Shown: in pieces, positions 1 through 64,000 of the stretch
Layout of the letters: every line of letters begins with the position of its first letter
How positions within the stretch are numbered: position 1 is the first letter of the stretch
Assembly (NCBI GenBank): GCA_902785785.1
Contig: CADAAA010000002.1
Span: forward strand, 248,001-312,000
Length of the DNA: 64,000 nucleotides
From: an uncultured Bacteroidia bacterium
Lineage (GTDB): Bacteria > Bacteroidota > Bacteroidia > Bacteroidales > UBA932
Direction: 5' to 3'
Translations under genes and position numbers: made by a program
Notes under the pieces: generated by a model
What the model saw: only the letters and a program-made list of their open reading frames with translations
What the model was told of the DNA's origin: nothing
The model's database searches: none

Positions 1-806
1 ATTACGTCCCCTATGAGCGGTCCCACATATGGAATGACGTTCAGGATGCCGGCTATGAAGGCGATACCGATGGCATAGTTCACCCCGATCCTCGCGATCA
101 GCCACAGCCCCAGGAAGTCCAGCAGCATCACTCCCAGCACTTCGATCGTCAGCCCCACGAAATAGCGCGAGAGCAGCATCTCGATGTCGAGTATGGTCTT
201 CCCGACGGACTCTTCAATACGGTCGGGAACCAGTGCTCCGACTATCTTTCCGAAGAGGGCTTCGTCCTTGATGAAGAAGAAGGAGATGAATACGATGGAG
301 AAAACTCCTATGACGATGCTTGCAACTATCGATGCGACGGACCCCAGGATGTTGGACACTCCGGAAAAACTGGTCAGGTCCTTAAGTTTGCCGAGGGAAA
401 AAGTGACGATGTCGAAATCCCTGCCAACATCCGGAAACATGCTTATAATCCAGGCATTGATGCGGTCCAGCATGTCCCGGTCGAAGGTGATGGAATTGTT
501 CATGGCCAGGGCATCGCGGATGATACCGGATACGATAGGGATGACCTGGGTCACTATGAGGGCGAGGATGAGTATGATCGAGACGAGCGTAAAAGCCGAA
601 AGTAGCCAGTCCGGGGCGGACCGGCCTTTGATCGTGATCTGTTTGAGCGTACGGAAGACCGGCTGGCCGATAAGGGATATGACGAAAGCTACTATGATGT
701 AGATCAAAACGCTTCGGAAATACCAGCAGAGGACGGCTATGATGGCGAACGCCCCCAGATTGATGATATGCTTTGCCAGCCTGTCGATGTTCCTTTCCTG
801 TTCCAT
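1..806 (-). CDS. AI-2E family transporter (partial, 3' end outside window)
   Basis: About 268 codons are visible, beginning with ATG at 806 (protein starts MEQERN) and running off the left edge without a stop. The translation is strongly hydrophobic, with an early pair of membrane segments (residues about 15-50), a soluble stretch, and later membrane segments including the family-like tail NVIPYVGPLIG close to the cut. This matches the AI-2E/UPF0118 permease family (PF01594), inner-membrane proteins of usually about 350 residues. The family name is historical and the real substrate here is unknown. A good -7 element lies 22 bases upstream of the start. Confidence 0.85.
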   Translation of the reverse strand, partial: MEQERNIDRLAKHIINLGAFAIIAVLCWYFRSVLIYIIVAFVISLIGQPVFRTLKQITIKGRSAPDWLLSAFTLVSIILILALIVTQVIPIVSGIIRDALAMNNSITFDRDMLDRINAWIISMFPDVGRDFDIVTFSLGKLKDLTSFSGVSNILGSVASIVASIVIGVFSIVFISFFFIKDEALFGKIVGALVPDRIEESVGKTILDIEMLLSRYFVGLTIEVLGVMLLDFLGLWLIARIGVNYAIGIAFIAGILNVIPYVGPLIGDV

Positions 807-827
807 GTCACGTAGTGTCTTGTATGA

Positions 828-858
828 CAAATATAAGAAAAAAAGCTCCGACCACGAA
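828..858 (-). promoter_or_regulatory. Putative promoter of the AI-2E transporter gene
   Basis: On the minus strand TATATTTG (828-835) is an exact match to the Bacteroidetes -7 consensus TAnnTTTG. A weaker -33 candidate, TTCG (855-858), lies 19 bases upstream. The start codon at 806 follows at a normal leader distance. Confidence 0.6.
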
Positions 859-885
859 CACTGTCAGTTTTTTATGACTAAATTT

Positions 886-960
886 GCGACTTGGGAACAT
901 ACCTATGTGTCCGATTTCACCACATTTACGGGCAAGTCGCCACAAATGGTGCCATAGGTA
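886..960. repeat. Interleaved inverted repeats between divergent promoters
   Basis: TACCTATG (900-907) is the exact inverse of CATAGGTA (953-960); CACCACATTT (918-927) nearly mirrors AAATGGTG (944-951) inside it; GCGACTTG (886-893) is the exact inverse of CAAGTCGC (933-940) and crosses the first pair. The block lies between the two divergent -7 elements and is probably not transcribed by either, so it looks more like a regulator-binding region than an RNA structure. Confidence 0.5.
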
Positions 961-983
961 TATGTTACGCGTGCGATTGTTCT

Positions 984-991
984 TATTTTTG
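984..991 (+). promoter_or_regulatory. -7 promoter element for the acyl-CoA ligase/aromatic operon
   Basis: TATTTTTG matches TAnnTTTG exactly, 34 bases before the chosen ATG at 1026. It lies inside the longer open frame that begins at 891, which argues for the 1026 start. No clear -33 element is visible. Confidence 0.55.
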
Positions 992-1025
992 TAAAATTTC
1001 AATAAGGACTAAAAAGCAGAGAATT

Positions 1026-2669
1026 ATGATCAACTATTTGGAACTTTTCACCGAGACGACCCGGAAGTACTGGAACGAGAAAGCCCTTTGTGACTGGAGG
1101 GGTGACGCTTTTACCTTCGGAGAAGTCGCGAATCAGATAAAGAGGCTGCATGTTCTTTTCGAGAACACCGGCATAGCCAAGAGGGAGAAGGTCACTGTCT
1201 GTGCACCCAACTCCGCCCGCTGGGCCATCTCCTTCCTCGCAACCAACACTTACGGCACGGTTACCGTCCCGCTTCTCGCGGACTTCACTCCGGATGCCAT
1301 TTGCGGCCTCGTGGACCACTCCGAGAGCGTGGCGCTCTTCACGGACAAGGATACATTCTCAAAGCTCGACGTCACCCGCATGCCTCGTCTGAAGTTTATC
1401 GTCTGCACGGGCGATTTCTCGCTTCTGTGGGCTGCTGACAAGGAGTATGAGGATGCGTTCAGCGGACTTGAAGCCGCATTTGCGGCAAAGTACCCCGGAG
1501 GTCTCCGCCCCGAGGACGTCGATTATACTCCCGAAGATGAGAGCGAACTCGCCATCATCAACTATACATCAGGTACTACCAGTGCCCCTAAGGGCGTCAT
1601 GCTTCAGTACAAGGCCCTCAGTACCTCGATAGATTTCGCTATCCGCTACATTCCCGCCAGCAAGAAGGACAGCATCGTCTCGATGCTCCCCATGGGCCAT
1701 ATCTACGGCATGGTGTTCGAGTTCCTGTACCCGCTCTGCAGCGGCGTTACCGTCTACTATCTGGGCAAGGCCCCTGCAGCGTCCACGCTGCTCAAAGCTA
1801 TGGCGGATGTCAAGCCTTATATTGTCATCACGGTCCCTCTCGTAATGGAAAAGGTTTACAACAACTCCATCAAGCCCGTCCTGAACAAGTGGTACATGAA
1901 GCTTCTCACCTCTATCCCCGGAGTCAAGAAGGTCATTTACAAGGCAGTTGTGGACAAGCTCAAGGCCAGTTTCGGCGGCAACGTCCAGCAGTTCATCATG
2001 GGTGGTGCAGCCCTCAATCCCGACGTCGAGAAGGCATTCAGGAAGATGGGGCTCCCTTACAGCGTTGGCTATGGCATGACCGAGGCGGCTCCTCTGCTCG
2101 CCTTCTCCAACTGGTGGCTCTATGTTCCCGGATCCTGCGGCAAGCATGTCGACTCCGCCGAAGTCCGTATCGATTCCCCCGATCCGGAGAATGTCATCGG
2201 AGAGATCCAGGCCAAGGGTACCAACATCTGTATGGGTTATTTCAACAACCCTGCTGCGTCGCAGAATGCATTCACTGAGGACGGATTCCTCCGTACTGGC
2301 GATCTCGGAGTCATGGACAAGGACGGCAATATCTTCATCAAGGGCCGTTGCAAGACCATGATCCTCTCCGCCAACGGCCAGAATATCTTCCCCGAGGAGC
2401 TCGAGGCTGTCCTCAACTCCATGGATTTCGTCGGAGACTCTGTCGTCGTGGACCGCAACTCCAAGCTTGTCGCCCTCATCACCCTTGACAAGGAAGCCAT
2501 CAAGCGTGCCGGTCTTGATGATGCCTCCGTTGCCGAACTCCCCGAAAAGATCCGCGTCAAGGCCAACAGGGTTTTGCCTGTCTACAGCAAGCTGACCAAG
2601 ATCGAGGTGAAGACCGAGCCTTTCGAGAAGACTCCCAAGGGAAGTATCAAGCGCTTCCTGTACTCGTAG
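1026..2669 (+). CDS. AMP-dependent long-chain acyl-CoA ligase (FadD-like)
   Basis: 547 residues from ATG 1026. ANL-superfamily adenylating enzyme that would activate a fatty acid with ATP and CoA. The AMP-binding P-loop motif is YTSGTTSAPKGV (a Ser replaces the usual second Gly), followed by GYGMTEAAP and a TGDLG motif, then the C-terminal hinge and a Lys-rich tail ending KTPKGSIKRFLYS that carries the usual catalytic Lys region. A paralogue sits at 7576-9240. It is followed after 15 bases by pheA and appears to head that operon, which is an odd neighbour for a fatty-acid enzyme. The exact chain-length specificity cannot be read from the sequence. Confidence 0.88.
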   Translation: MINYLELFTETTRKYWNEKALCDWRGDAFTFGEVANQIKRLHVLFENTGIAKREKVTVCAPNSARWAISFLATNTYGTVTVPLLADFTPDAICGLVDHSESVALFTDKDTFSKLDVTRMPRLKFIVCTGDFSLLWAADKEYEDAFSGLEAAFAAKYPGGLRPEDVDYTPEDESELAIINYTSGTTSAPKGVMLQYKALSTSIDFAIRYIPASKKDSIVSMLPMGHIYGMVFEFLYPLCSGVTVYYLGKAPAASTLLKAMADVKPYIVITVPLVMEKVYNNSIKPVLNKWYMKLLTSIPGVKKVIYKAVVDKLKASFGGNVQQFIMGGAALNPDVEKAFRKMGLPYSVGYGMTEAAPLLAFSNWWLYVPGSCGKHVDSAEVRIDSPDPENVIGEIQAKGTNICMGYFNNPAASQNAFTEDGFLRTGDLGVMDKDGNIFIKGRCKTMILSANGQNIFPEELEAVLNSMDFVGDSVVVDRNSKLVALITLDKEAIKRAGLDDASVAELPEKIRVKANRVLPVYSKLTKIEVKTEPFEKTPKGSIKRFLYS

Positions 2670-2684
2670 AGTATAGCCCTGTAT

Positions 2685-3794
2685 ATGAACGAACTTGAAG
2701 ATACCAGAAAGAAAATAGGCGTCCTTGACGCCGAAATGGCACGCATCTTCGTCGAGCGCATGAAACTCGTCGAAGATGTTGCCGGATATAAGAAGCGGAA
2801 TGGACTCCCCGTCCACGATCCAGTCCGCGAGGCCGCCGTGCTGGAACGCAACCTTCAGTTGGTTGACGACCCCGTCCTGCGTGAATATTATCCCTCTTTC
2901 ATCAAGGGTATGATGGGGCTTGCATCCGCATATCAGGAGCGTTTGCTCGAGGGGATGAAGATAGCTTATTGCGGAGTGCCCGGAGCTTTCGCCCATATCG
3001 CGGCGCGCAGGTTGCATCCGACTGCCCGTCTGATCCCTTACCAGGATTTCGAGTCTGCCTACAAGGCATGCGAGAACGGTGAAGTGGATGCTTCCATCCT
3101 TCCCCTCGAAAACAGCTTCGCCGGTGAGGTCGGCAGTGTCATGGACATGGCCTTTTCCGGCAGCTTGTTCGTCAATAAGATGATAGACCTGGAGGTGTGT
3201 CAGAACCTTCTGGGCATCCCCGGAGCCACAAAGGATGGTGTCAGGAAGGTCGTGAGCCATCAGCAGGCCCTTGCACAATGTTCCCGTTACATCCGTGAGC
3301 GTGGCCTCGAGGTGATCGAGGTTTCCAATACTGCCGTCGCCGCCCAGCGCGTCGCTGAGCTGGCAGACCCTTCGGTCTGCGCCATCGCTTCCGCGGAGGC
3401 TGCGGCGCTGTACGGGCTGGAGGTTCTGGAACGCCATATCAACAGCAGCAGCGGCAATACCACCCGTTTCGCGACCTTCAGCCGCAGCCGCAACATGCCG
3501 ACGGGCAAGAACCACATGGATGAGCATTTCATTCTGGTCTTCACGGTCCTGAACGAGGCTGGATCTTTGGCTAAGACTCTGAATATCATCGGTTCCCACG
3601 GCTTCAACATGTGCAACCTCCACAGCCGTCCGATGAAGGAGCTCATGTGGAACTATTATTTCTTCGTCGAGCTCGAAGGCAATGTCAATACTCCGGACGG
3701 CGAGGACCTGCTCCTGCAGCTCGGTACGGTTTGCGAGAAGCTCAAGCTTCTGGGGACTTATAGGCGCGACACCTTCTTGGAGGAAGGGGAGTGA
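2685..3794 (+). CDS. pheA: Bifunctional chorismate mutase / prephenate dehydratase
   Basis: 369 residues. Converts chorismate to prephenate and then to phenylpyruvate for phenylalanine synthesis. Residues about 5-90 look like an AroQ-type (type II) chorismate mutase (RKK...ERMKLVEDVAGYKK...DPVRE), about 95-275 are a prephenate dehydratase domain with the NTTRF motif, and about 280-365 are an ACT domain with GSLAKTL and HSRP in place of the common ESRP phenylalanine-binding motif. Domain order is that of the E. coli P-protein. It overlaps tyrA by one base (TGATG). In many Bacteroides the mutase is instead fused to DAHP synthase, so the fusion here is different. Confidence 0.93.
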   Translation: MNELEDTRKKIGVLDAEMARIFVERMKLVEDVAGYKKRNGLPVHDPVREAAVLERNLQLVDDPVLREYYPSFIKGMMGLASAYQERLLEGMKIAYCGVPGAFAHIAARRLHPTARLIPYQDFESAYKACENGEVDASILPLENSFAGEVGSVMDMAFSGSLFVNKMIDLEVCQNLLGIPGATKDGVRKVVSHQQALAQCSRYIRERGLEVIEVSNTAVAAQRVAELADPSVCAIASAEAAALYGLEVLERHINSSSGNTTRFATFSRSRNMPTGKNHMDEHFILVFTVLNEAGSLAKTLNIIGSHGFNMCNLHSRPMKELMWNYYFFVELEGNVNTPDGEDLLLQLGTVCEKLKLLGTYRRDTFLEEGE

Positions 3795-4648
3795 TGTTGA
3801 AGCAGGACAGCAGGATACTCATCGTCGGCCTTGGATTGATAGGCGGCAGCTATGCGGAGGGGCTTACCAAAGCCGGCTTCGAGGTTGGGGCCGTCACAAG
3901 GTCGCAGGAAAGCATAGACTTTGCCTTGGCAAAGGGCTTCATCTCCAGCGGCACCACCGAAGTCACCCGGGAGTATGTCTCCCGTTTCGACATTATAGTC
4001 TTTGCGCTTTATCCACATGTCTTCCTGTCCTGGATCGAGAACTATCAGGATTACATCAAGCCGGGGGCATTACTGACTGACGTCACCGGAGTCAAGCGCT
4101 CCGTCGTGTACAAGGTCCAGGAAATGCTGAGGGATGACCTCGAGTTCGTAGGAGCGCATCCCATGGCCGGTCGTGAGCTCTATGGTGTCAGGAATGCGGA
4201 CTGCTCCGTGTTCAAGGGCGCAAACTATATCGTCACCCCTACCGGGGCCAATACCGAGGGCGCTGTAGTCACATGCGAGGACCTTGGCCGGGCATTGGGC
4301 TTCGGATGTATCAGCCGTCTGTCTCCGGAGGAGCATGACGAAATGGTAGGATTCCTCAGTCAGCTCACACACTGCATAGCGGTGGCACTTATGAACAGCA
4401 AGGAGTCAAGGCACCTGGCCGAGTTTACAGGCGACTCTTTCCGCGACCTTACCCGTATCGCCAGGATCAACGACGGTATGTGGAGCGAGCTTTTCCTTCT
4501 CAACAGGGACGAACTTCTGTCCCAGATGGACCTGTTCATCGGGAAGTTCGGGGAGCTCAGGGATGCTTTGGCGGCGGGTGATATGGATAAAATGCGCGAA
4601 ATGATGAGGATTTCTACGGAAAGGCGCTCATATTTTGATAGGAAGTAG
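3794..4648 (+). CDS. tyrA: Prephenate dehydrogenase
   Basis: 284 residues. Oxidative decarboxylation of prephenate to 4-hydroxyphenylpyruvate for tyrosine synthesis. An N-terminal Rossmann motif GLGLIGGS and the family motif HPMAGRE are visible, then a helical C-terminal dimerisation domain (PF02153). ATG 3794 shares its A with the pheA TGA, so I prefer it over the GTG one codon earlier; this implies translational coupling. No ACT domain follows, so tyrosine feedback is not obvious from this protein. The next gene, aroG, begins three bases after the stop. Confidence 0.92.
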   Translation: MLKQDSRILIVGLGLIGGSYAEGLTKAGFEVGAVTRSQESIDFALAKGFISSGTTEVTREYVSRFDIIVFALYPHVFLSWIENYQDYIKPGALLTDVTGVKRSVVYKVQEMLRDDLEFVGAHPMAGRELYGVRNADCSVFKGANYIVTPTGANTEGAVVTCEDLGRALGFGCISRLSPEEHDEMVGFLSQLTHCIAVALMNSKESRHLAEFTGDSFRDLTRIARINDGMWSELFLLNRDELLSQMDLFIGKFGELRDALAAGDMDKMREMMRISTERRSYFDRK

Positions 4649-4651
4649 CAT

Positions 4652-5683
4652 ATGAACATGGTTTTCAAGCGGGAGCTTTTCAACCCCCAGGAAATAAAGG
4701 AAATGTATCCGGCCTCGAACGAGGGACTGGAGGCCAAGAAACTTAATGACAAGGAGATCCGTGATGTTCTGAGCGGTGAGTCCGACAAGCTGATACTTAT
4801 TATCGGCCCTTGTTCTGCAGACCGGGAGGATGCGGTGCTCGACTACATAGGACGCCTGCGTCCCGTCCAGGACAAGGTCAAGGACAAGATCGTCATCATC
4901 CCCCGTATCTATACCAACAAGCCCCGCACTACCGGAGCGGGGTACAAGGGCATGCTACATCAGCCCAATCCAGTCGCCAACCCGGATATCCTCAAGGGAC
5001 TGATGTCCATCCGAAGGATGCACGTCCGTGCGATGAACGAGTTCGGCTTCTCCTGCGCAGACGAGATGCTCTATCCGGAGAATCACCACTTCCTCTCCGA
5101 CCTTATTTCCTATGTCGCGGTCGGCGCCCGCAGCGTCGAAGACCAGCAGCACCGTCTGACCGCCAGCGGACTGGATGTGCCCGTGGGAATGAAGAACCCT
5201 ACGAGTGGTGACCTGTCCGTAATGATGAACTCGATCCGTGCAGCGCAGGGGTCACATACCTTCATTTACCGCAACTGGGAGGTGGAGAGCAAGGGCAATC
5301 CCTATACCCATGCCATCCTCAGGGGGTTCGTCGACAACTACGGCAAGACCCATCCGAACTATCATTTCGAGGATCTGATTATGCTTTCGAGGATGTACGG
5401 TGAGGCCACTTCACTTCAGAATCCCGCCGTCATCGTGGACTGCAACCATGCCAACTCCGACAAGAAGTATCTGGAACAGATACGTATAGCGAAGGAAGTC
5501 CTCCACAGCACCCGTCACAGTGATGAAGTCAACAAGCTGGTGAAGGGCCTGATGATAGAGTCCTACATAGAGGACGGCGCCCAGAGTCTCGGAGGCTGTG
5601 TCTACGGAAAGTCGATCACCGATCCTTGCCTCGGCTGGGAGAAGACCGAGAGGCTTATCTACGAAATTGCGGACTTGAGGTAA
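4652..5683 (+). CDS. aroG: 3-deoxy-7-phosphoheptulonate synthase, type I-alpha
   Basis: 343 residues. First shikimate-pathway step: phosphoenolpyruvate plus erythrose 4-phosphate to DAHP. Recognisable motifs include IIGPCSADRED, KPRTTGAGYKG, the metal-binding DCNHANSDKK and a C-terminal YGKSITDPCLGWE, all typical of the E. coli AroF/G/H class. There is no fused chorismate mutase; that activity sits on PheA two genes upstream. It ends the operon fadD-like/pheA/tyrA/aroG and is convergent with fabF, leaving a 26-base gap with no clear terminator. Shikimate enzymes beyond this step and the aromatic aminotransferase are not in the window. Confidence 0.93.
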   Translation: MNMVFKRELFNPQEIKEMYPASNEGLEAKKLNDKEIRDVLSGESDKLILIIGPCSADREDAVLDYIGRLRPVQDKVKDKIVIIPRIYTNKPRTTGAGYKGMLHQPNPVANPDILKGLMSIRRMHVRAMNEFGFSCADEMLYPENHHFLSDLISYVAVGARSVEDQQHRLTASGLDVPVGMKNPTSGDLSVMMNSIRAAQGSHTFIYRNWEVESKGNPYTHAILRGFVDNYGKTHPNYHFEDLIMLSRMYGEATSLQNPAVIVDCNHANSDKKYLEQIRIAKEVLHSTRHSDEVNKLVKGLMIESYIEDGAQSLGGCVYGKSITDPCLGWEKTERLIYEIADLR

Positions 5684-5709
5684 TCCGCATTCCCAAGCGA
5701 AGGAATCCT

Positions 5710-6957
5710 CTATATCCTTTTCAACGTTACGACGGCATTGTGCCCGCCGAAGCCAAGGGAGCTGGACAGGGCGAAGTCAGCCTGTATCTGTCTGGCTGTG
5801 ACAGGTATGTAGTCCAGGTCGCATTCGGGGTCGGGTTCGGCATAGCCTATGGTCGGAGGAAGGAAGCCTTCATGGAGCGCTATCGCCGAGGCGATCAGCT
5901 CCGCGGCTCCCGCGGCGCCGATCATGTGACCGGTCATGGACTTGGTCGAACTGATCATGGCCTTGCGTGCCTCCGTCTCGCCGAGGGCGAGCTTGAATGC
6001 AGCCGTCTCACATTTGTCGTTCAGCAGGGTGCCGGTTCCGTGGGCGTTGATATAGAGCATCTTTCCTGTTTCGAAGCCGGCTTCTTCCAGTGACTGGGTC
6101 ACAGCCGCTGCCGTTGTTGTGCCGTCGGGTCGCGGGGCGGTATAATGATACGCGTCGCAGGTATTGCCGTATCCGGCCACTTCAGCGATGATGTTCGCAC
6201 CGCGTTTTACGGCATGGCCGTACTCCTCGAGCACGAGCACGGCGGCGCCTTCCGCCATGACGAAGCCGCCGCGCCTTCGGTCGAAAGGAAGGCTCGCCTG
6301 AAGCGGATCAGTCGAAGTGGAGAGGGCCTTGATGTTGGCGAAGCCTCCAAGCCCGAGGGGCGTGACGGCTGCTTCCGAGCCTCCGGCAATGATGGCGTCA
6401 GCCTGTCCGTACTTGACGGCACGGAAGGCTTCGCCCACTGCATGGGTACTCGTCGAACATGCTGAGACCACCGGAAGGCAGGGCCCCTGGGCGTTGAAAC
6501 GGATGGCGATGTTGCCGGCTCCGATGTTGCTGATGAGCATGGGGATGAAGTGAGGGGAGATGCGGGATACGCCCTCTTCGATCATCGTCTTGGTCTGCTG
6601 GACGAAGGTCTGCATGCCTCCGATGCCCGATCCGACATACACGCCGAAGCGGTCGGGAGCGATGTTGGTACCGGCTTCCAGCCCACTGTCAGCGACCGCC
6701 TGGATGGCGGCGCAGGTGGCGAAGCGGCTGAAAAGGTCGCTTCGGCGCACGCTACCGGCATCCATGCCGAGCGCGACAGGGTCGAAATCCTTCACCCTTC
6801 CGGCCACATGTACGGGGAGTTCTCCATACTCGTCCATGCCTTCGATCAGGCTGATGCCGCAACGGCCTTCGGCCAGTCCGGCCTTGAATGTATCTATATC
6901 GTTTCCGATGGGCGAGATGATGCCCATGCCGGTTATGACTACTCTTCTTTCTTTCAT
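5710..6957 (-). CDS. fabF: Beta-ketoacyl-ACP synthase II
   Basis: 415 residues, the normal length for FabF/KAS II, which elongates acyl-ACP with malonyl-ACP in the cytoplasm. The Cys-His-His catalytic set is visible: Cys in VSACSTSTHAVG, first His in NAHGTGT, second His in KSMTGHMIGAAG. The N-terminus MKERRVVITGMGIISPIG is typical. No acpP or other fab gene is adjacent. It is divergent from the plsC-like/acyl-CoA ligase pair, and the two promoters interdigitate in a 67-base gap, which could coordinate lipid genes. Confidence 0.95.
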   Translation of the reverse strand: MKERRVVITGMGIISPIGNDIDTFKAGLAEGRCGISLIEGMDEYGELPVHVAGRVKDFDPVALGMDAGSVRRSDLFSRFATCAAIQAVADSGLEAGTNIAPDRFGVYVGSGIGGMQTFVQQTKTMIEEGVSRISPHFIPMLISNIGAGNIAIRFNAQGPCLPVVSACSTSTHAVGEAFRAVKYGQADAIIAGGSEAAVTPLGLGGFANIKALSTSTDPLQASLPFDRRRGGFVMAEGAAVLVLEEYGHAVKRGANIIAEVAGYGNTCDAYHYTAPRPDGTTTAAAVTQSLEEAGFETGKMLYINAHGTGTLLNDKCETAAFKLALGETEARKAMISSTKSMTGHMIGAAGAAELIASAIALHEGFLPPTIGYAEPDPECDLDYIPVTARQIQADFALSSSLGFGGHNAVVTLKRI

Positions 6958-6973
6958 GTCAATGGTTTTTGCG

Positions 6974-7005
6974 TTTGCAAAGATAGCGTAAAAAGACTAT
7001 TTTTG
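6974..7005 (+). promoter_or_regulatory. Promoter of plsC-like/acyl-CoA ligase operon
   Basis: TTTG (6974-6977) and TATTTTTG (6998-7005) are 20 bases apart, an ideal Bacteroidetes -33/-7 pair. The leader to ATG 7025 would be only about 13 bases. Confidence 0.75.
6978..6985 (-). promoter_or_regulatory. -7 promoter element of fabF
   Basis: TATCTTTG on the minus strand, exact to the Bacteroidetes -7 consensus and 20 bases ahead of the fabF ATG at 6957. It lies inside the plus-strand promoter for the plsC-like gene, one base past that promoter's TTTG element. Confidence 0.65.
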
Positions 7006-7024
7006 CACCGTAAATTGAAAAGCC

Positions 7025-7576
7025 ATGTGGAGAAAGTTCTGCCGCCTGATAATGAAGTTCTGGGGATGGGAGATGGACGAGAATATCCCGAAGGAGGACA
7101 AATGCATCCTCCTGGGCGCTCCGCATACCTCGATCCTGGATTTCGTAGTCGCATATCTGTATTATGAAGCCGTCGGCGGTACGTCCCTCTGCATGGTCAA
7201 GAAGGAGATGTTCTTCCCTCCGCTCGGATGGATAGTCCGTGCGATGGGCGGTATCCCGGTGGACCGTTCGAACCCTTCCGCAATAGTCCGTTCGGTGTTG
7301 AGGGAGATGGAGACTCGCAAGCATTTCCACCTCGCAATCGCACCCGAAGGTACGCGCAAGCCCGTCGCGCGCTGGAAGAGCGGGTACCATCTCATCGCCC
7401 GCGCTGCGGACATCCCCGTCTATCTCTGCTACTTCGATTGGAAGCGCAAGCGTATCGGATGCGGCCAGAAGTTCGAACTGACCGATGATGCTGCAGCCGA
7501 CACCCGCCGTATGCAGCAGCTCTACGAGGCCATGGACCTTGGCGGAAGGCATCCTGAGAAATATAGGACACACTGA
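7025..7576 (+). CDS. Lysophospholipid acyltransferase family protein (PlsC-like)
   Basis: 183 residues, shorter than typical PlsC (about 240). The acyltransferase motifs are HTSILD (the HX4D catalytic motif, near residue 34) and EGTR further on, with GGIPVDR between them. It would transfer an acyl group to a lysophospholipid or glycerolipid at the membrane; the acceptor is not determined. The stop codon TGA overlaps the ATG of the downstream acyl-CoA ligase by one base, so the two are co-translated and probably act on the same fatty acids, for example in scavenging or remodelling. Confidence 0.85.
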   Translation: MWRKFCRLIMKFWGWEMDENIPKEDKCILLGAPHTSILDFVVAYLYYEAVGGTSLCMVKKEMFFPPLGWIVRAMGGIPVDRSNPSAIVRSVLREMETRKHFHLAIAPEGTRKPVARWKSGYHLIARAADIPVYLCYFDWKRKRIGCGQKFELTDDAAADTRRMQQLYEAMDLGGRHPEKYRTH

Positions 7577-9240
7577 TGCGACACAGTTTTTCGACACTTT
7601 CGGACGTTCTGGATTATTCCTCGTCCAAATATGCCAAACGTACTGCCTCTGACTTCGTCGATGGCGGCCAGCACTATACATACGCCGGTTTCAAGGAAGC
7701 TTGCGACCGTATCTCCGGCGTCCTCGCCACCTTCGGCATCAATGCCTCTGACAAGATTGCGATCCTCTCCGAGAATATGCCCAACTGGGGCGTGGCGTTC
7801 TTCGCCATCACTTCCAACGGCAGGATTGCTGTGCCGATGCTGCCCGAGGTCTCGCCCAACGAGGTAGAAAACATCCTGCAGCATTCGGACGCTAAGGCGA
7901 TCTTCGTGTCCCGAAAGCAGCTGCCCAAGATCAGCCAGGAGGCACTTGGGAGGCTCCATATCGTGATAGATATCAGCGACTTCAGCCTTATCCGCGTGGA
8001 TGAGACCAAGTACACCTGCGACGGCACCATCAAGAAGCCGGAGCCGATGGACATTGCAGCCATCATCTATACTTCGGGCACTACCGGCAATGCCAAGGGA
8101 GTCATGCTTAGTCACCGAAACTTTTGCGCCAACATCGAGGAGTCCTGGTATGCACATCATGTATACCGCAAGGACGTGTTCCTTTCAATACTTCCGCTTG
8201 CCCATACTTACGAGATGAGCATCGGCATGCTTTATCCTTTCGCTCGCGGAGCGTCCGTCTACTACATCCAGAAACCGCCGACCCCGACTGTGCTCATGGG
8301 AGCCATAGCCAAGATCCGTCCCACGACGATGCTCTCCGTCCCTCTGATCATCGAGAAGGTCGTGCGGAGCAAGGTCCAGCCGACCATCGCTGCCAGCAAG
8401 TTCCTGTCCTATCTCCGCGACAAGATGCCCTGGCTCCTGCACTGGCTTGTCGGGACCAAGCTCAAGAAGCAGTTCGGCGGCCGTATACGTTTCTTCGGCA
8501 TAGGTGGTGCCAAGCTGGACGTTGAGGTTGAGCGCTTCCTCAAGAAATGCCGTTTCCCGTACGCAATCGGCTACGGCCTGACGGAGACCGCGCCGCTGAT
8601 CTGTGACGCCGGTCCCAAGCGGACGCACATAGGCACGACCGGTACGGCGTCTTTCGGCGTCAGCGTGCGCCTTGCCGATGTCAATCCCGAGACAGGCCAG
8701 GGTGAGCTTCAGGTCAAAGGCCCGAACGTCATGCTGGGATACTACAAGGACTATCTCCGCACCAAGGCCGTGATGACCGAGGACGGCTGGATGCGGACCG
8801 GCGATATGGCTACTGTCGACAAGAAAGGCCGCTACGGCATACTCGGACGCATGGGCAACGTCATCATCGGCTCGTCCGGAGAGAATATCTACCCGGAGGA
8901 GATAGAGAGTGTCATCAACAACATCGGAGGGGTGAACGACTCGCTCGTCATCTCCCGTGCCGGACAGCTTGTAGCCCTTGTCCAGTTCAACGAAGGTACG
9001 ATAGACTGGGGCCTTGAGGGTGAGGATAAATTCATCGAGACTCTCGAACAGAAGAAGAAAGAGGTGATGGACTTCGTCAACTCCAAGGTCAGCCAGTTCC
9101 TTAAGATCAAGGATGTGGAGGTCATGAAGGAACCCTTCAATAAGACAGCCACCCACAAGATCCGCCGTTTCCTGTATCAGGACAAAACGGATCAGCCGCA
9201 GAAGGCGGATACCCCTGCGGCTGACACTGGTAATAAGTAA
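7576..9240 (+). CDS. AMP-dependent long-chain acyl-CoA ligase (FadD-like)
   Basis: 554 residues, paralogous to the ligase at 1026. Motifs: IIYTSGTTGNAKGVML (AMP-binding loop, here with Asn-Ala instead of x-Pro), GYGLTETAPL, and RTGDMATVD. The C-terminal domain ends NKTATHKIRRFLY, followed by a poorly conserved 18-residue polar tail. That tail's DNA contains a 10-bp perfect inverted repeat (9192-9201 and 9215-9224). Coupled to the plsC-like gene by a TGATG overlap. It is convergent with rubrerythrin nine bases downstream. Confidence 0.88.
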   Translation: MRHSFSTLSDVLDYSSSKYAKRTASDFVDGGQHYTYAGFKEACDRISGVLATFGINASDKIAILSENMPNWGVAFFAITSNGRIAVPMLPEVSPNEVENILQHSDAKAIFVSRKQLPKISQEALGRLHIVIDISDFSLIRVDETKYTCDGTIKKPEPMDIAAIIYTSGTTGNAKGVMLSHRNFCANIEESWYAHHVYRKDVFLSILPLAHTYEMSIGMLYPFARGASVYYIQKPPTPTVLMGAIAKIRPTTMLSVPLIIEKVVRSKVQPTIAASKFLSYLRDKMPWLLHWLVGTKLKKQFGGRIRFFGIGGAKLDVEVERFLKKCRFPYAIGYGLTETAPLICDAGPKRTHIGTTGTASFGVSVRLADVNPETGQGELQVKGPNVMLGYYKDYLRTKAVMTEDGWMRTGDMATVDKKGRYGILGRMGNVIIGSSGENIYPEEIESVINNIGGVNDSLVISRAGQLVALVQFNEGTIDWGLEGEDKFIETLEQKKKEVMDFVNSKVSQFLKIKDVEVMKEPFNKTATHKIRRFLYQDKTDQPQKADTPAADTGNK

Positions 9241-9249
9241 TAATCCTTT

Positions 9250-9789
9250 TTAGTAGTTCTCGGCGTTGACCTCGAAGAATGCCTTCGGGTGGGCGCAGAC
9301 CGGGCAGATCTCGGGGGCCTTGGTGCCAACTACGATATGACCGCAGTTGCGGCATTCCCATACCTTGACCTCGCTCTTCGCGAAGACTTCCTGATTCTCG
9401 AGATTCTTGAGCAGGGCGCGATAGCGCTCCTCGTGATGCTTCTCGATGGCACCGACCATGCGGAACTTGGCGGCGAGGGCCTTGAAGCCTTCGGCTTCGG
9501 CGGTCTTGGCAAAGTTCTCATACATGTCAGTCCATTCGTAGTTCTCTCCATCGGCAGCTGCAGCGAGGTTCTGGGCGGTATCGCCAATGCCTTCAAGCTC
9601 CTTGAACCAGAGTTTGGCGTGCTCTTTCTCGTTCTCTGCGGTCTTGAGGAAGAGGGCGGCCATCTGCTCATATCCTTCCTTCTTGGCCACTGATGCGAAG
9701 TAAGTGTATTTGTTCCTGGCCTGCGATTCGCCTGCGAATGCGGCCTCCAGGTTTTTCTCGGTCTGGGTACCGGCGTACTTGTTACTCAT
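9250..9789 (-). CDS. rbr: Rubrerythrin
   Basis: 179 residues. Non-haem diiron peroxidase that reduces hydrogen peroxide in anaerobes. The N-terminal ferritin-like four-helix domain has ESQARNKY and ENEKEHAK and a second EKHHEERY helix, giving the paired ExxH diiron ligands. The C-terminal rubredoxin-like domain has CRNCGH and CPVCAHP for the FeS4 site. It is a single-gene unit with its own promoter, separated from thiD by about 70 bases. Interestingly the nearby oxyR copy (15.8-16.1 kb) is only a remnant. Confidence 0.95.
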
Positions 9790-9813
9790 AGCTCATTGGT
9801 TTTTACAATCATA

Positions 9814-9844
9814 CAAATCTAAGAAATAATCCACTTAATCTCAA
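9814..9844 (-). promoter_or_regulatory. Promoter of rubrerythrin
   Basis: TAGATTTG (9814-9821) is an exact -7 element, with TTG (9842-9844) 20 bases upstream on the minus strand, ahead of ATG 9789. Confidence 0.7.
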
Positions 9845-9861
9845 GGGTTCCGGCCTGATAT

Positions 9862-10671
9862 TCATTCATGAAGGGCCCAGAAGTGATCGACGGGTCCGTG
9901 TCCGTGTCCGATGGAATACCGGGCGCCTGAGACTATGGCCGAGTTGATATAGTCTTTGGCAGCGCGCGCAGCGTCATCCAGGGAAAGTCCTTGTGCGAGG
10001 AACGACGCGAAAGCAGACGACAGGGTGCAGCCGGTGCCATGCGTGTTTGGCGTGGAAAGCCTCCTTGAACGGAGCTCAAGGATATTATCGGCCTCAGCGT
10101 TATAGAAGACGTCGACGAGCTCGTCGTCCGAGAGGTGACCTGCCTTCATGAGCACGGAAACACGTCCGCCGCAAGAGAGTGTCCTCGCGATGCGCGGAAG
10201 GTCTGCCTGCGAGGTGATACGCTCTCCGGCAAGGATCTCTGCCTCAGGGATATTGGGGGTTATGACACGGGCAACGGGAACCAGTTCTTCGGAAAGGACC
10301 TTGACTGCGGAGTCTTCGATGAGACGGTGGCCGGAGGTGGATACCATCACGGGATCGAGGACGATGTTGGTGATCCTGAAGGCTTGTAGCTGCTCCTTGA
10401 CGGCAAGTACGACCTCGGCACTGTGCAGCATCCCTATCTTTACGGCATCGGCGCCGATGTCGCCGAGCACCGCCGCTATCTGTGCGGAGATGACCGGAAT
10501 GGGAACGGGATGCACGTCCTCCACGCCCAGGGTGTTCTGGACAGTGACTGCGGTGATGGCGCTGGCGGCGTAACCGCCTGTCGCCGAGATGGCTTTGATG
10601 TCGGCCTGGATTCCGGCCCCTCCGCCGGAATCGCTCCCCGCGATCGTCAGTACTACGGGATACTTTTTCAT
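9862..10671 (-). CDS. thiD: Hydroxymethylpyrimidine (phosphate) kinase
   Basis: 269 residues from ATG 10671, which overlaps the tenA stop as ATGA; an in-frame GTG two codons earlier is less likely. Phosphorylates HMP and HMP-phosphate for thiamin assembly. Ribokinase-fold signatures are clear: TIAGSDSGGGAGIQADIK near the N-terminus, the substrate-site LDPVMVSTSGHRL, and THGTGCTLSSA with the catalytic Asp region replaced by the usual GTGC anion hole. Last gene of the thiM-thiE-tenA-thiD operon. Confidence 0.95.
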   Translation of the reverse strand: MKKYPVVLTIAGSDSGGGAGIQADIKAISATGGYAASAITAVTVQNTLGVEDVHPVPIPVISAQIAAVLGDIGADAVKIGMLHSAEVVLAVKEQLQAFRITNIVLDPVMVSTSGHRLIEDSAVKVLSEELVPVARVITPNIPEAEILAGERITSQADLPRIARTLSCGGRVSVLMKAGHLSDDELVDVFYNAEADNILELRSRRLSTPNTHGTGCTLSSAFASFLAQGLSLDDAARAAKDYINSAIVSGARYSIGHGHGPVDHFWALHE

Positions 10672-11351
10672 AACCACTCCTTCAGCGAGTTCATGTAGGA
10701 ATAATCCTTTTCGGGGCCGAAGTAGCCATAGTCCCAGAAGGCATACTCGAAGAGGGCGGCCTCGAGGTATGCATGTGTCATCCTTGCGCGGGTATCCTCA
10801 TCCACGGCCTCCGCCCATTCGTCCGCCAGGGCAAGTACGCTGTTGACGCCTTCGGTGAACTCTTCGTTCCCATATTCGAGTACCCATTCCTTGTAAGGGT
10901 TCCCTTCGAGTGATGCAATGCTGCGGATGTACAGTCCCACCTCGTTGTAGATCCACATGCAGGGCAGCATGGCAGCCAGGGCAACCTCCTTGCTCCCGCT
11001 GTCGATGGCTGCCTGGGTATGGTTGTTATATGTGGAAGTGACGACTGAAGGAGTGACCTGGGTGTCAATGCCGAAGCGCCCGATCAGCAGTTCGTGCATG
11101 GCTTTCTCCCCGTCTATTCCGCTCTGGGCAAACAGGCGGAACATCTCCTGCTGGCCCGGATCTGTCATCATGTCGGCCAGTTGGAACATCTGCCTGCCAT
11201 AGTTGCCTATGTAGAGCTCGTCCTGAGCGATATACCTGTCGAAACGGGACGAGTCCAGGCTGCCGTCCGCAAGCTCCTTGATGAAAGGAAGGTCCTTGAT
11301 GCCTTCGAAAATCCGGGCCGATTCAGCCCAGACGTCTTTTGTCCAACTCAT
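10668..11351 (-). CDS. tenA: Aminopyrimidine aminohydrolase / thiaminase II
   Basis: 227 residues, all-helical TenA/THI-4 family. Recovers HMP from degraded thiamin (aminopyrimidine hydrolysis). The conserved Cys lies in LPCMWIYNEVG and the catalytic Glu region in ALFEYAFWDYGY. The 3' end overlaps thiD by four bases and the 5' end overlaps thiE by 29 bases, so it is embedded in the operon. With thiM present and thiC/thiG absent from this locus, the operon looks like a thiamin-precursor salvage unit. Confidence 0.93.
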   Translation of the reverse strand: MSWTKDVWAESARIFEGIKDLPFIKELADGSLDSSRFDRYIAQDELYIGNYGRQMFQLADMMTDPGQQEMFRLFAQSGIDGEKAMHELLIGRFGIDTQVTPSVVTSTYNNHTQAAIDSGSKEVALAAMLPCMWIYNEVGLYIRSIASLEGNPYKEWVLEYGNEEFTEGVNSVLALADEWAEAVDEDTRARMTHAYLEAALFEYAFWDYGYFGPEKDYSYMNSLKEWL

Positions 11352-11973
11352 TGTCTATTATCATTTTCAAGTTTTTACTGGCAATAAACGGATCGGGAGC
11401 GCTTACGATGGCGCTCACGACTGCTGCGCCGTCCGATCCACAAGCTATGGCGCGGCCGACAGTATCGGCGTTCATCCCTCCAATACAGCATACAGGATGG
11501 CGCGTGAGTTTGCACGCGCGTTCCAATCCTTCGTATCCGAAAGGGGTAAGCGTGTCGGTCTTGGTGTGGGTGGCGAATACCGGGGAGACAGCGACATAGT
11601 CGACATCAAGGTCATTCGCCTGTCGCACTTCGTCCATGGTCTCCACTGACAGGCCTATTATCTTGTCCGGGCCTAGAAGGCGCCGGGCAATTTCGTATGG
11701 CATGTCGCTCTGGCCTATATGTACGCCGTCGGCGTCTACGGCCAGGGCTACGTCCACGCGGTCATTGATCAAGAGAGGCACGCCGCTGCCCGCCAAGGCG
11801 GCCTTAAGCCGCAACCCCAGTGCGATGAACTCGCGGGTGTCGATGCTCTTCTCGCGAAGCTGGACCAGCGTGACTCCGCCGCGCACGGCCTGCATCACGA
11901 CGGTTTCCAGGTCCCGCCCCAGTGACAGACCCCTGTCCGTCACCAGATACAATGCGAGGTTATCCTTTATCAT
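11323..11973 (-). CDS. thiE: Thiamine-phosphate synthase
   Basis: 216 residues. Joins HMP diphosphate and thiazole phosphate to thiamin phosphate. TIM-barrel motifs include LYLVTD, LVQLREKSID, INDRVDVALAVDADGVHIGQSDMP (written in family order), YVAVSPVFATHTK and a phosphate-binding CIGGMNADT. ATG 11973 overlaps the thiM stop as ATGA; the 3' end runs 29 bases into tenA. Confidence 0.95.
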   Translation of the reverse strand: MIKDNLALYLVTDRGLSLGRDLETVVMQAVRGGVTLVQLREKSIDTREFIALGLRLKAALAGSGVPLLINDRVDVALAVDADGVHIGQSDMPYEIARRLLGPDKIIGLSVETMDEVRQANDLDVDYVAVSPVFATHTKTDTLTPFGYEGLERACKLTRHPVCCIGGMNADTVGRAIACGSDGAAVVSAIVSAPDPFIASKNLKMIIDNELDKRRLG

Positions 11974-12767
11974 ATCCTTATGCTCCTGGCGTAATCGGAC
12001 GGTTCGAACGTACTGAGTTCGTCGATAAAGTGCATTTCCATGGAGCCGGTGCCCGAGGCACGCTCTGCCGCGCGCTCGCCGGCGATGCCCATGAGGGCCA
12101 TGGCGTTACGTGCGGCCATGAGGCTGTCTTCACCTGCTGCGATGAATGCTCCGGTGATGACGGATGCGGTGCAGCCCATTGCCGTGATGCGCGACATCAG
12201 CGGATGTCCGTTGGCTATGGTCAGGACAGTAGTCCCGTCGGTGATGTAGTCTACGGGGCCGCTCATTGAGACAACGGCTCCGCTGCTTATGGCCAGGGCT
12301 TTGGCCGCCTCGACGGCATCGGAACTCAGCACGGAGGTGTCCACCCCGCGCGAGATTATCTGCTCTCCGGCAAGGCACATTATCTCCGAGGCATTGCCAC
12401 GGATAACCGTGGGATGGCTGTCGCGGATGAGGTCGAGGGAGGTTTGGGTGCGGATGCGGCTTGCACCTGCGCCGACCGGGTCGAGAACCCAGGGTTTGCC
12501 CAGACGGTGGGCGGTAGCGGCCGCAATCTTCATTCCTTCGATCTCATGACGGTCAAGGCAGCCGATGTTGACTACAAGGGCTGAAGCTATCCCCACGATC
12601 TCTTCCATCTCCTCGGGACAGAAGGACATGAGGGGGGAAGCCCCGACGGCAAGCAACGCGTTCGCGTTGATGCCCATCGCGACATAATTGGTGATACAAT
12701 GTACAAGGGGGGATTTTTCGCGCACTGCCGCGCAATCCCTGATGAAAGGATCAGATGATGTAGACAT
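11970..12767 (-). CDS. thiM: Hydroxyethylthiazole kinase
   Basis: 265 residues. Phosphorylates the thiazole alcohol THZ, a salvage step. Ribokinase-like family PF02110: HCITNYVAMGINANALLAVG near residue 24-43, WVLDPVGAGASRIR, VIRGNASEI, and the catalytic-loop MGCTASVITGAF. First gene of the operon, with its ATG only three bases beyond the TPP riboswitch core, so ligand binding could directly mask ribosome entry. Confidence 0.95.
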   Translation of the reverse strand: MSTSSDPFIRDCAAVREKSPLVHCITNYVAMGINANALLAVGASPLMSFCPEEMEEIVGIASALVVNIGCLDRHEIEGMKIAAATAHRLGKPWVLDPVGAGASRIRTQTSLDLIRDSHPTVIRGNASEIMCLAGEQIISRGVDTSVLSSDAVEAAKALAISSGAVVSMSGPVDYITDGTTVLTIANGHPLMSRITAMGCTASVITGAFIAAGEDSLMAARNAMALMGIAGERAAERASGTGSMEMHFIDELSTFEPSDYARSIRI

Positions 12768-12770
12768 AAT

Positions 12771-12846
12771 TCCCTACGCTGTAATTAAACAAATCAGGTT
12801 CAAAGGGTATGATCTCAGCTCCGGGTAAATCCCGGCGCACCCCTAT
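12771..12846 (-). ncRNA. TPP riboswitch (THI element)
   Basis: Read on the minus strand the aptamer has GGGGTGC (just inside 12846), a P3 hairpin of complementary CCGGG/CCCGG arms, CTGAGA, ATACCC, TTTGAACCTGAT and the closing GCGTAGGG (ending 12771). These are the conserved TPP-binding elements in order. The aptamer ends next to the thiM ATG and no separate terminator hairpin lies between, so translational control is the simplest model: TPP would occlude the ribosome site of thiM-thiE-tenA-thiD. Confidence 0.95.
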
Positions 12847-12858
12847 TTATTTCAAGTA

Positions 12859-12889
12859 CAAATATAGCCGATTCGCGGATATATGCAAA
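12859..12889 (-). promoter_or_regulatory. Promoter of the thiamin operon
   Basis: TTTG (12886-12889) and TATATTTG (12859-12866) are spaced by 19 bases on the minus strand. Predicted transcription start lies near 12850, just before the riboswitch. Confidence 0.8.
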
Positions 12890-12893
12890 AAAT

Positions 12894-12917
12894 AAAGCGC
12901 CGGGATTCCGGCGCTTT
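12894..12917 (-). terminator. Intrinsic terminator after dcuB
   Basis: A perfect 10-bp stem (AAAGCGCCGG / CCGGCGCTTT, 4-base loop) lies seven bases past the dcuB stop and is followed on the minus strand by TTTATTTTTTG-like U-rich sequence. That U-tract doubles as the -33 element of the thi promoter. Confidence 0.85.
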
Positions 12918-12923
12918 CATCTT

Positions 12924-14231
12924 CTAGTAGATCAGGCTGCTGATGAGCATGGCGACGAGCGTGGAGACTATCACGCTCACGAGGCCCGGCATCATGAAAC
13001 TGTGGTTGAGCAGGTACTTTCCGATCTTGGTGGTGCCGGAACGGTCGAAGTTGACCGTGGCGATATCGGAAGGATAATTCGGGATGAAGAAGTATCCGTA
13101 CACGCTCGGGAGCACGCCGAGAAGGATAGGTCCCGGTATGCCGAGGGAGTATGCCAGAGGAAGCATTGCTACCACGACCGCTCCCTGCGAGTTGATCAGC
13201 ACGGAGACGAGGAAGAACACGAATGCGATGGCCCAGGGGTATTTGCCTACGAGACCGCCGAGGGAGTTCTGGATCAGGTCCATGTAGTTGCTGAAATATG
13301 TGTCGGCCATCCAGGCGATGCCGAAGATGGCGATGACCGCTACCATACCGCTCTGGAAGACCTTTCCGCTGGTCGCCACTGCAGGTTTCGCCTTGCAGAG
13401 GATGATCATAAGGCCGGCAGCTACGAGCATGATGATCTGGATGACGAGGTTCATCTTGACGGTCTTGTATCCGCATGCTGCGAGGATAACGATCGCGAGG
13501 ATGGCGGCGAGGAAGATCATCACGGAAGCCTTGGCTTCCTTGGAGACTACCTTGTCAAGCAGGGTGGCATTCTCGCCGTACATGTACTTGTACATCTCGG
13601 GGTCCTGCAGGCGGGCCTGGAACTCGGGATCCTTGTCGAGGTCCTTGCCTCTCCTGTACGAGCAGGCGGCTGCGGCGAGCAGACCTACGAGGCAGGCGGG
13701 GATAGTGACTATCAGCACCTGGGGGATGGTGATGTCGAAGCCGTTGGCCGCGGATATGGTCGTGAAGGCCACGACGGCCGCGGCGATGGGCGAGCAGGTG
13801 ATACCTACCTGCGAGGCGATGGATGCAACTGCGCAGGGGCGCTCCGGGCGGATGCCCTTCTTGAGCGCGATGTCCGCGATCAGCGGCATCAGCGTATACA
13901 CCACATGGCCGGTACCTACAAGGACCGTCAGAAGGAAGGTACAGATCGGAGCGTAGAACGTGATATGGTCCGGATGCTTGCGCAGCGCGCGCTCGGCGAT
14001 CTGGATCAACCAGTCCATACCACCTGCAGCCTGCAGCACTGCGGCGCAGGTGACGGCTGCTATGATAATGTAGATAACATCGGTGGGAGGCGTGCCGGGA
14101 GTCATCCCGAAACCGAATACGAGGATGGCCAGGCCTATGCCGGAAATGGCGCCGAGAGCCAGGGAACCGTAGCGGGAACCCACGTAAAGGGCTGCCAGTA
14201 CGATCAGAAGTTGGATGATCATCAATACCAT
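12924..14231 (-). CDS. Anaerobic C4-dicarboxylate transporter (DcuA/DcuB family)
   Basis: 435 residues, the family length, with about ten or more hydrophobic segments. Sequence is typical of PF03605: SRYGSLALGAISGIGLAILVF at the N-terminus, GTGHVVYTLMPLIADIA, the loop GIRPERPCAVASIASQVGITCSPIAAAVVA, and a C-terminal NYPSDIATVNFDRSGTTKIGKYLLNHSF. In anaerobes these inner-membrane carriers exchange fumarate, aspartate or malate for succinate, which fits a succinate-producing Bacteroidales. I cannot separate DcuA from DcuB by eye. Confidence 0.9.
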   Translation of the reverse strand: MVLMIIQLLIVLAALYVGSRYGSLALGAISGIGLAILVFGFGMTPGTPPTDVIYIIIAAVTCAAVLQAAGGMDWLIQIAERALRKHPDHITFYAPICTFLLTVLVGTGHVVYTLMPLIADIALKKGIRPERPCAVASIASQVGITCSPIAAAVVAFTTISAANGFDITIPQVLIVTIPACLVGLLAAAACSYRRGKDLDKDPEFQARLQDPEMYKYMYGENATLLDKVVSKEAKASVMIFLAAILAIVILAACGYKTVKMNLVIQIIMLVAAGLMIILCKAKPAVATSGKVFQSGMVAVIAIFGIAWMADTYFSNYMDLIQNSLGGLVGKYPWAIAFVFFLVSVLINSQGAVVVAMLPLAYSLGIPGPILLGVLPSVYGYFFIPNYPSDIATVNFDRSGTTKIGKYLLNHSFMMPGLVSVIVSTLVAMLISSLIY

Positions 14232-14259
14232 ATGGGTCTAGTTTCAGTGTTGTATATGG

Positions 14260-14267
14260 CAAAGATA
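14260..14267 (-). promoter_or_regulatory. -7 promoter element of the dicarboxylate transporter gene
   Basis: TATCTTTG on the minus strand, 28 bases before ATG 14231; no convincing -33 element. Confidence 0.5.
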
Positions 14268-14282
14268 ATCAAAAAAAGGCTA

Positions 14283-15623
14283 TTACCTCTGCAGAACTAT
14301 TACATTTTCTTGTTCGAGCCTTGCTTTCAGCCATCTTTCAAGCCTGTCGGTCATCTCTCCGTCCAGTTTCTCGCTGCTTGTTACAAGAGCCACTATCTGC
14401 TCCTTTCCGGCTTCTCCCGAAGCGGTGGCGGTCCTGCCCCCGGTGAGGCTGATCGACCGGATGGAAGGATACTGCGCAAACAGCTCACGGGCGATGGCAT
14501 CGACCGGAATGTCGTGGTCCCTGTAGGTGTCGAGCTGTCTCTCCAACGTGGCGATCGAGTCTGTCAAAGCCTTGATCTGCCTCTCATTATACTCGTAAAT
14601 ACCTTGGATCAGGTCAGATTCCGAAAGAACGTCCCGCGTCATGGTCGCATCCTCATGGAAGATAATCTGGTTGCGGGTGATGCCGTATTCTTCCGCATCC
14701 TTGAAGAGCACCTCCTTGAATTCGGGAGTGAGGGTTTCTCCGGCCAGATAAAGATCTATCGTGGCCGGTTTTACCGACATGTCAGTCTTGTAGTCGTAGA
14801 TGAAACTCTTGCCTATGGATTTGTTCTTTGAGACGAGTTTCTCCGCATGGATGTTGAAATTGTTCTCCTGGACCATACGGATAGCAGAGAATATGCTGGG
14901 CACTATCATGACCAGCAGTATGAATGCGATAGCGCGTTTGGACAGGCGCTGACGCATTCCATCCACTTCTTCCTCCATTACAAGCGGGAAGCGAAGATAC
15001 TTGGTCGTGAGGAAAGTGGCAAGGGCGATGAAGATGCTGTTTATCAGGAACAGGTACAACGCTCCGAGGATGTAATGCCAGTTGAGCAGGGAAATGCCGT
15101 ATCCGACCGTACAAAGAGGGGGCATGAGGGCCGTCGCTATGGCGACACCGGAGATAACGGTACCACGCTCCTTGCGGGATGTCTCAAGCATGCCCGCGAT
15201 GCCGCCGAACAAGGCTATCAGCACGTCGTAAATGGAAGGATTGGTCCTTGCGAGAAGTTCCGAGGGGTTGCCGAGGTTCAGCGGGCTCAGTATGAAGAAT
15301 AAGGTGGAGGCGGCAATACTGATGGCAACCATGACGAGATAATTCTCCAAGGAGAATTTGACCAGCCGGTTGTCCCGGATACCCAAGCCGAAGCCGAAGC
15401 CGAGTATGGGCCCCATCACCGGTGATATGAGCATCGCGCCGATGATGACCGGTATTGAATTGACATTCAGGCCTACGGACGCGATGATTATCGCGCAGGC
15501 GAGGATGAAGACATTGTGTCCTTTGAACGCAATGTTCTTCCTGATCGAAAGGTTTGCACCGGAGTGGTCCACGTCTTCCGACAGGTTGACATGATCCTTC
15601 AAATATTCTGAAAACTTTCCCAT
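14283..15623 (-). CDS. DUF389 membrane protein (TIGR00341 family)
   Basis: 446 residues. The N-terminal half has six to seven membrane segments with the family signature IIGAMLISPVMGPILGFGFG and RGTVISGVAIATALMPPLCTVGYG (split over two helices). The C-terminal half (about 260-446) is soluble and coiled, with LTPEFKEVLFKDAEEYG and a stretch similar to the OmpA-like/SPOR-sized C-domain some members carry. Function of the family is not established. Downstream (toward dcuB) the gap is 51 bases; upstream lies the trkH remnant. Confidence 0.85.
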   Translation of the reverse strand: MGKFSEYLKDHVNLSEDVDHSGANLSIRKNIAFKGHNVFILACAIIIASVGLNVNSIPVIIGAMLISPVMGPILGFGFGLGIRDNRLVKFSLENYLVMVAISIAASTLFFILSPLNLGNPSELLARTNPSIYDVLIALFGGIAGMLETSRKERGTVISGVAIATALMPPLCTVGYGISLLNWHYILGALYLFLINSIFIALATFLTTKYLRFPLVMEEEVDGMRQRLSKRAIAFILLVMIVPSIFSAIRMVQENNFNIHAEKLVSKNKSIGKSFIYDYKTDMSVKPATIDLYLAGETLTPEFKEVLFKDAEEYGITRNQIIFHEDATMTRDVLSESDLIQGIYEYNERQIKALTDSIATLERQLDTYRDHDIPVDAIARELFAQYPSIRSISLTGGRTATASGEAGKEQIVALVTSSEKLDGEMTDRLERWLKARLEQENVIVLQR

Positions 15624-15659
15624 AATCTTTCTCTCTTATAAGCAGCGCGTCGGTCCATT

Positions 15660-15785
15660 TCAGCGCTTGTAACTTCCAAATATCATAAAAATCGGATAGA
15701 TTTCCAACCTTCCCAGCAGCATCAGCACCATCGAATTGATTTTCAAGGCATCCGGAAGTGCCGAGTAGTTGCCCATAGCGTTTCG
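15660..15785 (-). pseudogene. Remnant of a TrkH/KtrB-type K+ transporter (C-terminal ~41 codons)
   Basis: Minus-strand frame ending TGA at 15660-15662 translates from RNAMGNYSALPDALK through LMLLGRLEIYP to GSYKR. This is the usual extreme C-terminus of TrkH-family proteins (GNxSxLPD ... LMLxGRLEIYP). All upstream domains are missing: the frame meets a junction at about 15780-15785 where another gene remnant starts in the opposite direction. No start codon and no promoter serve it. Confidence 0.7.
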
Positions 15786-16075
15786 AATACGATGCCCAGC
15801 ATGAAGGAGGAAGGGTTGGAATGCTGATACAATTGATCAATGAGAACGGAGGGATGGCGATCATACCTGAGACCCATGTCAATCTTATCCTCAGAAGCTG
15901 GCAGGCCCATATCCGTCCGATAGTCGATCCCGTCCCCATGCGGACAGTCTCACTGGTGTTCCGTAAGGATTATATCCACGAGCAGCTTCTGAACGTCGTG
16001 GTGGATGCAGTCAAGACCATCATCCCTTCGGGGATGCAGGAACAAGTCATAAAGGGAGAGCGCATAAAGCTGTAG
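15779..16075 (+). pseudogene. Remnant of an OxyR-like LysR regulator (C-terminal ~98 codons)
   Basis: The frame opens right after a TAG at 15776-15778, begins RFEYDAQHEGG and ends at TAG/stop 16073-16075. The ATG at 15821 would give 84 residues. NENGGMAIIPETHV, RPIVDPVPMRTVSLVFRKDYI and a C-terminal VVVDAVKTIIP resemble the effector-domain end of OxyR-type regulators in Bacteroidetes. The helix-turn-helix and most of the sensor domain, including the peroxidatic Cys region, are missing. Confidence 0.65.
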
Positions 16076-16151
16076 GAGGCTCCGCAGATCGCGCCCCAAA
16101 CAATTCTTTTGAAAATCACGCGTCCTGGTAGGTAAAGCCGGGAGGATTTAT

Positions 16152-16159
16152 TATATTTG
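16152..16159 (+). promoter_or_regulatory. -7 promoter element of the uracil/xanthine permease
   Basis: TATATTTG, exact consensus, 30 bases before ATG 16189. It shows that the GTG at 16159 is not the start. Confidence 0.6.
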
Positions 16160-16188
16160 TGTCCCAGAATACTTTTTACAATTCTGGT

Positions 16189-17547
16189 ATGGCACAGCAA
16201 AACGCGATCTATGACGCCCGCACCCTTGGGCGTCCGAAAATGTTGGTTCTGGGCTTCCAGCACATGTTCGCCATGTTCGGCGCCACTGTCCTGGTCCCCG
16301 CTCTCACGGGTCTGTCCGTAAGCGCAACCCTCCTCTTCGCCGGTATCGGCACCCTCCTCTTCCACCTTCTCACCAAGATGAAGGTTCCGGCTTTCCTCGG
16401 TTCGTCCTTCGCCTTTATCGGGGGATATGCCGCCGTGGTAGCAGTAGGCGCCACCTATGGCCTCGATCAGGCGCATTCGCTGCCGTATGCCTGTCTCGGC
16501 GTGTTCTTCGCCGGCCTGATGTACTTCATCCTGGCTGCCCTGTTCAAGGCTTTCGGTGTCAAGAAGGTCATGCGTTACTTCCCTCCGGTCGTGACCGGCC
16601 CGATCATCATCGCCATCGGACTTACTCTTTCCGGTTCAGCCATCAACAACTGCATGGCCAACGTCTGGATCGCCCTTCTCGCCACCGTGATCATCATCGT
16701 CTGCAACATCTGGGGTAAGGGGATGATACGTATCATTCCTGTTCTGCTCGGCGTCATCGGTTCCTATATCGTGGCGGCATGCTTCGGCCAGGTGGATTTC
16801 AGCGGCGTCCATGACGCCAGATGGCTGGGAATGCCGTTCAGCTGGGAGAATACCGCGTTCGCAGTGTTCAAGAGCCCCGACTGGGGACTTGTAGTTACGG
16901 CCATCATCACCATAGTCCCGATTTCGCTTGCCACCATGATCGAGCATATCGGCGACATGTGTGCCATCTCCTCGACCACCGGTATCAACTATCTCGAGGA
17001 TCCGGGCCTGCACCGCACCCTCATGGGTGACGGACTTGCCACCTCACTGGCTTCGCTCTTCGGTGCACCGGCCAACACCACTTACGGAGAGAACACCGGC
17101 GTGCTCAACCTCACCAAGGTCTTCGACCCCCGCGTCATCCGCATCGCGGCCGTCCTCGCCATCCTCTTCTCGTTCTGCCCCAAGTTCGCCGCCATCGTCG
17201 CAGCGATGCCCGCCGCCACCATCGGAGGCGTATCCCTGGTGCTTTACGGTATGATTTCCGCCGTCGGTGTGCGCAACCTCGTGGAGAACCAGGTTGACCT
17301 GACGGTCTCCCGCAATCTCCTGATCGCCGCCCTCATCCTCGTGCTGGCCATTGGTATCAACTACGGTCCCGGCAGCATTTCCTTCAGCATCGGAAAGTCC
17401 ACCATTGCGCTTTCAGGACTTGCAGTAGCTGCCCTCGTGGGCATCATCCTCAATGCCATCCTCCCTGGTAAGGACTATGAGTTCGGTACCAGCAAGAGCG
17501 GTGACATGACCGTGGACTTTGGAAGCGACGAGCGTCCGAGAGCCTAA
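16189..17547 (+). CDS. uraA: Uracil/xanthine permease (NCS2 family)
   Basis: 452 residues from ATG 16189. Polytopic inner-membrane nucleobase:proton symporter. NCS2 motifs seen: FQHMFAMFGATVLVPALTG in helix 1, ATMIEHIGDM with the substrate-binding Glu/His region, the GDGLATSLASLFGAPANTTYGENTG segment (cut into adjacent motifs here) and GPGSISFSIG. Length and order fit UraA/PurP-type carriers; uracil is the likeliest substrate, xanthine possible. Its stop overlaps that of the convergent small gene by three bases (CTAA). Confidence 0.9.
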   Translation: MAQQNAIYDARTLGRPKMLVLGFQHMFAMFGATVLVPALTGLSVSATLLFAGIGTLLFHLLTKMKVPAFLGSSFAFIGGYAAVVAVGATYGLDQAHSLPYACLGVFFAGLMYFILAALFKAFGVKKVMRYFPPVVTGPIIIAIGLTLSGSAINNCMANVWIALLATVIIIVCNIWGKGMIRIIPVLLGVIGSYIVAACFGQVDFSGVHDARWLGMPFSWENTAFAVFKSPDWGLVVTAIITIVPISLATMIEHIGDMCAISSTTGINYLEDPGLHRTLMGDGLATSLASLFGAPANTTYGENTGVLNLTKVFDPRVIRIAAVLAILFSFCPKFAAIVAAMPAATIGGVSLVLYGMISAVGVRNLVENQVDLTVSRNLLIAALILVLAIGINYGPGSISFSIGKSTIALSGLAVAALVGIILNAILPGKDYEFGTSKSGDMTVDFGSDERPRA

Positions 17548-18035
17548 TCGGCCCCGTGGTATTCGAGTCTGTTGCAATGTGAGCAGGATGGGACGAAGAA
17601 CAGCACGCCGTCCGTGCATGTAAGCACGTATTCGTCGCGCTCAAGGTCCGCCCGGATGGCCAGAGGAGCCTCTCCGAGTTCGAACAATTCCTCACCCTGC
17701 GAATAAGTGAGCGTGCGCTCCGACCATACGCTTCCCCTCTGGGAGACGAACATGGCCGGAGCGCCGCTTTCTTCATATGTGCCGACTACGGCAACGCTTC
17801 CGGCGCCGGCGGCGATCCCCACGAAATGTACCGGGGCATAATAGCCGCGGTACATCTCGTTGAAATCGATAACTTCCCATTTCTTCTCGTCCCTGGACCA
17901 GAATATCTCACCCTTGTCGGTAAGCCCGAAAGTGGCGTATTCGTTGGTCGCGGTCCCGATGACTTCCCCTTTCACCTCCGGAGCGGGGGTGAAAGGAGAA
18001 AGCATCAGAAGGAGTATGGGAATAAGATTGAACAT
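17544..18035 (-). CDS. Secreted small protein, beta-propeller-like repeats (unrecognised)
   Basis: 163 residues with an N-terminal hydrophobic signal (MFNLIPILLLMLSPFTP). I do not recognise a named family. Three segments have the look of BNR/Ycf48-type propeller blades: GLTDKGEIFWSRDEKKWEV, VAVVGTYEESGAPAMFVS with RGSVWSERTL, and VLTCTDGVLFFVPS. The C-terminus contains a CSHC pair. Its ATG overlaps the stop of the upstream GH3 gene (TAATG), so it is co-translated with that enzyme and may be an accessory protein; that role is inference. Confidence 0.65.
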   Translation of the reverse strand: MFNLIPILLLMLSPFTPAPEVKGEVIGTATNEYATFGLTDKGEIFWSRDEKKWEVIDFNEMYRGYYAPVHFVGIAAGAGSVAVVGTYEESGAPAMFVSQRGSVWSERTLTYSQGEELFELGEAPLAIRADLERDEYVLTCTDGVLFFVPSCSHCNRLEYHGAD

Positions 18036-21000
18036 TACTTGATGTGGAACCAGTCGAAGCAGGCGGTCATCGGAACGGTCGGCTGAGGCTGGGCCTGCTG
18101 TGCACCGAACCCGCCGCGGCCGGCCATCGCAGGACGGACTCCGTCGCAGGCGATCACGCCGGCGCAGATGTCCTTGAGCAAAAGATCGGCCTGGCCTACC
18201 TTGGTGAATTTCTTGCCGTCGACTGAGTAGTAGGCGGTGTACCTGCTGCCCTGCTTGACAAGGCGGAGCCAGATGGTGTCGGCCTTGAGGTTGACACCGG
18301 CGAGGCTGACATTGACCGTAGTCTTGTTGTTGCCGTTGTCCTCGGCTACGAGCTGCACGCTTCCGGGCATGGTCTGGCCGGGCTGCACCTGAGGCATTCC
18401 GCGACCGAATACGGGAGCGCCGTATACGAGCTTGACAAAGTTGTCGTCATCCTCGTAGGCGATCAGACCCGCGTTCTGGGCAGGGTTGGAAGGAACTGCG
18501 GAGGTAGTGAGCTTGGTCTCGGCGGTCCAGTCGCCGTTCGCGCTCTGGAGGACGATGTTCGAGGCGTTGTTGTTGGCCAGGGTGACATCTCCGGCACCGG
18601 TGGTGATCTTCAGCATTCCACCGTCCACTGCGCATGCGGAAGTATCGGGACGGACTACAGTCCACTGTTTTCCGAAGGACTTGAATTCATCGGAGACCGG
18701 CTTGGTGCCGAAGTTGACGGCATACTCTGCCTTGTCACCTGTGACATTGTCAAGGACGGTGACGAGGGCGGTTCCGGGAACGGACTTGGCCTGGTCGATC
18801 ACGAGGTCGAGGGACGGGTCGGAAGACGTGGCAGTGACCACGGGGGCGGCGCCGGCCTTGCCGACGACACTGTACTGGTCGGCTCCGGCCTTGAGGATGG
18901 ACTTGCCGTCAACCTTCAGGCTGGAGAGGCTGAGCTCGGGCATCACCTTGAGGGCGAAGGATCCGCAGGCGACAGTGCCCTTGTAAGTGACCTTGGCGGT
19001 AATGGTGGCGACGCCCATCCTGCCGGCGGTGAGCTTACCATCCTTGCCGACAGCGACGACGGAAGGATTGTTGCTGGTGTACTCGACCTTGGCGTCGGAG
19101 AGGTTGATGAACGAATCGTCATTGAGACAGGCGGTCACGGCAGTCTGGGCGGTCTCGCCTCCACGGAGGACGGAGAGTCCGCAGTCTGCCACGACAGTCT
19201 TGAGGGCAGGGGTGAGCTGTCCGCGCATGGTGGCTGTGACGGTGCCGCGGATATCCTTGGAGGAGGAACCGATCTCGAATACGTAACGGCCCTGGTCGTA
19301 GGTCATCTTCTCAGCATCCATGTCCCAGAACCAGAGGTCGGAGCAGTCGATCGGAATCTCGACGGTCTTAGTCTGGCCGACGGGGATGGTGACACGCTGG
19401 AAACCCTTGAGGCGCTTGATCGGGCGCTGGAGGGAAGCGGGAGCATCGGGAGTGGTCATGTAGACCTGGACGACCTCGTCTCCATCGTAGTCTCCGGTAT
19501 TGGTGACATTCACCGAGATGACGATCTTGTCGTCAGGGGTGACGGTGCTCTTGGAGATACTGAAGTCGGAATACTTGAAGGTCGTGTAGCTGATACCGTA
19601 ACCGAACTCGTAGGAAACGGGCTGGTCGAAATACCAGAGGGTACGGCCGTTCTTGCCGGATCCGCCGCGGAGGGTGTAGTCGGTGATGGCAGGCAGGTCA
19701 TTAACGCTCTTGAACCAGGTGGCGTTGAGCTTGCCGCCAGGGTTGACGTCGCCGAAGAGAATCTTGGCGATGGCCTCGCCCTGGGCCTGTCCGTTGTAAC
19801 CGGTCCAGAGGATACCGGGCATGAGGTTCCTGAAGTTCTCGACCTCGACGCAGCCGAGGGTCTGCATTACGACGATGGTGTTCTTGTTGGCGGCAGCGAC
19901 TGCCTGGATGAGCTTCACCTGGTTGCCGGGGAGAAGGAGGGTGAGGCGGTCAGCCTCCTCGGTGGCGGTGTTCTCGTCGGTTCCGACGAAGACGACGGCG
20001 ACATCGGCATCAGCGGCGCTCTTGACGATGGAGGGATCGATCTCTTCATCCTCGGGGGCCTTGTAGACGAGGTAGAGGGTCTTGAGCTCGTTGATACCGA
20101 GCTTGAGGACCTTCTCGGTCATAGGGGTGCTGGTACCATAAACACCTCCGACACGCTTGCCGGAAGCCCTGGTGGCCTCGATGGTGCAGATGAGGTTGCC
20201 GTCGGGACCATCGACATGGGCCTCGATGATACCACCCTCGGTAGGGATGTTGGCACCTACGGTGAGTTGCTCGACATCAACGAGGTCGACGTTCTCATAA
20301 GCGGTCCAGGAACCGTCGTCGATGGTACGGACCTGCTCCTCGTCACCCATTCCGGATCCGACAGTGATGCCGTCGGAAGAAGAGCTGTACTGGGTGGCGT
20401 CGTACCTGCGGGTGGTGCCGTCGGCCTTAACGGTCTCGAAGTAACCGATATAGAGCAGGTTGCTCTTGCTCTTGGTGCTGGCGCCGGAGGCTACGGTCAC
20501 ATCCACGTCAAGACCCTTGTCGGCGATATACTGCTTGATGCCCTGGTAAGGGGTGATGCGGCTGGACTCCTCAGGCCTGCCGGAATAAGGACCAAGCTCT
20601 ACCTTGTCGGCCTGGGGACCGATCAGGGCGATGGACTTGATGGATGAGAGGTCGATAGGGAGGGCCTTGGTGGTAGTGCCGGGAACCACTTCGTTCTTAA
20701 GAAGGACGGGGGTCTTGGTGGCGACTTCCATGGCAAGGGCGCGGCTGCGCTCCGAGTTGACCGTGCTGGGGGTCATGAGGGTGTAGGGAACCATCGGCTC
20801 GGGATCGAACTCTCCGGTGCGCATACGGACCGTGAACATGTTCACGAGGGCCCTGTCCATGTCGGCCATGGCGATGAGGCCCTTCTCATAAGCGCTGATG
20901 GCGTAGCGCTGGTAGATGCTTCCGCAGTCGGAGTCGACTCCGGCGATGAGGCCTTCACGGGTGGCTTCATCAGCGGTCTCCACATAATAGTGTCCGGTGT

Positions 21001-21859
21001 AGATGTCCTCGATGGCGGCGCAGTCGCCGGTGACATAACCCTTCATGCCGTAGGTCCTGCGGGCGATCTTGTCCACGAGATAGACGCTGGCCGATACGGG
21101 AACATGGTTCACGGCGCTGTAAGCGGTCATGATGGAAGGGAGGTTGTCTTTCTCGATGAGCTCCTTGTAAGGATAGAGGTAGAACTCGCGCATGTCGCGC
21201 TCATCGATGTCGGCGCTTCCGACGTGGCGGTTGAACTCACTGTTGTTGGCGAAATAGTGCTTGGCGGTCGGGACAGCCTTCATGTACTTGGCATCGGGTC
21301 CCATGAGGCCCCTGACATATCCTCCCGCCATGACGGCTGCGAGGAAGGGATCCTCACCGAAGGACTCGCCGGTACGGCCCCATCTGGGGTCGCGTACAGG
21401 CTCTACGACCGGGGACCAGAAGGTAAGGCCCTTGGTGCCGGTCTGGAAGATGGCACGTGCCTCGTCTCCAATCATCGAAGCCTCACGCTCCAGCAGGTCC
21501 GGATCCCATGAAGATCCTGTAGCGACACTGTTAGGGAAAGAGGTAGGTCCCTGGATGCCGACGGAAGGGTTGGCTCCGGAGAGGATGCCGTGGAGAGCCT
21601 CGCTCCAGACGTTGTACGCCTTAACACCCAGACGGGGGACGGCGGCCATGCTGTTGCCGAGCAGGCTCTGCTTCTCCTCAAGGGTGAGACGTGACACGAG
21701 GTCGACGGCACGCTCCTCGAAAGAGTAGCTGGTGTTCATGTAGATAGGTGTCTTGGTGTCCTTTTTCCGGTCTGCTGACGGCTTGGAAGCCATCATTAAA
21801 CCGAGGGACAGGACTGCCGCAGAGAGCAGCAGGAAATTCAGAAATCGTTTCATGATCAT
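18035..21859 (-). CDS. GH3 glycoside hydrolase with CBM6-like insertion and extended C-terminus
   Basis: 1274 residues with a signal peptide (an alternative ATG is at 21853). GH3 N-terminal barrel about 45-370 with likely nucleophile Asp279 in YVTGDCAAI; GH3 C-terminal domain about 390-760 interrupted at about 480-602 by a segment resembling a CBM6 (YENVDLVDVEQLTVGAN ... LKTLYLVYK). Then a fibronectin-III-like domain (770-885), a bacterial Ig-like Big_2 domain (890-975) and a LamG/GH43_C2-like sandwich (1060-1270) containing LIAYEDDDNFVKLVYG. Probable exported beta-xylosidase/glucosidase acting on xylan or arabinoxylan fragments. Divergent from the GH43-GH127 operon and translationally coupled to the small gene downstream. 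Unusually long for a GH3. Confidence 0.88.
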   Translation of the reverse strand: MIMKRFLNFLLLSAAVLSLGLMMASKPSADRKKDTKTPIYMNTSYSFEERAVDLVSRLTLEEKQSLLGNSMAAVPRLGVKAYNVWSEALHGILSGANPSVGIQGPTSFPNSVATGSSWDPDLLEREASMIGDEARAIFQTGTKGLTFWSPVVEPVRDPRWGRTGESFGEDPFLAAVMAGGYVRGLMGPDAKYMKAVPTAKHYFANNSEFNRHVGSADIDERDMREFYLYPYKELIEKDNLPSIMTAYSAVNHVPVSASVYLVDKIARRTYGMKGYVTGDCAAIEDIYTGHYYVETADEATREGLIAGVDSDCGSIYQRYAISAYEKGLIAMADMDRALVNMFTVRMRTGEFDPEPMVPYTLMTPSTVNSERSRALAMEVATKTPVLLKNEVVPGTTTKALPIDLSSIKSIALIGPQADKVELGPYSGRPEESSRITPYQGIKQYIADKGLDVDVTVASGASTKSKSNLLYIGYFETVKADGTTRRYDATQYSSSSDGITVGSGMGDEEQVRTIDDGSWTAYENVDLVDVEQLTVGANIPTEGGIIEAHVDGPDGNLICTIEATRASGKRVGGVYGTSTPMTEKVLKLGINELKTLYLVYKAPEDEEIDPSIVKSAADADVAVVFVGTDENTATEEADRLTLLLPGNQVKLIQAVAAANKNTIVVMQTLGCVEVENFRNLMPGILWTGYNGQAQGEAIAKILFGDVNPGGKLNATWFKSVNDLPAITDYTLRGGSGKNGRTLWYFDQPVSYEFGYGISYTTFKYSDFSISKSTVTPDDKIVISVNVTNTGDYDGDEVVQVYMTTPDAPASLQRPIKRLKGFQRVTIPVGQTKTVEIPIDCSDLWFWDMDAEKMTYDQGRYVFEIGSSSKDIRGTVTATMRGQLTPALKTVVADCGLSVLRGGETAQTAVTACLNDDSFINLSDAKVEYTSNNPSVVAVGKDGKLTAGRMGVATITAKVTYKGTVACGSFALKVMPELSLSSLKVDGKSILKAGADQYSVVGKAGAAPVVTATSSDPSLDLVIDQAKSVPGTALVTVLDNVTGDKAEYAVNFGTKPVSDEFKSFGKQWTVVRPDTSACAVDGGMLKITTGAGDVTLANNNASNIVLQSANGDWTAETKLTTSAVPSNPAQNAGLIAYEDDDNFVKLVYGAPVFGRGMPQVQPGQTMPGSVQLVAEDNGNNKTTVNVSLAGVNLKADTIWLRLVKQGSRYTAYYSVDGKKFTKVGQADLLLKDICAGVIACDGVRPAMAGRGGFGAQQAQPQPTVPMTACFDWFHIK

Positions 21860-21886
21860 TTATGATGGGTTTGGTTACTAGCTATA

Positions 21887-21894
21887 CAAATCTA
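21887..21894 (-). promoter_or_regulatory. -7 promoter element of the long GH3 gene
   Basis: TAGATTTG on the minus strand, 27 bases before ATG 21859. A properly spaced -33 was not found. Confidence 0.5.
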
Positions 21895-21934
21895 ATGTTT
21901 TTATTTCAAAAAACCTTTTTTTTCGGGCGTTGTG

Positions 21935-21969
21935 CGTCGTATATATGACAAAATGATACATATCCGACG
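21935..21969. repeat. Inverted repeat between divergent glycan operons
   Basis: CGTCGTATAT (21935-21944) and ATATCCGACG (21960-21969) are inverse complements at 9 of 10 positions around an AT-rich centre. It lies midway between the GH3 gene (minus) and GH43 gene (plus), where a shared regulator would bind. Confidence 0.45.
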
Positions 21970-22072
21970 GTATCGTGAACCGAATATTAAAGCGAATGAA
22001 CTGAAATGGATAGCATTTCAGACGGGAAATTCGTAACTTGCGAAAAATGCAATCCTAATTTCAATAACCAAT

Positions 22073-23434
22073 ATGCAATTCAAGAAACTATCCCTGATCG
22101 CGCTGGCGTTCGCCGCCTTCGCTCCTGCGCTTTCCGCGCAGAATCCCATCATCAAGGACGCCTTCTCGGCCGACCCCTCGGCACATGTTTTCGAGGGCCG
22201 TGTCTATGTCTATCCTTCGCATGACATTCCCGCCCCGGCGGATTATGCCCGCAAGGACTGGTTCTGCATGGCGGACTATCACGTGTATTCTTCCGACAAC
22301 CTCGTTGACTGGGTCGACCACGGTGTGATCGTTGACCAGGACAATGTCCCGTGGGTCAACGCCGCCGGATACAGCATGTGGGCACCTGACTGCAACTACA
22401 AGAACGGCAAGTATTACTTCTATTTCCCGGCTCCGCAGAAGCCCCAGCCCGGACAGCGTTTCGCCGGCAACGGTATCGGAGTGGCCATCTCCGACACTCC
22501 CTATGGTCCGTTCATCCCTGAGGAGAAGCCTATACAGGGCATTGGCGGCATCGACCCCTGCATCTTCATCGACGATGACGGTACCCCTTACCTTGCCTGG
22601 TCCGGCCGCGGCCTGCAGCTCGCAAGGCTCAAGGACAATATGCTTGAGCTTGATTCCGAGCCCATCACCATTACCGGCATTCCGAGGGGACAGACCGAAG
22701 GACCTTTCCTCTTCAAGCGCAACGGCAAGTATTATTACACCTTCCCTTGGGTTGAGGACGCTCGCGAGACCCTTGCATATTGCATGAGCGACAGCCCCAT
22801 GGGGCCTTACACCTTCATGGGCAAGTTCATGGAGCAGTCCGAGACCATCTGCTGGACCAACCACCATTCCTTCATCGAACTGGACGGCCAGTGGTATCTG
22901 TTCTATCACCACAACGACTATTCCCCGTATTTCGACAAGAACCGTTCGGTATGCGTTGATTATGTTGAGTTCAATGCCGACGGCACCATCGTCCCTGTGG
23001 TTCCCACCCTTCGCGGCGTAGGTGTCACCAAGGCCAATTCCCTCATCCAGATCGACCGCTATTCGGACAAGTCCGACAAGTATGTGGCGGTGGACTTCCT
23101 CAACTCCGATTTTACCTTTGACGGTTGGAAGGCCATCCTCTGGAACACTACCCAGGAGCGCGAGCCCCGCTGGATCAGCTATGACAGGGTGGATTTCGGT
23201 CAGGCTCCCCTCAATACGGCCACCATCAGGGTACATTCCCTCGCCGGCGGTACCGTCGAGCTCCGTGCCGATGCCCTTGACGGGCCGGTCCTCGCGACCA
23301 TCAACGTTCCCGGAAGTCCCGTCTGGGCCGAGCGTTCCATCCCTGTGACGGAGTCGGTGAAGGGTGTTCACAACCTCTACCTGCTCATGACAAACGGAAA
23401 CCACATCGAGGTTGACTGGGTCAACTTCAAATAA
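22073..23434 (+). CDS. GH43 glycoside hydrolase with C-terminal CBM6
   Basis: 453 residues with signal peptide (cleavage likely after SAQ, about residue 23). Five-bladed propeller GH43: catalytic base Asp34 in SADPSAHVF, pKa-modulating Asp161 in GGIDPCIF, acid Glu209 in GQTEGPFLF. About residues 330-453 form a CBM6-type sandwich (WISYDRVDFGQAP ... GVHNLYLLM ... VDWVNFK). Predicted exo-acting beta-xylosidase or alpha-L-arabinofuranosidase on arabinoxylan side chains. First gene of a four-gene operon. Confidence 0.92.
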   Translation: MQFKKLSLIALAFAAFAPALSAQNPIIKDAFSADPSAHVFEGRVYVYPSHDIPAPADYARKDWFCMADYHVYSSDNLVDWVDHGVIVDQDNVPWVNAAGYSMWAPDCNYKNGKYYFYFPAPQKPQPGQRFAGNGIGVAISDTPYGPFIPEEKPIQGIGGIDPCIFIDDDGTPYLAWSGRGLQLARLKDNMLELDSEPITITGIPRGQTEGPFLFKRNGKYYYTFPWVEDARETLAYCMSDSPMGPYTFMGKFMEQSETICWTNHHSFIELDGQWYLFYHHNDYSPYFDKNRSVCVDYVEFNADGTIVPVVPTLRGVGVTKANSLIQIDRYSDKSDKYVAVDFLNSDFTFDGWKAILWNTTQEREPRWISYDRVDFGQAPLNTATIRVHSLAGGTVELRADALDGPVLATINVPGSPVWAERSIPVTESVKGVHNLYLLMTNGNHIEVDWVNFK

Positions 23435-23460
23435 ACGCCAACACTAAATCCAAAACCAAT

Positions 23461-26082
23461 ATGAGAAAGATTTTGATATCAGCGCTTCTGGCTGCCGTCG
23501 CTTTCATGGCGGTCTCCTGCGGTGGAAAGAATGATTACGAGTATCCTTTCCAGAACCCCCGGCTCTCAAATGAAAAGAGGGTCGAGAACCTTATCTCCCT
23601 CCTCACCCCCGAGGAGAAGGTCGGCCTCATGATGAACAAGTCCGTCTCCGTTGACAGGCTCGGCATCCCGTCCTACAACTGGTGGAGCGAGGCATGCCAC
23701 GGCGTCCGTCAGGACGGATACACCGTGTATCCCCAGCCTATCGGCATGGCCGCAGCCTTCGATCCCGACCGCATCTACGAGATTTTCTCGACCGTATCGG
23801 ACGAGGCCCGCGCCAATTGGAACCGTTCGGACCACGACATCTTCAATGTCGGTTACAAGGCCCGCTACTATCCGGGCAATCCCGAGTTGACCTTCTGGTG
23901 CCCGAACATCAACATCTTCCGCGATCCCCGCTGGGGCCGCGGCCAGGAGACCTACGGAGAGGACCCGTATCTGATGACCGTCCTCGGTGTCCAGAATGTA
24001 AAGGGCATGCAGGGTAATGACAAGAAATACTACAAGACCCATGCTTGTGCCAAGCACTATGCTGTTCACAGCGGTCCGGAACCTATGCGTCACCGTTTCG
24101 ATGTATCCGTTTCCATGCGTGACCTCTGGGAGACCTACCTTCCTGCTTTCAAGGCCCTCGTAAAGGAGGCTGATGTCCAGGAGGTTATGTGCGCCTACCA
24201 TCGCTATGAGGGTGAGCCTTGCTGCGCCAGTGACAGGCTCCTTACCAACATCCTCCGCGACAAGTGGGGCTATGAGGCCCTGGTCGTCACGGACTGCGAC
24301 GCCATCAACAACTTCTACAACAAGAACCAGCATGGCACCCATCCCGATGCTGAGCATGCATCCGTTGACGCCATCCTGTCCGGTACCGACCTTGAGTGCG
24401 GTGTCAGCATGGTATCCCTGCTTGACGCCCTCAAGGATGGCTTGATCAGCGAGGCCGACCTCGACGTCCATCTCCGCCGTACCCTCATGGGCCGCTTCGA
24501 GCTCGGTATGTTCGATCCTGCCGAGAACCTTCCTTGGGCCAACCTCGGCGAGGATGTCATCAGCAGCGAAGCCAATGACCAGCTCGCCCGCAAGGCCGCC
24601 CGCGAGGCCGTCGTCATGCTGAAGAACAACGGTGTCCTTCCTCTTTCCAAGAGCATCAAGAAGATCGCCGTTGTCGGTCCCAATGCCGACGACGCCTCCA
24701 TGCTTAACGGAAACTACGGCGGAACCCCTACCGCCGAGCATACCCACTCCATCCTCGAAGGCATCAAGGCTGCCGTTCCCGGCGCCGAGGTGTTCTATGC
24801 CAAGGCCTGCGAGATCATGGACGACTATTCCACCACCTACCATATCGGTGACTTCAATGACGGCAAGGGACTCTATGTGGAGTTCTTCAACAACCGCAAG
24901 CTCTCCGGCAAGCCCGCTGCAGAGGGTTATTATACTTCCACCCTCAACTTCAGCACTTTCGGCGGCTATGGTTTCGCCGACGGTGTCAATACCGATGATG
25001 TCTCTGCCCGTGTCACCGGCCGTTTCGTCCCGGATTTCACCGGCCCGCTCAACTATTCCGTATCCTCCGACGGCAATTATGTCCTGACCGTCAACGGAAA
25101 GGTCATTGACAAGACCGTTCCGGGCGCTCCCGCCGCAGGCCGCGGCTTCGGTTTCCGTGGAGCTACCCCTACCAAGACCTTCAACGTCGAGGCCGGCAAG
25201 CCTTACGACATCAAGATCGAGTATTCCCAGGGTTCCGGCCAGTTCGCCATGCTGAACGCCGAGTTCTGCGAGCGCAGGTTCGCGGAGTTCAGCGATCTTG
25301 CCGAGAAGGTCAAGGACGCTGACGCCATCATCGTCGTCGGCGGTATCTCCGCCCGCTTCGAAGGTGAGGGCGGCGACCGCAGCTCCATTGAGCTTCCCGC
25401 TGTACAGCAGCGCCTTGTCAAGGCCATGCACTCCACCGGCAAGCCTGTCGTGTTCGTCAGCTGCTCCGGCTCCGCCATCGCATTCGCGAGCGTTGAGGAC
25501 CAGTATGACGCCCTTCTCCAGGCTTGGTACGGCGGTCAGGGCGGCGCAGCCGGCCTCGCCGACGTCATCTTCGGAGACTACAATCCTTCCGGAAAGCTCC
25601 CCGTCACGTTCTACGCTTCCGACTCCCAGCTTCCTGACTTCCTCGACTACAACATGGAGGGTCATACCTACCGCTATTTCCGCGGCGAGCCCCTGTATGC
25701 CTTCGGCTACGGTTTGAGCTACACCACTTTCGGATACGGCGAGGGCAAGCTTTCCAAGTCTTCCGTCAAGGCCGGAAAGAGCGTGGACATCACCGTTCCC
25801 GTTACCAATACCGGTTCCGTCGAGGGCCAGGAGATCGTCCAAGTATATGTCAAGCGTCTTGACGATGCGGGCGCTCCCATCAAGTCCCTCAAGGGATTCA
25901 AGAAGGTCTCCATCGCCCCCGGTGCCACCGTCAAGGTGAAGATCACCCTCGGCCCCGATGCTTTCGAGTACTATGACGAATCCATCGACGAGCTTTCCGT
26001 GATGCCCGGCCGCTATCAGATCCTTTATGGCTCGTCTTCGCGCGACAAGGATCTCAAGGCTATTGACTTTCAGGTTATCTAA
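23461..26082 (+). CDS. GH3 beta-xylosidase/beta-glucosidase lipoprotein with PA14 insertion
   Basis: 873 residues. Lipobox AVSC with Cys20 predicts a lipoprotein, so it is surface- or periplasm-anchored. GH3 N-domain with probable nucleophile Asp278 in ALVVTDCDAI; GH3 C-domain carrying a PA14 insertion at about 455-600 (KGLYVEFFNN ... GPLNYSVSSDGNYVLTVNG); a fibronectin-III-like domain at about 765-860. VGLMMNKS and WWSEACHGV are typical of GH3 xylan 1,4-beta-xylosidases. Lies 26 bases after the GH43 gene and 11 bases before the esterase. Confidence 0.92.
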   Translation: MRKILISALLAAVAFMAVSCGGKNDYEYPFQNPRLSNEKRVENLISLLTPEEKVGLMMNKSVSVDRLGIPSYNWWSEACHGVRQDGYTVYPQPIGMAAAFDPDRIYEIFSTVSDEARANWNRSDHDIFNVGYKARYYPGNPELTFWCPNINIFRDPRWGRGQETYGEDPYLMTVLGVQNVKGMQGNDKKYYKTHACAKHYAVHSGPEPMRHRFDVSVSMRDLWETYLPAFKALVKEADVQEVMCAYHRYEGEPCCASDRLLTNILRDKWGYEALVVTDCDAINNFYNKNQHGTHPDAEHASVDAILSGTDLECGVSMVSLLDALKDGLISEADLDVHLRRTLMGRFELGMFDPAENLPWANLGEDVISSEANDQLARKAAREAVVMLKNNGVLPLSKSIKKIAVVGPNADDASMLNGNYGGTPTAEHTHSILEGIKAAVPGAEVFYAKACEIMDDYSTTYHIGDFNDGKGLYVEFFNNRKLSGKPAAEGYYTSTLNFSTFGGYGFADGVNTDDVSARVTGRFVPDFTGPLNYSVSSDGNYVLTVNGKVIDKTVPGAPAAGRGFGFRGATPTKTFNVEAGKPYDIKIEYSQGSGQFAMLNAEFCERRFAEFSDLAEKVKDADAIIVVGGISARFEGEGGDRSSIELPAVQQRLVKAMHSTGKPVVFVSCSGSAIAFASVEDQYDALLQAWYGGQGGAAGLADVIFGDYNPSGKLPVTFYASDSQLPDFLDYNMEGHTYRYFRGEPLYAFGYGLSYTTFGYGEGKLSKSSVKAGKSVDITVPVTNTGSVEGQEIVQVYVKRLDDAGAPIKSLKGFKKVSIAPGATVKVKITLGPDAFEYYDESIDELSVMPGRYQILYGSSSRDKDLKAIDFQVI

Positions 26083-26093
26083 ATGATATCGAG

Positions 26094-28166
26094 ATGATTA
26101 GAAGACTGATTACGACCGCAGTCCTGGCGCTTTGCGTATGCGCCGGGCTGCGGGCGCAGCCAGGAGGGATGTCGTCTGCCCAGCTTGCGGGGTTCAATTT
26201 CAGGATGCCCGAGGTACGTTGCGGCGAGAAGTTCATGGATGTGGACTATGCTGGAGACGGCCAGGTATACCACAAGCTGGACATATACCTTCCTGCTGAA
26301 AGGCGCGCATCCTATCCCGTCGTGGTGCATATCTACGGAAGCGCCTGGTTTTCGAACAGTTCCAAGGGCATGGCCAACCTCGACAGTATCTGCCAGGCCC
26401 TGCTCGATGCCGGATATGCAGTCGTAACGCCCAACCACCGCTCAAGCGGCGACGCAAAGTTCCCTGCCCAGATCCAGGACATAAAGGCTGTGGTACGTTT
26501 TGTCCGCGCCAAGGCTGAGGAGTACCATTTCGATACTTCCTTCATCGGCATTTCCGGATTCTCATCCGGAGGCCATCTGTCCTCGCTGGCTGGCGCTACT
26601 TCCAATGTCAAGAACGCCAGGGTAGGGAAGCATGATGTCGACCTTGAAGGCTCCGTGGGGCCTTATACGTCCTACAGCAGTGCGGTCGACTGTGTGTGTG
26701 ACTGGTCCGGTCCCATCGACCTCCTGAACATGGAGTGCGAGTGGGAGCGCCCTTGGGGCGGTACCCCCGAGGAGGCTTTGCTTGGCGTAGACTACAACGG
26801 TGACGATGACCTTTTCAGAACCATTTCCCCGATCACTTATCTCGATCCTTCCGATCCTCCGATCATCCTCTTCCATGGCACCAAGGACAATGTCGTCCCT
26901 CATTGCCAGGGCGTGGAGTTGTTCGAAGCCTGGGATAAGCTCGGCGTCAAGGCTGACCTCAACCTTGTCGAGGGCGCCGGGCACGGCATCAACCTCTTCG
27001 TGGAGCCCTGGCTCTCAAAGATGGTTGATTTCGTGAATGCGGCCCGTACGGCCAAGTATCTCAAGGAGCTTGAACCTAAGCTCTCCTCGGCTTATTCTCC
27101 CGTAACGAACATCAATGCGGGTGGTTTTCCCAAGATCCTCGCGGACAACTCCGTAGTGTTCAAAGTCCGTGCGCCTCAGGCTGAGCGCGTCCAGATCGAC
27201 CTCGGAGGCCGTAACGACGGAGTGAAGGATGAGACAGGCACTTGGACGATTGTCACAAAGCCCCTCCTTCCTGGATACCATTATTATTCATTGATCGTAG
27301 ACGGAGTGTCGGTGGCGGATCCCGCCAGCGAGTCGTATTTCGGCACCAGCCGCATGGCCAGCGCGATCGATATCCCCGAGCCCGGAATGGATCTCTTCGA
27401 GACCCAGGACGTCCCGCACGGACAGGTAAGGGAGTTGACCTACTGGTCGAAATATACGGAGACATGGAGGCCGGTGTTCGTCTATACTCCTCCGGGATAC
27501 GAGAAAGGCAAGAAGAAGTACCCCGTGATGTACATCCACCATGGCGGTGGCGAGGACCATCGCGGATGGATGCAGCAGGGACGTACCGCTACTATTCTTG
27601 ACAATCTCATCGCTCGCGGCGAGGCTGTGCCCATGATCGTGGTGAGCGTGAATTCCAACGTTCCGCGCAAAGCGGGAATGCCTGCCGGATCAGGTACTTA
27701 CAGCTGGGAAGGCATGCAGCCTTACCGCGAGGAACTTCTCGGCAGCATCATTCCGTTCGTCGAGTCCACTTTCCGCGTGAAAGCCGATGCCAAGCATCGT
27801 GCCATGTGCGGCTTGTCCATGGGTGGCGGCCAGTCGTTCTTCATCGGTCTGCGCGAGCCTGGTATCTTCGCAAATGTCGGTATCTTCTCGACGGGCGTGT
27901 TCGGCGGCATCAATGGATCCTCGAACTTCGACCTCGAGGCCAACATCCCCGGCATGCTGACGGCTCCGGATAAGTTCAACTCCGGACTCGACTGCTTCTT
28001 CATCTCCTGCGGAGAGCAGGATCCCCGCATCGAATACACCCGCGCCATCGTACAGAAGATGCGCGATTCAGGTGTAAAGGTGGAGTTCCAGTCCTTCCCG
28101 GGTGACCACGAGTGGCAGCCCTGGCGCAAGTCCGTGGCTGCTTTCGCCAGAATGCTTTTCAAATAG
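26094..28166 (+). CDS. Two-domain carbohydrate esterase (alpha/beta hydrolase + CBM48/CE1 feruloyl-type)
   Basis: 690 residues with a signal peptide. Residues about 40-325 form an alpha/beta hydrolase of the BD-FAE/acetyl-esterase type with nucleophile Ser157 in GFSSGG, Asp in FHGTKDNVVP and His in GAGHGI. Residues about 345-430 look like a CBM48-type sandwich (VFKVRAPQAERVQIDLGG ... PGYHYYSLIVDG). Residues 440-690 are a CE1/esterase-D-like domain with Ser575 in GLSMGGG, Asp in CGEQDPR and His in FPGDHEW. Both triads look intact, so one polypeptide may remove both acetyl and feruloyl groups from arabinoxylan. Specificities are inferred. Confidence 0.88.
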   Translation: MIRRLITTAVLALCVCAGLRAQPGGMSSAQLAGFNFRMPEVRCGEKFMDVDYAGDGQVYHKLDIYLPAERRASYPVVVHIYGSAWFSNSSKGMANLDSICQALLDAGYAVVTPNHRSSGDAKFPAQIQDIKAVVRFVRAKAEEYHFDTSFIGISGFSSGGHLSSLAGATSNVKNARVGKHDVDLEGSVGPYTSYSSAVDCVCDWSGPIDLLNMECEWERPWGGTPEEALLGVDYNGDDDLFRTISPITYLDPSDPPIILFHGTKDNVVPHCQGVELFEAWDKLGVKADLNLVEGAGHGINLFVEPWLSKMVDFVNAARTAKYLKELEPKLSSAYSPVTNINAGGFPKILADNSVVFKVRAPQAERVQIDLGGRNDGVKDETGTWTIVTKPLLPGYHYYSLIVDGVSVADPASESYFGTSRMASAIDIPEPGMDLFETQDVPHGQVRELTYWSKYTETWRPVFVYTPPGYEKGKKKYPVMYIHHGGGEDHRGWMQQGRTATILDNLIARGEAVPMIVVSVNSNVPRKAGMPAGSGTYSWEGMQPYREELLGSIIPFVESTFRVKADAKHRAMCGLSMGGGQSFFIGLREPGIFANVGIFSTGVFGGINGSSNFDLEANIPGMLTAPDKFNSGLDCFFISCGEQDPRIEYTRAIVQKMRDSGVKVEFQSFPGDHEWQPWRKSVAAFARMLFK

Positions 28167-28174
28167 CTTATAAG

Positions 28175-30562
28175 ATGCGAAGCAAACTTAAACTTATCAC
28201 TTTGTTAGTCCTGGGTGCCTGCTTCACTGCGGCCGCCCAGGACCGTTTATATGACAACGAGTTCCCGATAGGGGACGTGAAGTTGCTGGACGGCCCGTTC
28301 AAGCATGCCCGCGACCTCAATCTGGAGGTTCTGCTCCAATACGACGTGGACCGTCTCCTCGCCCCATTCAGGGCAGAGGCCGGATTGCCGAAGAAGGCCG
28401 AGTACTATCCCAACTGGGCTGGTCTGGACGGCCATATCGCCGGTCATTACCTGACCGCCATGGCCATGAACTGGCAGATGACCGGCAACCCCGAGTGTCT
28501 GCGCAGGATGAACTATATGATCGACGAACTGGCCGAAGTTGCAGCCGCAAATGCCCGCAACAACGCTTCATGGGGAGTGGGCTATATCGGCGGCATTCCC
28601 AACAGTGCCTCGATGTGGACGGACTTCAAGAAGGGCGAGTTCAGGCAGTATTCCGCAGCCTGGGCGCCTTTCTATAATATCCACAAGATGTACGCCGGCT
28701 TGCGTGACGCGTGGCTCTATTGCGGAAACGAGAAGGCCAGGCAACTGTTCCTTGGCTTCTGCGACTGGGCCATCAGTATCACTGCGGACCTGACGGATGC
28801 GCAGATGGAACAGATGATGCGCAATGAGCACGGAGGCATGAACGAGGTGCTTGCCGACGCCTATGCCATGACCGGTGACGCCAAGTATCTCACGATCGCC
28901 AAACGTTTTTCTCACAAGCAGATAATGGAGCCTCTTGCCCGTGACGAGGACCGCCTGGACAATCTTCACGCCAATACCCAGGTGCCGAAGGCTATCGGTT
29001 TCGTCCGTATCGGTGAGCTCAGCGATTCTCCGGATTATGCGGAGGCGGGACGTTTCTTCTGGCAGACCGTCTCGCAGAACCGCTCGCTCGCTTTCGGAGG
29101 CAACAGCCGCCGGGAGCATTTCCCGAGTGCCGAAGCCTGCATAGACTTCGTCAATGACGATGACGGACCGGAGACATGCAATTCGTACAACATGCTCAAG
29201 CTCACGGAGGACCTTTTCCGTGTTTCTCCCAAGGCTGAGTATGCCGATTTCTACGAGCGTACGATGTTCAACCATATTCTCTCAACGCAGCATCCCGTGC
29301 ATGGAGGGTATGTCTATTTCACGTCGGCGAGGCCAAGGCATTACCGCGTGTATTCCGTTCCGAATGAAGCCATGTGGTGCTGTGTAGGATCGGGCATGGA
29401 GAATCAGTCCAAGTACGGGGCTTTCATCTATACCCATGTAGATAATGATTTGTACGTCAACCTGTTCGTGGCATCTGAGCTGAATTGGAAGGACAGGAAG
29501 ATAGTCATACGCCAGGATACCGCTTTCCCTTCCCAGGAAGGTACCAAGCTTACCGTTGTTTCCGGTAAGGGCAAGTTCAAGGTATATGTCCGTTGCCCCG
29601 GATGGCTCGAGCCCGGAACGATGACTGTTTCCGTCAATGGCAAGCCCATGGCTGTGGATGCCACCCCGTCTTCGTATGTCGCCATCGACCGCAAATGGAA
29701 GAAAGGCGATGTCGTGGAAGTCGGCCTGCCTATGCCGAACAGGGTTGAGCACATGCCGAATGTTCCTGACTATATAGCCATCATGCATGGTCCCATACTT
29801 CTGGGAATGCGTACCGGTACGGAAGACCTGGCCGGCCTGCTGGCCGACGACGGCCGCTGGAGCCAGTATGCCGCCGGCACCAAGCTGCCGGTCGATCAGG
29901 CTCCGATCCTCGTAAGCCACAATGTCGACCACATCGGTAACCACATCCGCCCGGTAGCCGGCAAACCCCTGCATTTCCGTTTCGACGGTATACAGATGCT
30001 GAACCCTATCGATGCGGAGCTGGAACCTTTCAGCGGCATCCATGATTCCCGTTACCAGATCTACTGGCTGGCATTGAACGATGAGGGGTACAGGGAGTAT
30101 GTCGATTCGCTTGCGCGTAAGGAGAAGGAAATGCTTGCCCTGGAGGCCCGTACCTTGGACAAGGTCGCTCCCGGTGAACAGCAGCCTGAGACGGACCATC
30201 AGTTGAAGTTCGAGCGCTCCAATACCGGAGTTACACGTGATGTCCACTACCGTGACGCGTCGCGCGGAGGATGGTTCAGCTACAATCTCGCCACCGGAGG
30301 TGTTTCCGAGGGTATCTCATTGTATGCCAAGTACTGGGGTGCGGCCGAATGGGCCACCCGCAGGTTCGACATCTTCGTGGATGACGAACTTCTCCTGTCG
30401 GTGGACAATACCGGCAAGTGGATGCAGTCCCAGTTCAAGGGTGTCGAGTATCCTGTCCCTGCCTCGATGCTGGAAGGGAAGGAGTCCGTGACAGTCAAGT
30501 TCCAGGCTTCCACGGGAGCCTCTGTCGGAGGTATATATGACCTCCGGCTTCTTAAACCTTAG
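28175..30562 (+). CDS. GH127 beta-L-arabinofuranosidase family protein
   Basis: 795 residues from ATG 28175, with a signal peptide ending near AAAQ. The (alpha/alpha)6 GH127 core (PF07944) spans about 30-560. Metal/catalytic residues can be placed: Glu333 and Cys335 in GPETCNSYN and Cys402-Cys403 in MWCCVGSG, matching the Glu-Cys-Cys-Cys zinc site known for this family. C-terminal sandwich domains follow (about 620-795). Predicted to release L-arabinofuranose. Eight bases after the esterase stop, last gene of the operon. Confidence 0.9.
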   Translation: MRSKLKLITLLVLGACFTAAAQDRLYDNEFPIGDVKLLDGPFKHARDLNLEVLLQYDVDRLLAPFRAEAGLPKKAEYYPNWAGLDGHIAGHYLTAMAMNWQMTGNPECLRRMNYMIDELAEVAAANARNNASWGVGYIGGIPNSASMWTDFKKGEFRQYSAAWAPFYNIHKMYAGLRDAWLYCGNEKARQLFLGFCDWAISITADLTDAQMEQMMRNEHGGMNEVLADAYAMTGDAKYLTIAKRFSHKQIMEPLARDEDRLDNLHANTQVPKAIGFVRIGELSDSPDYAEAGRFFWQTVSQNRSLAFGGNSRREHFPSAEACIDFVNDDDGPETCNSYNMLKLTEDLFRVSPKAEYADFYERTMFNHILSTQHPVHGGYVYFTSARPRHYRVYSVPNEAMWCCVGSGMENQSKYGAFIYTHVDNDLYVNLFVASELNWKDRKIVIRQDTAFPSQEGTKLTVVSGKGKFKVYVRCPGWLEPGTMTVSVNGKPMAVDATPSSYVAIDRKWKKGDVVEVGLPMPNRVEHMPNVPDYIAIMHGPILLGMRTGTEDLAGLLADDGRWSQYAAGTKLPVDQAPILVSHNVDHIGNHIRPVAGKPLHFRFDGIQMLNPIDAELEPFSGIHDSRYQIYWLALNDEGYREYVDSLARKEKEMLALEARTLDKVAPGEQQPETDHQLKFERSNTGVTRDVHYRDASRGGWFSYNLATGGVSEGISLYAKYWGAAEWATRRFDIFVDDELLLSVDNTGKWMQSQFKGVEYPVPASMLEGKESVTVKFQASTGASVGGIYDLRLLKP

Positions 30563-30577
30563 AGTTGGGGAATAATA

Positions 30578-32545
30578 CTAAAGAGCCTGTTCCGGGGTGT
30601 CATAGGCGCAGAACTTCGAGTTCTGGCTGATGAACTCCGGAACGGTTTTTTTCATGAGACGTATCATGTCCGGTATCTCCACATTCCGCGAGAGGATCTC
30701 CAACCGGTTCACGGTGTCAAGTGCATCCTTGTAACCGTATTGGCGGACGCGGGCTATGCGTATGCGTTCATGCGTCGTCGGTTCAGTATTCTCGGCACTT
30801 GAGAGGACTTCTTCGTAGAGTTTCTCACCAGGTCTCAAGCCGGTATATTCGATCTCTATATCCTTGCCGACCTTGAGACCGGCCAGGGTGATCATCTTCC
30901 TTGCCAGATCGTCGATCTTGACGGATTCGCCCATGTCGAACACAAAAATGCGGTTGTCCAATGACATGGCCGCAGCTTCCATGACCAGGCGGCAAGCCTC
31001 GGGTATGGTCATGAAGAAACGGGTGATCCTCGGGTCGGTAACGGTCACCGGGCCGCCTTTCTCTATCTGCTCGCGGAAACGGGGTATGACTGAGCCGTTC
31101 GATCCCAGGACATTGCCGAAACGCGTAGTAACGAACTTCGTACGTCCTTTCATTTCACCATTTTCCAACGCAAGCCCTAGTGACTGGACATATATCTCGG
31201 CGAGGCGTTTGGTACATCCCATTACGTTGGTGGGATTGACGGCCTTGTCCGTCGAGATCATCACCATTTTCTCCACGTCGTATTCGATGCACTTATCAGC
31301 GACGTTCCGCGATCCATGGACATTGACCAGTACCGCTTCGCAGGGGTTCTCCTCCATCAATGGGACATGTTTGTAGGCTGCGGCATGGAACACTATTTCA
31401 GGCCGGAACTTCCGGAAGACATAGTCCAGCCGGGCCTGTTGACGAACGTCTCCGATTACGGGGACGAAATCAAGGTCAGGGAAACGTCCTTCAAGTTCAA
31501 GCCGGATATTGTGCATCGGTGTTTCCGCGTTGTCATAAAGGATCAGTTTCTTAATACCGAAAACAGTCAGCTGTCTGCAGAGTTCGCTCCCGATCGATCC
31601 TGCGGCTCCGGTGACAAGGATGGTCTTGTCCATGAATTCGCGGCGGATTTCATCAAGGGAAAGTTTGATCTCCTCCCGGCCGAGAAGGTCCTCGATTTTG
31701 ATCTGGCGGACCTTGTTCTTCATGATCTTTCCGCCAACAACCTCATCTATGGTAGGGGCGAGCAAGACTTTGACCCCGTGTTCAGTACAGAACTGGATGA
31801 GGGAGTCCTTCTCCAGCTGAGCCTCTGATTCGGTGGCGAAGAGGATGCAATCCAAAGTGAAACGGTCGAACAGTGATGCAAGCTGCTTGACGTCGTTATA
31901 GCCGTAAACCGGAGTGTCCGCTACCTTATACTGGGCTGGGAGGGAGTGCGGGACGAGGAAACCGATGATCTGATAGTGGGGCGAATCCTTGAGCCTGGAA
32001 ACCATGGATACGGATTTTTCCGTTGTTCCGTACACCAGTACCCGCTTGCAGTTCTGCCTTGCTCTTATCTGGTTCTTGTATATGTCGTAGACGAAGATCA
32101 TGGCGATGCGGATCCCGATCAGCAGGACGGATGTAAGCAGGAAATCCGCCAGAAGGGCAAGGAGTACGGTGCGGTTGACCATGGAACCGGAAACAATCAC
32201 AGGCAGCATCAGCACCACCTTGACGGCAGAAACCCTGAAGATACCCAGTAGGTCGCGCAGTTGGGAATACCTTATGACTACCTTATGGTTCTTGAAGATG
32301 AGGAGCGAGATGATACTTGCAAGGATGGAAGCTCCCATCCACCAGAAGGCGAAACGTCCCAGGTAGAACGTCTCACTGCTCGACAGCAAAGAGACGAAAA
32401 ACAGGATAAGTACGGACGACAGGAATGACAGAGTAAGGTCAATGAAGAAAATGACCTTGGTGTCGAGGTATTCGAACAAATACTTCTTGAGCCTTGAAGG
32501 CAGCATCCTCAGAAGCCTGCCGGGCTCATTTGACTTTGATTCCAT
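30578..32545 (-). CDS. Membrane-anchored nucleoside-diphosphate-sugar epimerase/dehydratase (CapD/WbpM-like)
   Basis: 655 residues. Four N-terminal membrane helices (about 25-150), then a CoA-binding-like Rossmann region (RVLVYGTTEKSVSMVSRL) and a C-terminal SDR domain with VTGAAGSIGSELCRQ and HAAAYKHVPLME. The catalytic motif is STDKAVNPTNVMGCTK, with Met in the position of the usual Tyr, as in UDP-GlcNAc 4,6-dehydratases such as PglF and WbpM. Likely makes a deoxyamino-sugar nucleotide for capsule or O-antigen. Convergent with GH127 (15-base gap). It stands alone here, without glycosyltransferases. Confidence 0.92.
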   Translation of the reverse strand: MESKSNEPGRLLRMLPSRLKKYLFEYLDTKVIFFIDLTLSFLSSVLILFFVSLLSSSETFYLGRFAFWWMGASILASIISLLIFKNHKVVIRYSQLRDLLGIFRVSAVKVVLMLPVIVSGSMVNRTVLLALLADFLLTSVLLIGIRIAMIFVYDIYKNQIRARQNCKRVLVYGTTEKSVSMVSRLKDSPHYQIIGFLVPHSLPAQYKVADTPVYGYNDVKQLASLFDRFTLDCILFATESEAQLEKDSLIQFCTEHGVKVLLAPTIDEVVGGKIMKNKVRQIKIEDLLGREEIKLSLDEIRREFMDKTILVTGAAGSIGSELCRQLTVFGIKKLILYDNAETPMHNIRLELEGRFPDLDFVPVIGDVRQQARLDYVFRKFRPEIVFHAAAYKHVPLMEENPCEAVLVNVHGSRNVADKCIEYDVEKMVMISTDKAVNPTNVMGCTKRLAEIYVQSLGLALENGEMKGRTKFVTTRFGNVLGSNGSVIPRFREQIEKGGPVTVTDPRITRFFMTIPEACRLVMEAAAMSLDNRIFVFDMGESVKIDDLARKMITLAGLKVGKDIEIEYTGLRPGEKLYEEVLSSAENTEPTTHERIRIARVRQYGYKDALDTVNRLEILSRNVEIPDMIRLMKKTVPEFISQNSKFCAYDTPEQAL

Positions 32546-32597
32546 TAATCCGATGCGTACTATTACATTTACAAAGGTAGGATATTATTTCGATTTA

Positions 32598-32629
32598 TTT
32601 GGTTTTTTCAGTTGGATTGACTTACTTTG
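32598..32629 (+). promoter_or_regulatory. Promoter of the cysteine leader and cysK-cysE
   Basis: TTTG (32598-32601) and TTACTTTG (32622-32629; one mismatch to TAnnTTTG) are 20 bases apart. The predicted start of transcription falls at about 32634-32637, leaving almost no leader before the first ATG of the small peptide. Confidence 0.65.
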
Positions 32630-32636
32630 TAGAAGA

Positions 32637-32693
32637 ATGAGAAACATGAACGCATACGCTTGTCTCTGTTGCGCCGGTCCCGAGGACAGGTGA
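32637..32693 (+). CDS. Cysteine-codon leader peptide upstream of cysK
   Basis: An 18-codon frame, MRNMNAYACLCCAGPEDR, then TGA. Three of four consecutive codons (32661-32672) are Cys (TGT-CTC-TGT-TGC). A second ATG at 32646 would give 15 codons. It is followed by a strong terminator (32728-32762) and then cysteine synthase and serine acetyltransferase. The arrangement is that of a classic amino-acid attenuator: ribosomes stalled for Cys-tRNA would allow read-through. The peptide is judged a sensor, not a functional protein. No homologue search could be run. Confidence 0.75.
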   Translation: MRNMNAYACLCCAGPEDR

Positions 32694-32727
32694 GGAGCAT
32701 CGTATATGTAGACGCATATTCCCGAAG

Positions 32728-32762
32728 TGCCCTGCCGGTCCGTTCCTGCAGGGCATTTTTTT
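32728..32762 (+). terminator. Attenuator-type intrinsic terminator before cysK
   Basis: TGCCCTGC (32728-32735) pairs exactly with GCAGGGCA (32748-32755), 12-base loop, then seven T residues. It lies 35 bases past the leader stop and 27 bases before the cysK ATG. GGACAGG (32684-32690) in the leader can pair with the CCTG...TCC part of the 5' arm and is a candidate antiterminator strand. Confidence 0.8.
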
Positions 32763-32788
32763 ATGTAAAACACTTAACAGATTCAATT

Positions 32789-33724
32789 ATGATCCATGAT
32801 TCATTGACAAGCCTGGTCGGCAACACCCCTCTGCTGAGGGTCTCCGGCCTTGATGGCCAGAAGGCCGAAATCGTGTTGAAACTCGAGTATTTCAATCCCG
32901 GAGGAAGCGTGAAGGACCGCGTAGCGCTGGCCATGATAGAGGATGCAGAGGGAAAGGGCATCCTGCGCAAGGGCTCGGCCATAATCGAACCGACCAGCGG
33001 CAACACCGGCGTCGGACTGGCCTGGGTCGGTACATCCAAGGGTTACAAGGTGATCCTTACCATGCCCGAGACCATGAGCCAGGAGCGCCGCAGCCTGCTG
33101 AAGGCGCTTGGTGCGGAACTGGTGCTCACACCGGGAGCCGAGGGCATGAAAGGTGCCATTCGCAAGGCGGAGGAACTCCGTGACGCCACTCCCGGCAGCG
33201 TGATTCTCGGACAGTTTGTCAATCCTGCCAATCCGGCGGTACATGAGAGAACCACCGGAGAAGAGATCTGGAGGGACACCGACGGAAAGCTTGATGTATT
33301 CGTCGCCGGAGTGGGTACCGGAGGTACCGTCAGTGGAACGGGCCGTGCGCTCAAGCGCCACGATCCTTCCATCAAGGTCGTGGCAGTGGAGCCGGCGACT
33401 TCCGCCGTCCTGTCCACCGGAGTTCCAGGTAAGCACGGGATCCAGGGCATCGGCGCAGGATTTGTTCCCGAAACATACGATGGATCCATTGTGGATGAGA
33501 TCCTTACGGTCAGCGACAAGGAGGCAGTGGCGGGCTCCCGCCTGCTGGCCTCCCGTGAAGGCCTGCTCGTCGGTATAAGTTCAGGAGCTTCCTTTGCGGC
33601 TGCCCTTAGGCTTGCCAGGCTTCCGGAGAATGCTGGCAAGCGCATCGTGGCACTGCTTCCAGATACCGGTGAGCGCTATCTCTCAACCATCCTTTTTGCA
33701 TTTGATACTTATCCCACAGACTGA
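32789..33724 (+). CDS. cysK: Cysteine synthase A (O-acetylserine sulfhydrylase)
   Basis: 311 residues from ATG 32789; the open frame extends upstream through the attenuator but that part is not coding. Makes cysteine from O-acetylserine and sulfide with PLP. Visible: NPGGSVKDR with the Schiff-base Lys, EPTSGNTGVGLAW, the phosphate-binding loop GVGTGGTVSGTGR, and SSGA near the C-terminus. One base separates it from cysE, so the two enzymes that form the cysteine synthase complex are co-expressed. Confidence 0.95.
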   Translation: MIHDSLTSLVGNTPLLRVSGLDGQKAEIVLKLEYFNPGGSVKDRVALAMIEDAEGKGILRKGSAIIEPTSGNTGVGLAWVGTSKGYKVILTMPETMSQERRSLLKALGAELVLTPGAEGMKGAIRKAEELRDATPGSVILGQFVNPANPAVHERTTGEEIWRDTDGKLDVFVAGVGTGGTVSGTGRALKRHDPSIKVVAVEPATSAVLSTGVPGKHGIQGIGAGFVPETYDGSIVDEILTVSDKEAVAGSRLLASREGLLVGISSGASFAAALRLARLPENAGKRIVALLPDTGERYLSTILFAFDTYPTD

Positions 33725-33725
33725 A

Positions 33726-34463
33726 ATGAATATCTCCCTCAACCAGACCGTTGAACATCTCAAGTCACTGATGGCCAGCGTAAAAGATTATGTGTTCCCG
33801 GATTACAGCGAGATCAGGACGGAGAACGCCGCCTCGAATATCGCCGGCCGGATAGAAGCCGTTAGCCAGCCCGGAACGGCAGCCGCTTTCATGAAGCGGC
33901 TGCCTCTCATCCGGGAGATGCTTGCCGCGGACGTTGAAGCTATTGCGCACAACGATCCTGCAGCCTCGGACACCCGTGAAATCATCTTCTGTTATCCTGC
34001 AGTGACTGCCATGCTTTATTACCGCACGGCACATGAGCTGTATGTACTAGGCGTGCCAGTCATACCGCGCATGCTGACCGAGTATGCCCATTCGGCCACT
34101 GGGATAGACATACATCCGGCCGCCGTGATCGGAGACCATTTCGCAATAGACCATGGAACGGGTGTGGTTATTGGAGAAACAGCTGTTATAGGCAGCCATG
34201 TCACGCTTTATCAGGGAGTTACACTCGGTGCAAAGAATTTCTCCTATGATGCCGAAGGTCATCCGCTCAACATACCGAGACATCCTATACTGGAGGACAA
34301 TGTCACCGTATATTCCAACGCTTCCATTCTCGGTCGGGTCACGATAGGGGAGGGCTCGGTCATCGGGGGTAACGTCTGGCTTACGCATTCCGTTCCCCCT
34401 CATTCACGAATACTGCAGGGTAAAGCGCAGGATCTTAGTTTTTCCGACGGGGCGGGAATCTGA
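33726..34463 (+). CDS. cysE: Serine O-acetyltransferase
   Basis: 245 residues from ATG 33726. Forms O-acetylserine from serine and acetyl-CoA. N-terminal helical domain, then hexapeptide-repeat left-handed beta-helix beginning ATGIDIHPAAVIGDHFAIDHGTGVVIGETAVIG (spread over several turns), with the catalytic Asp/His pair in DHGTG and the LYQGVTLG motif. The C-terminus ends SDGAGI; the final Ile is what inserts into CysK in known complexes. Feedback by cysteine is known for this family. Confidence 0.93.
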   Translation: MNISLNQTVEHLKSLMASVKDYVFPDYSEIRTENAASNIAGRIEAVSQPGTAAAFMKRLPLIREMLAADVEAIAHNDPAASDTREIIFCYPAVTAMLYYRTAHELYVLGVPVIPRMLTEYAHSATGIDIHPAAVIGDHFAIDHGTGVVIGETAVIGSHVTLYQGVTLGAKNFSYDAEGHPLNIPRHPILEDNVTVYSNASILGRVTIGEGSVIGGNVWLTHSVPPHSRILQGKAQDLSFSDGAGI

Positions 34464-34480
34464 TTTTTTCGACCGATTTC

Positions 34481-34511
34481 TTGGACATTGTACGGAAAAT
34501 GGTTTACTTTG
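34481..34511 (+). promoter_or_regulatory. Promoter of the 34.5-kb envelope-protein cluster
   Basis: TTG (34481-34483) and TTACTTTG (34504-34511) are 20 bases apart; the same variant -7 sequence is used before the cysteine leader. Confidence 0.55.
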
Positions 34512-34563
34512 CATAAATTGCATAAGAAGGGGCTTTCTCTTCTTGCAGAATAAACCGTTGGTT

Positions 34564-35379
34564 ATGAAGAGATTTTTCCTGCTTGTCACCGCCATGGCAC
34601 TCCTCCTGCCCGGCCGTGTTTCCGCCCAGACCGACATGCCATTCAGCATGGCGGCCGGTGTATCTCTCGGCGTCATGGACGGAGCCGGAGTCGATCTGGC
34701 TTTCGGCGTCATCGACAATCTCAATGTCCGTGTCGGATATGGCCTGATCCCCTCATTCCTCATCAAGGAGTATGGCATAGCCCTTCCCGAATGGGGCAAC
34801 AATCCTGCGACAAGCACCGCTATGACTGGAAAGCTTCCTGGCAATGGCAATCTCCTTGTGGATTATCATCCCGGCGGCAAGTCATTCAAGGTGACTGCCG
34901 GATTGTTCTTTGGGTCTAAGGATTTCGTGAAAGTTTATAACACTAAAGCTTTGCCGGAATCATATCAAAATGCAGGTATTGAGTATTGGATTGATGGAAA
35001 TACTGAAGATAAAGCGAATAGGTATCGTATTCAATCCAATGAAAAAGGAATTGTTTCTGCTGCTTTTGAAACGATTGCTGTCAAACCCTTTCTTGGCATT
35101 GGTTTTGGCTCTGCCATTCCGAATAATCGAGTAGGTGTTTCTTTTGATTTAGGCGTAGAGTATATAGGAAGCCTCGATCTTTGCGCGGATGCCCGTAATC
35201 GAAAAGACGATTTGGAACATCTCTCATTGACGACGGACGGTATTCTTCAGACAATTTATAAGATTCGTGGACATAGCCGCGAGATGTCGTATGATAAGTA
35301 TGTGTCCTATGTGGACAAACTCCGCGACCTTCCCATCCTGCCGGTCGCACGCGTCAGCGTCTTTGTGAAATTGTTTTAG
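34564..35379 (+). CDS. Putative outer-membrane beta-barrel protein (unrecognised)
   Basis: 271 residues from ATG 34564 with a signal peptide ending VSAQ. Alternating Gly/aromatic patterns (AAGVSLGVMDGAGVDLAFGVIDNLNVRVGYG split between strands; PFLGIGFG ... VGVSFDLGVEYIG) and a C-terminal ARVSVFVKLF suggest a small beta-barrel. Family not recognised. Base composition changes within the gene: about 34915-35270 is much richer in A+T than its ends, indicating replacement of an internal segment. Followed after 23 bases by a lipoprotein gene. Confidence 0.7.
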   Translation: MKRFFLLVTAMALLLPGRVSAQTDMPFSMAAGVSLGVMDGAGVDLAFGVIDNLNVRVGYGLIPSFLIKEYGIALPEWGNNPATSTAMTGKLPGNGNLLVDYHPGGKSFKVTAGLFFGSKDFVKVYNTKALPESYQNAGIEYWIDGNTEDKANRYRIQSNEKGIVSAAFETIAVKPFLGIGFGSAIPNNRVGVSFDLGVEYIGSLDLCADARNRKDDLEHLSLTTDGILQTIYKIRGHSREMSYDKYVSYVDKLRDLPILPVARVSVFVKLF

Positions 35380-35402
35380 TTGGTTATAAAGTGTAGTTGG
35401 TT

Positions 35403-36281
35403 ATGAAAAGTTATCATTACCTGATCGCAGCGCTTCTTGTGCTGCCCGTGCTCTTCTCCTGTGGAGGGAAGAACAATCATACCCCCGATAATCCCACTCC
35501 CACTCCGGTTACTCCGGTTACTCCTGTAGATCCGACTCCTCCTACTCCTCCGACCCCACCTACTCCTCCGGAGCCGGAGCCGGAACCGCCGATCGAGTTC
35601 CGCAGGACTATCCGTTTCGATCACAACATCATCTCCTTCAACAGCAGCAAGGATTTCGTTGCTGTCTATGAGGAATCGCTCCTGACTAAGTCTGGAGATT
35701 CCCGCAAAATCGTTTCGTCATCATATACCTATTCAGATGACAACAGGACTTATGTCCTTAATGATTTTGGAAAACTTGAGGTCGTCGATGACAAACAGAT
35801 CGCCTTTACCCCTAATGGCGGTAGTCGCAAGGTTTATGATGCTACTACATCCTTGATAGTAGATAACGAGAATGCCGCTGCATATCTTGTTAATAAAAGT
35901 TGGTCTATCGATAAGTCAAGGCTTTATTTTAGAGGTGCAAGCTATGATTTGGATGGTTTGGATCTCAATAAAGTTGAGGAGATTGCCCGCGGACAGGGAA
36001 TTGAGTTCAAATACCACATGAATCCTGATATGGTGGCCAAGAAGCTTGTCTTTACGGATGCTTTGGCTGCTGCTCTGTTCAACAATGGTGAGGTTTATGC
36101 TGCTGAACATACACTCCGTTCTGGTTCAAAGTTTGATTTGTCGGAGTTTACCAATAATTTGAAAGGAAAAGCTTCAATCGAGTTTGATAAGGATGATCCG
36201 TCAATGTGTTTTATATATATTACTACGACACTAGATGGCTCAGAAGCTGAGGTTGAGTTTGTGTTGAAGGAATTAAAATAA
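35403..36281 (+). CDS. Lipoprotein with Pro/Thr-rich linker (unrecognised)
   Basis: 292 residues from ATG 35403 (a TTG two codons earlier is unlikely). Lipobox LFSC gives Cys20 as the lipid-attachment site. Residues about 26-62 are a Pro-Thr-Glu linker (PTPTPVTPVTP ... PEPEPEPP), likely a stalk displaying the C-terminal domain. Two thirds of the gene, roughly 35690-36281, is AT-rich relative to the first third. The mature domain has no family I recognise; alternating polar/hydrophobic stretches suggest beta structure. Probably co-transcribed with the upstream barrel gene and followed by an intrinsic terminator. Confidence 0.7.
   Translation: MKSYHYLIAALLVLPVLFSCGGKNNHTPDNPTPTPVTPVTPVDPTPPTPPTPPTPPEPEPEPPIEFRRTIRFDHNIISFNSSKDFVAVYEESLLTKSGDSRKIVSSSYTYSDDNRTYVLNDFGKLEVVDDKQIAFTPNGGSRKVYDATTSLIVDNENAAAYLVNKSWSIDKSRLYFRGASYDLDGLDLNKVEEIARGQGIEFKYHMNPDMVAKKLVFTDALAAALFNNGEVYAAEHTLRSGSKFDLSEFTNNLKGKASIEFDKDDPSMCFIYITTTLDGSEAEVEFVLKELK
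35483..35590 (+). repeat. Proline/threonine codon repeat
   Basis: Degenerate repeats of CCT-ACT-CC(T/G) and CCGGAG units encoding a PT/PE stalk within the lipoprotein. Such tracts can expand or contract by slippage in multiples of three. Confidence 0.7.
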
Positions 36282-36305
36282 ATAGACACATACTCTTCTT
36301 TGTGC

Positions 36306-36342
36306 ATGGTTTTTGCTTCTGCCGAAGTGAAAACCATTTTTT
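36306..36342 (+). terminator. Intrinsic terminator just before the third envelope gene
   Basis: A 14-pair stem with two G-U wobbles joins 36306-36319 to 36324-36337 (loop TGCC), followed by five T residues (36338-36342). It ends seven bases before ATG 36350, so it could end the upstream operon or act as an attenuator for the next gene. Confidence 0.75.
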
Positions 36343-36349
36343 ATACGCT

Positions 36350-38110
36350 ATGAAACAAATATTGAAATCCTTGTGCTGCATGGCGGCCTTCGCCGCAATG
36401 CTCGCAGGATTCGGTTCCTGCGATACATCTACCCGCCAGCATCGTGGCGGTGGCATAGAGCCTGAAGTCCCCGTTCGTCCCGGCGAGTCCACCGATGATC
36501 CTTACAACGTCGAGCTCATCGACGGTTGGGGAGAGTTCTATGGCGACCACTATGAGAACAATACGGACAATTATCTGATCTACCTCTATGAGGGTGAGAC
36601 CGATAATGACGGTTATTTCACCAAGTCTGCTCACATGCTGAGGCTGGACATCATCCTTCCGCAGTCAAACAGCATAGCTTTGAAAGAGGGCGTTTATAAC
36701 TGTTCGGACAGGGGATCCACATTCTCCTTCGTGCCGGCTTACATGGCCAAGGACGAGGATGGGAATCCATTCATGGATGGTTCCACACTATACATCCAGA
36801 CGGATTCGAAGCATTACAATACCTTTGCTATCACGGATGGCAGAATGGTCGTCGAGAAATTGATCGGTAATCGGTACGACATCACACTTACCGTCTCTTC
36901 GAACGGCAGTGAGTATACTTTCCATTACAAGGGCGCCATCGACATCCAGGACATGACCTCCGGATCTTCCGAGATCGACCCCAGCTTCCCCGGTGAAGAT
37001 CAATACCAGTTGAAAGCGAAGGCACTGTATTTCGGCGATGTCCAGGAGGGCAGTGACGAGTATTCGCTGTATCTGTATTATGGTGAATACCTCGACAACG
37101 GAGATTTCAAGACTGTGGGTACCGAGATGGTGTTCGACCTGTTCACCAAGATTGACGGAGGCAAGAGCATTGCTGCAGGCAAGTATACTTGCTCAAGCAG
37201 CGATGTCACTCCTTTCCATTTCCTCGACGGACTGGAGGAGGGCGGGACCGTCTATCCCTCTTATGTTTACCGCCAGTATGACAATTCCGGGAACAATTGG
37301 AGTACCGAGCTTGTAACGGACGGAAACATGGAGATATCCCGTTCCGGTTCCGATTATAGGATAAAGGTGTATTTCACCACTCCTTCCGGCTCGTATTCAT
37401 GCGAATACGAAGGTCCGCTCACAATCATCGACAGCCGTCAGGATACTCCTTCCGGGGATGACATCCCGAAGAATGTCGAAATGAAGAATATCACCCGCGT
37501 GGTGGCCGAGGACTGGGGCAAGGTTTGGGATGGCATCGAATGCACGGACTACCGTGACTGGATCCTGTACTTCTATGACAAGGATGCGGAGTCCACCAAG
37601 GAGTATACCTGTGTGGAGATCCTCACCGAGGAGAAGTATAACAAGTCTCTGCCCGAGGCCAAGTTTACCAAACTCATCAATCCCGATGTCGCTAAGACCA
37701 CGGAGTTTGTTCCCGGAGTGATTATCGCCGGATACACTGACAAAGACCAGAATGCCTGGGGCAGCTGGTACTGCAAGGGCGGGACGGCCTGGTACGCTGC
37801 TTCCAAGGGAAGCCTCGACATCAAGCAGAAAGGCGATAGCTACGGATTTGTCTTTGACTTCGTAGATGAAGACGAGACATACGGCGGCACTTTCAAGGGT
37901 GAGTATGACGGCAAGGTTGAGTTCACGGTCGCTTCGACCCAGTCTGCGGCGGCCAGGCGGTCCGCGGGCAAGGGCTTCAGCCTGCACCGCGGAGCGACGG
38001 CGCCGCGCGCGGCTGCTCCCTCCGGGCTTTCGCGGACTGCCGGGCAGGGCCGCAAGGCCGCCGCTAAGGCTCCCGTCCGCCGGGAACTCGCACAGCCCAA
38101 AGCGAAATAA
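36350..38110 (+). CDS. Lipoprotein with three related beta domains and a basic Ala/Arg/Lys tail
   Basis: 586 residues from ATG 36350. Lipobox GFGSC indicates lipidation near residue 24. Three similar segments follow (about 50-205, 215-355 and 365-530), each beginning with a W/Y-rich strand such as NYLIYLYEGETDNDGYF, YSLYLYYGEYLDNGDF, DWILYFYDKDAES, and ending near a Y-x-G-x-(V/I) strand. The final 55-60 residues (AAARRSAGKGF ... RRELAQPKAK) are low-complexity, strongly basic and encoded by DNA of very high GC, unlike the acidic body. No family recognised. Such a tail could bind polyanions or be a domain acquired by frame extension; both are inference. Confidence 0.7.
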   Translation: MKQILKSLCCMAAFAAMLAGFGSCDTSTRQHRGGGIEPEVPVRPGESTDDPYNVELIDGWGEFYGDHYENNTDNYLIYLYEGETDNDGYFTKSAHMLRLDIILPQSNSIALKEGVYNCSDRGSTFSFVPAYMAKDEDGNPFMDGSTLYIQTDSKHYNTFAITDGRMVVEKLIGNRYDITLTVSSNGSEYTFHYKGAIDIQDMTSGSSEIDPSFPGEDQYQLKAKALYFGDVQEGSDEYSLYLYYGEYLDNGDFKTVGTEMVFDLFTKIDGGKSIAAGKYTCSSSDVTPFHFLDGLEEGGTVYPSYVYRQYDNSGNNWSTELVTDGNMEISRSGSDYRIKVYFTTPSGSYSCEYEGPLTIIDSRQDTPSGDDIPKNVEMKNITRVVAEDWGKVWDGIECTDYRDWILYFYDKDAESTKEYTCVEILTEEKYNKSLPEAKFTKLINPDVAKTTEFVPGVIIAGYTDKDQNAWGSWYCKGGTAWYAASKGSLDIKQKGDSYGFVFDFVDEDETYGGTFKGEYDGKVEFTVASTQSAAARRSAGKGFSLHRGATAPRAAAPSGLSRTAGQGRKAAAKAPVRRELAQPKAK

Positions 38111-38145
38111 TTCTTGACTCGTGGTGCAAAGTCGGCGAATCTTGC

Positions 38146-38153
38146 TAACTTTG
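38146..38153 (+). promoter_or_regulatory. -7 promoter element of ssrA
   Basis: TAACTTTG, exact consensus, placed 17 bases before the mature tmRNA 5' end. Confidence 0.7.
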
Positions 38154-38169
38154 CACCACTTCTGTTACT

Positions 38170-38566
38170 GGGGATGTTTTGGTTTTGACAGCATCGATGC
38201 GGGACAGTAAGCACGTCGTGAGTCGGAAGCCCTCACGTAAATACCAGTTTCCAAAAAACTAGTTGGCAACAACAATTTCGCACTCGCTGCTTAATTTGAC
38301 CAAGTCAAATTGCTTAATCCGGTCCGCCTAGGCTGCGGGCCAGACGAGTATCCCTCCGAACTTTACGCCGGTTATGGTCGGGTCAAGGGGTATCATTCAA
38401 ACCGGACGCGTGGGGTAATTCCTCTGAATCCTCACTAAGACGCAGGGGATAAGCTTCAGGTGGCCCGCCTTCCGGCAGCCTGTCGCCGACAATCAAAGGA
38501 CGGATAAGCGTGTAGAAAGCTCTCTTGTGCGTTGTTTGGACGGCGGTTCGAGTCCGCCCATCTCCA
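38170..38566 (+). ncRNA. ssrA: tmRNA (transfer-messenger RNA)
   Basis: 5' GGGGATG pairs with 3' CATCTCC (one G-U) to give the tRNA-like acceptor stem, and GGTTCGAGTCC forms the T arm close to the 3' end; the discriminator A is at 38566 and CCA is not fully encoded. The tag frame starts at GGC 38265 after a TAGTT context and reads GNNNFALAA, stop TAA 38292-38294. It rescues stalled ribosomes and tags the product for proteolysis. The tag has Phe where Bacteroidetes tags usually have Tyr. The 3' end serves as an apparent integration site. Confidence 0.96.
38265..38294 (+). other. tmRNA proteolysis-tag reading frame
   Basis: Nine codons GNNNFALAA plus TAA, with resume codon GGC. The ALAA end is the conserved degron for ClpXP-type proteases. 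Confidence 0.9.
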
Positions 38567-38567
38567 C
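38554..38567 (+). repeat. Left direct repeat (candidate attL) in ssrA 3' end
   Basis: CCGCCCATCTCCAC covers the tmRNA T-arm/acceptor end and recurs exactly at 44975-44988. After one mismatch both copies continue with AAAA. The segment between them is clearly lower in GC than both flanks. Confidence 0.65.
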
Positions 38568-38603
38568 AAAAATCCCTCTCAGAGTTCTCTGAGAGGGATT
38601 TTT
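38568..38603 (+). terminator. Intrinsic terminator of ssrA
   Basis: TCCCTCTCAGAG (38573-38584) pairs perfectly with CTCTGAGAGGGA (38587-38598), flanked by A5 and T5 tracts. It starts immediately after the tmRNA, inside the putative island. Confidence 0.92.
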
Positions 38604-38696
38604 CATTCACAATGTATCAATTTGTGTGACAAATTATTATAAATATAAGCAGTAATCTCTTCCTGACTTTATTCATTATTATCACAAATCTTTCAC

Positions 38697-39668
38697 TTAC
38701 CTTATAGGGGTGAAAAGAATGGTTGATTCCCAAAGGGTAAAAGACTCATAGTCCCACTGTCCTTTCTCAAATCCGAGTCCGAGAAATTCTCCTTCCGGAG
38801 TTTCAATGCTATAGAGACTGGTGAAGCGGAAACCATCATTTTCGCTAAGGAAATCTTCTTTGACCTTTGTGGCAGATTCACTCAAGGGTGTATCAGGATC
38901 CAATTTGTGCCGTGTCTCTGTCCATGCCCAACCACGACCTTGACGGGATCGTGCAGTCTTGATAATGCCACTATCAAGGATAAATACCAGGTTGTCTCCG
39001 CTCTCATTGACAGCCCCCAGGATCTCCGCATATGGATATCGCGCCTTCACAGCGTCTAGAGACGGAGAAATATCTCTCCATGTAAACGACGGATTGATGG
39101 ATCCTCCATGGGAATCGTATAAAAGGGTACCATTCTCGCTGATCACGAAATATTCCGTCCTGTGGACAATCCCATCCGAACTGACACCTTGAGTATCCTT
39201 CAGAGGCACATCGAAGCGGAACTCGAATTGCTTGTGATCTATACCTCTACGAGATGTTTCAATAACATAGCTGCCAGGCCAACTTCCTGTCTCAGAGTAG
39301 TCCTCATTCTCAACTCCTGTGCTTAGATAAGCCCTGGCGACCTTCCTTGGCAGCTGAAATAGGAAATCGTCAGTCGAGTACATCTTATTTGTCATCATCC
39401 AGACCTTGTCCTTATAGTGTGCCTTCGCCTCAAGGCCATCACTGTCAATGAATTCCAGTTCCGCCCAACCATCGTAATCCTCTCCATAATGGTTGCTTTG
39501 CAGGGTTGCCCCAGGATAGCGTGCCTCGAAATCAGCACGCACATAGTCCGGAATGGGATCGTATGGCACCTGCGGTTCTTTTTCACACCCCGTCAGGGTT
39601 ACCAACCCGAAGGTTGCTAATAATATGGCTATTTGATGATACCTAAGAATAGTTTTAAACATGATCAT
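38697..39668 (-). CDS. Lipoprotein with PepSY-like (DUF2874-type) repeats
   Basis: 323 residues. Lipobox TLTGC gives lipid-modified Cys near residue 28; an alternative ATG is at 39662. Two or more PepSY-like units are suggested by VRADFEARYPGATLQSNHYGED with AELEFIDSDGLEAKAHY, and by LDAVKARYPYAEILGAVNESGDNLVFIL. The known family (PF11396) is periplasmic and small; here it is extended. Function unknown. Low GC relative to the flanking core genes. It lies just downstream of a small barrel gene on the same strand. Confidence 0.75.
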   Translation of the reverse strand: MIMFKTILRYHQIAILLATFGLVTLTGCEKEPQVPYDPIPDYVRADFEARYPGATLQSNHYGEDYDGWAELEFIDSDGLEAKAHYKDKVWMMTNKMYSTDDFLFQLPRKVARAYLSTGVENEDYSETGSWPGSYVIETSRRGIDHKQFEFRFDVPLKDTQGVSSDGIVHRTEYFVISENGTLLYDSHGGSINPSFTWRDISPSLDAVKARYPYAEILGAVNESGDNLVFILDSGIIKTARSRQGRGWAWTETRHKLDPDTPLSESATKVKEDFLSENDGFRFTSLYSIETPEGEFLGLGFEKGQWDYESFTLWESTILFTPIR

Positions 39669-39675
39669 ATTCCCC

Positions 39676-39709
39676 TTTGTTTAATACACTTATTTGTTTA
39701 ATACACTTA
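39676..39709 (+). repeat. Tandem 17-bp direct repeat
   Basis: TTTGTTTAATACACTTA occurs twice head to tail (39676-39692, 39693-39709) without mismatch. The second copy contains the stop codon of the barrel gene; the first lies in the leader of the PepSY-like lipoprotein. Confidence 0.9.
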
Positions 39710-40270
39710 GAAAGCCCAGCCGAAGCCCAGGTGTGGCCAGAATACGAAGTTGTTGCCGCCAGTATCGTACAACGTGAGGAAGCCGGCACGCAAAACGAAG
39801 CCCTTTTCGGTCACAAGCCTATAGCCAGTGCTTAGGTAAGGAATTGCTCCAATTTCGTTATATGGTTTAGCTCCTGTCTTCGACGTATATCTGTCAGCAC
39901 AAAGAATCGCACCGGCACCAAGATCGAATTTCGAAGCCCTTTTGCCAAAGAGGTAGTTGATCTCCAGGGGAACGGCGAGCCTGAAGGATTGGTCATAATT
40001 GTGGATATGTAAACCAGAATCCGTAACGCCAAAGCCCCCATTCCTGACATCAAAACTCATCATATTTGTTTGGCTGTACCCGAAGCCCAGTCCGGTGCGC
40101 CAGCCCCATCCGAAAGAACCGTCTTTGTTGAATCTGGCATCATAACCGACTCCGATCCCATTGGATGCTCCGAGGAATTCGAGATAGACGGATCGGCTGT
40201 TCTGGCTGTATAACAATGAAGCGGATAGAAAAGTGGCCATAATGGTCACTATTATGTGAACCTTTTTCAT
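39707..40270 (-). CDS. Small outer-membrane beta-barrel protein (unrecognised)
   Basis: 187 residues with a signal peptide ending LLYSQ. Strand-like alternation and Gly/aromatic content (YLEFLGASNGIGVGYDARF, WGWRTGLGFGYSQ, LAVPLEINYLFGKRASKFDLGAG over adjoining strands) and a terminal WPHLGFGWAF ending in Phe are hallmarks of an eight-stranded barrel inserted by BAM. No named family. It sits between the LytTR regulator and the PepSY-like lipoprotein on the same strand but has its own promoter. Confidence 0.75.
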   Translation of the reverse strand: MKKVHIIVTIMATFLSASLLYSQNSRSVYLEFLGASNGIGVGYDARFNKDGSFGWGWRTGLGFGYSQTNMMSFDVRNGGFGVTDSGLHIHNYDQSFRLAVPLEINYLFGKRASKFDLGAGAILCADRYTSKTGAKPYNEIGAIPYLSTGYRLVTEKGFVLRAGFLTLYDTGGNNFVFWPHLGFGWAF

Positions 40271-40277
40271 GAACTAA

Positions 40278-40323
40278 TTTTTTTTTTGACGCGAAAATAA
40301 TCATGTACGCGTGCATAAACAAA
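40278..40323 (-). promoter_or_regulatory. Promoter of the barrel gene with an A10 initial tract
   Basis: On the minus strand TTTG (40320-40323) and TATTTTCG (40292-40299, one mismatch) are 20 bases apart. Ten consecutive A residues (40278-40287) occupy the predicted start of transcription, just ahead of ATG 40270. Confidence 0.6.
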
Positions 40324-40383
40324 AGATTGTCCGTGAACATGACATAATTGGTCACGAAGCCGACATCCCGATTGAAGAAGCAT

Positions 40384-41142
40384 CTAAGATGACAGCAAAT
40401 CCAGAAGCAGTTTCTTGGTTTCCTGGGTTATCTTGAATTGGATCTTTGCAAAGGGATCCTTCAAGAAGACCAGGGAATCGCGCCCCGGTCCGGGAGCAAT
40501 TTTATCGATGTAGTCGATATTCACAATGGCCTGACGGTTAACACGGCAGAATGCAGGTGGAAGACTCTGATTGATTTCGATAAGGGAGTCATCTACACTT
40601 CCCCACGAACCGTCAGAAATGAATACGCGTGTATTTCCTTTCTCGGAATAGAAATAACAGATGTCTGATACGTTTCTGATCATTGTCTCGCGGCCCACTT
40701 CCAGGAAGACCCTGCTCCGGTATTTAACGTTATGATTGAGGATAGCCGCGGAGGTCTCTTTGATAATACTTTTGTCCGCTCTTGGCTGGAACGTCTCGCA
40801 CTTGGTCAAGGCTCGCTGTAGAGCGTCAAATGAAACAGGCTTGAGCAGATAATCGACACAATTGTAGTCGAATGCTTTCAACGCATACTCGTCGTATGCG
40901 GTCGTGAACACGACCATTGCCCGGGTTTCGACCCTGTCGAAAACAGAGAAAGAAAGACCGTCATCAATCTTAATGTCCGAGAAGATGATATCAATATCGG
41001 GATTCGATGAGATAGCCTTGATAGAGTCCCTGATATTAGTGGTAACACCAACAATCTCAATTCCAGGTCTTAAGGAAACAAGAAGAGCCTTCAGCGTGTC
41101 GGCTATCGGCCGTTCATCTTCAATAATCAATGCTTTCATCAT
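40384..41142 (-). CDS. LytTR-family response regulator
   Basis: 252 residues. Receiver domain 1-120 with phospho-acceptor Asp56 in IIFSDIKIDDG, acidic pocket IIEDE and Lys in DYLLKPVSF. LytTR DNA-binding domain about 140-245 (SEKGNTRVFISDG, FCRVNRQAIVNIDYI). Such regulators bind direct repeats at target promoters. The start overlaps the kinase gene by 23 bases, so the pair is coupled. The nearby barrel and lipoprotein genes are plausible targets; that is inference. Confidence 0.93.
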   Translation of the reverse strand: MMKALIIEDERPIADTLKALLVSLRPGIEIVGVTTNIRDSIKAISSNPDIDIIFSDIKIDDGLSFSVFDRVETRAMVVFTTAYDEYALKAFDYNCVDYLLKPVSFDALQRALTKCETFQPRADKSIIKETSAAILNHNVKYRSRVFLEVGRETMIRNVSDICYFYSEKGNTRVFISDGSWGSVDDSLIEINQSLPPAFCRVNRQAIVNIDYIDKIAPGPGRDSLVFLKDPFAKIQFKITQETKKLLLDLLSS

Positions 41143-42229
41143 TTAAGTCTTCTAGATAAAGAATTGGAATGCCGACCTCAAATATGTTCCCATCATCAAA
41201 TACCGTTACCTCTCGGTTAGTTAGAAGGGAGTACCGTTCTTTAAGATTGGCAAGTCCGCTTCCAGTACCGGACGCTTGATCTACCCTAGGGAGTACATTA
41301 TTCGTGACAACGATATAATCATCCCTAAGCCTTATTTCAATTGTCAGGAGGTTTTCCTTACCGTGACGGTTATGCTTCACTGCATTCTCAACAAGGCTTT
41401 GGACAGAAACTGGGGTGACGAATCCATTTGCATACGACAGATGCGGATCAATACTAATAGAGATGCCGGAATATCTGTAATGGACCAGTCGTGCATATGC
41501 TCCTATAAACGAAAGTTCCTCTTTCAATTCAACGACAGTTTTGTTCCCGTTTACTACCAGGTATCGATAAATATTTGATAATCCTTGAAGAAAGTCCTCG
41601 GCATCATCAGGTGCTGTCTTGATAAGTCCGGAGAGAGTACTGAAACTATTAAAAATGAAGTGATTATTCGTCTCTAATGACAGGTTCTTCAACTTGGATT
41701 TCAAAAGAATAATTTCTTCGCTTTTCAGCTTATCTTCAGCTTTAATCTTTGCCTCTGTCTCTTCACGATATCGATTCATTAAGAATATGACCAGATAAGC
41801 CGTTGTAAGTACGGAAAGATTAAGATAATCCGTAAAAGCAATACGGGCAAACAATCCCTCCTTCGCGGGATAGATATTATGGTAAGCAAAACCGCAGACA
41901 AACGCTGATATGCCGTTCAAGAATGCAAGAAGCATCACTTGAAGAATCAGATTCTTCAAATTCTTCTCTTTATTCCAGAATAGCTTCACTATAAGACGGA
42001 TGTAGACAAGGGCCAATTCAAGGAGAATGGTGGTTTCAATTATCTGTTCACCGAAGTTCTTCAGGATTTCCCAAATCAGAGACCATCCGCTCATCTTGGT
42101 AAATACCGGGAAATTGACGATACACCATAACACCCAACTGAACGCAATGGAAAGGCATAGTAATGCCCCATGGGAAAGATGCATCTCCCCTTTTGAGGAA
42201 TCATAAGACTTGCCCGTATCTGTTTCCAT
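41120..42229 (-). CDS. LytS/YehU-type sensor histidine kinase
   Basis: 369 residues if translation begins at ATG 42229, chosen because an exact -7 element sits just upstream (42251-42258); ATG 42280 would add 17 residues. Four to five membrane helices occupy about 20-155, a short coiled linker follows, then the His_kinase domain (PF06580) with phospho-acceptor His190 in NNHFIFNSFSTLSGLI (the family usually has NPHF, here NNHF). The ATPase part shows SVQSLVENAVKHN and GTGSGLANLKERY. Partner of the overlapping LytTR regulator. AT-rich. Confidence 0.9.
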   Translation of the reverse strand: METDTGKSYDSSKGEMHLSHGALLCLSIAFSWVLWCIVNFPVFTKMSGWSLIWEILKNFGEQIIETTILLELALVYIRLIVKLFWNKEKNLKNLILQVMLLAFLNGISAFVCGFAYHNIYPAKEGLFARIAFTDYLNLSVLTTAYLVIFLMNRYREETEAKIKAEDKLKSEEIILLKSKLKNLSLETNNHFIFNSFSTLSGLIKTAPDDAEDFLQGLSNIYRYLVVNGNKTVVELKEELSFIGAYARLVHYRYSGISISIDPHLSYANGFVTPVSVQSLVENAVKHNRHGKENLLTIEIRLRDDYIVVTNNVLPRVDQASGTGSGLANLKERYSLLTNREVTVFDDGNIFEVGIPILYLEDLNDESIDY

Positions 42230-42250
42230 ATACTCTGTATTAGTACTATG

Positions 42251-42258
42251 CAAAGATA
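42251..42258 (-). promoter_or_regulatory. -7 promoter element of the kinase/regulator operon
   Basis: TATCTTTG on the minus strand, 21 bases before ATG 42229; a matching -33 is not evident. Confidence 0.5.
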
Positions 42259-42413
42259 CTGCATTTTGATCAGTCTCCATTCTCTTCAACAGACAAAAAG
42301 GCAGATTCAACGTCTATTATGTCTGGTTCACCAATTATTATTTCATAACTTGGATTAAGTTGTGCATTTTTGAACTGAATTATAATCTATAATAGGAACA
42401 AACAGTATTAATT

Positions 42414-42926
42414 ATGAAAAGAATAGCAGTAGTATTAGGGGTTATGTTGTCAGTATTCCCTATGTTTGCCCAAAGTACTATATCCTTTAGCGCAGGATAT
42501 AATTTTAACGGAGGTCATGAAGTAGCACTCGAATCAGAGAATTTTTTCAGATCTGGACATAGTTATTCACTATATGGCCTTTTCGATTATCACTTCGCAG
42601 AAGAGGAATGGCTCGGTGAAGCCATTGACTGCAAAAAAGCAATGGCTGAAGTTGGTGTTAAGAAGTTTTTTCAAGTAATTGAGAATAAAATATATCCTTA
42701 CGTGGGGCTTGGAATGACAGCAGGCATACAGAACATGTATCAAAGTACAAACAGAGACAGAAGCATTATTGATGAGGACACGGATCCATTCCTTTTGGGA
42801 GGAACCGCAACAATTGGATCTGAATTTATGCTGTCAGACCGAATGGCATTTCGTATCTCCTGCCGACTGAAATATGACGATTTCATGCATTACGTCCTAG
42901 GAGGCGGCCTTACATTCTCACTATAG
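42414..42926 (+). CDS. Small secreted beta-barrel-like protein (TraO-like pattern possible)
   Basis: 170 residues with a signal peptide ending PMFAQ. Alternating strands (ISFSAGYNFNGG, YSLYGLFDYHF, IYPYVGLGMTAGI, LLGGTATIGSEFMLSDRMAFRISCRLKYD over neighbouring strands) and a C-terminal YVLGGGLTFSL suggest an outer-membrane barrel. The overall pattern faintly recalls the TraO proteins of Bacteroides conjugative transposons, but no other tra gene is present, so I do not assign it. One of the most AT-rich genes in the window and divergent from the kinase gene. Confidence 0.65.
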   Translation: MKRIAVVLGVMLSVFPMFAQSTISFSAGYNFNGGHEVALESENFFRSGHSYSLYGLFDYHFAEEEWLGEAIDCKKAMAEVGVKKFFQVIENKIYPYVGLGMTAGIQNMYQSTNRDRSIIDEDTDPFLLGGTATIGSEFMLSDRMAFRISCRLKYDDFMHYVLGGGLTFSL

Positions 42927-42996
42927 TTCCACATATACTCAATAAACGGGGAGCGAGGTGTCTAAAGCGGAATTAATTATAACTCTTGAACATACA

Positions 42997-43434
42997 ATGA
43001 AAAAGATCATCATACAGATTGTTTTCATTTGCTCTTTTGCGATCGGAGCAAAGGCACAAGAAAACGTAATAACTGACATACTCGTCCCCGAAATCCAGAA
43101 TCTCAGCCTTCGCGAGCCGAGGTTTAGGCTCTACTCCACCAACCAACTATGGTACTACCTGGAACTTGATACCGCCACCGGAAAGGTTTATTCGGTACAG
43201 ATCAGTTACGGGAACAGTCCCCGGAAGGTAGATATCATCGATGATACCTCTAAGATAGGTTCCGATGACGAAATCGTCAAAGGGAGATTTATACTCAAGG
43301 CGACAGGAGATTCACGACTGTATATCCTCCTGGACTCTGAAGACGGCAGATGCTGGCTTCTGAAGTGGAGCGTTAATCCGGAAAACAGAAACATTGAAAG
43401 ACTTGAAATAAGTCAGGAGCCCTATACGTATTAA
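42997..43434 (+). CDS. Small secreted protein (unrecognised)
   Basis: 145 residues from ATG 42997 (the frame extends upstream to 42958 but the signal peptide begins MKKIIIQIVFICSFAIGAKAQ). The mature part has beta-rich, acidic segments and two Trp-containing stretches (NQLWYYLELD, RCWLLKWSV). No family recognised. It follows the barrel gene by about 70 bases on the same strand and may share its transcript. Confidence 0.6.
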   Translation: MKKIIIQIVFICSFAIGAKAQENVITDILVPEIQNLSLREPRFRLYSTNQLWYYLELDTATGKVYSVQISYGNSPRKVDIIDDTSKIGSDDEIVKGRFILKATGDSRLYILLDSEDGRCWLLKWSVNPENRNIERLEISQEPYTY

Positions 43435-43484
43435 CACAGCTAATTCCGCAGATTCTTTACTGACTTGTGAGCTATAACGATCTT

Positions 43485-43514
43485 TTTGTTATTTGAAACT
43501 AATCCTTATCTTTG
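43485..43514 (+). promoter_or_regulatory. Promoter of the DUF234-type ATPase gene
   Basis: TTTG (43485-43488) and TATCTTTG (43507-43514), 18 bases apart; slightly shorter than the usual 19-20 spacing. Confidence 0.65.
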
Positions 43515-43523
43515 CATATAATT

Positions 43524-43552
43524 GCAACATGCGTTACAGTAACGGTTGTTGC
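43524..43552 (+). promoter_or_regulatory. Palindrome in the ATPase leader (operator or hairpin)
   Basis: Arms 43524-43537 and 43539-43552 are inverse complements at 12 of 14 positions around a single central base; the core CGTTACAGTAACG is perfect. It begins ten bases after the -7 element, where a repressor would block initiation. Confidence 0.55.
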
Positions 43553-43567
43553 TAAAATTGATGCACC

Positions 43568-44878
43568 ATGAAGTTTTACGATAGGGAAAAGGAAATGGTG
43601 GCGCTCCGGAAGATTGAAACGCTATCAGCCCAATATGCACAGATGACGGTAATGACTGGTCGTCGGCGTATCGGCAAAACCACACTCATCAAAAAGTCTT
43701 TCACGGATATACCGTTCGTGTATTTCTTCGTAGGGAAGAAGAGCGAAACGCTGCTATGTGGAGAGCTGGCCGAAATCGTCAGGGAGACCCTTGGCGAAGA
43801 TTTAGGCTCTTTCAGCGACTTTCCCCGCCTTTTGGGAGCGATTATGGGTATTGCCAAGCATCGGAATTTCACTCTGGTGCTGGATGAGTTTCAAAACCTT
43901 TCGCATGCACGTGAGTCCATATTTTCTGACATACAGAACGTATGGGACACCAACAAAGAAGATAGCCGGATCAACCTGGTGGTCTGCGGTTCCATCTACT
44001 CCAAGATGAAGAAGATATTTGATGACAAGGAAGAGCCTTTGTACGGAAGGGCCACCGCCCGGTTCAAGATTCGTCCTTTTAGCATCGTTACCTTGAAGGA
44101 GATTATGCGTGACAACAATCCCGCCTATACAAACGAGGACCTTCTGGCCATGTATATGATTACTGGGGGCGTCGCGAAGTATGTAGAGCAATTGGTGACA
44201 CGAGGGGCGCTCACCAAGGACGGGATCATCCGGGACGTCCTGTCGGTAGGTTCCTACTTCCTGGATGAAGGTCAGGAAATGCTCCGGGATGAATTCGGGA
44301 AGGATTATGGTAACTACTTTTCCATTCTTTCGGCTTTGGCGACGGGTGAGACATCCCGCGGAGAAATCAAGAGCTATACGGGAGTGGAAGCAGGGGGATA
44401 TCTGGACAAACTGGAAAATGATTACGGCATCATAGATCGCAGGCGTCCCTATCTGTCAGGAGAAAAGTCCAAGAACGTAGAATACTCCATATCCGACAAT
44501 TTTCTCAATTTCTGGTTCCGCTTCATCTACCGATACCGTAGTGCCGTGGAAGTAGGCAATCTGGAATGGCTCACTGACAAAGTAATGGCCGACTATGATT
44601 CATATTCCGGCCTGGTCCTTGAGCGCTATTTCCGGCAGTCGTATGCCGAGACCGGCCGCTACAACCTGGTTACCAACTATTGGAAGAAAAAAGATGGGAA
44701 GGACGAAATCGATCTCATTGCCGTCAATGAGGCCGACAAGGAACTCGTCCTGGGTGAGATTAAACGCAATCCAGATAAGATAAACCTGACCGAGGTTAAA
44801 GAGAAGGCCAAAGGGATTGTCCTGCATCACAAAAAGTGGGACATGCGTTACATTGGCTTGTCGTTGGAGGATATGTGA
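43568..44878 (+). CDS. AAA-type ATPase with C-terminal DUF234 domain
   Basis: 436 residues. ATPase_2 domain (PF01637 type) with Walker A GRRRIGKTT (31-39), Walker B LVLDEFQN (about 101-108) and a sensor-like VVCGSIYSKM. A winged-helix stretch follows, then the C-terminal DUF234 domain (about 320-436), which has a PD-(D/E)xK nuclease-like look (DEIDLIAVNEADKELVLGEIKRN). Widespread in archaea and in gut Bacteroidetes, often in mobile or defence-associated settings; function unknown. Last gene of the putative island, with its own promoter and palindromic leader. GC is intermediate between island and core. Confidence 0.88.
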   Translation: MKFYDREKEMVALRKIETLSAQYAQMTVMTGRRRIGKTTLIKKSFTDIPFVYFFVGKKSETLLCGELAEIVRETLGEDLGSFSDFPRLLGAIMGIAKHRNFTLVLDEFQNLSHARESIFSDIQNVWDTNKEDSRINLVVCGSIYSKMKKIFDDKEEPLYGRATARFKIRPFSIVTLKEIMRDNNPAYTNEDLLAMYMITGGVAKYVEQLVTRGALTKDGIIRDVLSVGSYFLDEGQEMLRDEFGKDYGNYFSILSALATGETSRGEIKSYTGVEAGGYLDKLENDYGIIDRRRPYLSGEKSKNVEYSISDNFLNFWFRFIYRYRSAVEVGNLEWLTDKVMADYDSYSGLVLERYFRQSYAETGRYNLVTNYWKKKDGKDEIDLIAVNEADKELVLGEIKRNPDKINLTEVKEKAKGIVLHHKKWDMRYIGLSLEDM

Positions 44879-44883
44879 AGAGT

Positions 44884-44988
44884 CTAATGACGGATCTGTA
44901 TGATTACACCATATTTGGACTGAATCTTATTCCGTAGTTCAGTATCGATGGTGTCTTTTCCGCTATAGAGGGCACCGCCCATCTCCAC
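44884..44988 (-). pseudogene. Short C-terminal gene fragment over the right repeat
   Basis: An open frame of 35 codons on the minus strand (VEMGGALYSGKDTIDT ... then IQIRH and TAG at 44884-44886) starts within the repeat. It has no start signal and no recognisable family, and is interpreted as a leftover of a gene truncated at the island boundary. It may equally be a chance frame. Confidence 0.3.
44975..44988 (+). repeat. Right direct repeat (candidate attR)
   Basis: CCGCCCATCTCCAC, identical to the tmRNA 3' end at 38554-38567, 6.4 kb away and in the same orientation. It sits where low GC gives way to core-like composition. Confidence 0.65.
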
Positions 44989-45125
44989 GAAAAAAGAAGG
45001 CGACTAAAAAGTCAGGATATCTCGCTGAGAATTGAATATTTGAAAACGAGGCTGACTTCAACCACGAATAAAAACGACAAAAATGAGGCCGGCTAATACT
45101 TTTTAGTCGGCCCCTTTTTCGTGGA
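44984..45125. repeat. 142-bp element with imperfect terminal inverted repeats
   Basis: The left arm (about 44984-45012) and right arm (about 45098-45125) are inverse complements over about 28 bases with a few mismatches and one-base gaps; CGACTAAAAAGT (45001-45012) and ACTTTTTAGTCG (45098-45109) match exactly, and both outer ends read TCCACGAAAAA. It contains no gene. MITE-like, or a long bidirectional terminator structure. No target-site duplication seen. Confidence 0.55.
45087..45119. terminator. Bidirectional intrinsic terminator
   Basis: GGCCGGCTAA (45087-45096) pairs with TTAGTCGGCC (45103-45112), one G-U, six-base loop. Plus strand continues CCTTTTT; minus strand continues TCATTTTTG. 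It can end transcripts from the ATPase side and from the cupin gene. Confidence 0.7.
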
Positions 45126-45137
45126 TAACAGGACCCT

Positions 45138-45470
45138 TTATTGCATCGGAACGACGGCGTCGAAGGTGAGGTCTGTGTCGGTGGAGTCGTTGACGAGGGT
45201 GTGCGAATGGCCTTTCGGGCAGTAATGCACGACACCGGCACGGACGGGAAGGCGTTCACCGTCACAGATGACATAACCGCTGCCGCCGGTGAAGAACATG
45301 ATCTCGCTGCTGTCCTCGTGCGTGTGAAGCCCTATCGATGCACCGGGGACTAAGCGTCCCTTCGTAATGCGGTTGAGCCCATCCTCGTATCTGCGGGCAG
45401 CATAATACTTCTCACCTCCCTTGAAGTTCGGAGTGCAGGTCTCTTCTATCTTGCTGAAATCTATATTCAT
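45138..45470 (-). CDS. Cupin-domain protein
   Basis: 110 residues, a single beta-barrel cupin (PF07883 type). Metal-ligand motif GLHTHEDSSEIMFFTGGSG carries the two His and one Glu, and the second motif has a His in CPKGHSHTL. Small stand-alone cupins can be isomerases, dioxygenases or sugar-binding proteins; nothing in the sequence settles which. It ends the long minus-strand run downstream of trpS, 22 bases after the aldehyde-dehydrogenase-like gene. Confidence 0.82.
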   Translation of the reverse strand: MNIDFSKIEETCTPNFKGGEKYYAARRYEDGLNRITKGRLVPGASIGLHTHEDSSEIMFFTGGSGYVICDGERLPVRAGVVHYCPKGHSHTLVNDSTDTDLTFDAVVPMQ

Positions 45471-45492
45471 GACCGTAGGGTAGTTAAATGGT

Positions 45493-46041
45493 TTATTCTG
45501 AATACATCTTGGAAAAAGTCATGAGGCCTTCGTAGCCAAGACGGGGGAGAGAACTCCCGCAAGTATAAACGAAATCGGCGGGATAACCGTCTGCAGTCCC
45601 AGCCGGAACAGTGGCTACGAAGTCGTCGGTGAAGGTCTCGTCGACTATCCTGCGGACTGTTTCCCCGGCGGGGGAGTCCGGAACCATGACGACGGCGGTA
45701 TTGCCGGCTGCAAGGGCATAAGCCAGTGCGTTGAGCGCCGGTTCGGGAGTCTCCGTGCCGGAGGCGTCGATAAGGACCGTACCGTAAGGGACTGGCCCGT
45801 CAGTGGAAGGACGTGCAAAGAGCGAAAGCAGCATCCGCAGCTTTCCGGTACCCGTCCATTTGTACAAGTGCTTGCGGATGTCCTGGGCCAGGGAGTTAAA
45901 ACCGTTCGCGGCAGGCCCGTCGCCGCAGACATCCTTGACGGTATTGGCAAGGATCTGCACGATGGCGCGCCTGCTGCGGGTGTCCAAGGTATTACCGGCC
46001 TCGAAGAATGCCCTCTGCTTTTCAATGATATCCGTTGTCAT
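45493..46041 (-). CDS. Truncated aldehyde-dehydrogenase-like protein lacking the catalytic domain
   Basis: 182 residues against about 455 for a full enzyme. The N-terminus IIEKQRAFFEAGNTLDTRSR and the segment PYGTVLIDASG ... NALAYALAAGNTAVVMVPDSPAGETVRRIVDE align by eye with the NAD-binding half of class-3-type aldehyde dehydrogenases. The DFVYTCGSS segment would correspond to FDYIFFTGS just before the catalytic domain, and the protein stops soon after. The catalytic Cys and Glu are absent. The frame is intact and its ATG overlaps the trpS stop (one base), so it may be a domesticated, non-enzymatic domain. Confidence 0.6.
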   Translation of the reverse strand: MTTDIIEKQRAFFEAGNTLDTRSRRAIVQILANTVKDVCGDGPAANGFNSLAQDIRKHLYKWTGTGKLRMLLSLFARPSTDGPVPYGTVLIDASGTETPEPALNALAYALAAGNTAVVMVPDSPAGETVRRIVDETFTDDFVATVPAGTADGYPADFVYTCGSSLPRLGYEGLMTFSKMYSE

Positions 46042-47183
46042 CAGAGGCTGTATTTGGCTTTCTGCTCCTCGATCAATGCTTCAAGGACGCCCTGGTCGAA
46101 ATAGTTGATGCGCATGCTGCGCTTGACGTCGGCGAGGGTCTCGGCCGCTGCGGCACGGGCGACCTCGCTGCCTTTGCGCAGCACTTCGTATACGTAGGAG
46201 ATATCCTGCTCAAGCTCCTTCCTGCGCTTGCGGATGGGCTCGAGAGTGTCGTTCAGGACTTCGTTCAGGAAGTTCTTGATCATCACGTCTCCCAGACCGC
46301 CGCGTCGATACTGGTCCTTGACCTCTTCGAGGTTGTGGAACTCGAAACTGACTTTCTTCCCGACGAAGCATGAGGCGAACTTGTCAAAATGCTCGGGCTT
46401 ACAGAATGCATCGAGATAGGTGAATACGGTATTGCCCTCGACCTTGCCGGGGTCGCTGACCTGCAGGTGCCCGGGATCCGTGTACATGCTTCGGACCTTG
46501 GCCTTGACCTCTTCCGCACTGTCGGACAGGTAGATGCAGTTGCCGAGGGACTTGCTCATCTTGGCCTTGCCGTCAGTACCGGGGAGCCTCATGCAGGCGG
46601 CGTTGTCCGGAAGGAGGATATCGGGCATGACAAGGGTAGGACCGTATACGGTGTTGAATTTGTGGACTATCTCCCGTGTCTGCTCGAGCATCGGAGCCTG
46701 GTCCTCGCCTACAGGGACCGTCGTCGCCTTGAAGGCCGTGATGTCCGCGGCCTGGCTGATGGGATAGCAGAAGAATCCGACCGGCGTACCGGCTTTGTTG
46801 TCCTCGCCGCTGTCGGAGAAACCGCGCATCTGGATCTCCTGCTTGACAGTAGGGTTGCGCTGGAGGCGCTGCACAGTCACGAGGTTCATGTAGAAGAACG
46901 TCAGCTCGGTCAGTTCGCTGACCTGGGACTGGATGAAGAGGGTGGACTTCTCCGGGTCAAGACCCGCTGAGAGATAGTCCAGGGCAACCTCTATGATATT
47001 CTGCCGCACCTTCTCGGGGTTGTCGGCATTGTCCGTGAGCGCCTGTGCATCGGCGATCATGATGAATATCTTGTCGTACTCGCCGCTGTTCTGCAGCTCG
47101 ACCCTCCTGCGGAGGGATCCTACATAGTGTCCAATGTGGAGCCGTCCGGTCGGACGGTCTCCCGTCAAAATGATTTTTCCCAT
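46041..47183 (-). CDS. trpS: Tryptophanyl-tRNA synthetase
   Basis: 380 residues, class Ic synthetase. The HIGH motif is [11 protein letters not shown] (residues about 13-23) and the KMSKS loop is [11 protein letters not shown] (about 215-225). TGDRPTG at the N-terminus and the helical C-terminal anticodon-binding region are typical. A GEDQAP motif contacts the adenine pocket. Two bases downstream of recA and one-base overlap with the truncated aldehyde-dehydrogenase-like gene. Confidence 0.96.
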
Positions 47184-47185
47184 CG

Positions 47186-48214
47186 TTAATCGTTGATTTT
47201 GGCCATCTCCTCACGGATCTTTGCTTCGATCTCGTCGCAAAGCTCCTTGTTGTCCCTTAGCAGTTGCTTGACCGCGTCGCGTCCCTGGGCGAGCTTCTCG
47301 CCGTTGTAGCTGAACCATGAGCCGCTCTTGTGGATGATGTCCAGCTCGACCGCGAGGTCGCAGATCTCGGCGGTGTGCGAGATGCCTTCGCCGAAGAGGA
47401 TGTCGAACTCGGCCTTTTTGAAAGGCGGGGCCATCTTGTTCTTGACGACCTTGACACGGGTGCGGTTGCCGGTGGCCTCGTCGCCGTCCTTGAGCTGGGT
47501 GGTGCGGCGGACGTCCAGACGGACTGAAGCATAGAACTTGAGGGCATTGCCGCCCGTGGTGGTCTCAGGGTTGCCGAACATGATGCCGATCTTCTCGCGG
47601 AGCTGGTTGATGAAGATGCAGCAGGTATTGGTCTTGGAGATGTTGGCTGTAAGCTTGCGGAGGGCCTGGCTCATGAGGCGGGCCTGGAGGCCGACTTTGT
47701 TGTCACCCATCTCGCCCTCGATCTCGGCCTTGGGAGTCAGGGCCGCTACGGAGTCGATCACGACTATGTCGATGGCGCCGGAACGGATGAGGTTGTCAGC
47801 GATCTCGAGGGCCTGCTCGCCGTTGTCCGGCTGAGAGATAAGGAGTGTTTCAAGATTGACTCCCAATGCCTTGGCATAGGTGCGGTCGAAAGCGTGCTCG
47901 GCATCGATCATGGCGGCTATGCCGCCCTGCTTCTGAGCTTCTGCGATGGCGTGGATGGCGAGCGTGGTCTTGCCGCTGGACTCCGGTCCGTAGATCTCGA
48001 TGATGCGTCCGCGCGGATAACCGCCGATGCCGAGGGCGTGGTCAAGTGCCACCGATCCGCTGGGTATGACCTGCACGTCCCACTGCGGCTGGTCGCCGAG
48101 CTTCATGATGGTGCCTTTACCGTAATCCTTCTCGATCTTGTCGATCGTCGCCTGCAGCGCCTTCATCCTGGCGGCATTGACATCCGCGGCGTTCATTTCA
48201 ACATCTTTTGCCAT
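47186..48214 (-). CDS. recA: Recombinase RecA
   Basis: 342 residues from ATG 48214 ([13 protein letters not shown]); the frame extends upstream but the two promoters lie there. DNA-strand exchange and LexA coprotease. Walker [18 protein letters not shown], loop L1/L2 regions ([21 protein letters not shown] and [20 protein letters not shown], each only partly quoted in the family) and the C-terminal acidic tail are in place. A two-base gap leads to trpS. Confidence 0.97.
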
Positions 48215-48270
48215 GTCTGTATTCTGTTTAATAGTTACCGTTACTGTGGTCCGGAGGAAACCGGCTTTGA

Positions 48271-48301
48271 CAAAGATATCAATAACCGCAGAGTCTCCAA
48301 A
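48271..48301 (-). promoter_or_regulatory. Proximal recA promoter
   Basis: TTTG (48298-48301) and TATCTTTG (48271-48278) with 19-base spacing on the minus strand. Confidence 0.75.
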
Positions 48302-48308
48302 ACTTTTG

Positions 48309-48338
48309 CAAAGATAAATCGACCTTGGGCCAAACCAA
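48309..48338 (-). promoter_or_regulatory. Distal recA promoter
   Basis: TTG (48336-48338) and TATCTTTG (48309-48316) with 19-base spacing, 38 bases upstream of the proximal copy. A CCTTGG/CCAAGG inverted pair overlaps the TTG element. Confidence 0.6.
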
Positions 48339-48353
48339 GGCACAAGGCCGATT

Positions 48354-48818
48354 TTATTGTCCTTGTTCCGCCAGTATGCGGTCGACGGCCGGGGCTACTT
48401 CGTCATAACGGTACCCCCTGGACAGGGCATATTTGATGAGCTTGAACTTGATGAAGGCATCGCCTTGAAGGGAATGGCATTTGGTGGAGAGGAGTTTCAT
48501 GAGTTTCTTTTCCGCCGCATCCGGATCGACCTGCTCGAGGGCGTCGGCAATGTCAGCCTTGGATATTCCTTTCATCATCAGGGAATACCGGATCTTTTCC
48601 GGTCCCCAGCCGGTCAGTGACGAACGCTCCCGGGCAAAGGCTGCCGCATACCGCGCGTCGTCGACGAAGCGGTCTTCGACCAGCGAGGAGAGAATCTCCT
48701 GCGCGGCATCCTTGTCCCCTTCCAGCGCTGTGACAGCTTTCTTCAGTATCTCGGAACGGCAGTATTCGCGTTTGGCGCAGAGATCCTGCAGGTATGGCAG
48801 CACTTTATCCTTTTCCAT
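48354..48818 (-). CDS. recX: Regulatory protein RecX
   Basis: 154 residues, the usual RecX length. Three tandem three-helix repeats are visible ([51 protein letters not shown] over two repeats; [22 protein letters not shown]). It binds RecA filaments and limits their activity. Here it lies upstream of recA on the same strand, two bases after the patatin-barrel gene, whereas in many bacteria recX follows recA. Confidence 0.92.
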
Positions 48819-48820
48819 GA

Positions 48821-51232
48821 TCAGAAGTCATAACCGAAACTCACGTATGCTCCGACCTTGTTCGTGAGATTGGAGTAATGGACATTGAACTTCAAGGGCC
48901 CCATGATGGTGTTGTAAGCGTACTCCGCTCCCACACCCCAGACAGTGCCTCCGGTCAGGAGAAGGTCGGAATCGAACTGGTCCGAATCCTTTATGGCGCC
49001 TGCCAGGAAAGACAGCCAGTTGTTGCTGGTCAGGTGGAAACGGAAGTTGATGTCCGCCTTGACCATCTTGTCACTCAGAGGAGTCGCGTAATTGATGCCT
49101 ATGAACGGCACCTGCTGTTCCATGTACCTCCCTGCAAGCCTGCCTCCGGCGATGTTCATGTATGCCACGGGCAGGCTTTCGCCAATGGCGAAACGGGCAT
49201 AAACGGAAGGGATTATGTCCAGGACCTTTCCGGTATGGAAAACCTTGGAGGCATCCAGCTGCACGATGTGGACGGGGTCGGTTTCGCTGATAAGACCGCC
49301 GACGACATACTGGTACGAACCTCCGAAGCTGTATCCTCTGGTAGGGAAGTATCCGCTGTCGAAGGTGTCGTTCCTGCCTTCGGCAAAGAAGGCCAGGAAA
49401 TCGTTCCGCAGGTTCTCCCTGTCGTATTCGGCCGGTATATAGTTCGAGGCAAGCATCGAAGTGACGTCGAAGTATTCGTTCTTGATGCCGAGCTTGAAGT
49501 CGGCGCGTTTCCAGTTGAGGTCGGAGAAATAGAACCGCTGGGCGAATTTGCCGTACTTGAAGTTCACTCCTCCCTCCGAGCCCCAAGACGCCGGGGTGAC
49601 GATGGTGGCATTGGTGAAATTGCCGTTGATGTCAGCGTTGAGCGTAGGGAAGGATGGGAATCTCAGGCTGTAATGCACCCCCGCATAGGGATTGGAGGCG
49701 ATCTTGAGCGTGAAGTCCCATGCAGAACCCCGGATGCGGTGCACGTTCAGGCCGAGGTTGAAGAGTGCTGACACGACGGTCTCCGTATCGAAGCGCATGC
49801 CTATGCCGGCCTGATGCACGGGGCCTTTCTGGCATATGATGTTCAGATAGAAATTTTCTCCGTCCCTCTGGAGTCCGTAGCGCACGAAGTCGAAGGACCC
49901 CGTGGCGAGTATGGTGGATACGGCCGACTCCAGGTCGGTCTTGTATACCTTGTCCCAAGGCTTTATGTCAAGTTTGCCCATCAGGTAGTCGGCTTCATCC
50001 TGTGTGATCCCCTTGAATCCGATGCCCGAAAGCACTATGGGTATCTCCCCGATGTCGACGGCGGGAGGGCTCTGGAACTCCGTGACATCCGGACCGAGCC
50101 TGCGCTTCAGTTCCTCGAACTCCTCTTTCTTCGCCGAAGCGGCATCATATCCGCGCTGGATGATGACCGCCACGCTCTCGGTATCGAAACTCATCATGTT
50201 GAATTCGTGCAGGTCGGGCTTGACGGTGATGTCCGGTATGCCGACATTCTTCTTGAAGGAGTCCCTTCCCAGGATATCGACTGCCTGCCAGACGAGGTCG
50301 GCAATGTTGTTGATGTCCTGGTATGTCATGTCCCTGTCGGAAAGCTCGACGCCGATGATGATATCCGCCCCCATCTCCTTGGCTATGTCGGTAGGGTAGT
50401 TGTTTCGCATTCCGCCATCTACGAATATCTTGTCGCCGGTCTTGACGGGCGCGAATATGCCCGGGATCGACATCGTGGACCTGAGAGCAGTGTTGAGTTC
50501 ACCCTCGTGCCATAGATAAGCCGTTCCTGAAACCATCTCGGTCGCTATGCAGAAGAACGGGATGGGCAGAGTCGTGAAATCGACATCGTCTTGGTAGCCG
50601 ACTGTCAGTCCGCTGAAGATGTTGTTGACGTTGTGCCCGTAGATATATCCTGAAGGCAGGCTTCCGAAGAGGTTCTCGCGCAACGTGCGTTCGCCGGACT
50701 CGTCCCCGGCACCGAAATGGAGGCCACGCTCGCTGGCCCGGAGTATCTCTCCCGGATCGCGGTTGAACAGGTCCTTCACATCATAATAGAATGGGACCGA
50801 AGCGAAGTACTTCTCCTTGTATTTCTTCTGCCTGTAGGCTATAAGCTCCTGCGGGACCTTGTCGCTCAGGGCGAGGTCCCAGTCCGCCGTCCGGACAAGG
50901 GAGTCCAGGAAGTCCGGACTGTAGCCGATGGAATACAGGCCTCCGACGAGGCCTCCCATGCTCGTTCCGAGCACCATGTCGATAGGGATGCCTTCTTCCT
51001 CCAGGAATCTGAGCACTCCGACGTGTGCGGCGCCCTTGGCCCCGCCGCCGCTGAGGACAAGCGCCACAGTGGGCCGGCGGCGCCTGATACGGTCCATCTT
51101 GGACCGCATGCGCGCCACTACGACCGAGTCTCCGACGGGATCGTAGCTCTGGAAACCGACCTGCCCTTCAGCAGGCACGGCGCAGTAAAGCAATATCCCA
51201 AGGAATATGGATACTTTAAGGATTCTTCTCAT
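48821..51232 (-). CDS. Patatin-like phospholipase with POTRA-like region and outer-membrane barrel (PlpD-like)
   Basis: 803 residues from ATG 51232 (13 further in-frame codons upstream overlap rlmN). Signal peptide, then a patatin domain with oxyanion loop SGGGAKGAA (61-69), nucleophile Ser91 in GTSMGG and Asp in FVDGGMRNN. A POTRA-like segment follows (about 390-470: IVLSGIGFKGITQDEADYLMGKL) and a C-terminal barrel (about 480-803) ending VGAYVSFGYDF. Layout resembles type Vd autotransporters such as PlpD and FplA, whose patatin domain cleaves lipids outside the cell or at the envelope. Confidence 0.9.
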   Translation of the reverse strand: MRRILKVSIFLGILLYCAVPAEGQVGFQSYDPVGDSVVVARMRSKMDRIRRRRPTVALVLSGGGAKGAAHVGVLRFLEEEGIPIDMVLGTSMGGLVGGLYSIGYSPDFLDSLVRTADWDLALSDKVPQELIAYRQKKYKEKYFASVPFYYDVKDLFNRDPGEILRASERGLHFGAGDESGERTLRENLFGSLPSGYIYGHNVNNIFSGLTVGYQDDVDFTTLPIPFFCIATEMVSGTAYLWHEGELNTALRSTMSIPGIFAPVKTGDKIFVDGGMRNNYPTDIAKEMGADIIIGVELSDRDMTYQDINNIADLVWQAVDILGRDSFKKNVGIPDITVKPDLHEFNMMSFDTESVAVIIQRGYDAASAKKEEFEELKRRLGPDVTEFQSPPAVDIGEIPIVLSGIGFKGITQDEADYLMGKLDIKPWDKVYKTDLESAVSTILATGSFDFVRYGLQRDGENFYLNIICQKGPVHQAGIGMRFDTETVVSALFNLGLNVHRIRGSAWDFTLKIASNPYAGVHYSLRFPSFPTLNADINGNFTNATIVTPASWGSEGGVNFKYGKFAQRFYFSDLNWKRADFKLGIKNEYFDVTSMLASNYIPAEYDRENLRNDFLAFFAEGRNDTFDSGYFPTRGYSFGGSYQYVVGGLISETDPVHIVQLDASKVFHTGKVLDIIPSVYARFAIGESLPVAYMNIAGGRLAGRYMEQQVPFIGINYATPLSDKMVKADINFRFHLTSNNWLSFLAGAIKDSDQFDSDLLLTGGTVWGVGAEYAYNTIMGPLKFNVHYSNLTNKVGAYVSFGYDF

Positions 51233-51245
51233 GGCTGTCGGCTTT

Positions 51246-52322
51246 TCAGGATTGTCCGTGCTTTCCGGCAAGCATGCCGCAGGCGGCGAGGATGTCCTCT
51301 CCGCGGGAGGCGCGGATGGTACAGGTGATTCCGTGGGCGTTCAGCCTGTCGCGGAATCCCTCCATAATGGAGGCAGGGCTGGAGACGTATGGGAAGTCCG
51401 GGATGCGGTGGAACCTGATGAGGTTCACGCGGCATTCCAGGCCACGGAGCAGGCGTATGAGGGCATCCTCGTGACGTTTGGTGTCGTTGAGCCCCGAGAA
51501 CATGATGTATTCGAAACTCACGCGGCGCTGCCCGGAGAAATCGTATCTGCGTATCAGGCGGATGACCTCTTCGACCGGCCATGCTTTTTCGACAGGCATC
51601 AGTTCACGTCTCTCTTCGGTAAAGGGGTCGTGGAGGCTGATGGCAAGGTGGCAGCGGGACTCGTCGAGGAAACGCTTGAGGTTGGGAAGGTCGCCGACTG
51701 ACGAGAGCGTGATGCGCTTGGGACTCCAGCCGAATCCCCAGTCCGCAGTCAGCACCTCGATGGCGCGCATGACATTGTCATAATTGTCGAGCGGCTCTCC
51801 CATGCCCATGAAAACGGCATTTGTCAGTACGTGGCTCTCGTCCACCGCAATGAACTGCGAAAGGATGTCGGCGGCGGACAGGTGTCCGTGGAATCCCTGC
51901 CTTCCGGTCATGCAGAACTTGCATCCCATGCGGCAGCCGGACTGGGAGGACACGCACAGAGTGCGCCTGTCCTCGTCAGGGATCATGACAGCCTCCACGG
52001 CCGCGGTCTCAAGCTCTTCCGGCCGCGACTGCTCGTATGCGTCCAGGCCGGAAGCCTTCGGACAGATCACAGGGAACAGATACTTCTTCGTCCCGTCGGA
52101 AGACACTGCTGCTCCGATGGATTCGCTGACGCCCAGGTCATACCTCTCGGCGAGCTTCTCACGTCCTGTCTTCGAGATGTTGGTCATCTCGTCGAAACTG
52201 CGTACACGCTTGGCATACATCCATTGGGCGATCTGCCGGCCGGTGAACGCAGGCAGGCCGATGGCTGTAGCCGCCGCCTTCAACTCATCTGGTGTCTTGC
52301 CGAGAAGCTTCGTCTTCATCAT
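51246..52322 (-). CDS. rlmN: Dual-specificity RNA methyltransferase RlmN
   Basis: 358 residues. Radical-SAM enzyme that methylates C2 of adenosine 2503 in 23S rRNA (and A37 in some tRNAs). CRMGCKFCMTG holds the [4Fe-4S] cluster, GMGEPLDNYDNV is the GEP motif, and the conserved Cys near the C-terminus is in DILAACGMLAG. ATG 52322 overlaps the rfbD stop by four bases (ATGA). Confidence 0.95.
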   Translation of the reverse strand: MMKTKLLGKTPDELKAAATAIGLPAFTGRQIAQWMYAKRVRSFDEMTNISKTGREKLAERYDLGVSESIGAAVSSDGTKKYLFPVICPKASGLDAYEQSRPEELETAAVEAVMIPDEDRRTLCVSSQSGCRMGCKFCMTGRQGFHGHLSAADILSQFIAVDESHVLTNAVFMGMGEPLDNYDNVMRAIEVLTADWGFGWSPKRITLSSVGDLPNLKRFLDESRCHLAISLHDPFTEERRELMPVEKAWPVEEVIRLIRRYDFSGQRRVSFEYIMFSGLNDTKRHEDALIRLLRGLECRVNLIRFHRIPDFPYVSSPASIMEGFRDRLNAHGITCTIRASRGEDILAACGMLAGKHGQS

Positions 52323-53203
52323 CCTTCCTTTTTAAGCCGGGATATGCAGTCTTCAAGTGAATCGAGCCAGTAGGGGATGGACACTCCGAATGTCTCCTTG
52401 ACCTTGGTCTTGTCAAGCACGGAGTACTTCGGCCTGCGGGCCTTGGTCGGGAACTCGTCCGTATGGCACGGGGTTACAAGGCATCCATGGCCGAAGAGCC
52501 TGTTCACCGCCACGGCAAGGTCATACCACGAGATGCAGCCTTCGTCCGTGAAATGATATATGCCGGTCCTGTCAAGCTTGCCCCCGTCGATGATCCCGAC
52601 TATCAGGCGGGCGAGGTCGGCGGCATAGGTCGGGGTTCCGACCTGGTCGAAAACGACCTTGATACTGGGATTGGAGCCTGTCAGGCGGGCCATCGTCTTG
52701 ACGAAATTCTTTCCGTAGGGCGAATAGAGCCAGGCCGTCCGGAAAATGAGGTACCGGCAGCCGGAGTTCATGATGGAGCGCTCCCCGGCGTATTTGGTCA
52801 TGCCATAAGCCCCGAGGGGACTTGGATCGTCGCTCTCCCTGTAGGGGACATTGGCCTCTCCGTCGAACACATAGTCGGTGGAGATGTGGATGAGTGCGGC
52901 GCCGCGCTCGTTCGCCACCGTCGCAAGATGCGCGGCGGCGGTATGGTTCAGCAGGTCTGCGAAAGTGAGGTCGCTCTCGGCCTTCTCTACGTCGGTGTAG
53001 GCAGCGCAGTTCACGATGACATCGATATCCTCGGAGCGGCAGATGATGCGTATCGCATCGGCATTGGTTATGTCGAGGTAGACCGTCTCCACATCCGGCG
53101 CCTGCGAGACGTCGGTGAAAATGAAACGGTGTCCGCTCCCGCTGGAAGCGTTGCGTATCTCCCTGCCCAACTGACCGTTGGCGCCAGTAACCAGTATATT
53201 CAT
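52319..53203 (-). CDS. rfbD: dTDP-4-dehydrorhamnose reductase
   Basis: 294 residues from ATG 53203 (a TTG two codons earlier is unlikely). Last step of dTDP-L-rhamnose synthesis. Extended SDR with TGANGQLGREI, STDYVFDGE, and the catalytic YGMTK. The epimerase rfbC is encoded at 55646 on the other strand; rfbA and rfbB are not in the window. A two-base gap separates it from the phosphatase gene upstream. Confidence 0.94.
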   Translation of the reverse strand: MNILVTGANGQLGREIRNASSGSGHRFIFTDVSQAPDVETVYLDITNADAIRIICRSEDIDVIVNCAAYTDVEKAESDLTFADLLNHTAAAHLATVANERGAALIHISTDYVFDGEANVPYRESDDPSPLGAYGMTKYAGERSIMNSGCRYLIFRTAWLYSPYGKNFVKTMARLTGSNPSIKVVFDQVGTPTYAADLARLIVGIIDGGKLDRTGIYHFTDEGCISWYDLAVAVNRLFGHGCLVTPCHTDEFPTKARRPKYSVLDKTKVKETFGVSIPYWLDSLEDCISRLKKEG

Positions 53204-53205
53204 GT

Positions 53206-53916
53206 TCAAACGGTTAAGATACTTCTCAATGCTTCGGCAACGTCCTTTTTCAGGACCTTGTCCTCAAGCTGGTGCCTGATGGCGCGAACGCGGTGACAGT
53301 CCGACCCGGCCATGTCGTACCAGCCTTTCTTCAGTATCATGGCGGCTTTCTCCTTCACGTGCTCGCCATAGTATCCGAGCAGGGAAGGGTAGTTCATCTG
53401 GAAACGCACCCCCATGCCGCGAAGGCGGGAGTACTCCTTTTCGCCCATGTATTCGTATCGCTCCGGATGCGCCAGGACCGGTCGGAAGCCGGAGCGCATG
53501 GTGCGGTCTATCATGTCCCAGAAATTGTAGGGACCGGACCATGTGGAGGTCTCCATCAGGACGGAACCTTCCTCCCTGTGGAAAAGGAAGTCCTTGTCCG
53601 CCAGGTGTTTCTCGAAGAGCTCGTCCATCATGTACTCGGAGGCGAGATGCAGCTCCACCGTTCCGTGGTACATCGCTTTGAGCTCCTCGAAGCGCTCCAT
53701 TAGCCCGGCCGTGGTGTTCGGGACGTCCTCCATCGTGTGCGGAGTGAGCCAGAGTGAACGGAGGCCGGCTTCCTCCAGCATGGAGAGGATGGTAAGGGAA
53801 TCCTCAGGCTTGGAGACACCGTCGTCCACTCCGAAAAGGATGTGTGAATGATGGTCCGTGGCTCCCTCCAGGAGCCTTTTGTCCAATATAGAGTATTTGC
53901 GGCTGAACAATCCCAT
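53206..53916 (-). CDS. CpsB/YwqE-type PHP-family tyrosine-protein phosphatase
   Basis: 236 residues. Manganese-dependent PHP-fold phosphatase that controls capsule-chain BY-kinases. Metal ligands are seen in DHHSHILFGVDDG near the N-terminus, HPERYEY and GSDCH near the C-terminus. It heads the long minus-strand run and is divergent from rnhA. No tyrosine kinase or Wza gene lies near it in this window, but rhamnose and CapD genes fit a surface-polysaccharide role. Confidence 0.9.
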   Translation of the reverse strand: MGLFSRKYSILDKRLLEGATDHHSHILFGVDDGVSKPEDSLTILSMLEEAGLRSLWLTPHTMEDVPNTTAGLMERFEELKAMYHGTVELHLASEYMMDELFEKHLADKDFLFHREEGSVLMETSTWSGPYNFWDMIDRTMRSGFRPVLAHPERYEYMGEKEYSRLRGMGVRFQMNYPSLLGYYGEHVKEKAAMILKKGWYDMAGSDCHRVRAIRHQLEDKVLKKDVAEALRSILTV

Positions 53917-53947
53917 GTCGAAGCTGATCCGTGAGTGATATAATATG

Positions 53948-53955
53948 CAAATTTA
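53948..53955 (-). promoter_or_regulatory. -7 promoter element of the phosphatase operon
   Basis: TAAATTTG on the minus strand, 31 bases before ATG 53916. Confidence 0.5.
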
Positions 53956-53989
53956 CGCAAAAGATTTAAAGACTATGGGATAAATTGCC

Positions 53990-53997
53990 TATTTTTG
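53990..53997 (+). promoter_or_regulatory. -7 promoter element of rnhA (possible leaderless start)
   Basis: TATTTTTG, exact consensus; TTTA (53965-53968) is a weak -33. The rnhA ATG is at 54002, only four bases beyond, so transcription would begin at or near the A of the start codon. Confidence 0.6.
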
Positions 53998-54001
53998 TGT
54001 T

Positions 54002-54529
54002 ATGGCAGATGATGTACGCAAGGCTCCGGCGTCCGGGTCCCGCCCGGTCATACGGCTGTACACCGACGGCGCGTCCAGCGGTAATCCCGGGCCCGGCGGG
54101 TACGGGGTCATACTCAGCTGCGGTCCCCTGAGGAAGGAGATGTCTGGCGGTTTCGCCTGCACCACCAACAACCGAATGGAACTCCTGGCGGTGATAACCG
54201 GCCTGGAGGCCGTCAAGTGGGACAATGCCGAGGTCGAGGTGTACAGTGATTCCAGCTACGTCGTCAAGGCCGTCACCGAGGGGTGGCTACAGAATTGGCA
54301 GAGGAAGGGGTGGAAGAAGGTCAAGAACGTCGATCTGTGGGTCCGTTTCCTGGAAGTTTATTCCCGTCACCGCGTGACCTTCCACTGGATCAAGGGACAT
54401 GCAGGCCATCCCGAAAACGAGCGCTGTGACGCCCTTGCGGTGGATGCCGGAGCGGGAGCTGCCGCACGCGGAGAGACGCTCCCCGAGGACGCGGGATACC
54501 GCTCTGAGGAAAATTTGTTAACTTTGTAA
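54002..54529 (+). CDS. rnhA: Ribonuclease HI
   Basis: 175 residues. Cleaves RNA in RNA-DNA hybrids. Catalytic carboxylates are visible as Asp22 in LYTDGASSGNPG, Glu in NNRMELLAV, Asp in YSDSSYV, with the His/Asp region WIKGHAGHPENERCD. It has about 15 extra residues at the N-terminus and a 20-residue acidic C-terminal tail relative to E. coli RNase HI. If transcription starts as predicted, the mRNA is leaderless. pdxA follows after 16 bases. Confidence 0.95.
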   Translation: MADDVRKAPASGSRPVIRLYTDGASSGNPGPGGYGVILSCGPLRKEMSGGFACTTNNRMELLAVITGLEAVKWDNAEVEVYSDSSYVVKAVTEGWLQNWQRKGWKKVKNVDLWVRFLEVYSRHRVTFHWIKGHAGHPENERCDALAVDAGAGAAARGETLPEDAGYRSEENLLTL

Positions 54530-54545
54530 ATCAATACAGACCGAT

Positions 54546-55643
54546 ATGCACAACAACAATAGGAAACTCGTGGTGGGCATCACCCAGGGAGACGGCAACG
54601 GCATCGGATACGAGGTCATCATCAAGGCACTCGCCGACGCGCGCATCCTTGAGTCCTTCACTCCGGTCATTTACGGGTCGTCGAAGCTTTTCGGCTTTTA
54701 CCGCAAGACCATCCACAATCTCGAGCAGATTGATACCAATGTCATATCTTCGGCGGCGGACGCGCACCAGCGTCGCGTCAATATCGTCAACTGCCTTCCG
54801 GAAAACGTCTACGTGGAGCCCGGACAGCCCAATCCCGATGCCGCCAAGGCGGCCATCACCTGCCTGGAGAGCGCAGTCGAAGACCTCAAGAAAGGTGACA
54901 TCGACGTCCTCGTGACGGCTCCTTTCAACAAGAAGGTCATCTCGTCCCAGGGATTCGGTTTCACCGGCCATACCGAGTATCTCCAGAATGCCTTCGGCGT
55001 GACAGACGTGACGATGTTCATGGTGAGCGAGCGCCTCAAGGTGGGAGTGGTGACCGGACATATCCCTCTCCGTGAGGTTCCGGACAGCATATCTGAGGAA
55101 AAGATCCTCAGCAAGCTCCGCCTTATGGACGCCTCTCTTCGCAGGGATTTCGGTGTGGACTCGCCCAAGATCGGCGTCCTCAGCCTCAATCCTCACAGCG
55201 GTGACGGCGGATTGCTCGGAGACGAGGAGGAACGCATCATAGCCCCGGCGGTGGCCAAGGCCGTCGCGGAGGGCATCGACGCCTTCGGCCCCTATTCTCC
55301 GGACGGCTATTTCGGCGCCGGGCTCTATACCCGCTTCGACGCCACCCTGGCGATGTACCACGACCAGGGCCTGGAGCCTTTCAAGGCCATAGCCTTCGAA
55401 GACGGCGTGAATTTCACCGCAGGACTTCCCATCGTCCGCACTTCGCCGGACCATGGCACCGCATTCGAAATGGCCGGAAGGGACGAGGCTGACCCCCGCT
55501 CCATGATGTCCGCCATCTTTACTGCCATCGACATTTACCGTAACAGGGAAGCCTATGACGAACTCCAGGCCGGCAAGATGAAGGAGAGGGTCCTCGATGA
55601 TGCCGGCCGTCCCCAGCGCCCCGGCCGTCCCCAGATCGCATAG
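54546..55643 (+). CDS. pdxA: 4-hydroxythreonine-4-phosphate dehydrogenase
   Basis: 365 residues. NAD-dependent step in DXP-dependent vitamin B6 synthesis. GITQGDGNGIGYEV at the N-terminus, and the three metal-binding His regions GFTGHTEYL, LNPHSGDGG and MYHDQG followed by SPDHGTAFE are typical. A short C-terminal Pro/Arg-rich end (GRPQRPGRPQIA) is unusual but in frame. Between rnhA and rfbC with close spacing (three bases to rfbC). Confidence 0.95.
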   Translation: MHNNNRKLVVGITQGDGNGIGYEVIIKALADARILESFTPVIYGSSKLFGFYRKTIHNLEQIDTNVISSAADAHQRRVNIVNCLPENVYVEPGQPNPDAAKAAITCLESAVEDLKKGDIDVLVTAPFNKKVISSQGFGFTGHTEYLQNAFGVTDVTMFMVSERLKVGVVTGHIPLREVPDSISEEKILSKLRLMDASLRRDFGVDSPKIGVLSLNPHSGDGGLLGDEEERIIAPAVAKAVAEGIDAFGPYSPDGYFGAGLYTRFDATLAMYHDQGLEPFKAIAFEDGVNFTAGLPIVRTSPDHGTAFEMAGRDEADPRSMMSAIFTAIDIYRNREAYDELQAGKMKERVLDDAGRPQRPGRPQIA

Positions 55644-55645
55644 TC

Positions 55646-56221
55646 ATGGAGGTCATAAGGACAGTCATCCCTGATGTAGTGATTATCGAGCCCAGGGTTT
55701 TCGGGGATTCCAGGGGATATTTCTTCGAGTCGTGGTCACAGCGTGAGTTCGACGCCCTTGTTCGTCCCGTGCGTTTCGTGCAGGACAACGAAAGCAGTTC
55801 CTCATACGGCGTAGTCCGCGGCCTTCATTTCCAGAAAGGGGCTTTCAGCCAGAGCAAACTGGTAAGGGTAGTCGAGGGCACTGTACTGGACGTAGCCGTT
55901 GACATCCGTCGCGGCAGCCCGACTTTCGGCCGTCATGTTGCAGTCGAACTGGATGCTGACAGCCACAGGCAGCTTTTCATCCCGAGGGGATTCGCACATG
56001 GTTTCAGCGTCCTTTCACAGCATGCGGTGTTCCAGTACAAGTGCGACAATTACTATGCTCCCCAGGCCGAGTCGGCCATCGCCTGGAACGATCCGGCGCT
56101 AGGCATAGACTGGCGCGTTTCGGCAGAGGATGCCATCCTCTCGGAAAAGGACAAACGTCACCCCCTCCTTGCCGACTGTCCGGACCTTTTCGATTACGGA
56201 TCCGACCTGTATCAAGAGTGA
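55646..56221 (+). CDS. rfbC: dTDP-4-dehydrorhamnose 3,5-epimerase
   Basis: 191 residues, cupin-fold epimerase. FGDSRGYFFESW, catalytic His61 in RGLHFQ, IPRGFAHGFSVL and the C-terminal DPALGIDW are family signatures. Complements rfbD at 52319. It ends a plus-strand run rnhA-pdxA-rfbC; an AT-rich 108-base gap follows before dapB. Confidence 0.94.
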   Translation: MEVIRTVIPDVVIIEPRVFGDSRGYFFESWSQREFDALVRPVRFVQDNESSSSYGVVRGLHFQKGAFSQSKLVRVVEGTVLDVAVDIRRGSPTFGRHVAVELDADSHRQLFIPRGFAHGFSVLSQHAVFQYKCDNYYAPQAESAIAWNDPALGIDWRVSAEDAILSEKDKRHPLLADCPDLFDYGSDLYQE

Positions 56222-56270
56222 AAGCTTATGCAGCAATCTCATAGCTAAATGGTTTTTTATACGAAAAAAC

Positions 56271-56300
56271 TTGTTAATAAAATTTTTTATTATTAAAATT
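56271..56300 (+). promoter_or_regulatory. Putative promoter of the dapB-lysC-dapA-asd operon
   Basis: TTG (56271-56273) and TAAAATTG (56293-56300; one mismatch) are 19 bases apart in a very AT-rich leader before ATG 56330. No lysine riboswitch pattern was recognised. Confidence 0.45.
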
Positions 56301-56329
56301 GTAAAAGTAGTGTAAAACCAAGGTTAGTA

Positions 56330-57085
56330 ATGAAGATTGCGCTCATAGGATATGGCCGCATGGGCCATATGATAGAGGAGATCGCCGTGTCCCGCGGCCA
56401 CGAGATAGTCTGCACAGTCGACGTGGGCAACCCTGAGGCTTTCGACTCCGAAGCATTCCGCAGCGCGGACGTCGCCATCGAGTTCTCGATGCCTTCCTCC
56501 GCTTATTCCAATGTCAAGAAAGCCTTTGTCGCCGGCCTCAAGGTCGTGAGCGGCACGACCGGATGGTTCGCGGATCACCGTGAGGAGATGGAGGCATTTT
56601 GTGCGGAAGGACATACCCTTTTCTGGAGCAGCAATTTCAGTATCGGTGTATATATATTCTCCGCTGTGAACAGCTATCTCGCAGGCATCATGGACAAGTT
56701 CGACGGCTATGACGTCGCCATGGACGAGGTACATCACTGTCACAAGCTAGACTCGCCGAGCGGCACGGCCGTTACCTTGGCCGAAGGTCTTCTGGCGAAG
56801 CTCTCCAGGAAGGATTCCTGGATCAACGAACTGGCCCCCCTCGGCGAGGTCGAAAGCATCAAGACCCCCGAGGCCGGTCCAGCGCTGAAGATTTTCAGCT
56901 ACCGCCACGACGAGGTCCCCGGCATCCATTCGGTGCGGTACGAAAGCGATGCCGACCGCATAGTCATCACCCACGAGGCCAAGTCGCGCAGGGGCTTCGC
57001 CCTTGGCGCAGTCCTGGCCGCTGAGTATGCCGCCTCCCATTCCGGACTGCTCGGAATGGATGACCTTTTCAAGGATTTGATTTAA
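56330..57085 (+). CDS. dapB: 4-hydroxy-tetrahydrodipicolinate reductase
   Basis: 251 residues. NAD(P)H-dependent second step of diaminopimelate/lysine synthesis. Rossmann motif GYGRMGHMI near residue 7 and the catalytic VHHCHKLDSPSGTA (family E(L/V)HHxxKxDxPSGTA) are clear. First gene of a tight lysine operon, 14 bases before lysC. Confidence 0.95.
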   Translation: MKIALIGYGRMGHMIEEIAVSRGHEIVCTVDVGNPEAFDSEAFRSADVAIEFSMPSSAYSNVKKAFVAGLKVVSGTTGWFADHREEMEAFCAEGHTLFWSSNFSIGVYIFSAVNSYLAGIMDKFDGYDVAMDEVHHCHKLDSPSGTAVTLAEGLLAKLSRKDSWINELAPLGEVESIKTPEAGPALKIFSYRHDEVPGIHSVRYESDADRIVITHEAKSRRGFALGAVLAAEYAASHSGLLGMDDLFKDLI

Positions 57086-57099
57086 TTCCCCGAGATAAG

Positions 57100-58419
57100 A
57101 TGAAAGTATTGAAATTCGGAGGCTCCTCAGTGGGCTCCGCACACAGGATGAAGGGCGTCGCCGGCCTTATTGACGACGGTGAGAGCAAGATCGTAGTCCT
57201 GTCCGCCATGTCCGGAACGACCAACTCCCTGGTCGAGATCGCCAACTATTACACCAACGGAAACGCCGAGGGCGCTGCCGACACTATCGGTGCGCTTGAG
57301 ATGAAATATACCAAGCACGTCTCGGAGCTTTATGCCTCGAAGGAGTATGCCGACAAGGCGCGCGAGGTGCTCGCAGGAGTATTTGCGTTCCTGCGTTCCT
57401 TCGCCGGCAAGCATTTCGGTCCTGTCGAGGAGAAAGAAGTCCTGGCCCAGGGAGAGATCATGTCCACGAACATGTTCACCTTCTACTTGCAGGAGCAGGG
57501 CAAGGACGTCGTTCTCCTGCCCGCCCTGAATTTCATGCGTCTGGATCCTGCCGGTGAGCCCGACCTCCCGTATATCGCCGACCATCTCGGCGACATGCTG
57601 GAGCAGAAGCAGGCTTACCTTTACATCACCCAGGGCTTCATCTGCCGCAACTCCGCGGGGGATGTCGACAATCTCCAGCGCGGCGGTTCGGACTATACCG
57701 CATCGCTTATCGGAGCTGCCATCGGTGCTGAGGAGATCCAGATATGGACCGACATCGACGGTATGCACAACAACGACCCCCGCGTGGTCGAGCATACAAG
57801 CGCCGTCCATCATATCCATTTCGAGGAGGCTTCCGAGCTTGCTTACTTCGGTGCAAAGGTCCTTCACCCGACCTGCATCCTGCCTGCCAAGAACGCCAAC
57901 ATCCCCGTACGCATCCTCAATACCATGCAGCCCGATGCTGAAGGCACGCTGATCAACAACGAGCTGGAGGAAGGCCTCATCAAGGCCGTCGCCGCCAAGG
58001 ACAATATCGCCGCCATCCGCATCAAGTCCTCCCGCATGCTCATGACCTACGGCTTCCTGCGCCGCGTGTTCGAGATATTCGAGAAGTACAAGACTTCGAT
58101 CGACATGATCTGTACCTCGGAGGTCGGAGTCTCCATGTCGGTGGACAACACCTCCCACCTCAACGAGATCGTGCATGAACTCAAGAAATACGGCACCGTT
58201 TCGGCTGACCTCGACATGTGCATCATCTGTGTGGTCGGTGACATGAACTGGGAGAACGTCGGTTTCGAGTCCCGTGCCATGGAGGCGATGAAGAGCGTTC
58301 CCGTGCGTATGGTCTCCTACGGCGGAAGCAACTACAATATTTCCTTCCTCGTGCGAGGGGAGGACAAGAACCGGGCTCTCAGGGCCCTAAGCGCCAGTCT
58401 TTTCAATACCCAGAAATAA
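57100..58419 (+). CDS. lysC: Aspartate kinase
   Basis: 439 residues, monofunctional. N-terminal kinase with KFGGSSVGS, the Asp/Gly-rich QRGGSDYTASL and IWTDIDGMHNNDPR. Two C-terminal ACT domains (about 300-439: AAIRIKSSRMLMTYGFLRRVF; VRMVSYGGSNYNISFLV, split) probably bind lysine and give feedback control. Length and ACT layout resemble class of lysine-sensitive LysC, not the ThrA fusion. Confidence 0.95.
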   Translation: MKVLKFGGSSVGSAHRMKGVAGLIDDGESKIVVLSAMSGTTNSLVEIANYYTNGNAEGAADTIGALEMKYTKHVSELYASKEYADKAREVLAGVFAFLRSFAGKHFGPVEEKEVLAQGEIMSTNMFTFYLQEQGKDVVLLPALNFMRLDPAGEPDLPYIADHLGDMLEQKQAYLYITQGFICRNSAGDVDNLQRGGSDYTASLIGAAIGAEEIQIWTDIDGMHNNDPRVVEHTSAVHHIHFEEASELAYFGAKVLHPTCILPAKNANIPVRILNTMQPDAEGTLINNELEEGLIKAVAAKDNIAAIRIKSSRMLMTYGFLRRVFEIFEKYKTSIDMICTSEVGVSMSVDNTSHLNEIVHELKKYGTVSADLDMCIICVVGDMNWENVGFESRAMEAMKSVPVRMVSYGGSNYNISFLVRGEDKNRALRALSASLFNTQK

Positions 58420-58435
58420 TTAAACCTATTACTCC

Positions 58436-59326
58436 ATGAAAGCACCTGTTTTCCGCGGCTCCTCAGTAGCCATCGTCACTCCCTTCACCAAGGAGGGCAA
58501 GGTCAACTACGCCAAGTTCCATGAGCTCGTGGATAAACAGATCGCCGGCGGCACCGCTGCTATCACGGTCTGCGGCACCACCGGCGAAAGCGCCACCCTC
58601 AAGGATGACGAGCACGTCGCACTCATCAAGGACTGTATCGATTACGTTGCCGGCCGTGTGAAGGTCGTTGCCGGGACCGGCAGCAACGATACCGGCCATG
58701 CCCTGGAGCTCAGCCTCGAGGCCGAAAAGGCCGGCGCCGACGCCCTTCTTGTCGTGACTCCTTATTACAACAAGACCTCCCAGCACGGTCTCGTCAAACA
58801 TTATGAGTACTTGGCGGACAATGTCCATACCCCCATCATCGTTTACAGTGTGCCGAGCCGTACGGGCATGAGCGCTTCGGTGGATACCCTAAAGGAGCTT
58901 TCCAAGCACCCGATGATCAATGGTGTCAAGGACGCCAACTCCAACATTGGAGGCGTAGCGGCGACGCTTGCCGCCTGCGGGAACGATCTTAACGTATGGA
59001 GCGGCAACGACGACGAAACCGTTGCCATGATGGCGCTTGGCGCGCAGGGAGTCATCTCTGTCTGGGCAAACATCGACCCGCGCGGTGTCGCCGACCTGAC
59101 GGCCGCATGTCTGCGCGGGGATTTCGCTGCAGCCGCAGCGCTCCAGTTGAAGGCCTACAGCCTGATAAAGTCGCTTTTCATCGAGACCAACCCCATGCCG
59201 GTCAAGGCTGCCATGAACATGATGGGCATGGAAGTAGGCGGCGTGCGTGCCCCCTTGTGCGAGCTGCTTCCTGAGAATGAGGCCAAGCTCCGCGCAAAAC
59301 TCCTCGAATACGGTTTGATCAAATAA
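58436..59326 (+). CDS. dapA: 4-hydroxy-tetrahydrodipicolinate synthase
   Basis: 296 residues. Condenses pyruvate and aspartate semialdehyde. Class I aldolase: Thr pair in VCGTTGES, catalytic Tyr in VYSVPSRTG and Schiff-base Lys in [12 protein letters not shown]-terminal dimer helices end in EYGLIK. Lies between lysC and asd in pathway-related order. Confidence 0.96.
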
Positions 59327-59339
59327 ATATGCAGTATAT

Positions 59340-60356
59340 ATGAGAAAATTATACAATGTGGCCGTGGTCGGTGCCAGTGGCGCCGTCGGCCAGGAATTCC
59401 TCAAGGTTCTCGAAGAGCGCGATTTCCCCATCGCCGAACTTACCCTTTTCGGCTCGCCGCGCAGTGCGGGCAGCAGCTATAAGTTCAAGGGAAAGGATAT
59501 TACCGTCAAGCTCCTCCAGCACAACGACGATTTCAAGGATATCGACATCGCCTTCACTTCCGCCGGTGCCGGCACTTCCAAGGAGTTCGCCGAGACTATC
59601 ACCAAATATGGTGCTGTCATGATCGACAACTCCAGCGCTTTCCGCATGGATGAGGATGTCCCCCTCGTCGTGCCCGAGTGCAACGCCGAGGACGCCCTCG
59701 TACGCCCCCGCGGCATTATCGCCAACCCCAACTGCACCACCATCATGATGGTAGTGGTGCTCAAACCCATAGAGGAGCTCTCGCACATCACCCGCGTGCA
59801 TGTGGCCAGTTATCAGTCCGCTTCCGGTGCCGGTGCCCAGGCCATGCTGGAGCTCGAGCAGCAGTACAAGGAGATCGTCGAGAACAAGCCGGTGACTGTC
59901 AATAAGTTCGCATACCAGCTTGCGTACAACGTCATCCCTCAGATCGATGTGTTCACCGACAACGGTTACACCAAGGAAGAGATGAAGATGTTCAACGAGA
60001 CGCGCAAGATCCTTCACTCCGACGTGAAGTGTTCCGCCATGTGCGTACGCATCTCCGCGCTCCGTTCGCATTCCGAGGCAGTCTGGGTGGAGACCGAGCG
60101 TCCCCTGTCCGTCGAGGAGGTCCAGAAGGCCATCGCCGCTGCCCCGGGCGTCACTCTCCAGGACGATCCGGCTACCAAGACCTATCCCATGCCTTTGTTC
60201 ACCGGCGGCAAGGACGATGTCTATGTCGGTCGCGTCCGCAAGGACCTTGCGAACGAGAACGGTATTACGTTGTGGCTCTCGGGAGACCAGATCAAGAAGG
60301 GCGCCGCGCTCAACGCCGTCCAGATCGGAGAATATCTTGTCAGCAAGGGGCTTTAG
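59340..60356 (+). CDS. asd: Aspartate-semialdehyde dehydrogenase
   Basis: 338 residues. Supplies aspartate semialdehyde for lysine, threonine and methionine pathways. N-terminal [21 protein letters not shown]-type motif (quoted in part), phosphate-binding FTSAGAGTS, catalytic Cys in NPNCTTIMM and C-terminal [13 protein letters not shown]. Last gene of the operon; convergent with the cysteine desulfidase gene 12 bases on. Confidence 0.96.
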
Positions 60357-60368
60357 CCCCACGGTCTG

Positions 60369-61661
60369 CTACTTGCAGACCATGATATCGAGAATGACCT
60401 CGTCCGTCTGCTCCATCCCAACGGAGCCTACACGGCCGAGGTTTTCTATTGTCTGCTCTATGTCGCGGTCTATGATGCCGTCATGTTCGCTGACGCAGTG
60501 CCCGTCGAGGGAGAGCATGGCGGACTGGATGGCGCTTGACACGCCGGAGGCTACCTTCATGGCGCATCCTACCTTGGCCCCGTCGCAGACCATGCCGGTG
60601 ATGCTGCCGCTCATGTTCTTGATGGTGGCACAGATCTCGGGATAGCCGCCTCCCATGAGCCAGGTGATGCCGCAGGCTGCTCCGGTCGATGCGACCACGC
60701 AGCCGCACAAAGCTGAGAGGGGACCGAGGTAACTCTTGATATGTATGGCTATCAGGTTGCTCAGTATCAGCGCCCTGGACAGTTTCTCGTCATCGATGCC
60801 GTAGCGTTCTGCATAGGCGATGACGGGGACGCTGACAGTTATGCCCTGGTTGCCGCTTCCGGAGTTGCTCATGGCGGCCAGCGTGCATCCGGCCATCCTG
60901 GCATCAGACGCTGCTGCAGTCATGGCCATGGCGTATGCCATGAAATGATCCCCGAAAAGACCGGAATTATCCTTCAGTATGGTCCTTCCTACGCAGAGCC
61001 CGTAGTTGCCGGTCATGCCTTCCTTGGCAAGCGGGATGTTCAGCCGCTTGTCATCCAGGATGAATTCGATGTCATCAGCCGCAACGGAAGTGGCGAAATC
61101 AAGGATTTCGCGTACAGTCAGCCCATAGTCTCCAGTCTCTTCCTCGGAACCGCTTTCACCGCTCTCAGTCAGCACCTTGTCCCCGAGCATGGTCATGACG
61201 ATATTGTCATGGCTGTCTTCGATGACGGTTGAGGCGGAGCGTTCCCCGGTGCAGACCTCGGCCTTGACATACAGCTTGTGCTTTGTATCGGCTATGCTGA
61301 TTTCTGTCGCCTTCTCCTGTACAAGGACCTTGGCGCGCGCCAGGGAGGCTTCGTCCATGTCCCCGAGGACTTCCAGACCATAGTCTGAGCGTCCGCATAC
61401 GGCGCCAAGGGCGGCTGCGATGTGCAGTCCGGTCATTCCCGTCCCCGGTATGCCCACGCCCATTCCGTTCTTGAGGATATTCCCGCTGACGGCAACGCGG
61501 ATGCGGATGTCATCGTTGAGACGGTTCAGGCCGCAGTCGGCCTGGAGTATTTCCGCAGACTTGGACACTGCGAGTGCCACGGCTATTGGTTCGGTACAGC
61601 CGAGGGCAGGCTTTACTTCCCGGTGTATAAGTCCGATGATTTGTTTTTCCCTGTCGTTCAT
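60369..61661 (-). CDS. L-cysteine desulfidase / UPF0597 family (CyuA-like)
   Basis: 430 residues from ATG 61661, which overlaps the upstream amidase stop as ATGA; the longer frame upstream is shadow. Conserved ALGCTEP with Cys22 and a second Cys group LCGCVVASTGAACG match the [4Fe-4S]-dependent serine dehydratase alpha-chain-like fold of CyuA/YhaM, which splits cysteine to pyruvate, ammonia and sulfide. Substrate could also be serine. Fe-S dependence suits anaerobes. In this genome it would oppose cysK-cysE, 27 kb away. Confidence 0.88.
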   Translation of the reverse strand: MNDREKQIIGLIHREVKPALGCTEPIAVALAVSKSAEILQADCGLNRLNDDIRIRVAVSGNILKNGMGVGIPGTGMTGLHIAAALGAVCGRSDYGLEVLGDMDEASLARAKVLVQEKATEISIADTKHKLYVKAEVCTGERSASTVIEDSHDNIVMTMLGDKVLTESGESGSEEETGDYGLTVREILDFATSVAADDIEFILDDKRLNIPLAKEGMTGNYGLCVGRTILKDNSGLFGDHFMAYAMAMTAAASDARMAGCTLAAMSNSGSGNQGITVSVPVIAYAERYGIDDEKLSRALILSNLIAIHIKSYLGPLSALCGCVVASTGAACGITWLMGGGYPEICATIKNMSGSITGMVCDGAKVGCAMKVASGVSSAIQSAMLSLDGHCVSEHDGIIDRDIEQTIENLGRVGSVGMEQTDEVILDIMVCK

Positions 61662-64000
61662 TTCTTTTCGCTGATATATTCTACGGATCTGTGCAGTAAT
61701 GTTTCCATGATATTTGCATCCTTGAGCACTTCGAGCGGGAACCCGAAGCTGACCGTGCGGTATTTCCCGGGGTCGTAGGCGACGGCGGCGGGTACCCCGT
61801 TGTCGGAGTAGCGGAGGATGGCGGTTCCATTCTTGTCGGCAGGCTGTATCCCGTCGGGATTCTCCACGCAATAGATGTCTTGATTGAGACTCTGGTGGAA
61901 CTCGAACGGATGCTTCAATGATTTGAGGTTCAGTACTTTGGAAGAGGTGTGCTCGATCCGCCCGTTGTAGCAGCCATGGTCGGTGAGCCATTTGTATCCG
62001 AGAACTTCCTGTACGAAAGCCTGGGATTCGGCACGCCATGCTGCACTCTTTTCCACAGGATAGATACCGTCTCCCCAAACGTCCGTACCTATGTAGGCCC
62101 CCGATATGATGATGCCGCCGCCCATGGAAGTGTGGCCTCTAAGGGCTTTCTGCAGAGCCGGGGGGAAGACTTCGTAACGGTCCTGGACGCGGCCGTTGCC
62201 TATCACGGTAGTAACCTGCTTTCCGCAGACGAGGTCGACGATGCTCCCTTCATCGGCTCCGCGTGCGGTGAAGTCGTCCAGGGAAGCAGAATCGAAACTG
62301 TATCCTGCCGCGAGCAGCGCCTTTCCGTGGATGCTGATGAAATCGAAGGTGTTTCCGGGAACGACGGTGCCGGTCTTGTCCGAGAAGGACCCTCCGAAAC
62401 CGGGCTGGCTGTTGTCTGTGAAAACGGACGAGCGCCGGAAGTCGTACATGTCCCCGATGTAGTTGATTTCGCGTATGTAGCCTACTCCGCTGTCGAGGTT
62501 GCGGTCAAATCCCGCATACTGCGGAGAGTCGAACCACGCGGGAGGGGAGACTCGATAGAAGTTGTTGACCACCAGGACCTTGGTACTGTGCCTATGGCTG
62601 CGTCCAACGCTCATCGTTTCCGAAGGGAAACTCTTCCCGCCCTCGTTTTCTGCTACGATGCGGTAGCTGTACACCATGTCGGGGTCTATCCCGACCACCA
62701 CGGAGAAACGGTCACCTTCCTTGCGGACATCAGTCAGACGGACTCCCGAATCAAAAGATTCATCGCCGACACGCGTGTAAAGTATGAAGCTCTCCGGATC
62801 GGCGGTGGGCTCATGAGGGTCTGGCGTCGCCTTCCAGCTGAGCGTGACCTCACGCTCTCCTGTCAGGCGGGCCGACATTGCGCTGACAGGCAGCGGCTGG
62901 ACCACGTACGGGATGCCGTGCTCGTCGCTGAGGAATTTCAGCATGCCCTTGTAGACTGCCCTTGACACCTCGAAACGGAAGCTCGGATCGAGACCGTATT
63001 TCATGTCGGCGAAGTTCTGGTGCGACAGGAGCTCCAGCAGCATGCCTGGAACCGAAGTGGTACGGGATTCGCTGTAGCTGCGGTTCCATAGTTCCCTCCG
63101 GGTCCATTTCGGCTCGAAGTCCTCCCGTATGTCGGAGCAGACCTGGTCCTGTACGATGCCGGCGAGGTGGCGGCCGAGCTGGCGGTTACGGCCGTCCGGA
63201 TACTTGGACTTGCCGTCGGCCATCAGGGTGTAAATGGACAGGGTCCCTATGATACTGTCGTTCTGGGTGAGTCCTGCATCCGAGTGGAAGCCGAATGACA
63301 GGTCGAACGGTATGTGCTTGCCCTCACCCTCATAGTCGGGATTGACCGCTGAGCCTCCGGCCATCATGGTGACCCAGGCGCCGCGGCTCGCAAAGTCTTG
63401 GGTGTAATCATCCTCCCAGTTCCTCGTGACGGTGGTGTCGACGCCCGCCCATTGTTCCCAGTAGAGGGCTCCTTCTATGTAGCTCGGTACGCCGGAAGTG
63501 GTCCATTCGTCCTTCGGACTGTCGGCGGGGCCGCGGGCAACCTTGCCCATGCCGCCGCCGATCTTCACGGCGTCAGCCGAGACGACAGTACCTTCCGCCT
63601 TGCCGTCTGGAACGATGTTGTCGAGGATCACGGAACCGTCGCCGCCGTCAGTGAAATCGAAGGTCCCCAGATAGATCCAGGTCCCGCCTCCCATTCTCTG
63701 GTTGACGAGGAACTCCTCCTCGCCGTTACGGTGGCGCACGGTGTAATGCGCGGCATCAGTGCTGTTCCCGAGCGTCTTGTATGATACATAGACGGCGTAT
63801 TGGCCGGACTCGGGCACACGGAAACTCCAAGTGGCTTCAGCCTTCTGCCCTTCCTCTTCGGTGGCGCATTCCGCCATGCGGGCAGTGCCCATCGTGAACG
63901 GATTCTCATTGTCATAATACACTTTCCTGGAGTCGGCGAAGCCTTCTCCGGCTGAAACCCAGCGTCCCCGCTCGTAGTAATCGCCCTTGCGCCTCAACAG
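61658..64000 (-). CDS. Partial exported N-acetylmuramoyl-L-alanine amidase with golvesin-like and Fn3 domains
   Basis: 780 C-terminal codons are in the window; the 5' end lies beyond 64000. A golvesin-like sandwich comes first (VYYDNENPF ... YAVYVSYKTL ... GTWIYLGTFDF), inserted in an Amidase_3-type zinc hydrolase domain whose later motifs are DLSFGFHSDAG and MLLELLSHQNFAD. A fibronectin-III domain (about 385-475) and a long C-terminal domain with a GATase-like look follow (VLVVNNFYRVSPPAWFD ... IIISGAYIGTDVWGDG). Bacteroidetes genomes often label such proteins xanthan lyase. Likely exported and active on peptidoglycan. Confidence 0.72.
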   Translation of the reverse strand: MLRRKGDYYERGRWVSAGEGFADSRKVYYDNENPFTMGTARMAECATEEEGQKAEATWSFRVPESGQYAVYVSYKTLGNSTDAAHYTVRHRNGEEEFLVNQRMGGGTWIYLGTFDFTDGGDGSVILDNIVPDGKAEGTVVSADAVKIGGGMGKVARGPADSPKDEWTTSGVPSYIEGALYWEQWAGVDTTVTRNWEDDYTQDFASRGAWVTMMAGGSAVNPDYEGEGKHIPFDLSFGFHSDAGLTQNDSIIGTLSIYTLMADGKSKYPDGRNRQLGRHLAGIVQDQVCSDIREDFEPKWTRRELWNRSYSESRTTSVPGMLLELLSHQNFADMKYGLDPSFRFEVSRAVYKGMLKFLSDEHGIPYVVQPLPVSAMSARLTGEREVTLSWKATPDPHEPTADPESFILYTRVGDESFDSGVRLTDVRKEGDRFSVVVGIDPDMVYSYRIVAENEGGKSFPSETMSVGRSHRHSTKVLVVNNFYRVSPPAWFDSPQYAGFDRNLDSGVGYIREINYIGDMYDFRRSSVFTDNSQPGFGGSFSDKTGTVVPGNTFDFISIHGKALLAAGYSFDSASLDDFTARGADEGSIVDLVCGKQVTTVIGNGRVQDRYEVFPPALQKALRGHTSMGGGIIISGAYIGTDVWGDGIYPVEKSAAWRAESQAFVQEVLGYKWLTDHGCYNGRIEHTSSKVLNLKSLKHPFEFHQSLNQDIYCVENPDGIQPADKNGTAILRYSDNGVPAAVAYDPGKYRTVSFGFPLEVLKDANIMETLLHRSVEYISEKK

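Follow-up and report, generated by a model that had tools for sequence, protein, structure and literature searches.

A candidate cysteine leader-peptide attenuator ahead of cysK-cysE in Candidatus Cryptobacteroides

Introduction

Sulfur enters protein and cofactors by way of cysteine. In a 64,000-nucleotide stretch of DNA (hereafter the window) from the genus Candidatus Cryptobacteroides, which we take to be a member of the Bacteroidales, the genes for cysteine synthase and a serine O-acetyltransferase lie behind a probable promoter, a short open reading frame (ORF) with clustered Cys codons and a hairpin that ends in a run of T. Do these parts form an attenuator through which the supply of charged Cys-tRNA sets the transcription of the two genes? 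The trp and his leaders of E. coli are examples of leader-peptide transcription attenuators in Proteobacteria. How the bacteria studied here decide on cysteine synthesis is a basic question. The initial annotation of this DNA had proposed an amino-acid attenuation architecture for the locus. In the follow-up we computed the parts of the element, their conservation, and the covariation of both of its alternative structures in relatives.

Results

The leader region of cysK and its parts

The features of the locus are collected in Table 1. The promoter-like sequence that the initial annotation had placed directly ahead of the short ORF was recovered at its stated position, and TTACTTTG has one mismatch to TAnnTTTG, the consensus of the Bacteroides-type promoter box. 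Because the ATG of the leader lies only 7 nt 3' of this box, the mRNA of the window appears to be leaderless or nearly so, and the leader ORF is probably translated from such an mRNA. Among the 38 leaders described in the next section, a relaxed box, T(A/T)nnTTTG, was found 6-9 nt 5' of the leader start in 16 and 15-20 nt 5' of it in 7 (raw counts), and the strict box was found 6-9 nt 5' of the start in 6. The polycysteine leader ORFs of mycobacteria are reportedly leaderless. Neither the promoter nor the terminator of the window appeared in the output of simple promoter and terminator scans; such scans search for hexamers of the sigma-70 type and accept hairpin loops of 3-8 nt, and the terminator here has a loop of 12.

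Table 1. Features of the cysK-cysE locus, in coordinates of the window
Feature	Position	Strand	Sequence or basis
Bacteroidetes-type promoter	32598..32629	+	TTTG 32598-32601, 20-nt spacer, TTACTTTG 32622-32629
Leader peptide ORF, 18 codons, MRNMNAYACLCCAGPEDR and stop	32637..32693	+	Sequence; Cys-rich ORFs of relatives at the same place
Putative sensor codons TGT CTC TGT TGC (Cys-Leu-Cys-Cys)	32661..32672	+	Sequence; Cys clusters in 38 leaders
Strand 1, CGCCGGTCC, can pair with 32684-32692	32672..32680	+	-10.5 kcal/mol
Strand 2, 5' strand of the antiterminator, overlaps the 3' end of the leader ORF, stop codon included	32684..32700	+	Pairing with strand 3
Strand 3, alternative partner of strand 2 (14 pairs) or, by its part 32728-32735, of strand 4	32727..32741	+	
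Intrinsic terminator, formed by strands 3 (32728-32735) and 4 (32748-32755)	32728..32762	+	12-nt loop, seven T
cysK, cysteine synthase A (O-acetylserine sulfhydrylase)	32789..33724	+	NCBIfam TIGR01139, 433 bits, cut-off 351
cysE-like serine O-acetyltransferase	33726..34463	+	NCBIfam TIGR01172 as best match, 159 bits, cut-off of 210.65 not reached

The 18-codon ORF with three Cys codons in four and the 8-bp terminator with seven T were likewise confirmed. The two arms of the terminator, TGCCCTGC and GCAGGGCA, form a perfect stem, the T run occupies 32756-32762, and the stop codon of the leader lies at 32691-32693. Among the 678 short ATG ORFs (8-40 aa) on both strands of the window, the motif C.?C.?C was found in this leader alone. 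The gene on the 5' side (30578-32545) is encoded on the opposite strand and diverges from the leader, and therefore the terminator does not serve that gene. On the 3' side, the identification of cysteine synthase held above the family cut-off, and the serine acetyltransferase that had been named with it is a CysE-like protein whose best match stays below its cut-off (Table 1). The CysE-like enzyme would make the substrate of CysK, and its gene adjoins the 3' side of cysK in many relatives.

When the covariance models of Rfam 15 were run at the gathering score, there was no match in the leader (T-box, the SAM riboswitches and Bacteroid-trp included). The Rfam matches in the window were two, both away from the leader: a TPP riboswitch aptamer (RF00059, 62.5 bits) at 12754-12854 on the minus strand, and a tmRNA gene at 38170-38569 on the plus strand, with the tag GNNNFALAA.

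The leader region of the window folds better than its shuffled versions (z = -2.24; 7 of 200 shuffles equalled it). A candidate antiterminator strand had been proposed at 32684-32690; its place proved right and its extent too short, as the strand reaches 32700 and forms 14 pairs with 32727-32741, with an energy of -19.7 kcal/mol that is not significant in this single leader (p = 0.107). Folded from 32707 onward, the RNA forms the terminator alone (-23.0), and the segment 32683-32745 forms the antiterminator (-23.0). Once strand 4 was added, the terminator was favoured at equilibrium (-28.5), even without strand 1. Thus, the switch must depend on the order in which the strands are synthesized.

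Cys codon clusters upstream of cysK in the genus

A search for CysK covered 400 genomes from the genus, of which 117 matched at E 1e-110 or better. From these matches and from preceding searches, 127 stretches upstream of cysK were collected and scanned. These represent 126 distinct stretches, G172 having been entered twice; two are below 320 bases in length (130 and 175), another three measure 443-500, and G055:C133 was excluded because its contig starts within the gene. A leader was defined as a short ORF that holds C.?C.?C, and 39 ORFs were flagged by this rule, one of which (G060b) was removed for lying 482 nt away. The search of related genomes that the initial annotation had suggested found Cys codon clusters 5' of cysK in 38 of the 127 stretches. 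The ORFs start 150-261 nt 5' of CysK and encode 15-43 residues with 3-8 Cys each, as exemplified by MRNFAAYACCCCTCPAGWYGVLCA, MTRIYSSVCCCCTILSDWYGV and MRNLYFAACCCSVPIPMTGAEGKL. Counting ATG starts only, 35 leaders were observed and 0.47 were expected from a flanking control of 426 kb, which holds 5 on its two strands. For roughly 88 cysK places in the genus, the C.?C.?C rule found no leader.

Three leaders with two Cys, in G103, G209 and G398, were spotted by eye and stand outside the count of 38. The one in G209 (L169) belongs to the nearest relative of the window (CysK 94% identical) and reads C-L-C-Y, its third Cys having been replaced by a Tyr codon, and both of its antiterminator strands are unchanged. 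Reading by eye, we found merely two adjacent Cys codons in G103 and G398, and in G103 (L158) a stop codon 5' of strand 2; the latter leader is possibly a decaying attenuator.

The codon changes in the leaders were counted in 16 related leaders that fall into six groups. The Cys run showed 2 synonymous and 1 non-synonymous change in 56 codon pairs, the part 5' of it 13 and 44 in 118 codon pairs, and the part 3' of it 12 and 31 in 208, counts that are biased by the hand-picking of the groups and by the choice of these 16 leaders for having a Cys run.

In three loci (L021, L151 and L153, from G015, G189 and G136) the Cys leader starts 4 nt past the stop codon of the upstream gene. This gene is rpoC in L021, and its 3' end is nearly identical in L151 and L153. 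Because of this distance to rpoC, or to a gene end nearly identical to it, cysK-cysE may be expressed there by read-through of the rpoBC transcript.

Antiterminator and terminator across the leaders

A T-tailed hairpin was found between the ORF and cysK in 37 of the 38 leaders (raw count); the sole exception is G013, where no terminator was found. The final codons of the leader ORF mostly read GAYTGGYACGG (D-W-Y-G, or more widely the D-W/R-Y-G type, with GAYTGGYA in the RNA), and they are complementary to the 5' arm and loop of the terminator, which mostly read CCTGCC(A/G)(A/G)TC (core TGCCRRTC). In a second clade, whose peptide has P-E-G-W-C, GGATGGTGCA pairs with TGCATCATCC.

The energies of the duplex between strands 2 and 3, summed over 28 cluster representatives of 37 leaders, amounted to -470 kcal/mol, compared with -320 (sd 14) for dinucleotide shuffles. 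The native sum lies 10.9 sd below the shuffles, none of which reached it in 400 trials. Moreover, when the partners were permuted among the 28 representatives, the native pairing was reached in 0 of 5000 permutations. Taken singly, 25 of the 37 leaders gave p < 0.05 for this pairing and 12 gave p >= 0.05.

Covariation was assessed in 21 of the 37 leaders, a hand-chosen set of the D-W/R-Y-G type together with the window, which was aligned by sequence alone. In this alignment, whose pair counts lean toward the structure because it was read from the same leaders, some of which are close pairs, 96.0% of the antiterminator cells were paired, and 18 two-sided cells (0 of 500 shuffles) occurred in 4 pairs (9 of 500). 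Sliding the antiterminator alignment by 1-3 columns left 17-45% of the cells paired. The compensatory change of GATTGG:CCAATC to GACCGG:CCGGTC alters the peptide from W to R. The covariation check of the terminator, which the initial annotation had also called for, gave 92.9% paired cells in the same alignment; cells changed on both sides numbered 13 (0 of 500 shuffles) and fell into 3 pairs (91 of 500). In the hairpin of strands 1 and 2, 86.4% of the cells were paired, a level reached by 88 of 500 shuffles, and its covariation was weak. The partner permutation is a safer test than these pair counts.

Specificity and distribution of the element

A covariance model was built from the 21 leaders. 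In 300 genomes of the genus it gave 28 matches below E 1e-5, 22 of which had previously been identified as leaders upstream of cysK. Four of the six further matches precede CysK, two of these on contigs that are cut inside the gene. In L273 (G010:C169) the leader is joined directly to coding sequence from the middle of CysK, a junction that is perhaps an assembly fault or a deletion, and the match in G001:C74 sits at a contig end and is not among the 27 of the 28 assigned to CysK or a CysK fragment. Every assigned match below 1e-5 thus places the element at cysK, and none places it at another gene. In the genome from which the window comes, the leader is the sole match at E 0.1 or better. A pattern scan of that genome with TGYNNNTGYTGYGC hit 21 places. 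Eight of these were taken up as loci, the six on the plus strand were translated, and among the six the known leader alone resembled a Cys leader.

In 295 genomes of the order, the model found nothing better than E 1.1e-5 outside the genus. The matches there were mostly partial, covering the terminator half, and some weak ones covered the whole model; a scan of the two best (L283 and L284) found no Cys ORF. Within the genus to which Alistipes sp. An66 belongs, CysK was present at E 1e-100 in 4 of 61 genomes, and a Cys leader was found in all four (L302, L305, L306 and L307). These leaders contain MCCCAA, followed by further Cys in three of the four and by I-V-P-A-A-G, and CCTGCTGCC:GGCAGCAG(G/C) pairs the leader with the 5' arm of the terminator (p = 0.002, 0.006, 0.164 and 0.008). 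The T runs are short in two of the four (L302 and L307). Their sequence differs from that of the Cryptobacteroides leaders; the layout is the same. An order-wide search with the CysK of the Alistipes group gave no match at E 1e-140, a cut-off too strict for the result to carry weight.

In the 450 nt upstream of 80 named cysK loci, a Cys ORF was flagged at ten, namely at L071 (Cryptobacteroides), L128 (Alistipes), L096 and L099 (Tannerella) and under six names outside the Bacteroidales. The two Tannerella frames start with TTG and are probably due to chance. None of the loci labelled Bacteroides, Parabacteroides or Prevotella among the 80 was flagged, which implies that the device is not general at cysK in the order.

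Cys-rich short ORFs were also seen 5' of cysK at eight loci labelled Lachnospiraceae, Clostridiales, Clostridium or Ruminococcaceae (L117, L119, L122, L144, L146, L308, L309 and L325), for example MRHRKRMCCCSKGRC and the alternating Met-Cys sequence MCCMCCMCSTC. Inspection by eye added a candidate T-tailed hairpin 3' of the ORF in L122, L146 and L325. In the genus of G791, 3 of 20 scanned loci had a Cys-rich short ORF.

Discussion

Judged from sequence, the element in the window is most likely a ribosome-mediated transcription attenuator of the trp/his leader-peptide type, in which the supply of Cys-tRNA would set the expression of cysK-cysE (probability about 0.87). The downstream genes make the amino acid that would be sensed, and strand 2 and the stop codon are placed as a classic attenuator needs them. 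The architecture that the initial annotation had recognized is supported by the Cys clusters (38/127), the hairpins (37/38), the compensatory changes and the partner permutation.

From these features we infer translation of the peptide, the start of the transcript, ribosome stalling and a response to cysteine. The transcript would begin a few bases 5' of 32637, and a ribosome on the 18-codon peptide would trail the polymerase. With ample charged Cys-tRNA, the ribosome would reach the stop codon (32691-32693) and mask strand 2 (32684-32700), so that strand 3 would pair with strand 4 and transcription would terminate at the T run. When cysteine is scarce, the ribosome would stall with the Cys codons of 32661-32672 in its A site and its leading edge at about 32673-32682, as placed from the size of the ribosome footprint, and strand 2 would be exposed. 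It could then pair with strand 3 (32727-32741) ahead of the synthesis of strand 4, no terminator would form, and cysK-cysE would be transcribed.

A Cys-rich ORF could instead act on translation, if slow leader ribosomes changed how accessible the downstream gene is, with an incidental hairpin. Polycysteine short ORFs of M. smegmatis are described as translation attenuators in the available portions of two papers (PMC9031893, PMC13236596), and the 16 of 38 leaders with a promoter-like box close 5' of the start resemble leaderless ORFs. A purely translational role nevertheless leaves aside that a T-tailed hairpin is present in 37 of the 38 leaders, that this terminator covaries, and that it is with the terminator arm itself that the leader covaries, and we consider it improbable. 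Marginally less probable again is a regulated terminator that responds to another signal, be it redox state or metal by way of the nascent Cys-rich peptide, or a protein, so that the Cys residues would serve peptide chemistry and not the sensing of tRNA charge. A leader with 3-8 Cys could bind metal or react with thiols, and G209, the nearest relative, tolerates the loss of one Cys; on the other hand, the residues 5' of the Cys run vary freely (in the hand-picked groups, 44 changes in 118 codon pairs were non-synonymous, versus 1 in 56 within the run), cysteine is what the downstream genes produce, and strand 2 and the stop codon occupy the positions known from classic attenuators.

The window taken by itself, with no significant antiterminator (p = 0.107), would also suit a chance ORF that happens to precede an ordinary terminator. 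Against the 35 leaders observed where 0.47 were expected, and against the covariation, this explanation is the least credible of all and retains hardly any weight, unless the way the loci were chosen produced those comparative results as an artefact.

If the attenuator reading is true, cysteine joins the amino acids that are sensed by classic transcription attenuation, with both structures supported by covariation. The 38 natural variants, in which RNA pairing visibly leaves its mark on the peptide (W becomes R in D-W-Y-G), are material for studying the co-evolution of a leader peptide and its antiterminator. We also put forward, tentatively and at somewhat less than even odds, a broader proposal: cysteine may be a recurrent signal for transcription attenuation in Bacteroidota, acting through leaderless or nearly leaderless leaders, and the device may have arisen or been rebuilt more than once (in Cryptobacteroides and in the Alistipes group); where it lies directly behind rpoC, as in some species, cysK-cysE would perhaps be expressed by cysteine-controlled read-through from the RNA polymerase operon.

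Going by the parts of the papers that were available, control of this kind in Bacteroidota has been suspected more often than shown (PMC7366714, PMC9723704). Bacteroid-trp RNA (Rfam RF01692) is an element of Bacteroidetes (PMC2864571, in the part available); it comes from the same phylum as the present leader, belongs to trp by its name and hence to another amino acid, and has no Rfam match here. In Flavobacterium psychrophilum, of the same phylum, leader peptides have been inferred 5' of amino-acid biosynthesis operons, and in the text at hand neither cysteine nor cysK is named for these attenuators (PMC9723704). Leader peptides have been suspected in Bacteroidetes, with cysK not named in the passages available (PMC7366714), and are described in Firmicutes in a paper whose main text, as far as available, does not contain "cysK" or "cysE" (PMC2965389).

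The initial annotation named Cys-rich upstream ORFs of mycobacteria and no well-described case from Bacteroidales. Our literature searches agree with this: in the literature covered, mostly outside subscription journals and partly in excerpt, the cases found were from Actinobacteria, and there was no cysteine leader-peptide attenuator in Bacteroidales. Cys leader ORFs are described in Mycobacterium, Propionibacterium and Bifidobacterium, where the mode of regulation is given as unknown, and the Mycobacterium regions have no conserved hairpin able to act as a terminator, according to the available part of that paper (PMC1262725). The mycobacterial polycysteine ORFs act on translation, according to the portions available (PMC9031893, PMC13236596). 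Like ours, the actinobacterial leaders are short ORFs that carry Cys codon runs and precede cysteine genes; in contrast to the Mycobacterium leaders, as far as these are described in the texts available, ours have a terminator (a hairpin in 37/38) and an antiterminator.

With the trp and his attenuators, the element shares a short ORF in which codons for the end product abound, an antiterminator of strands 2 and 3, a terminator of strands 3 and 4, a stop codon over strand 2 and a biosynthetic operon downstream. It differs from them in its short hairpin of strands 1 and 2, which is without clear covariation, in the amino acid, which here would be cysteine, in its Bacteroidales host, and in a leader start that probably lies at the 5' end of the mRNA or a few bases from it.
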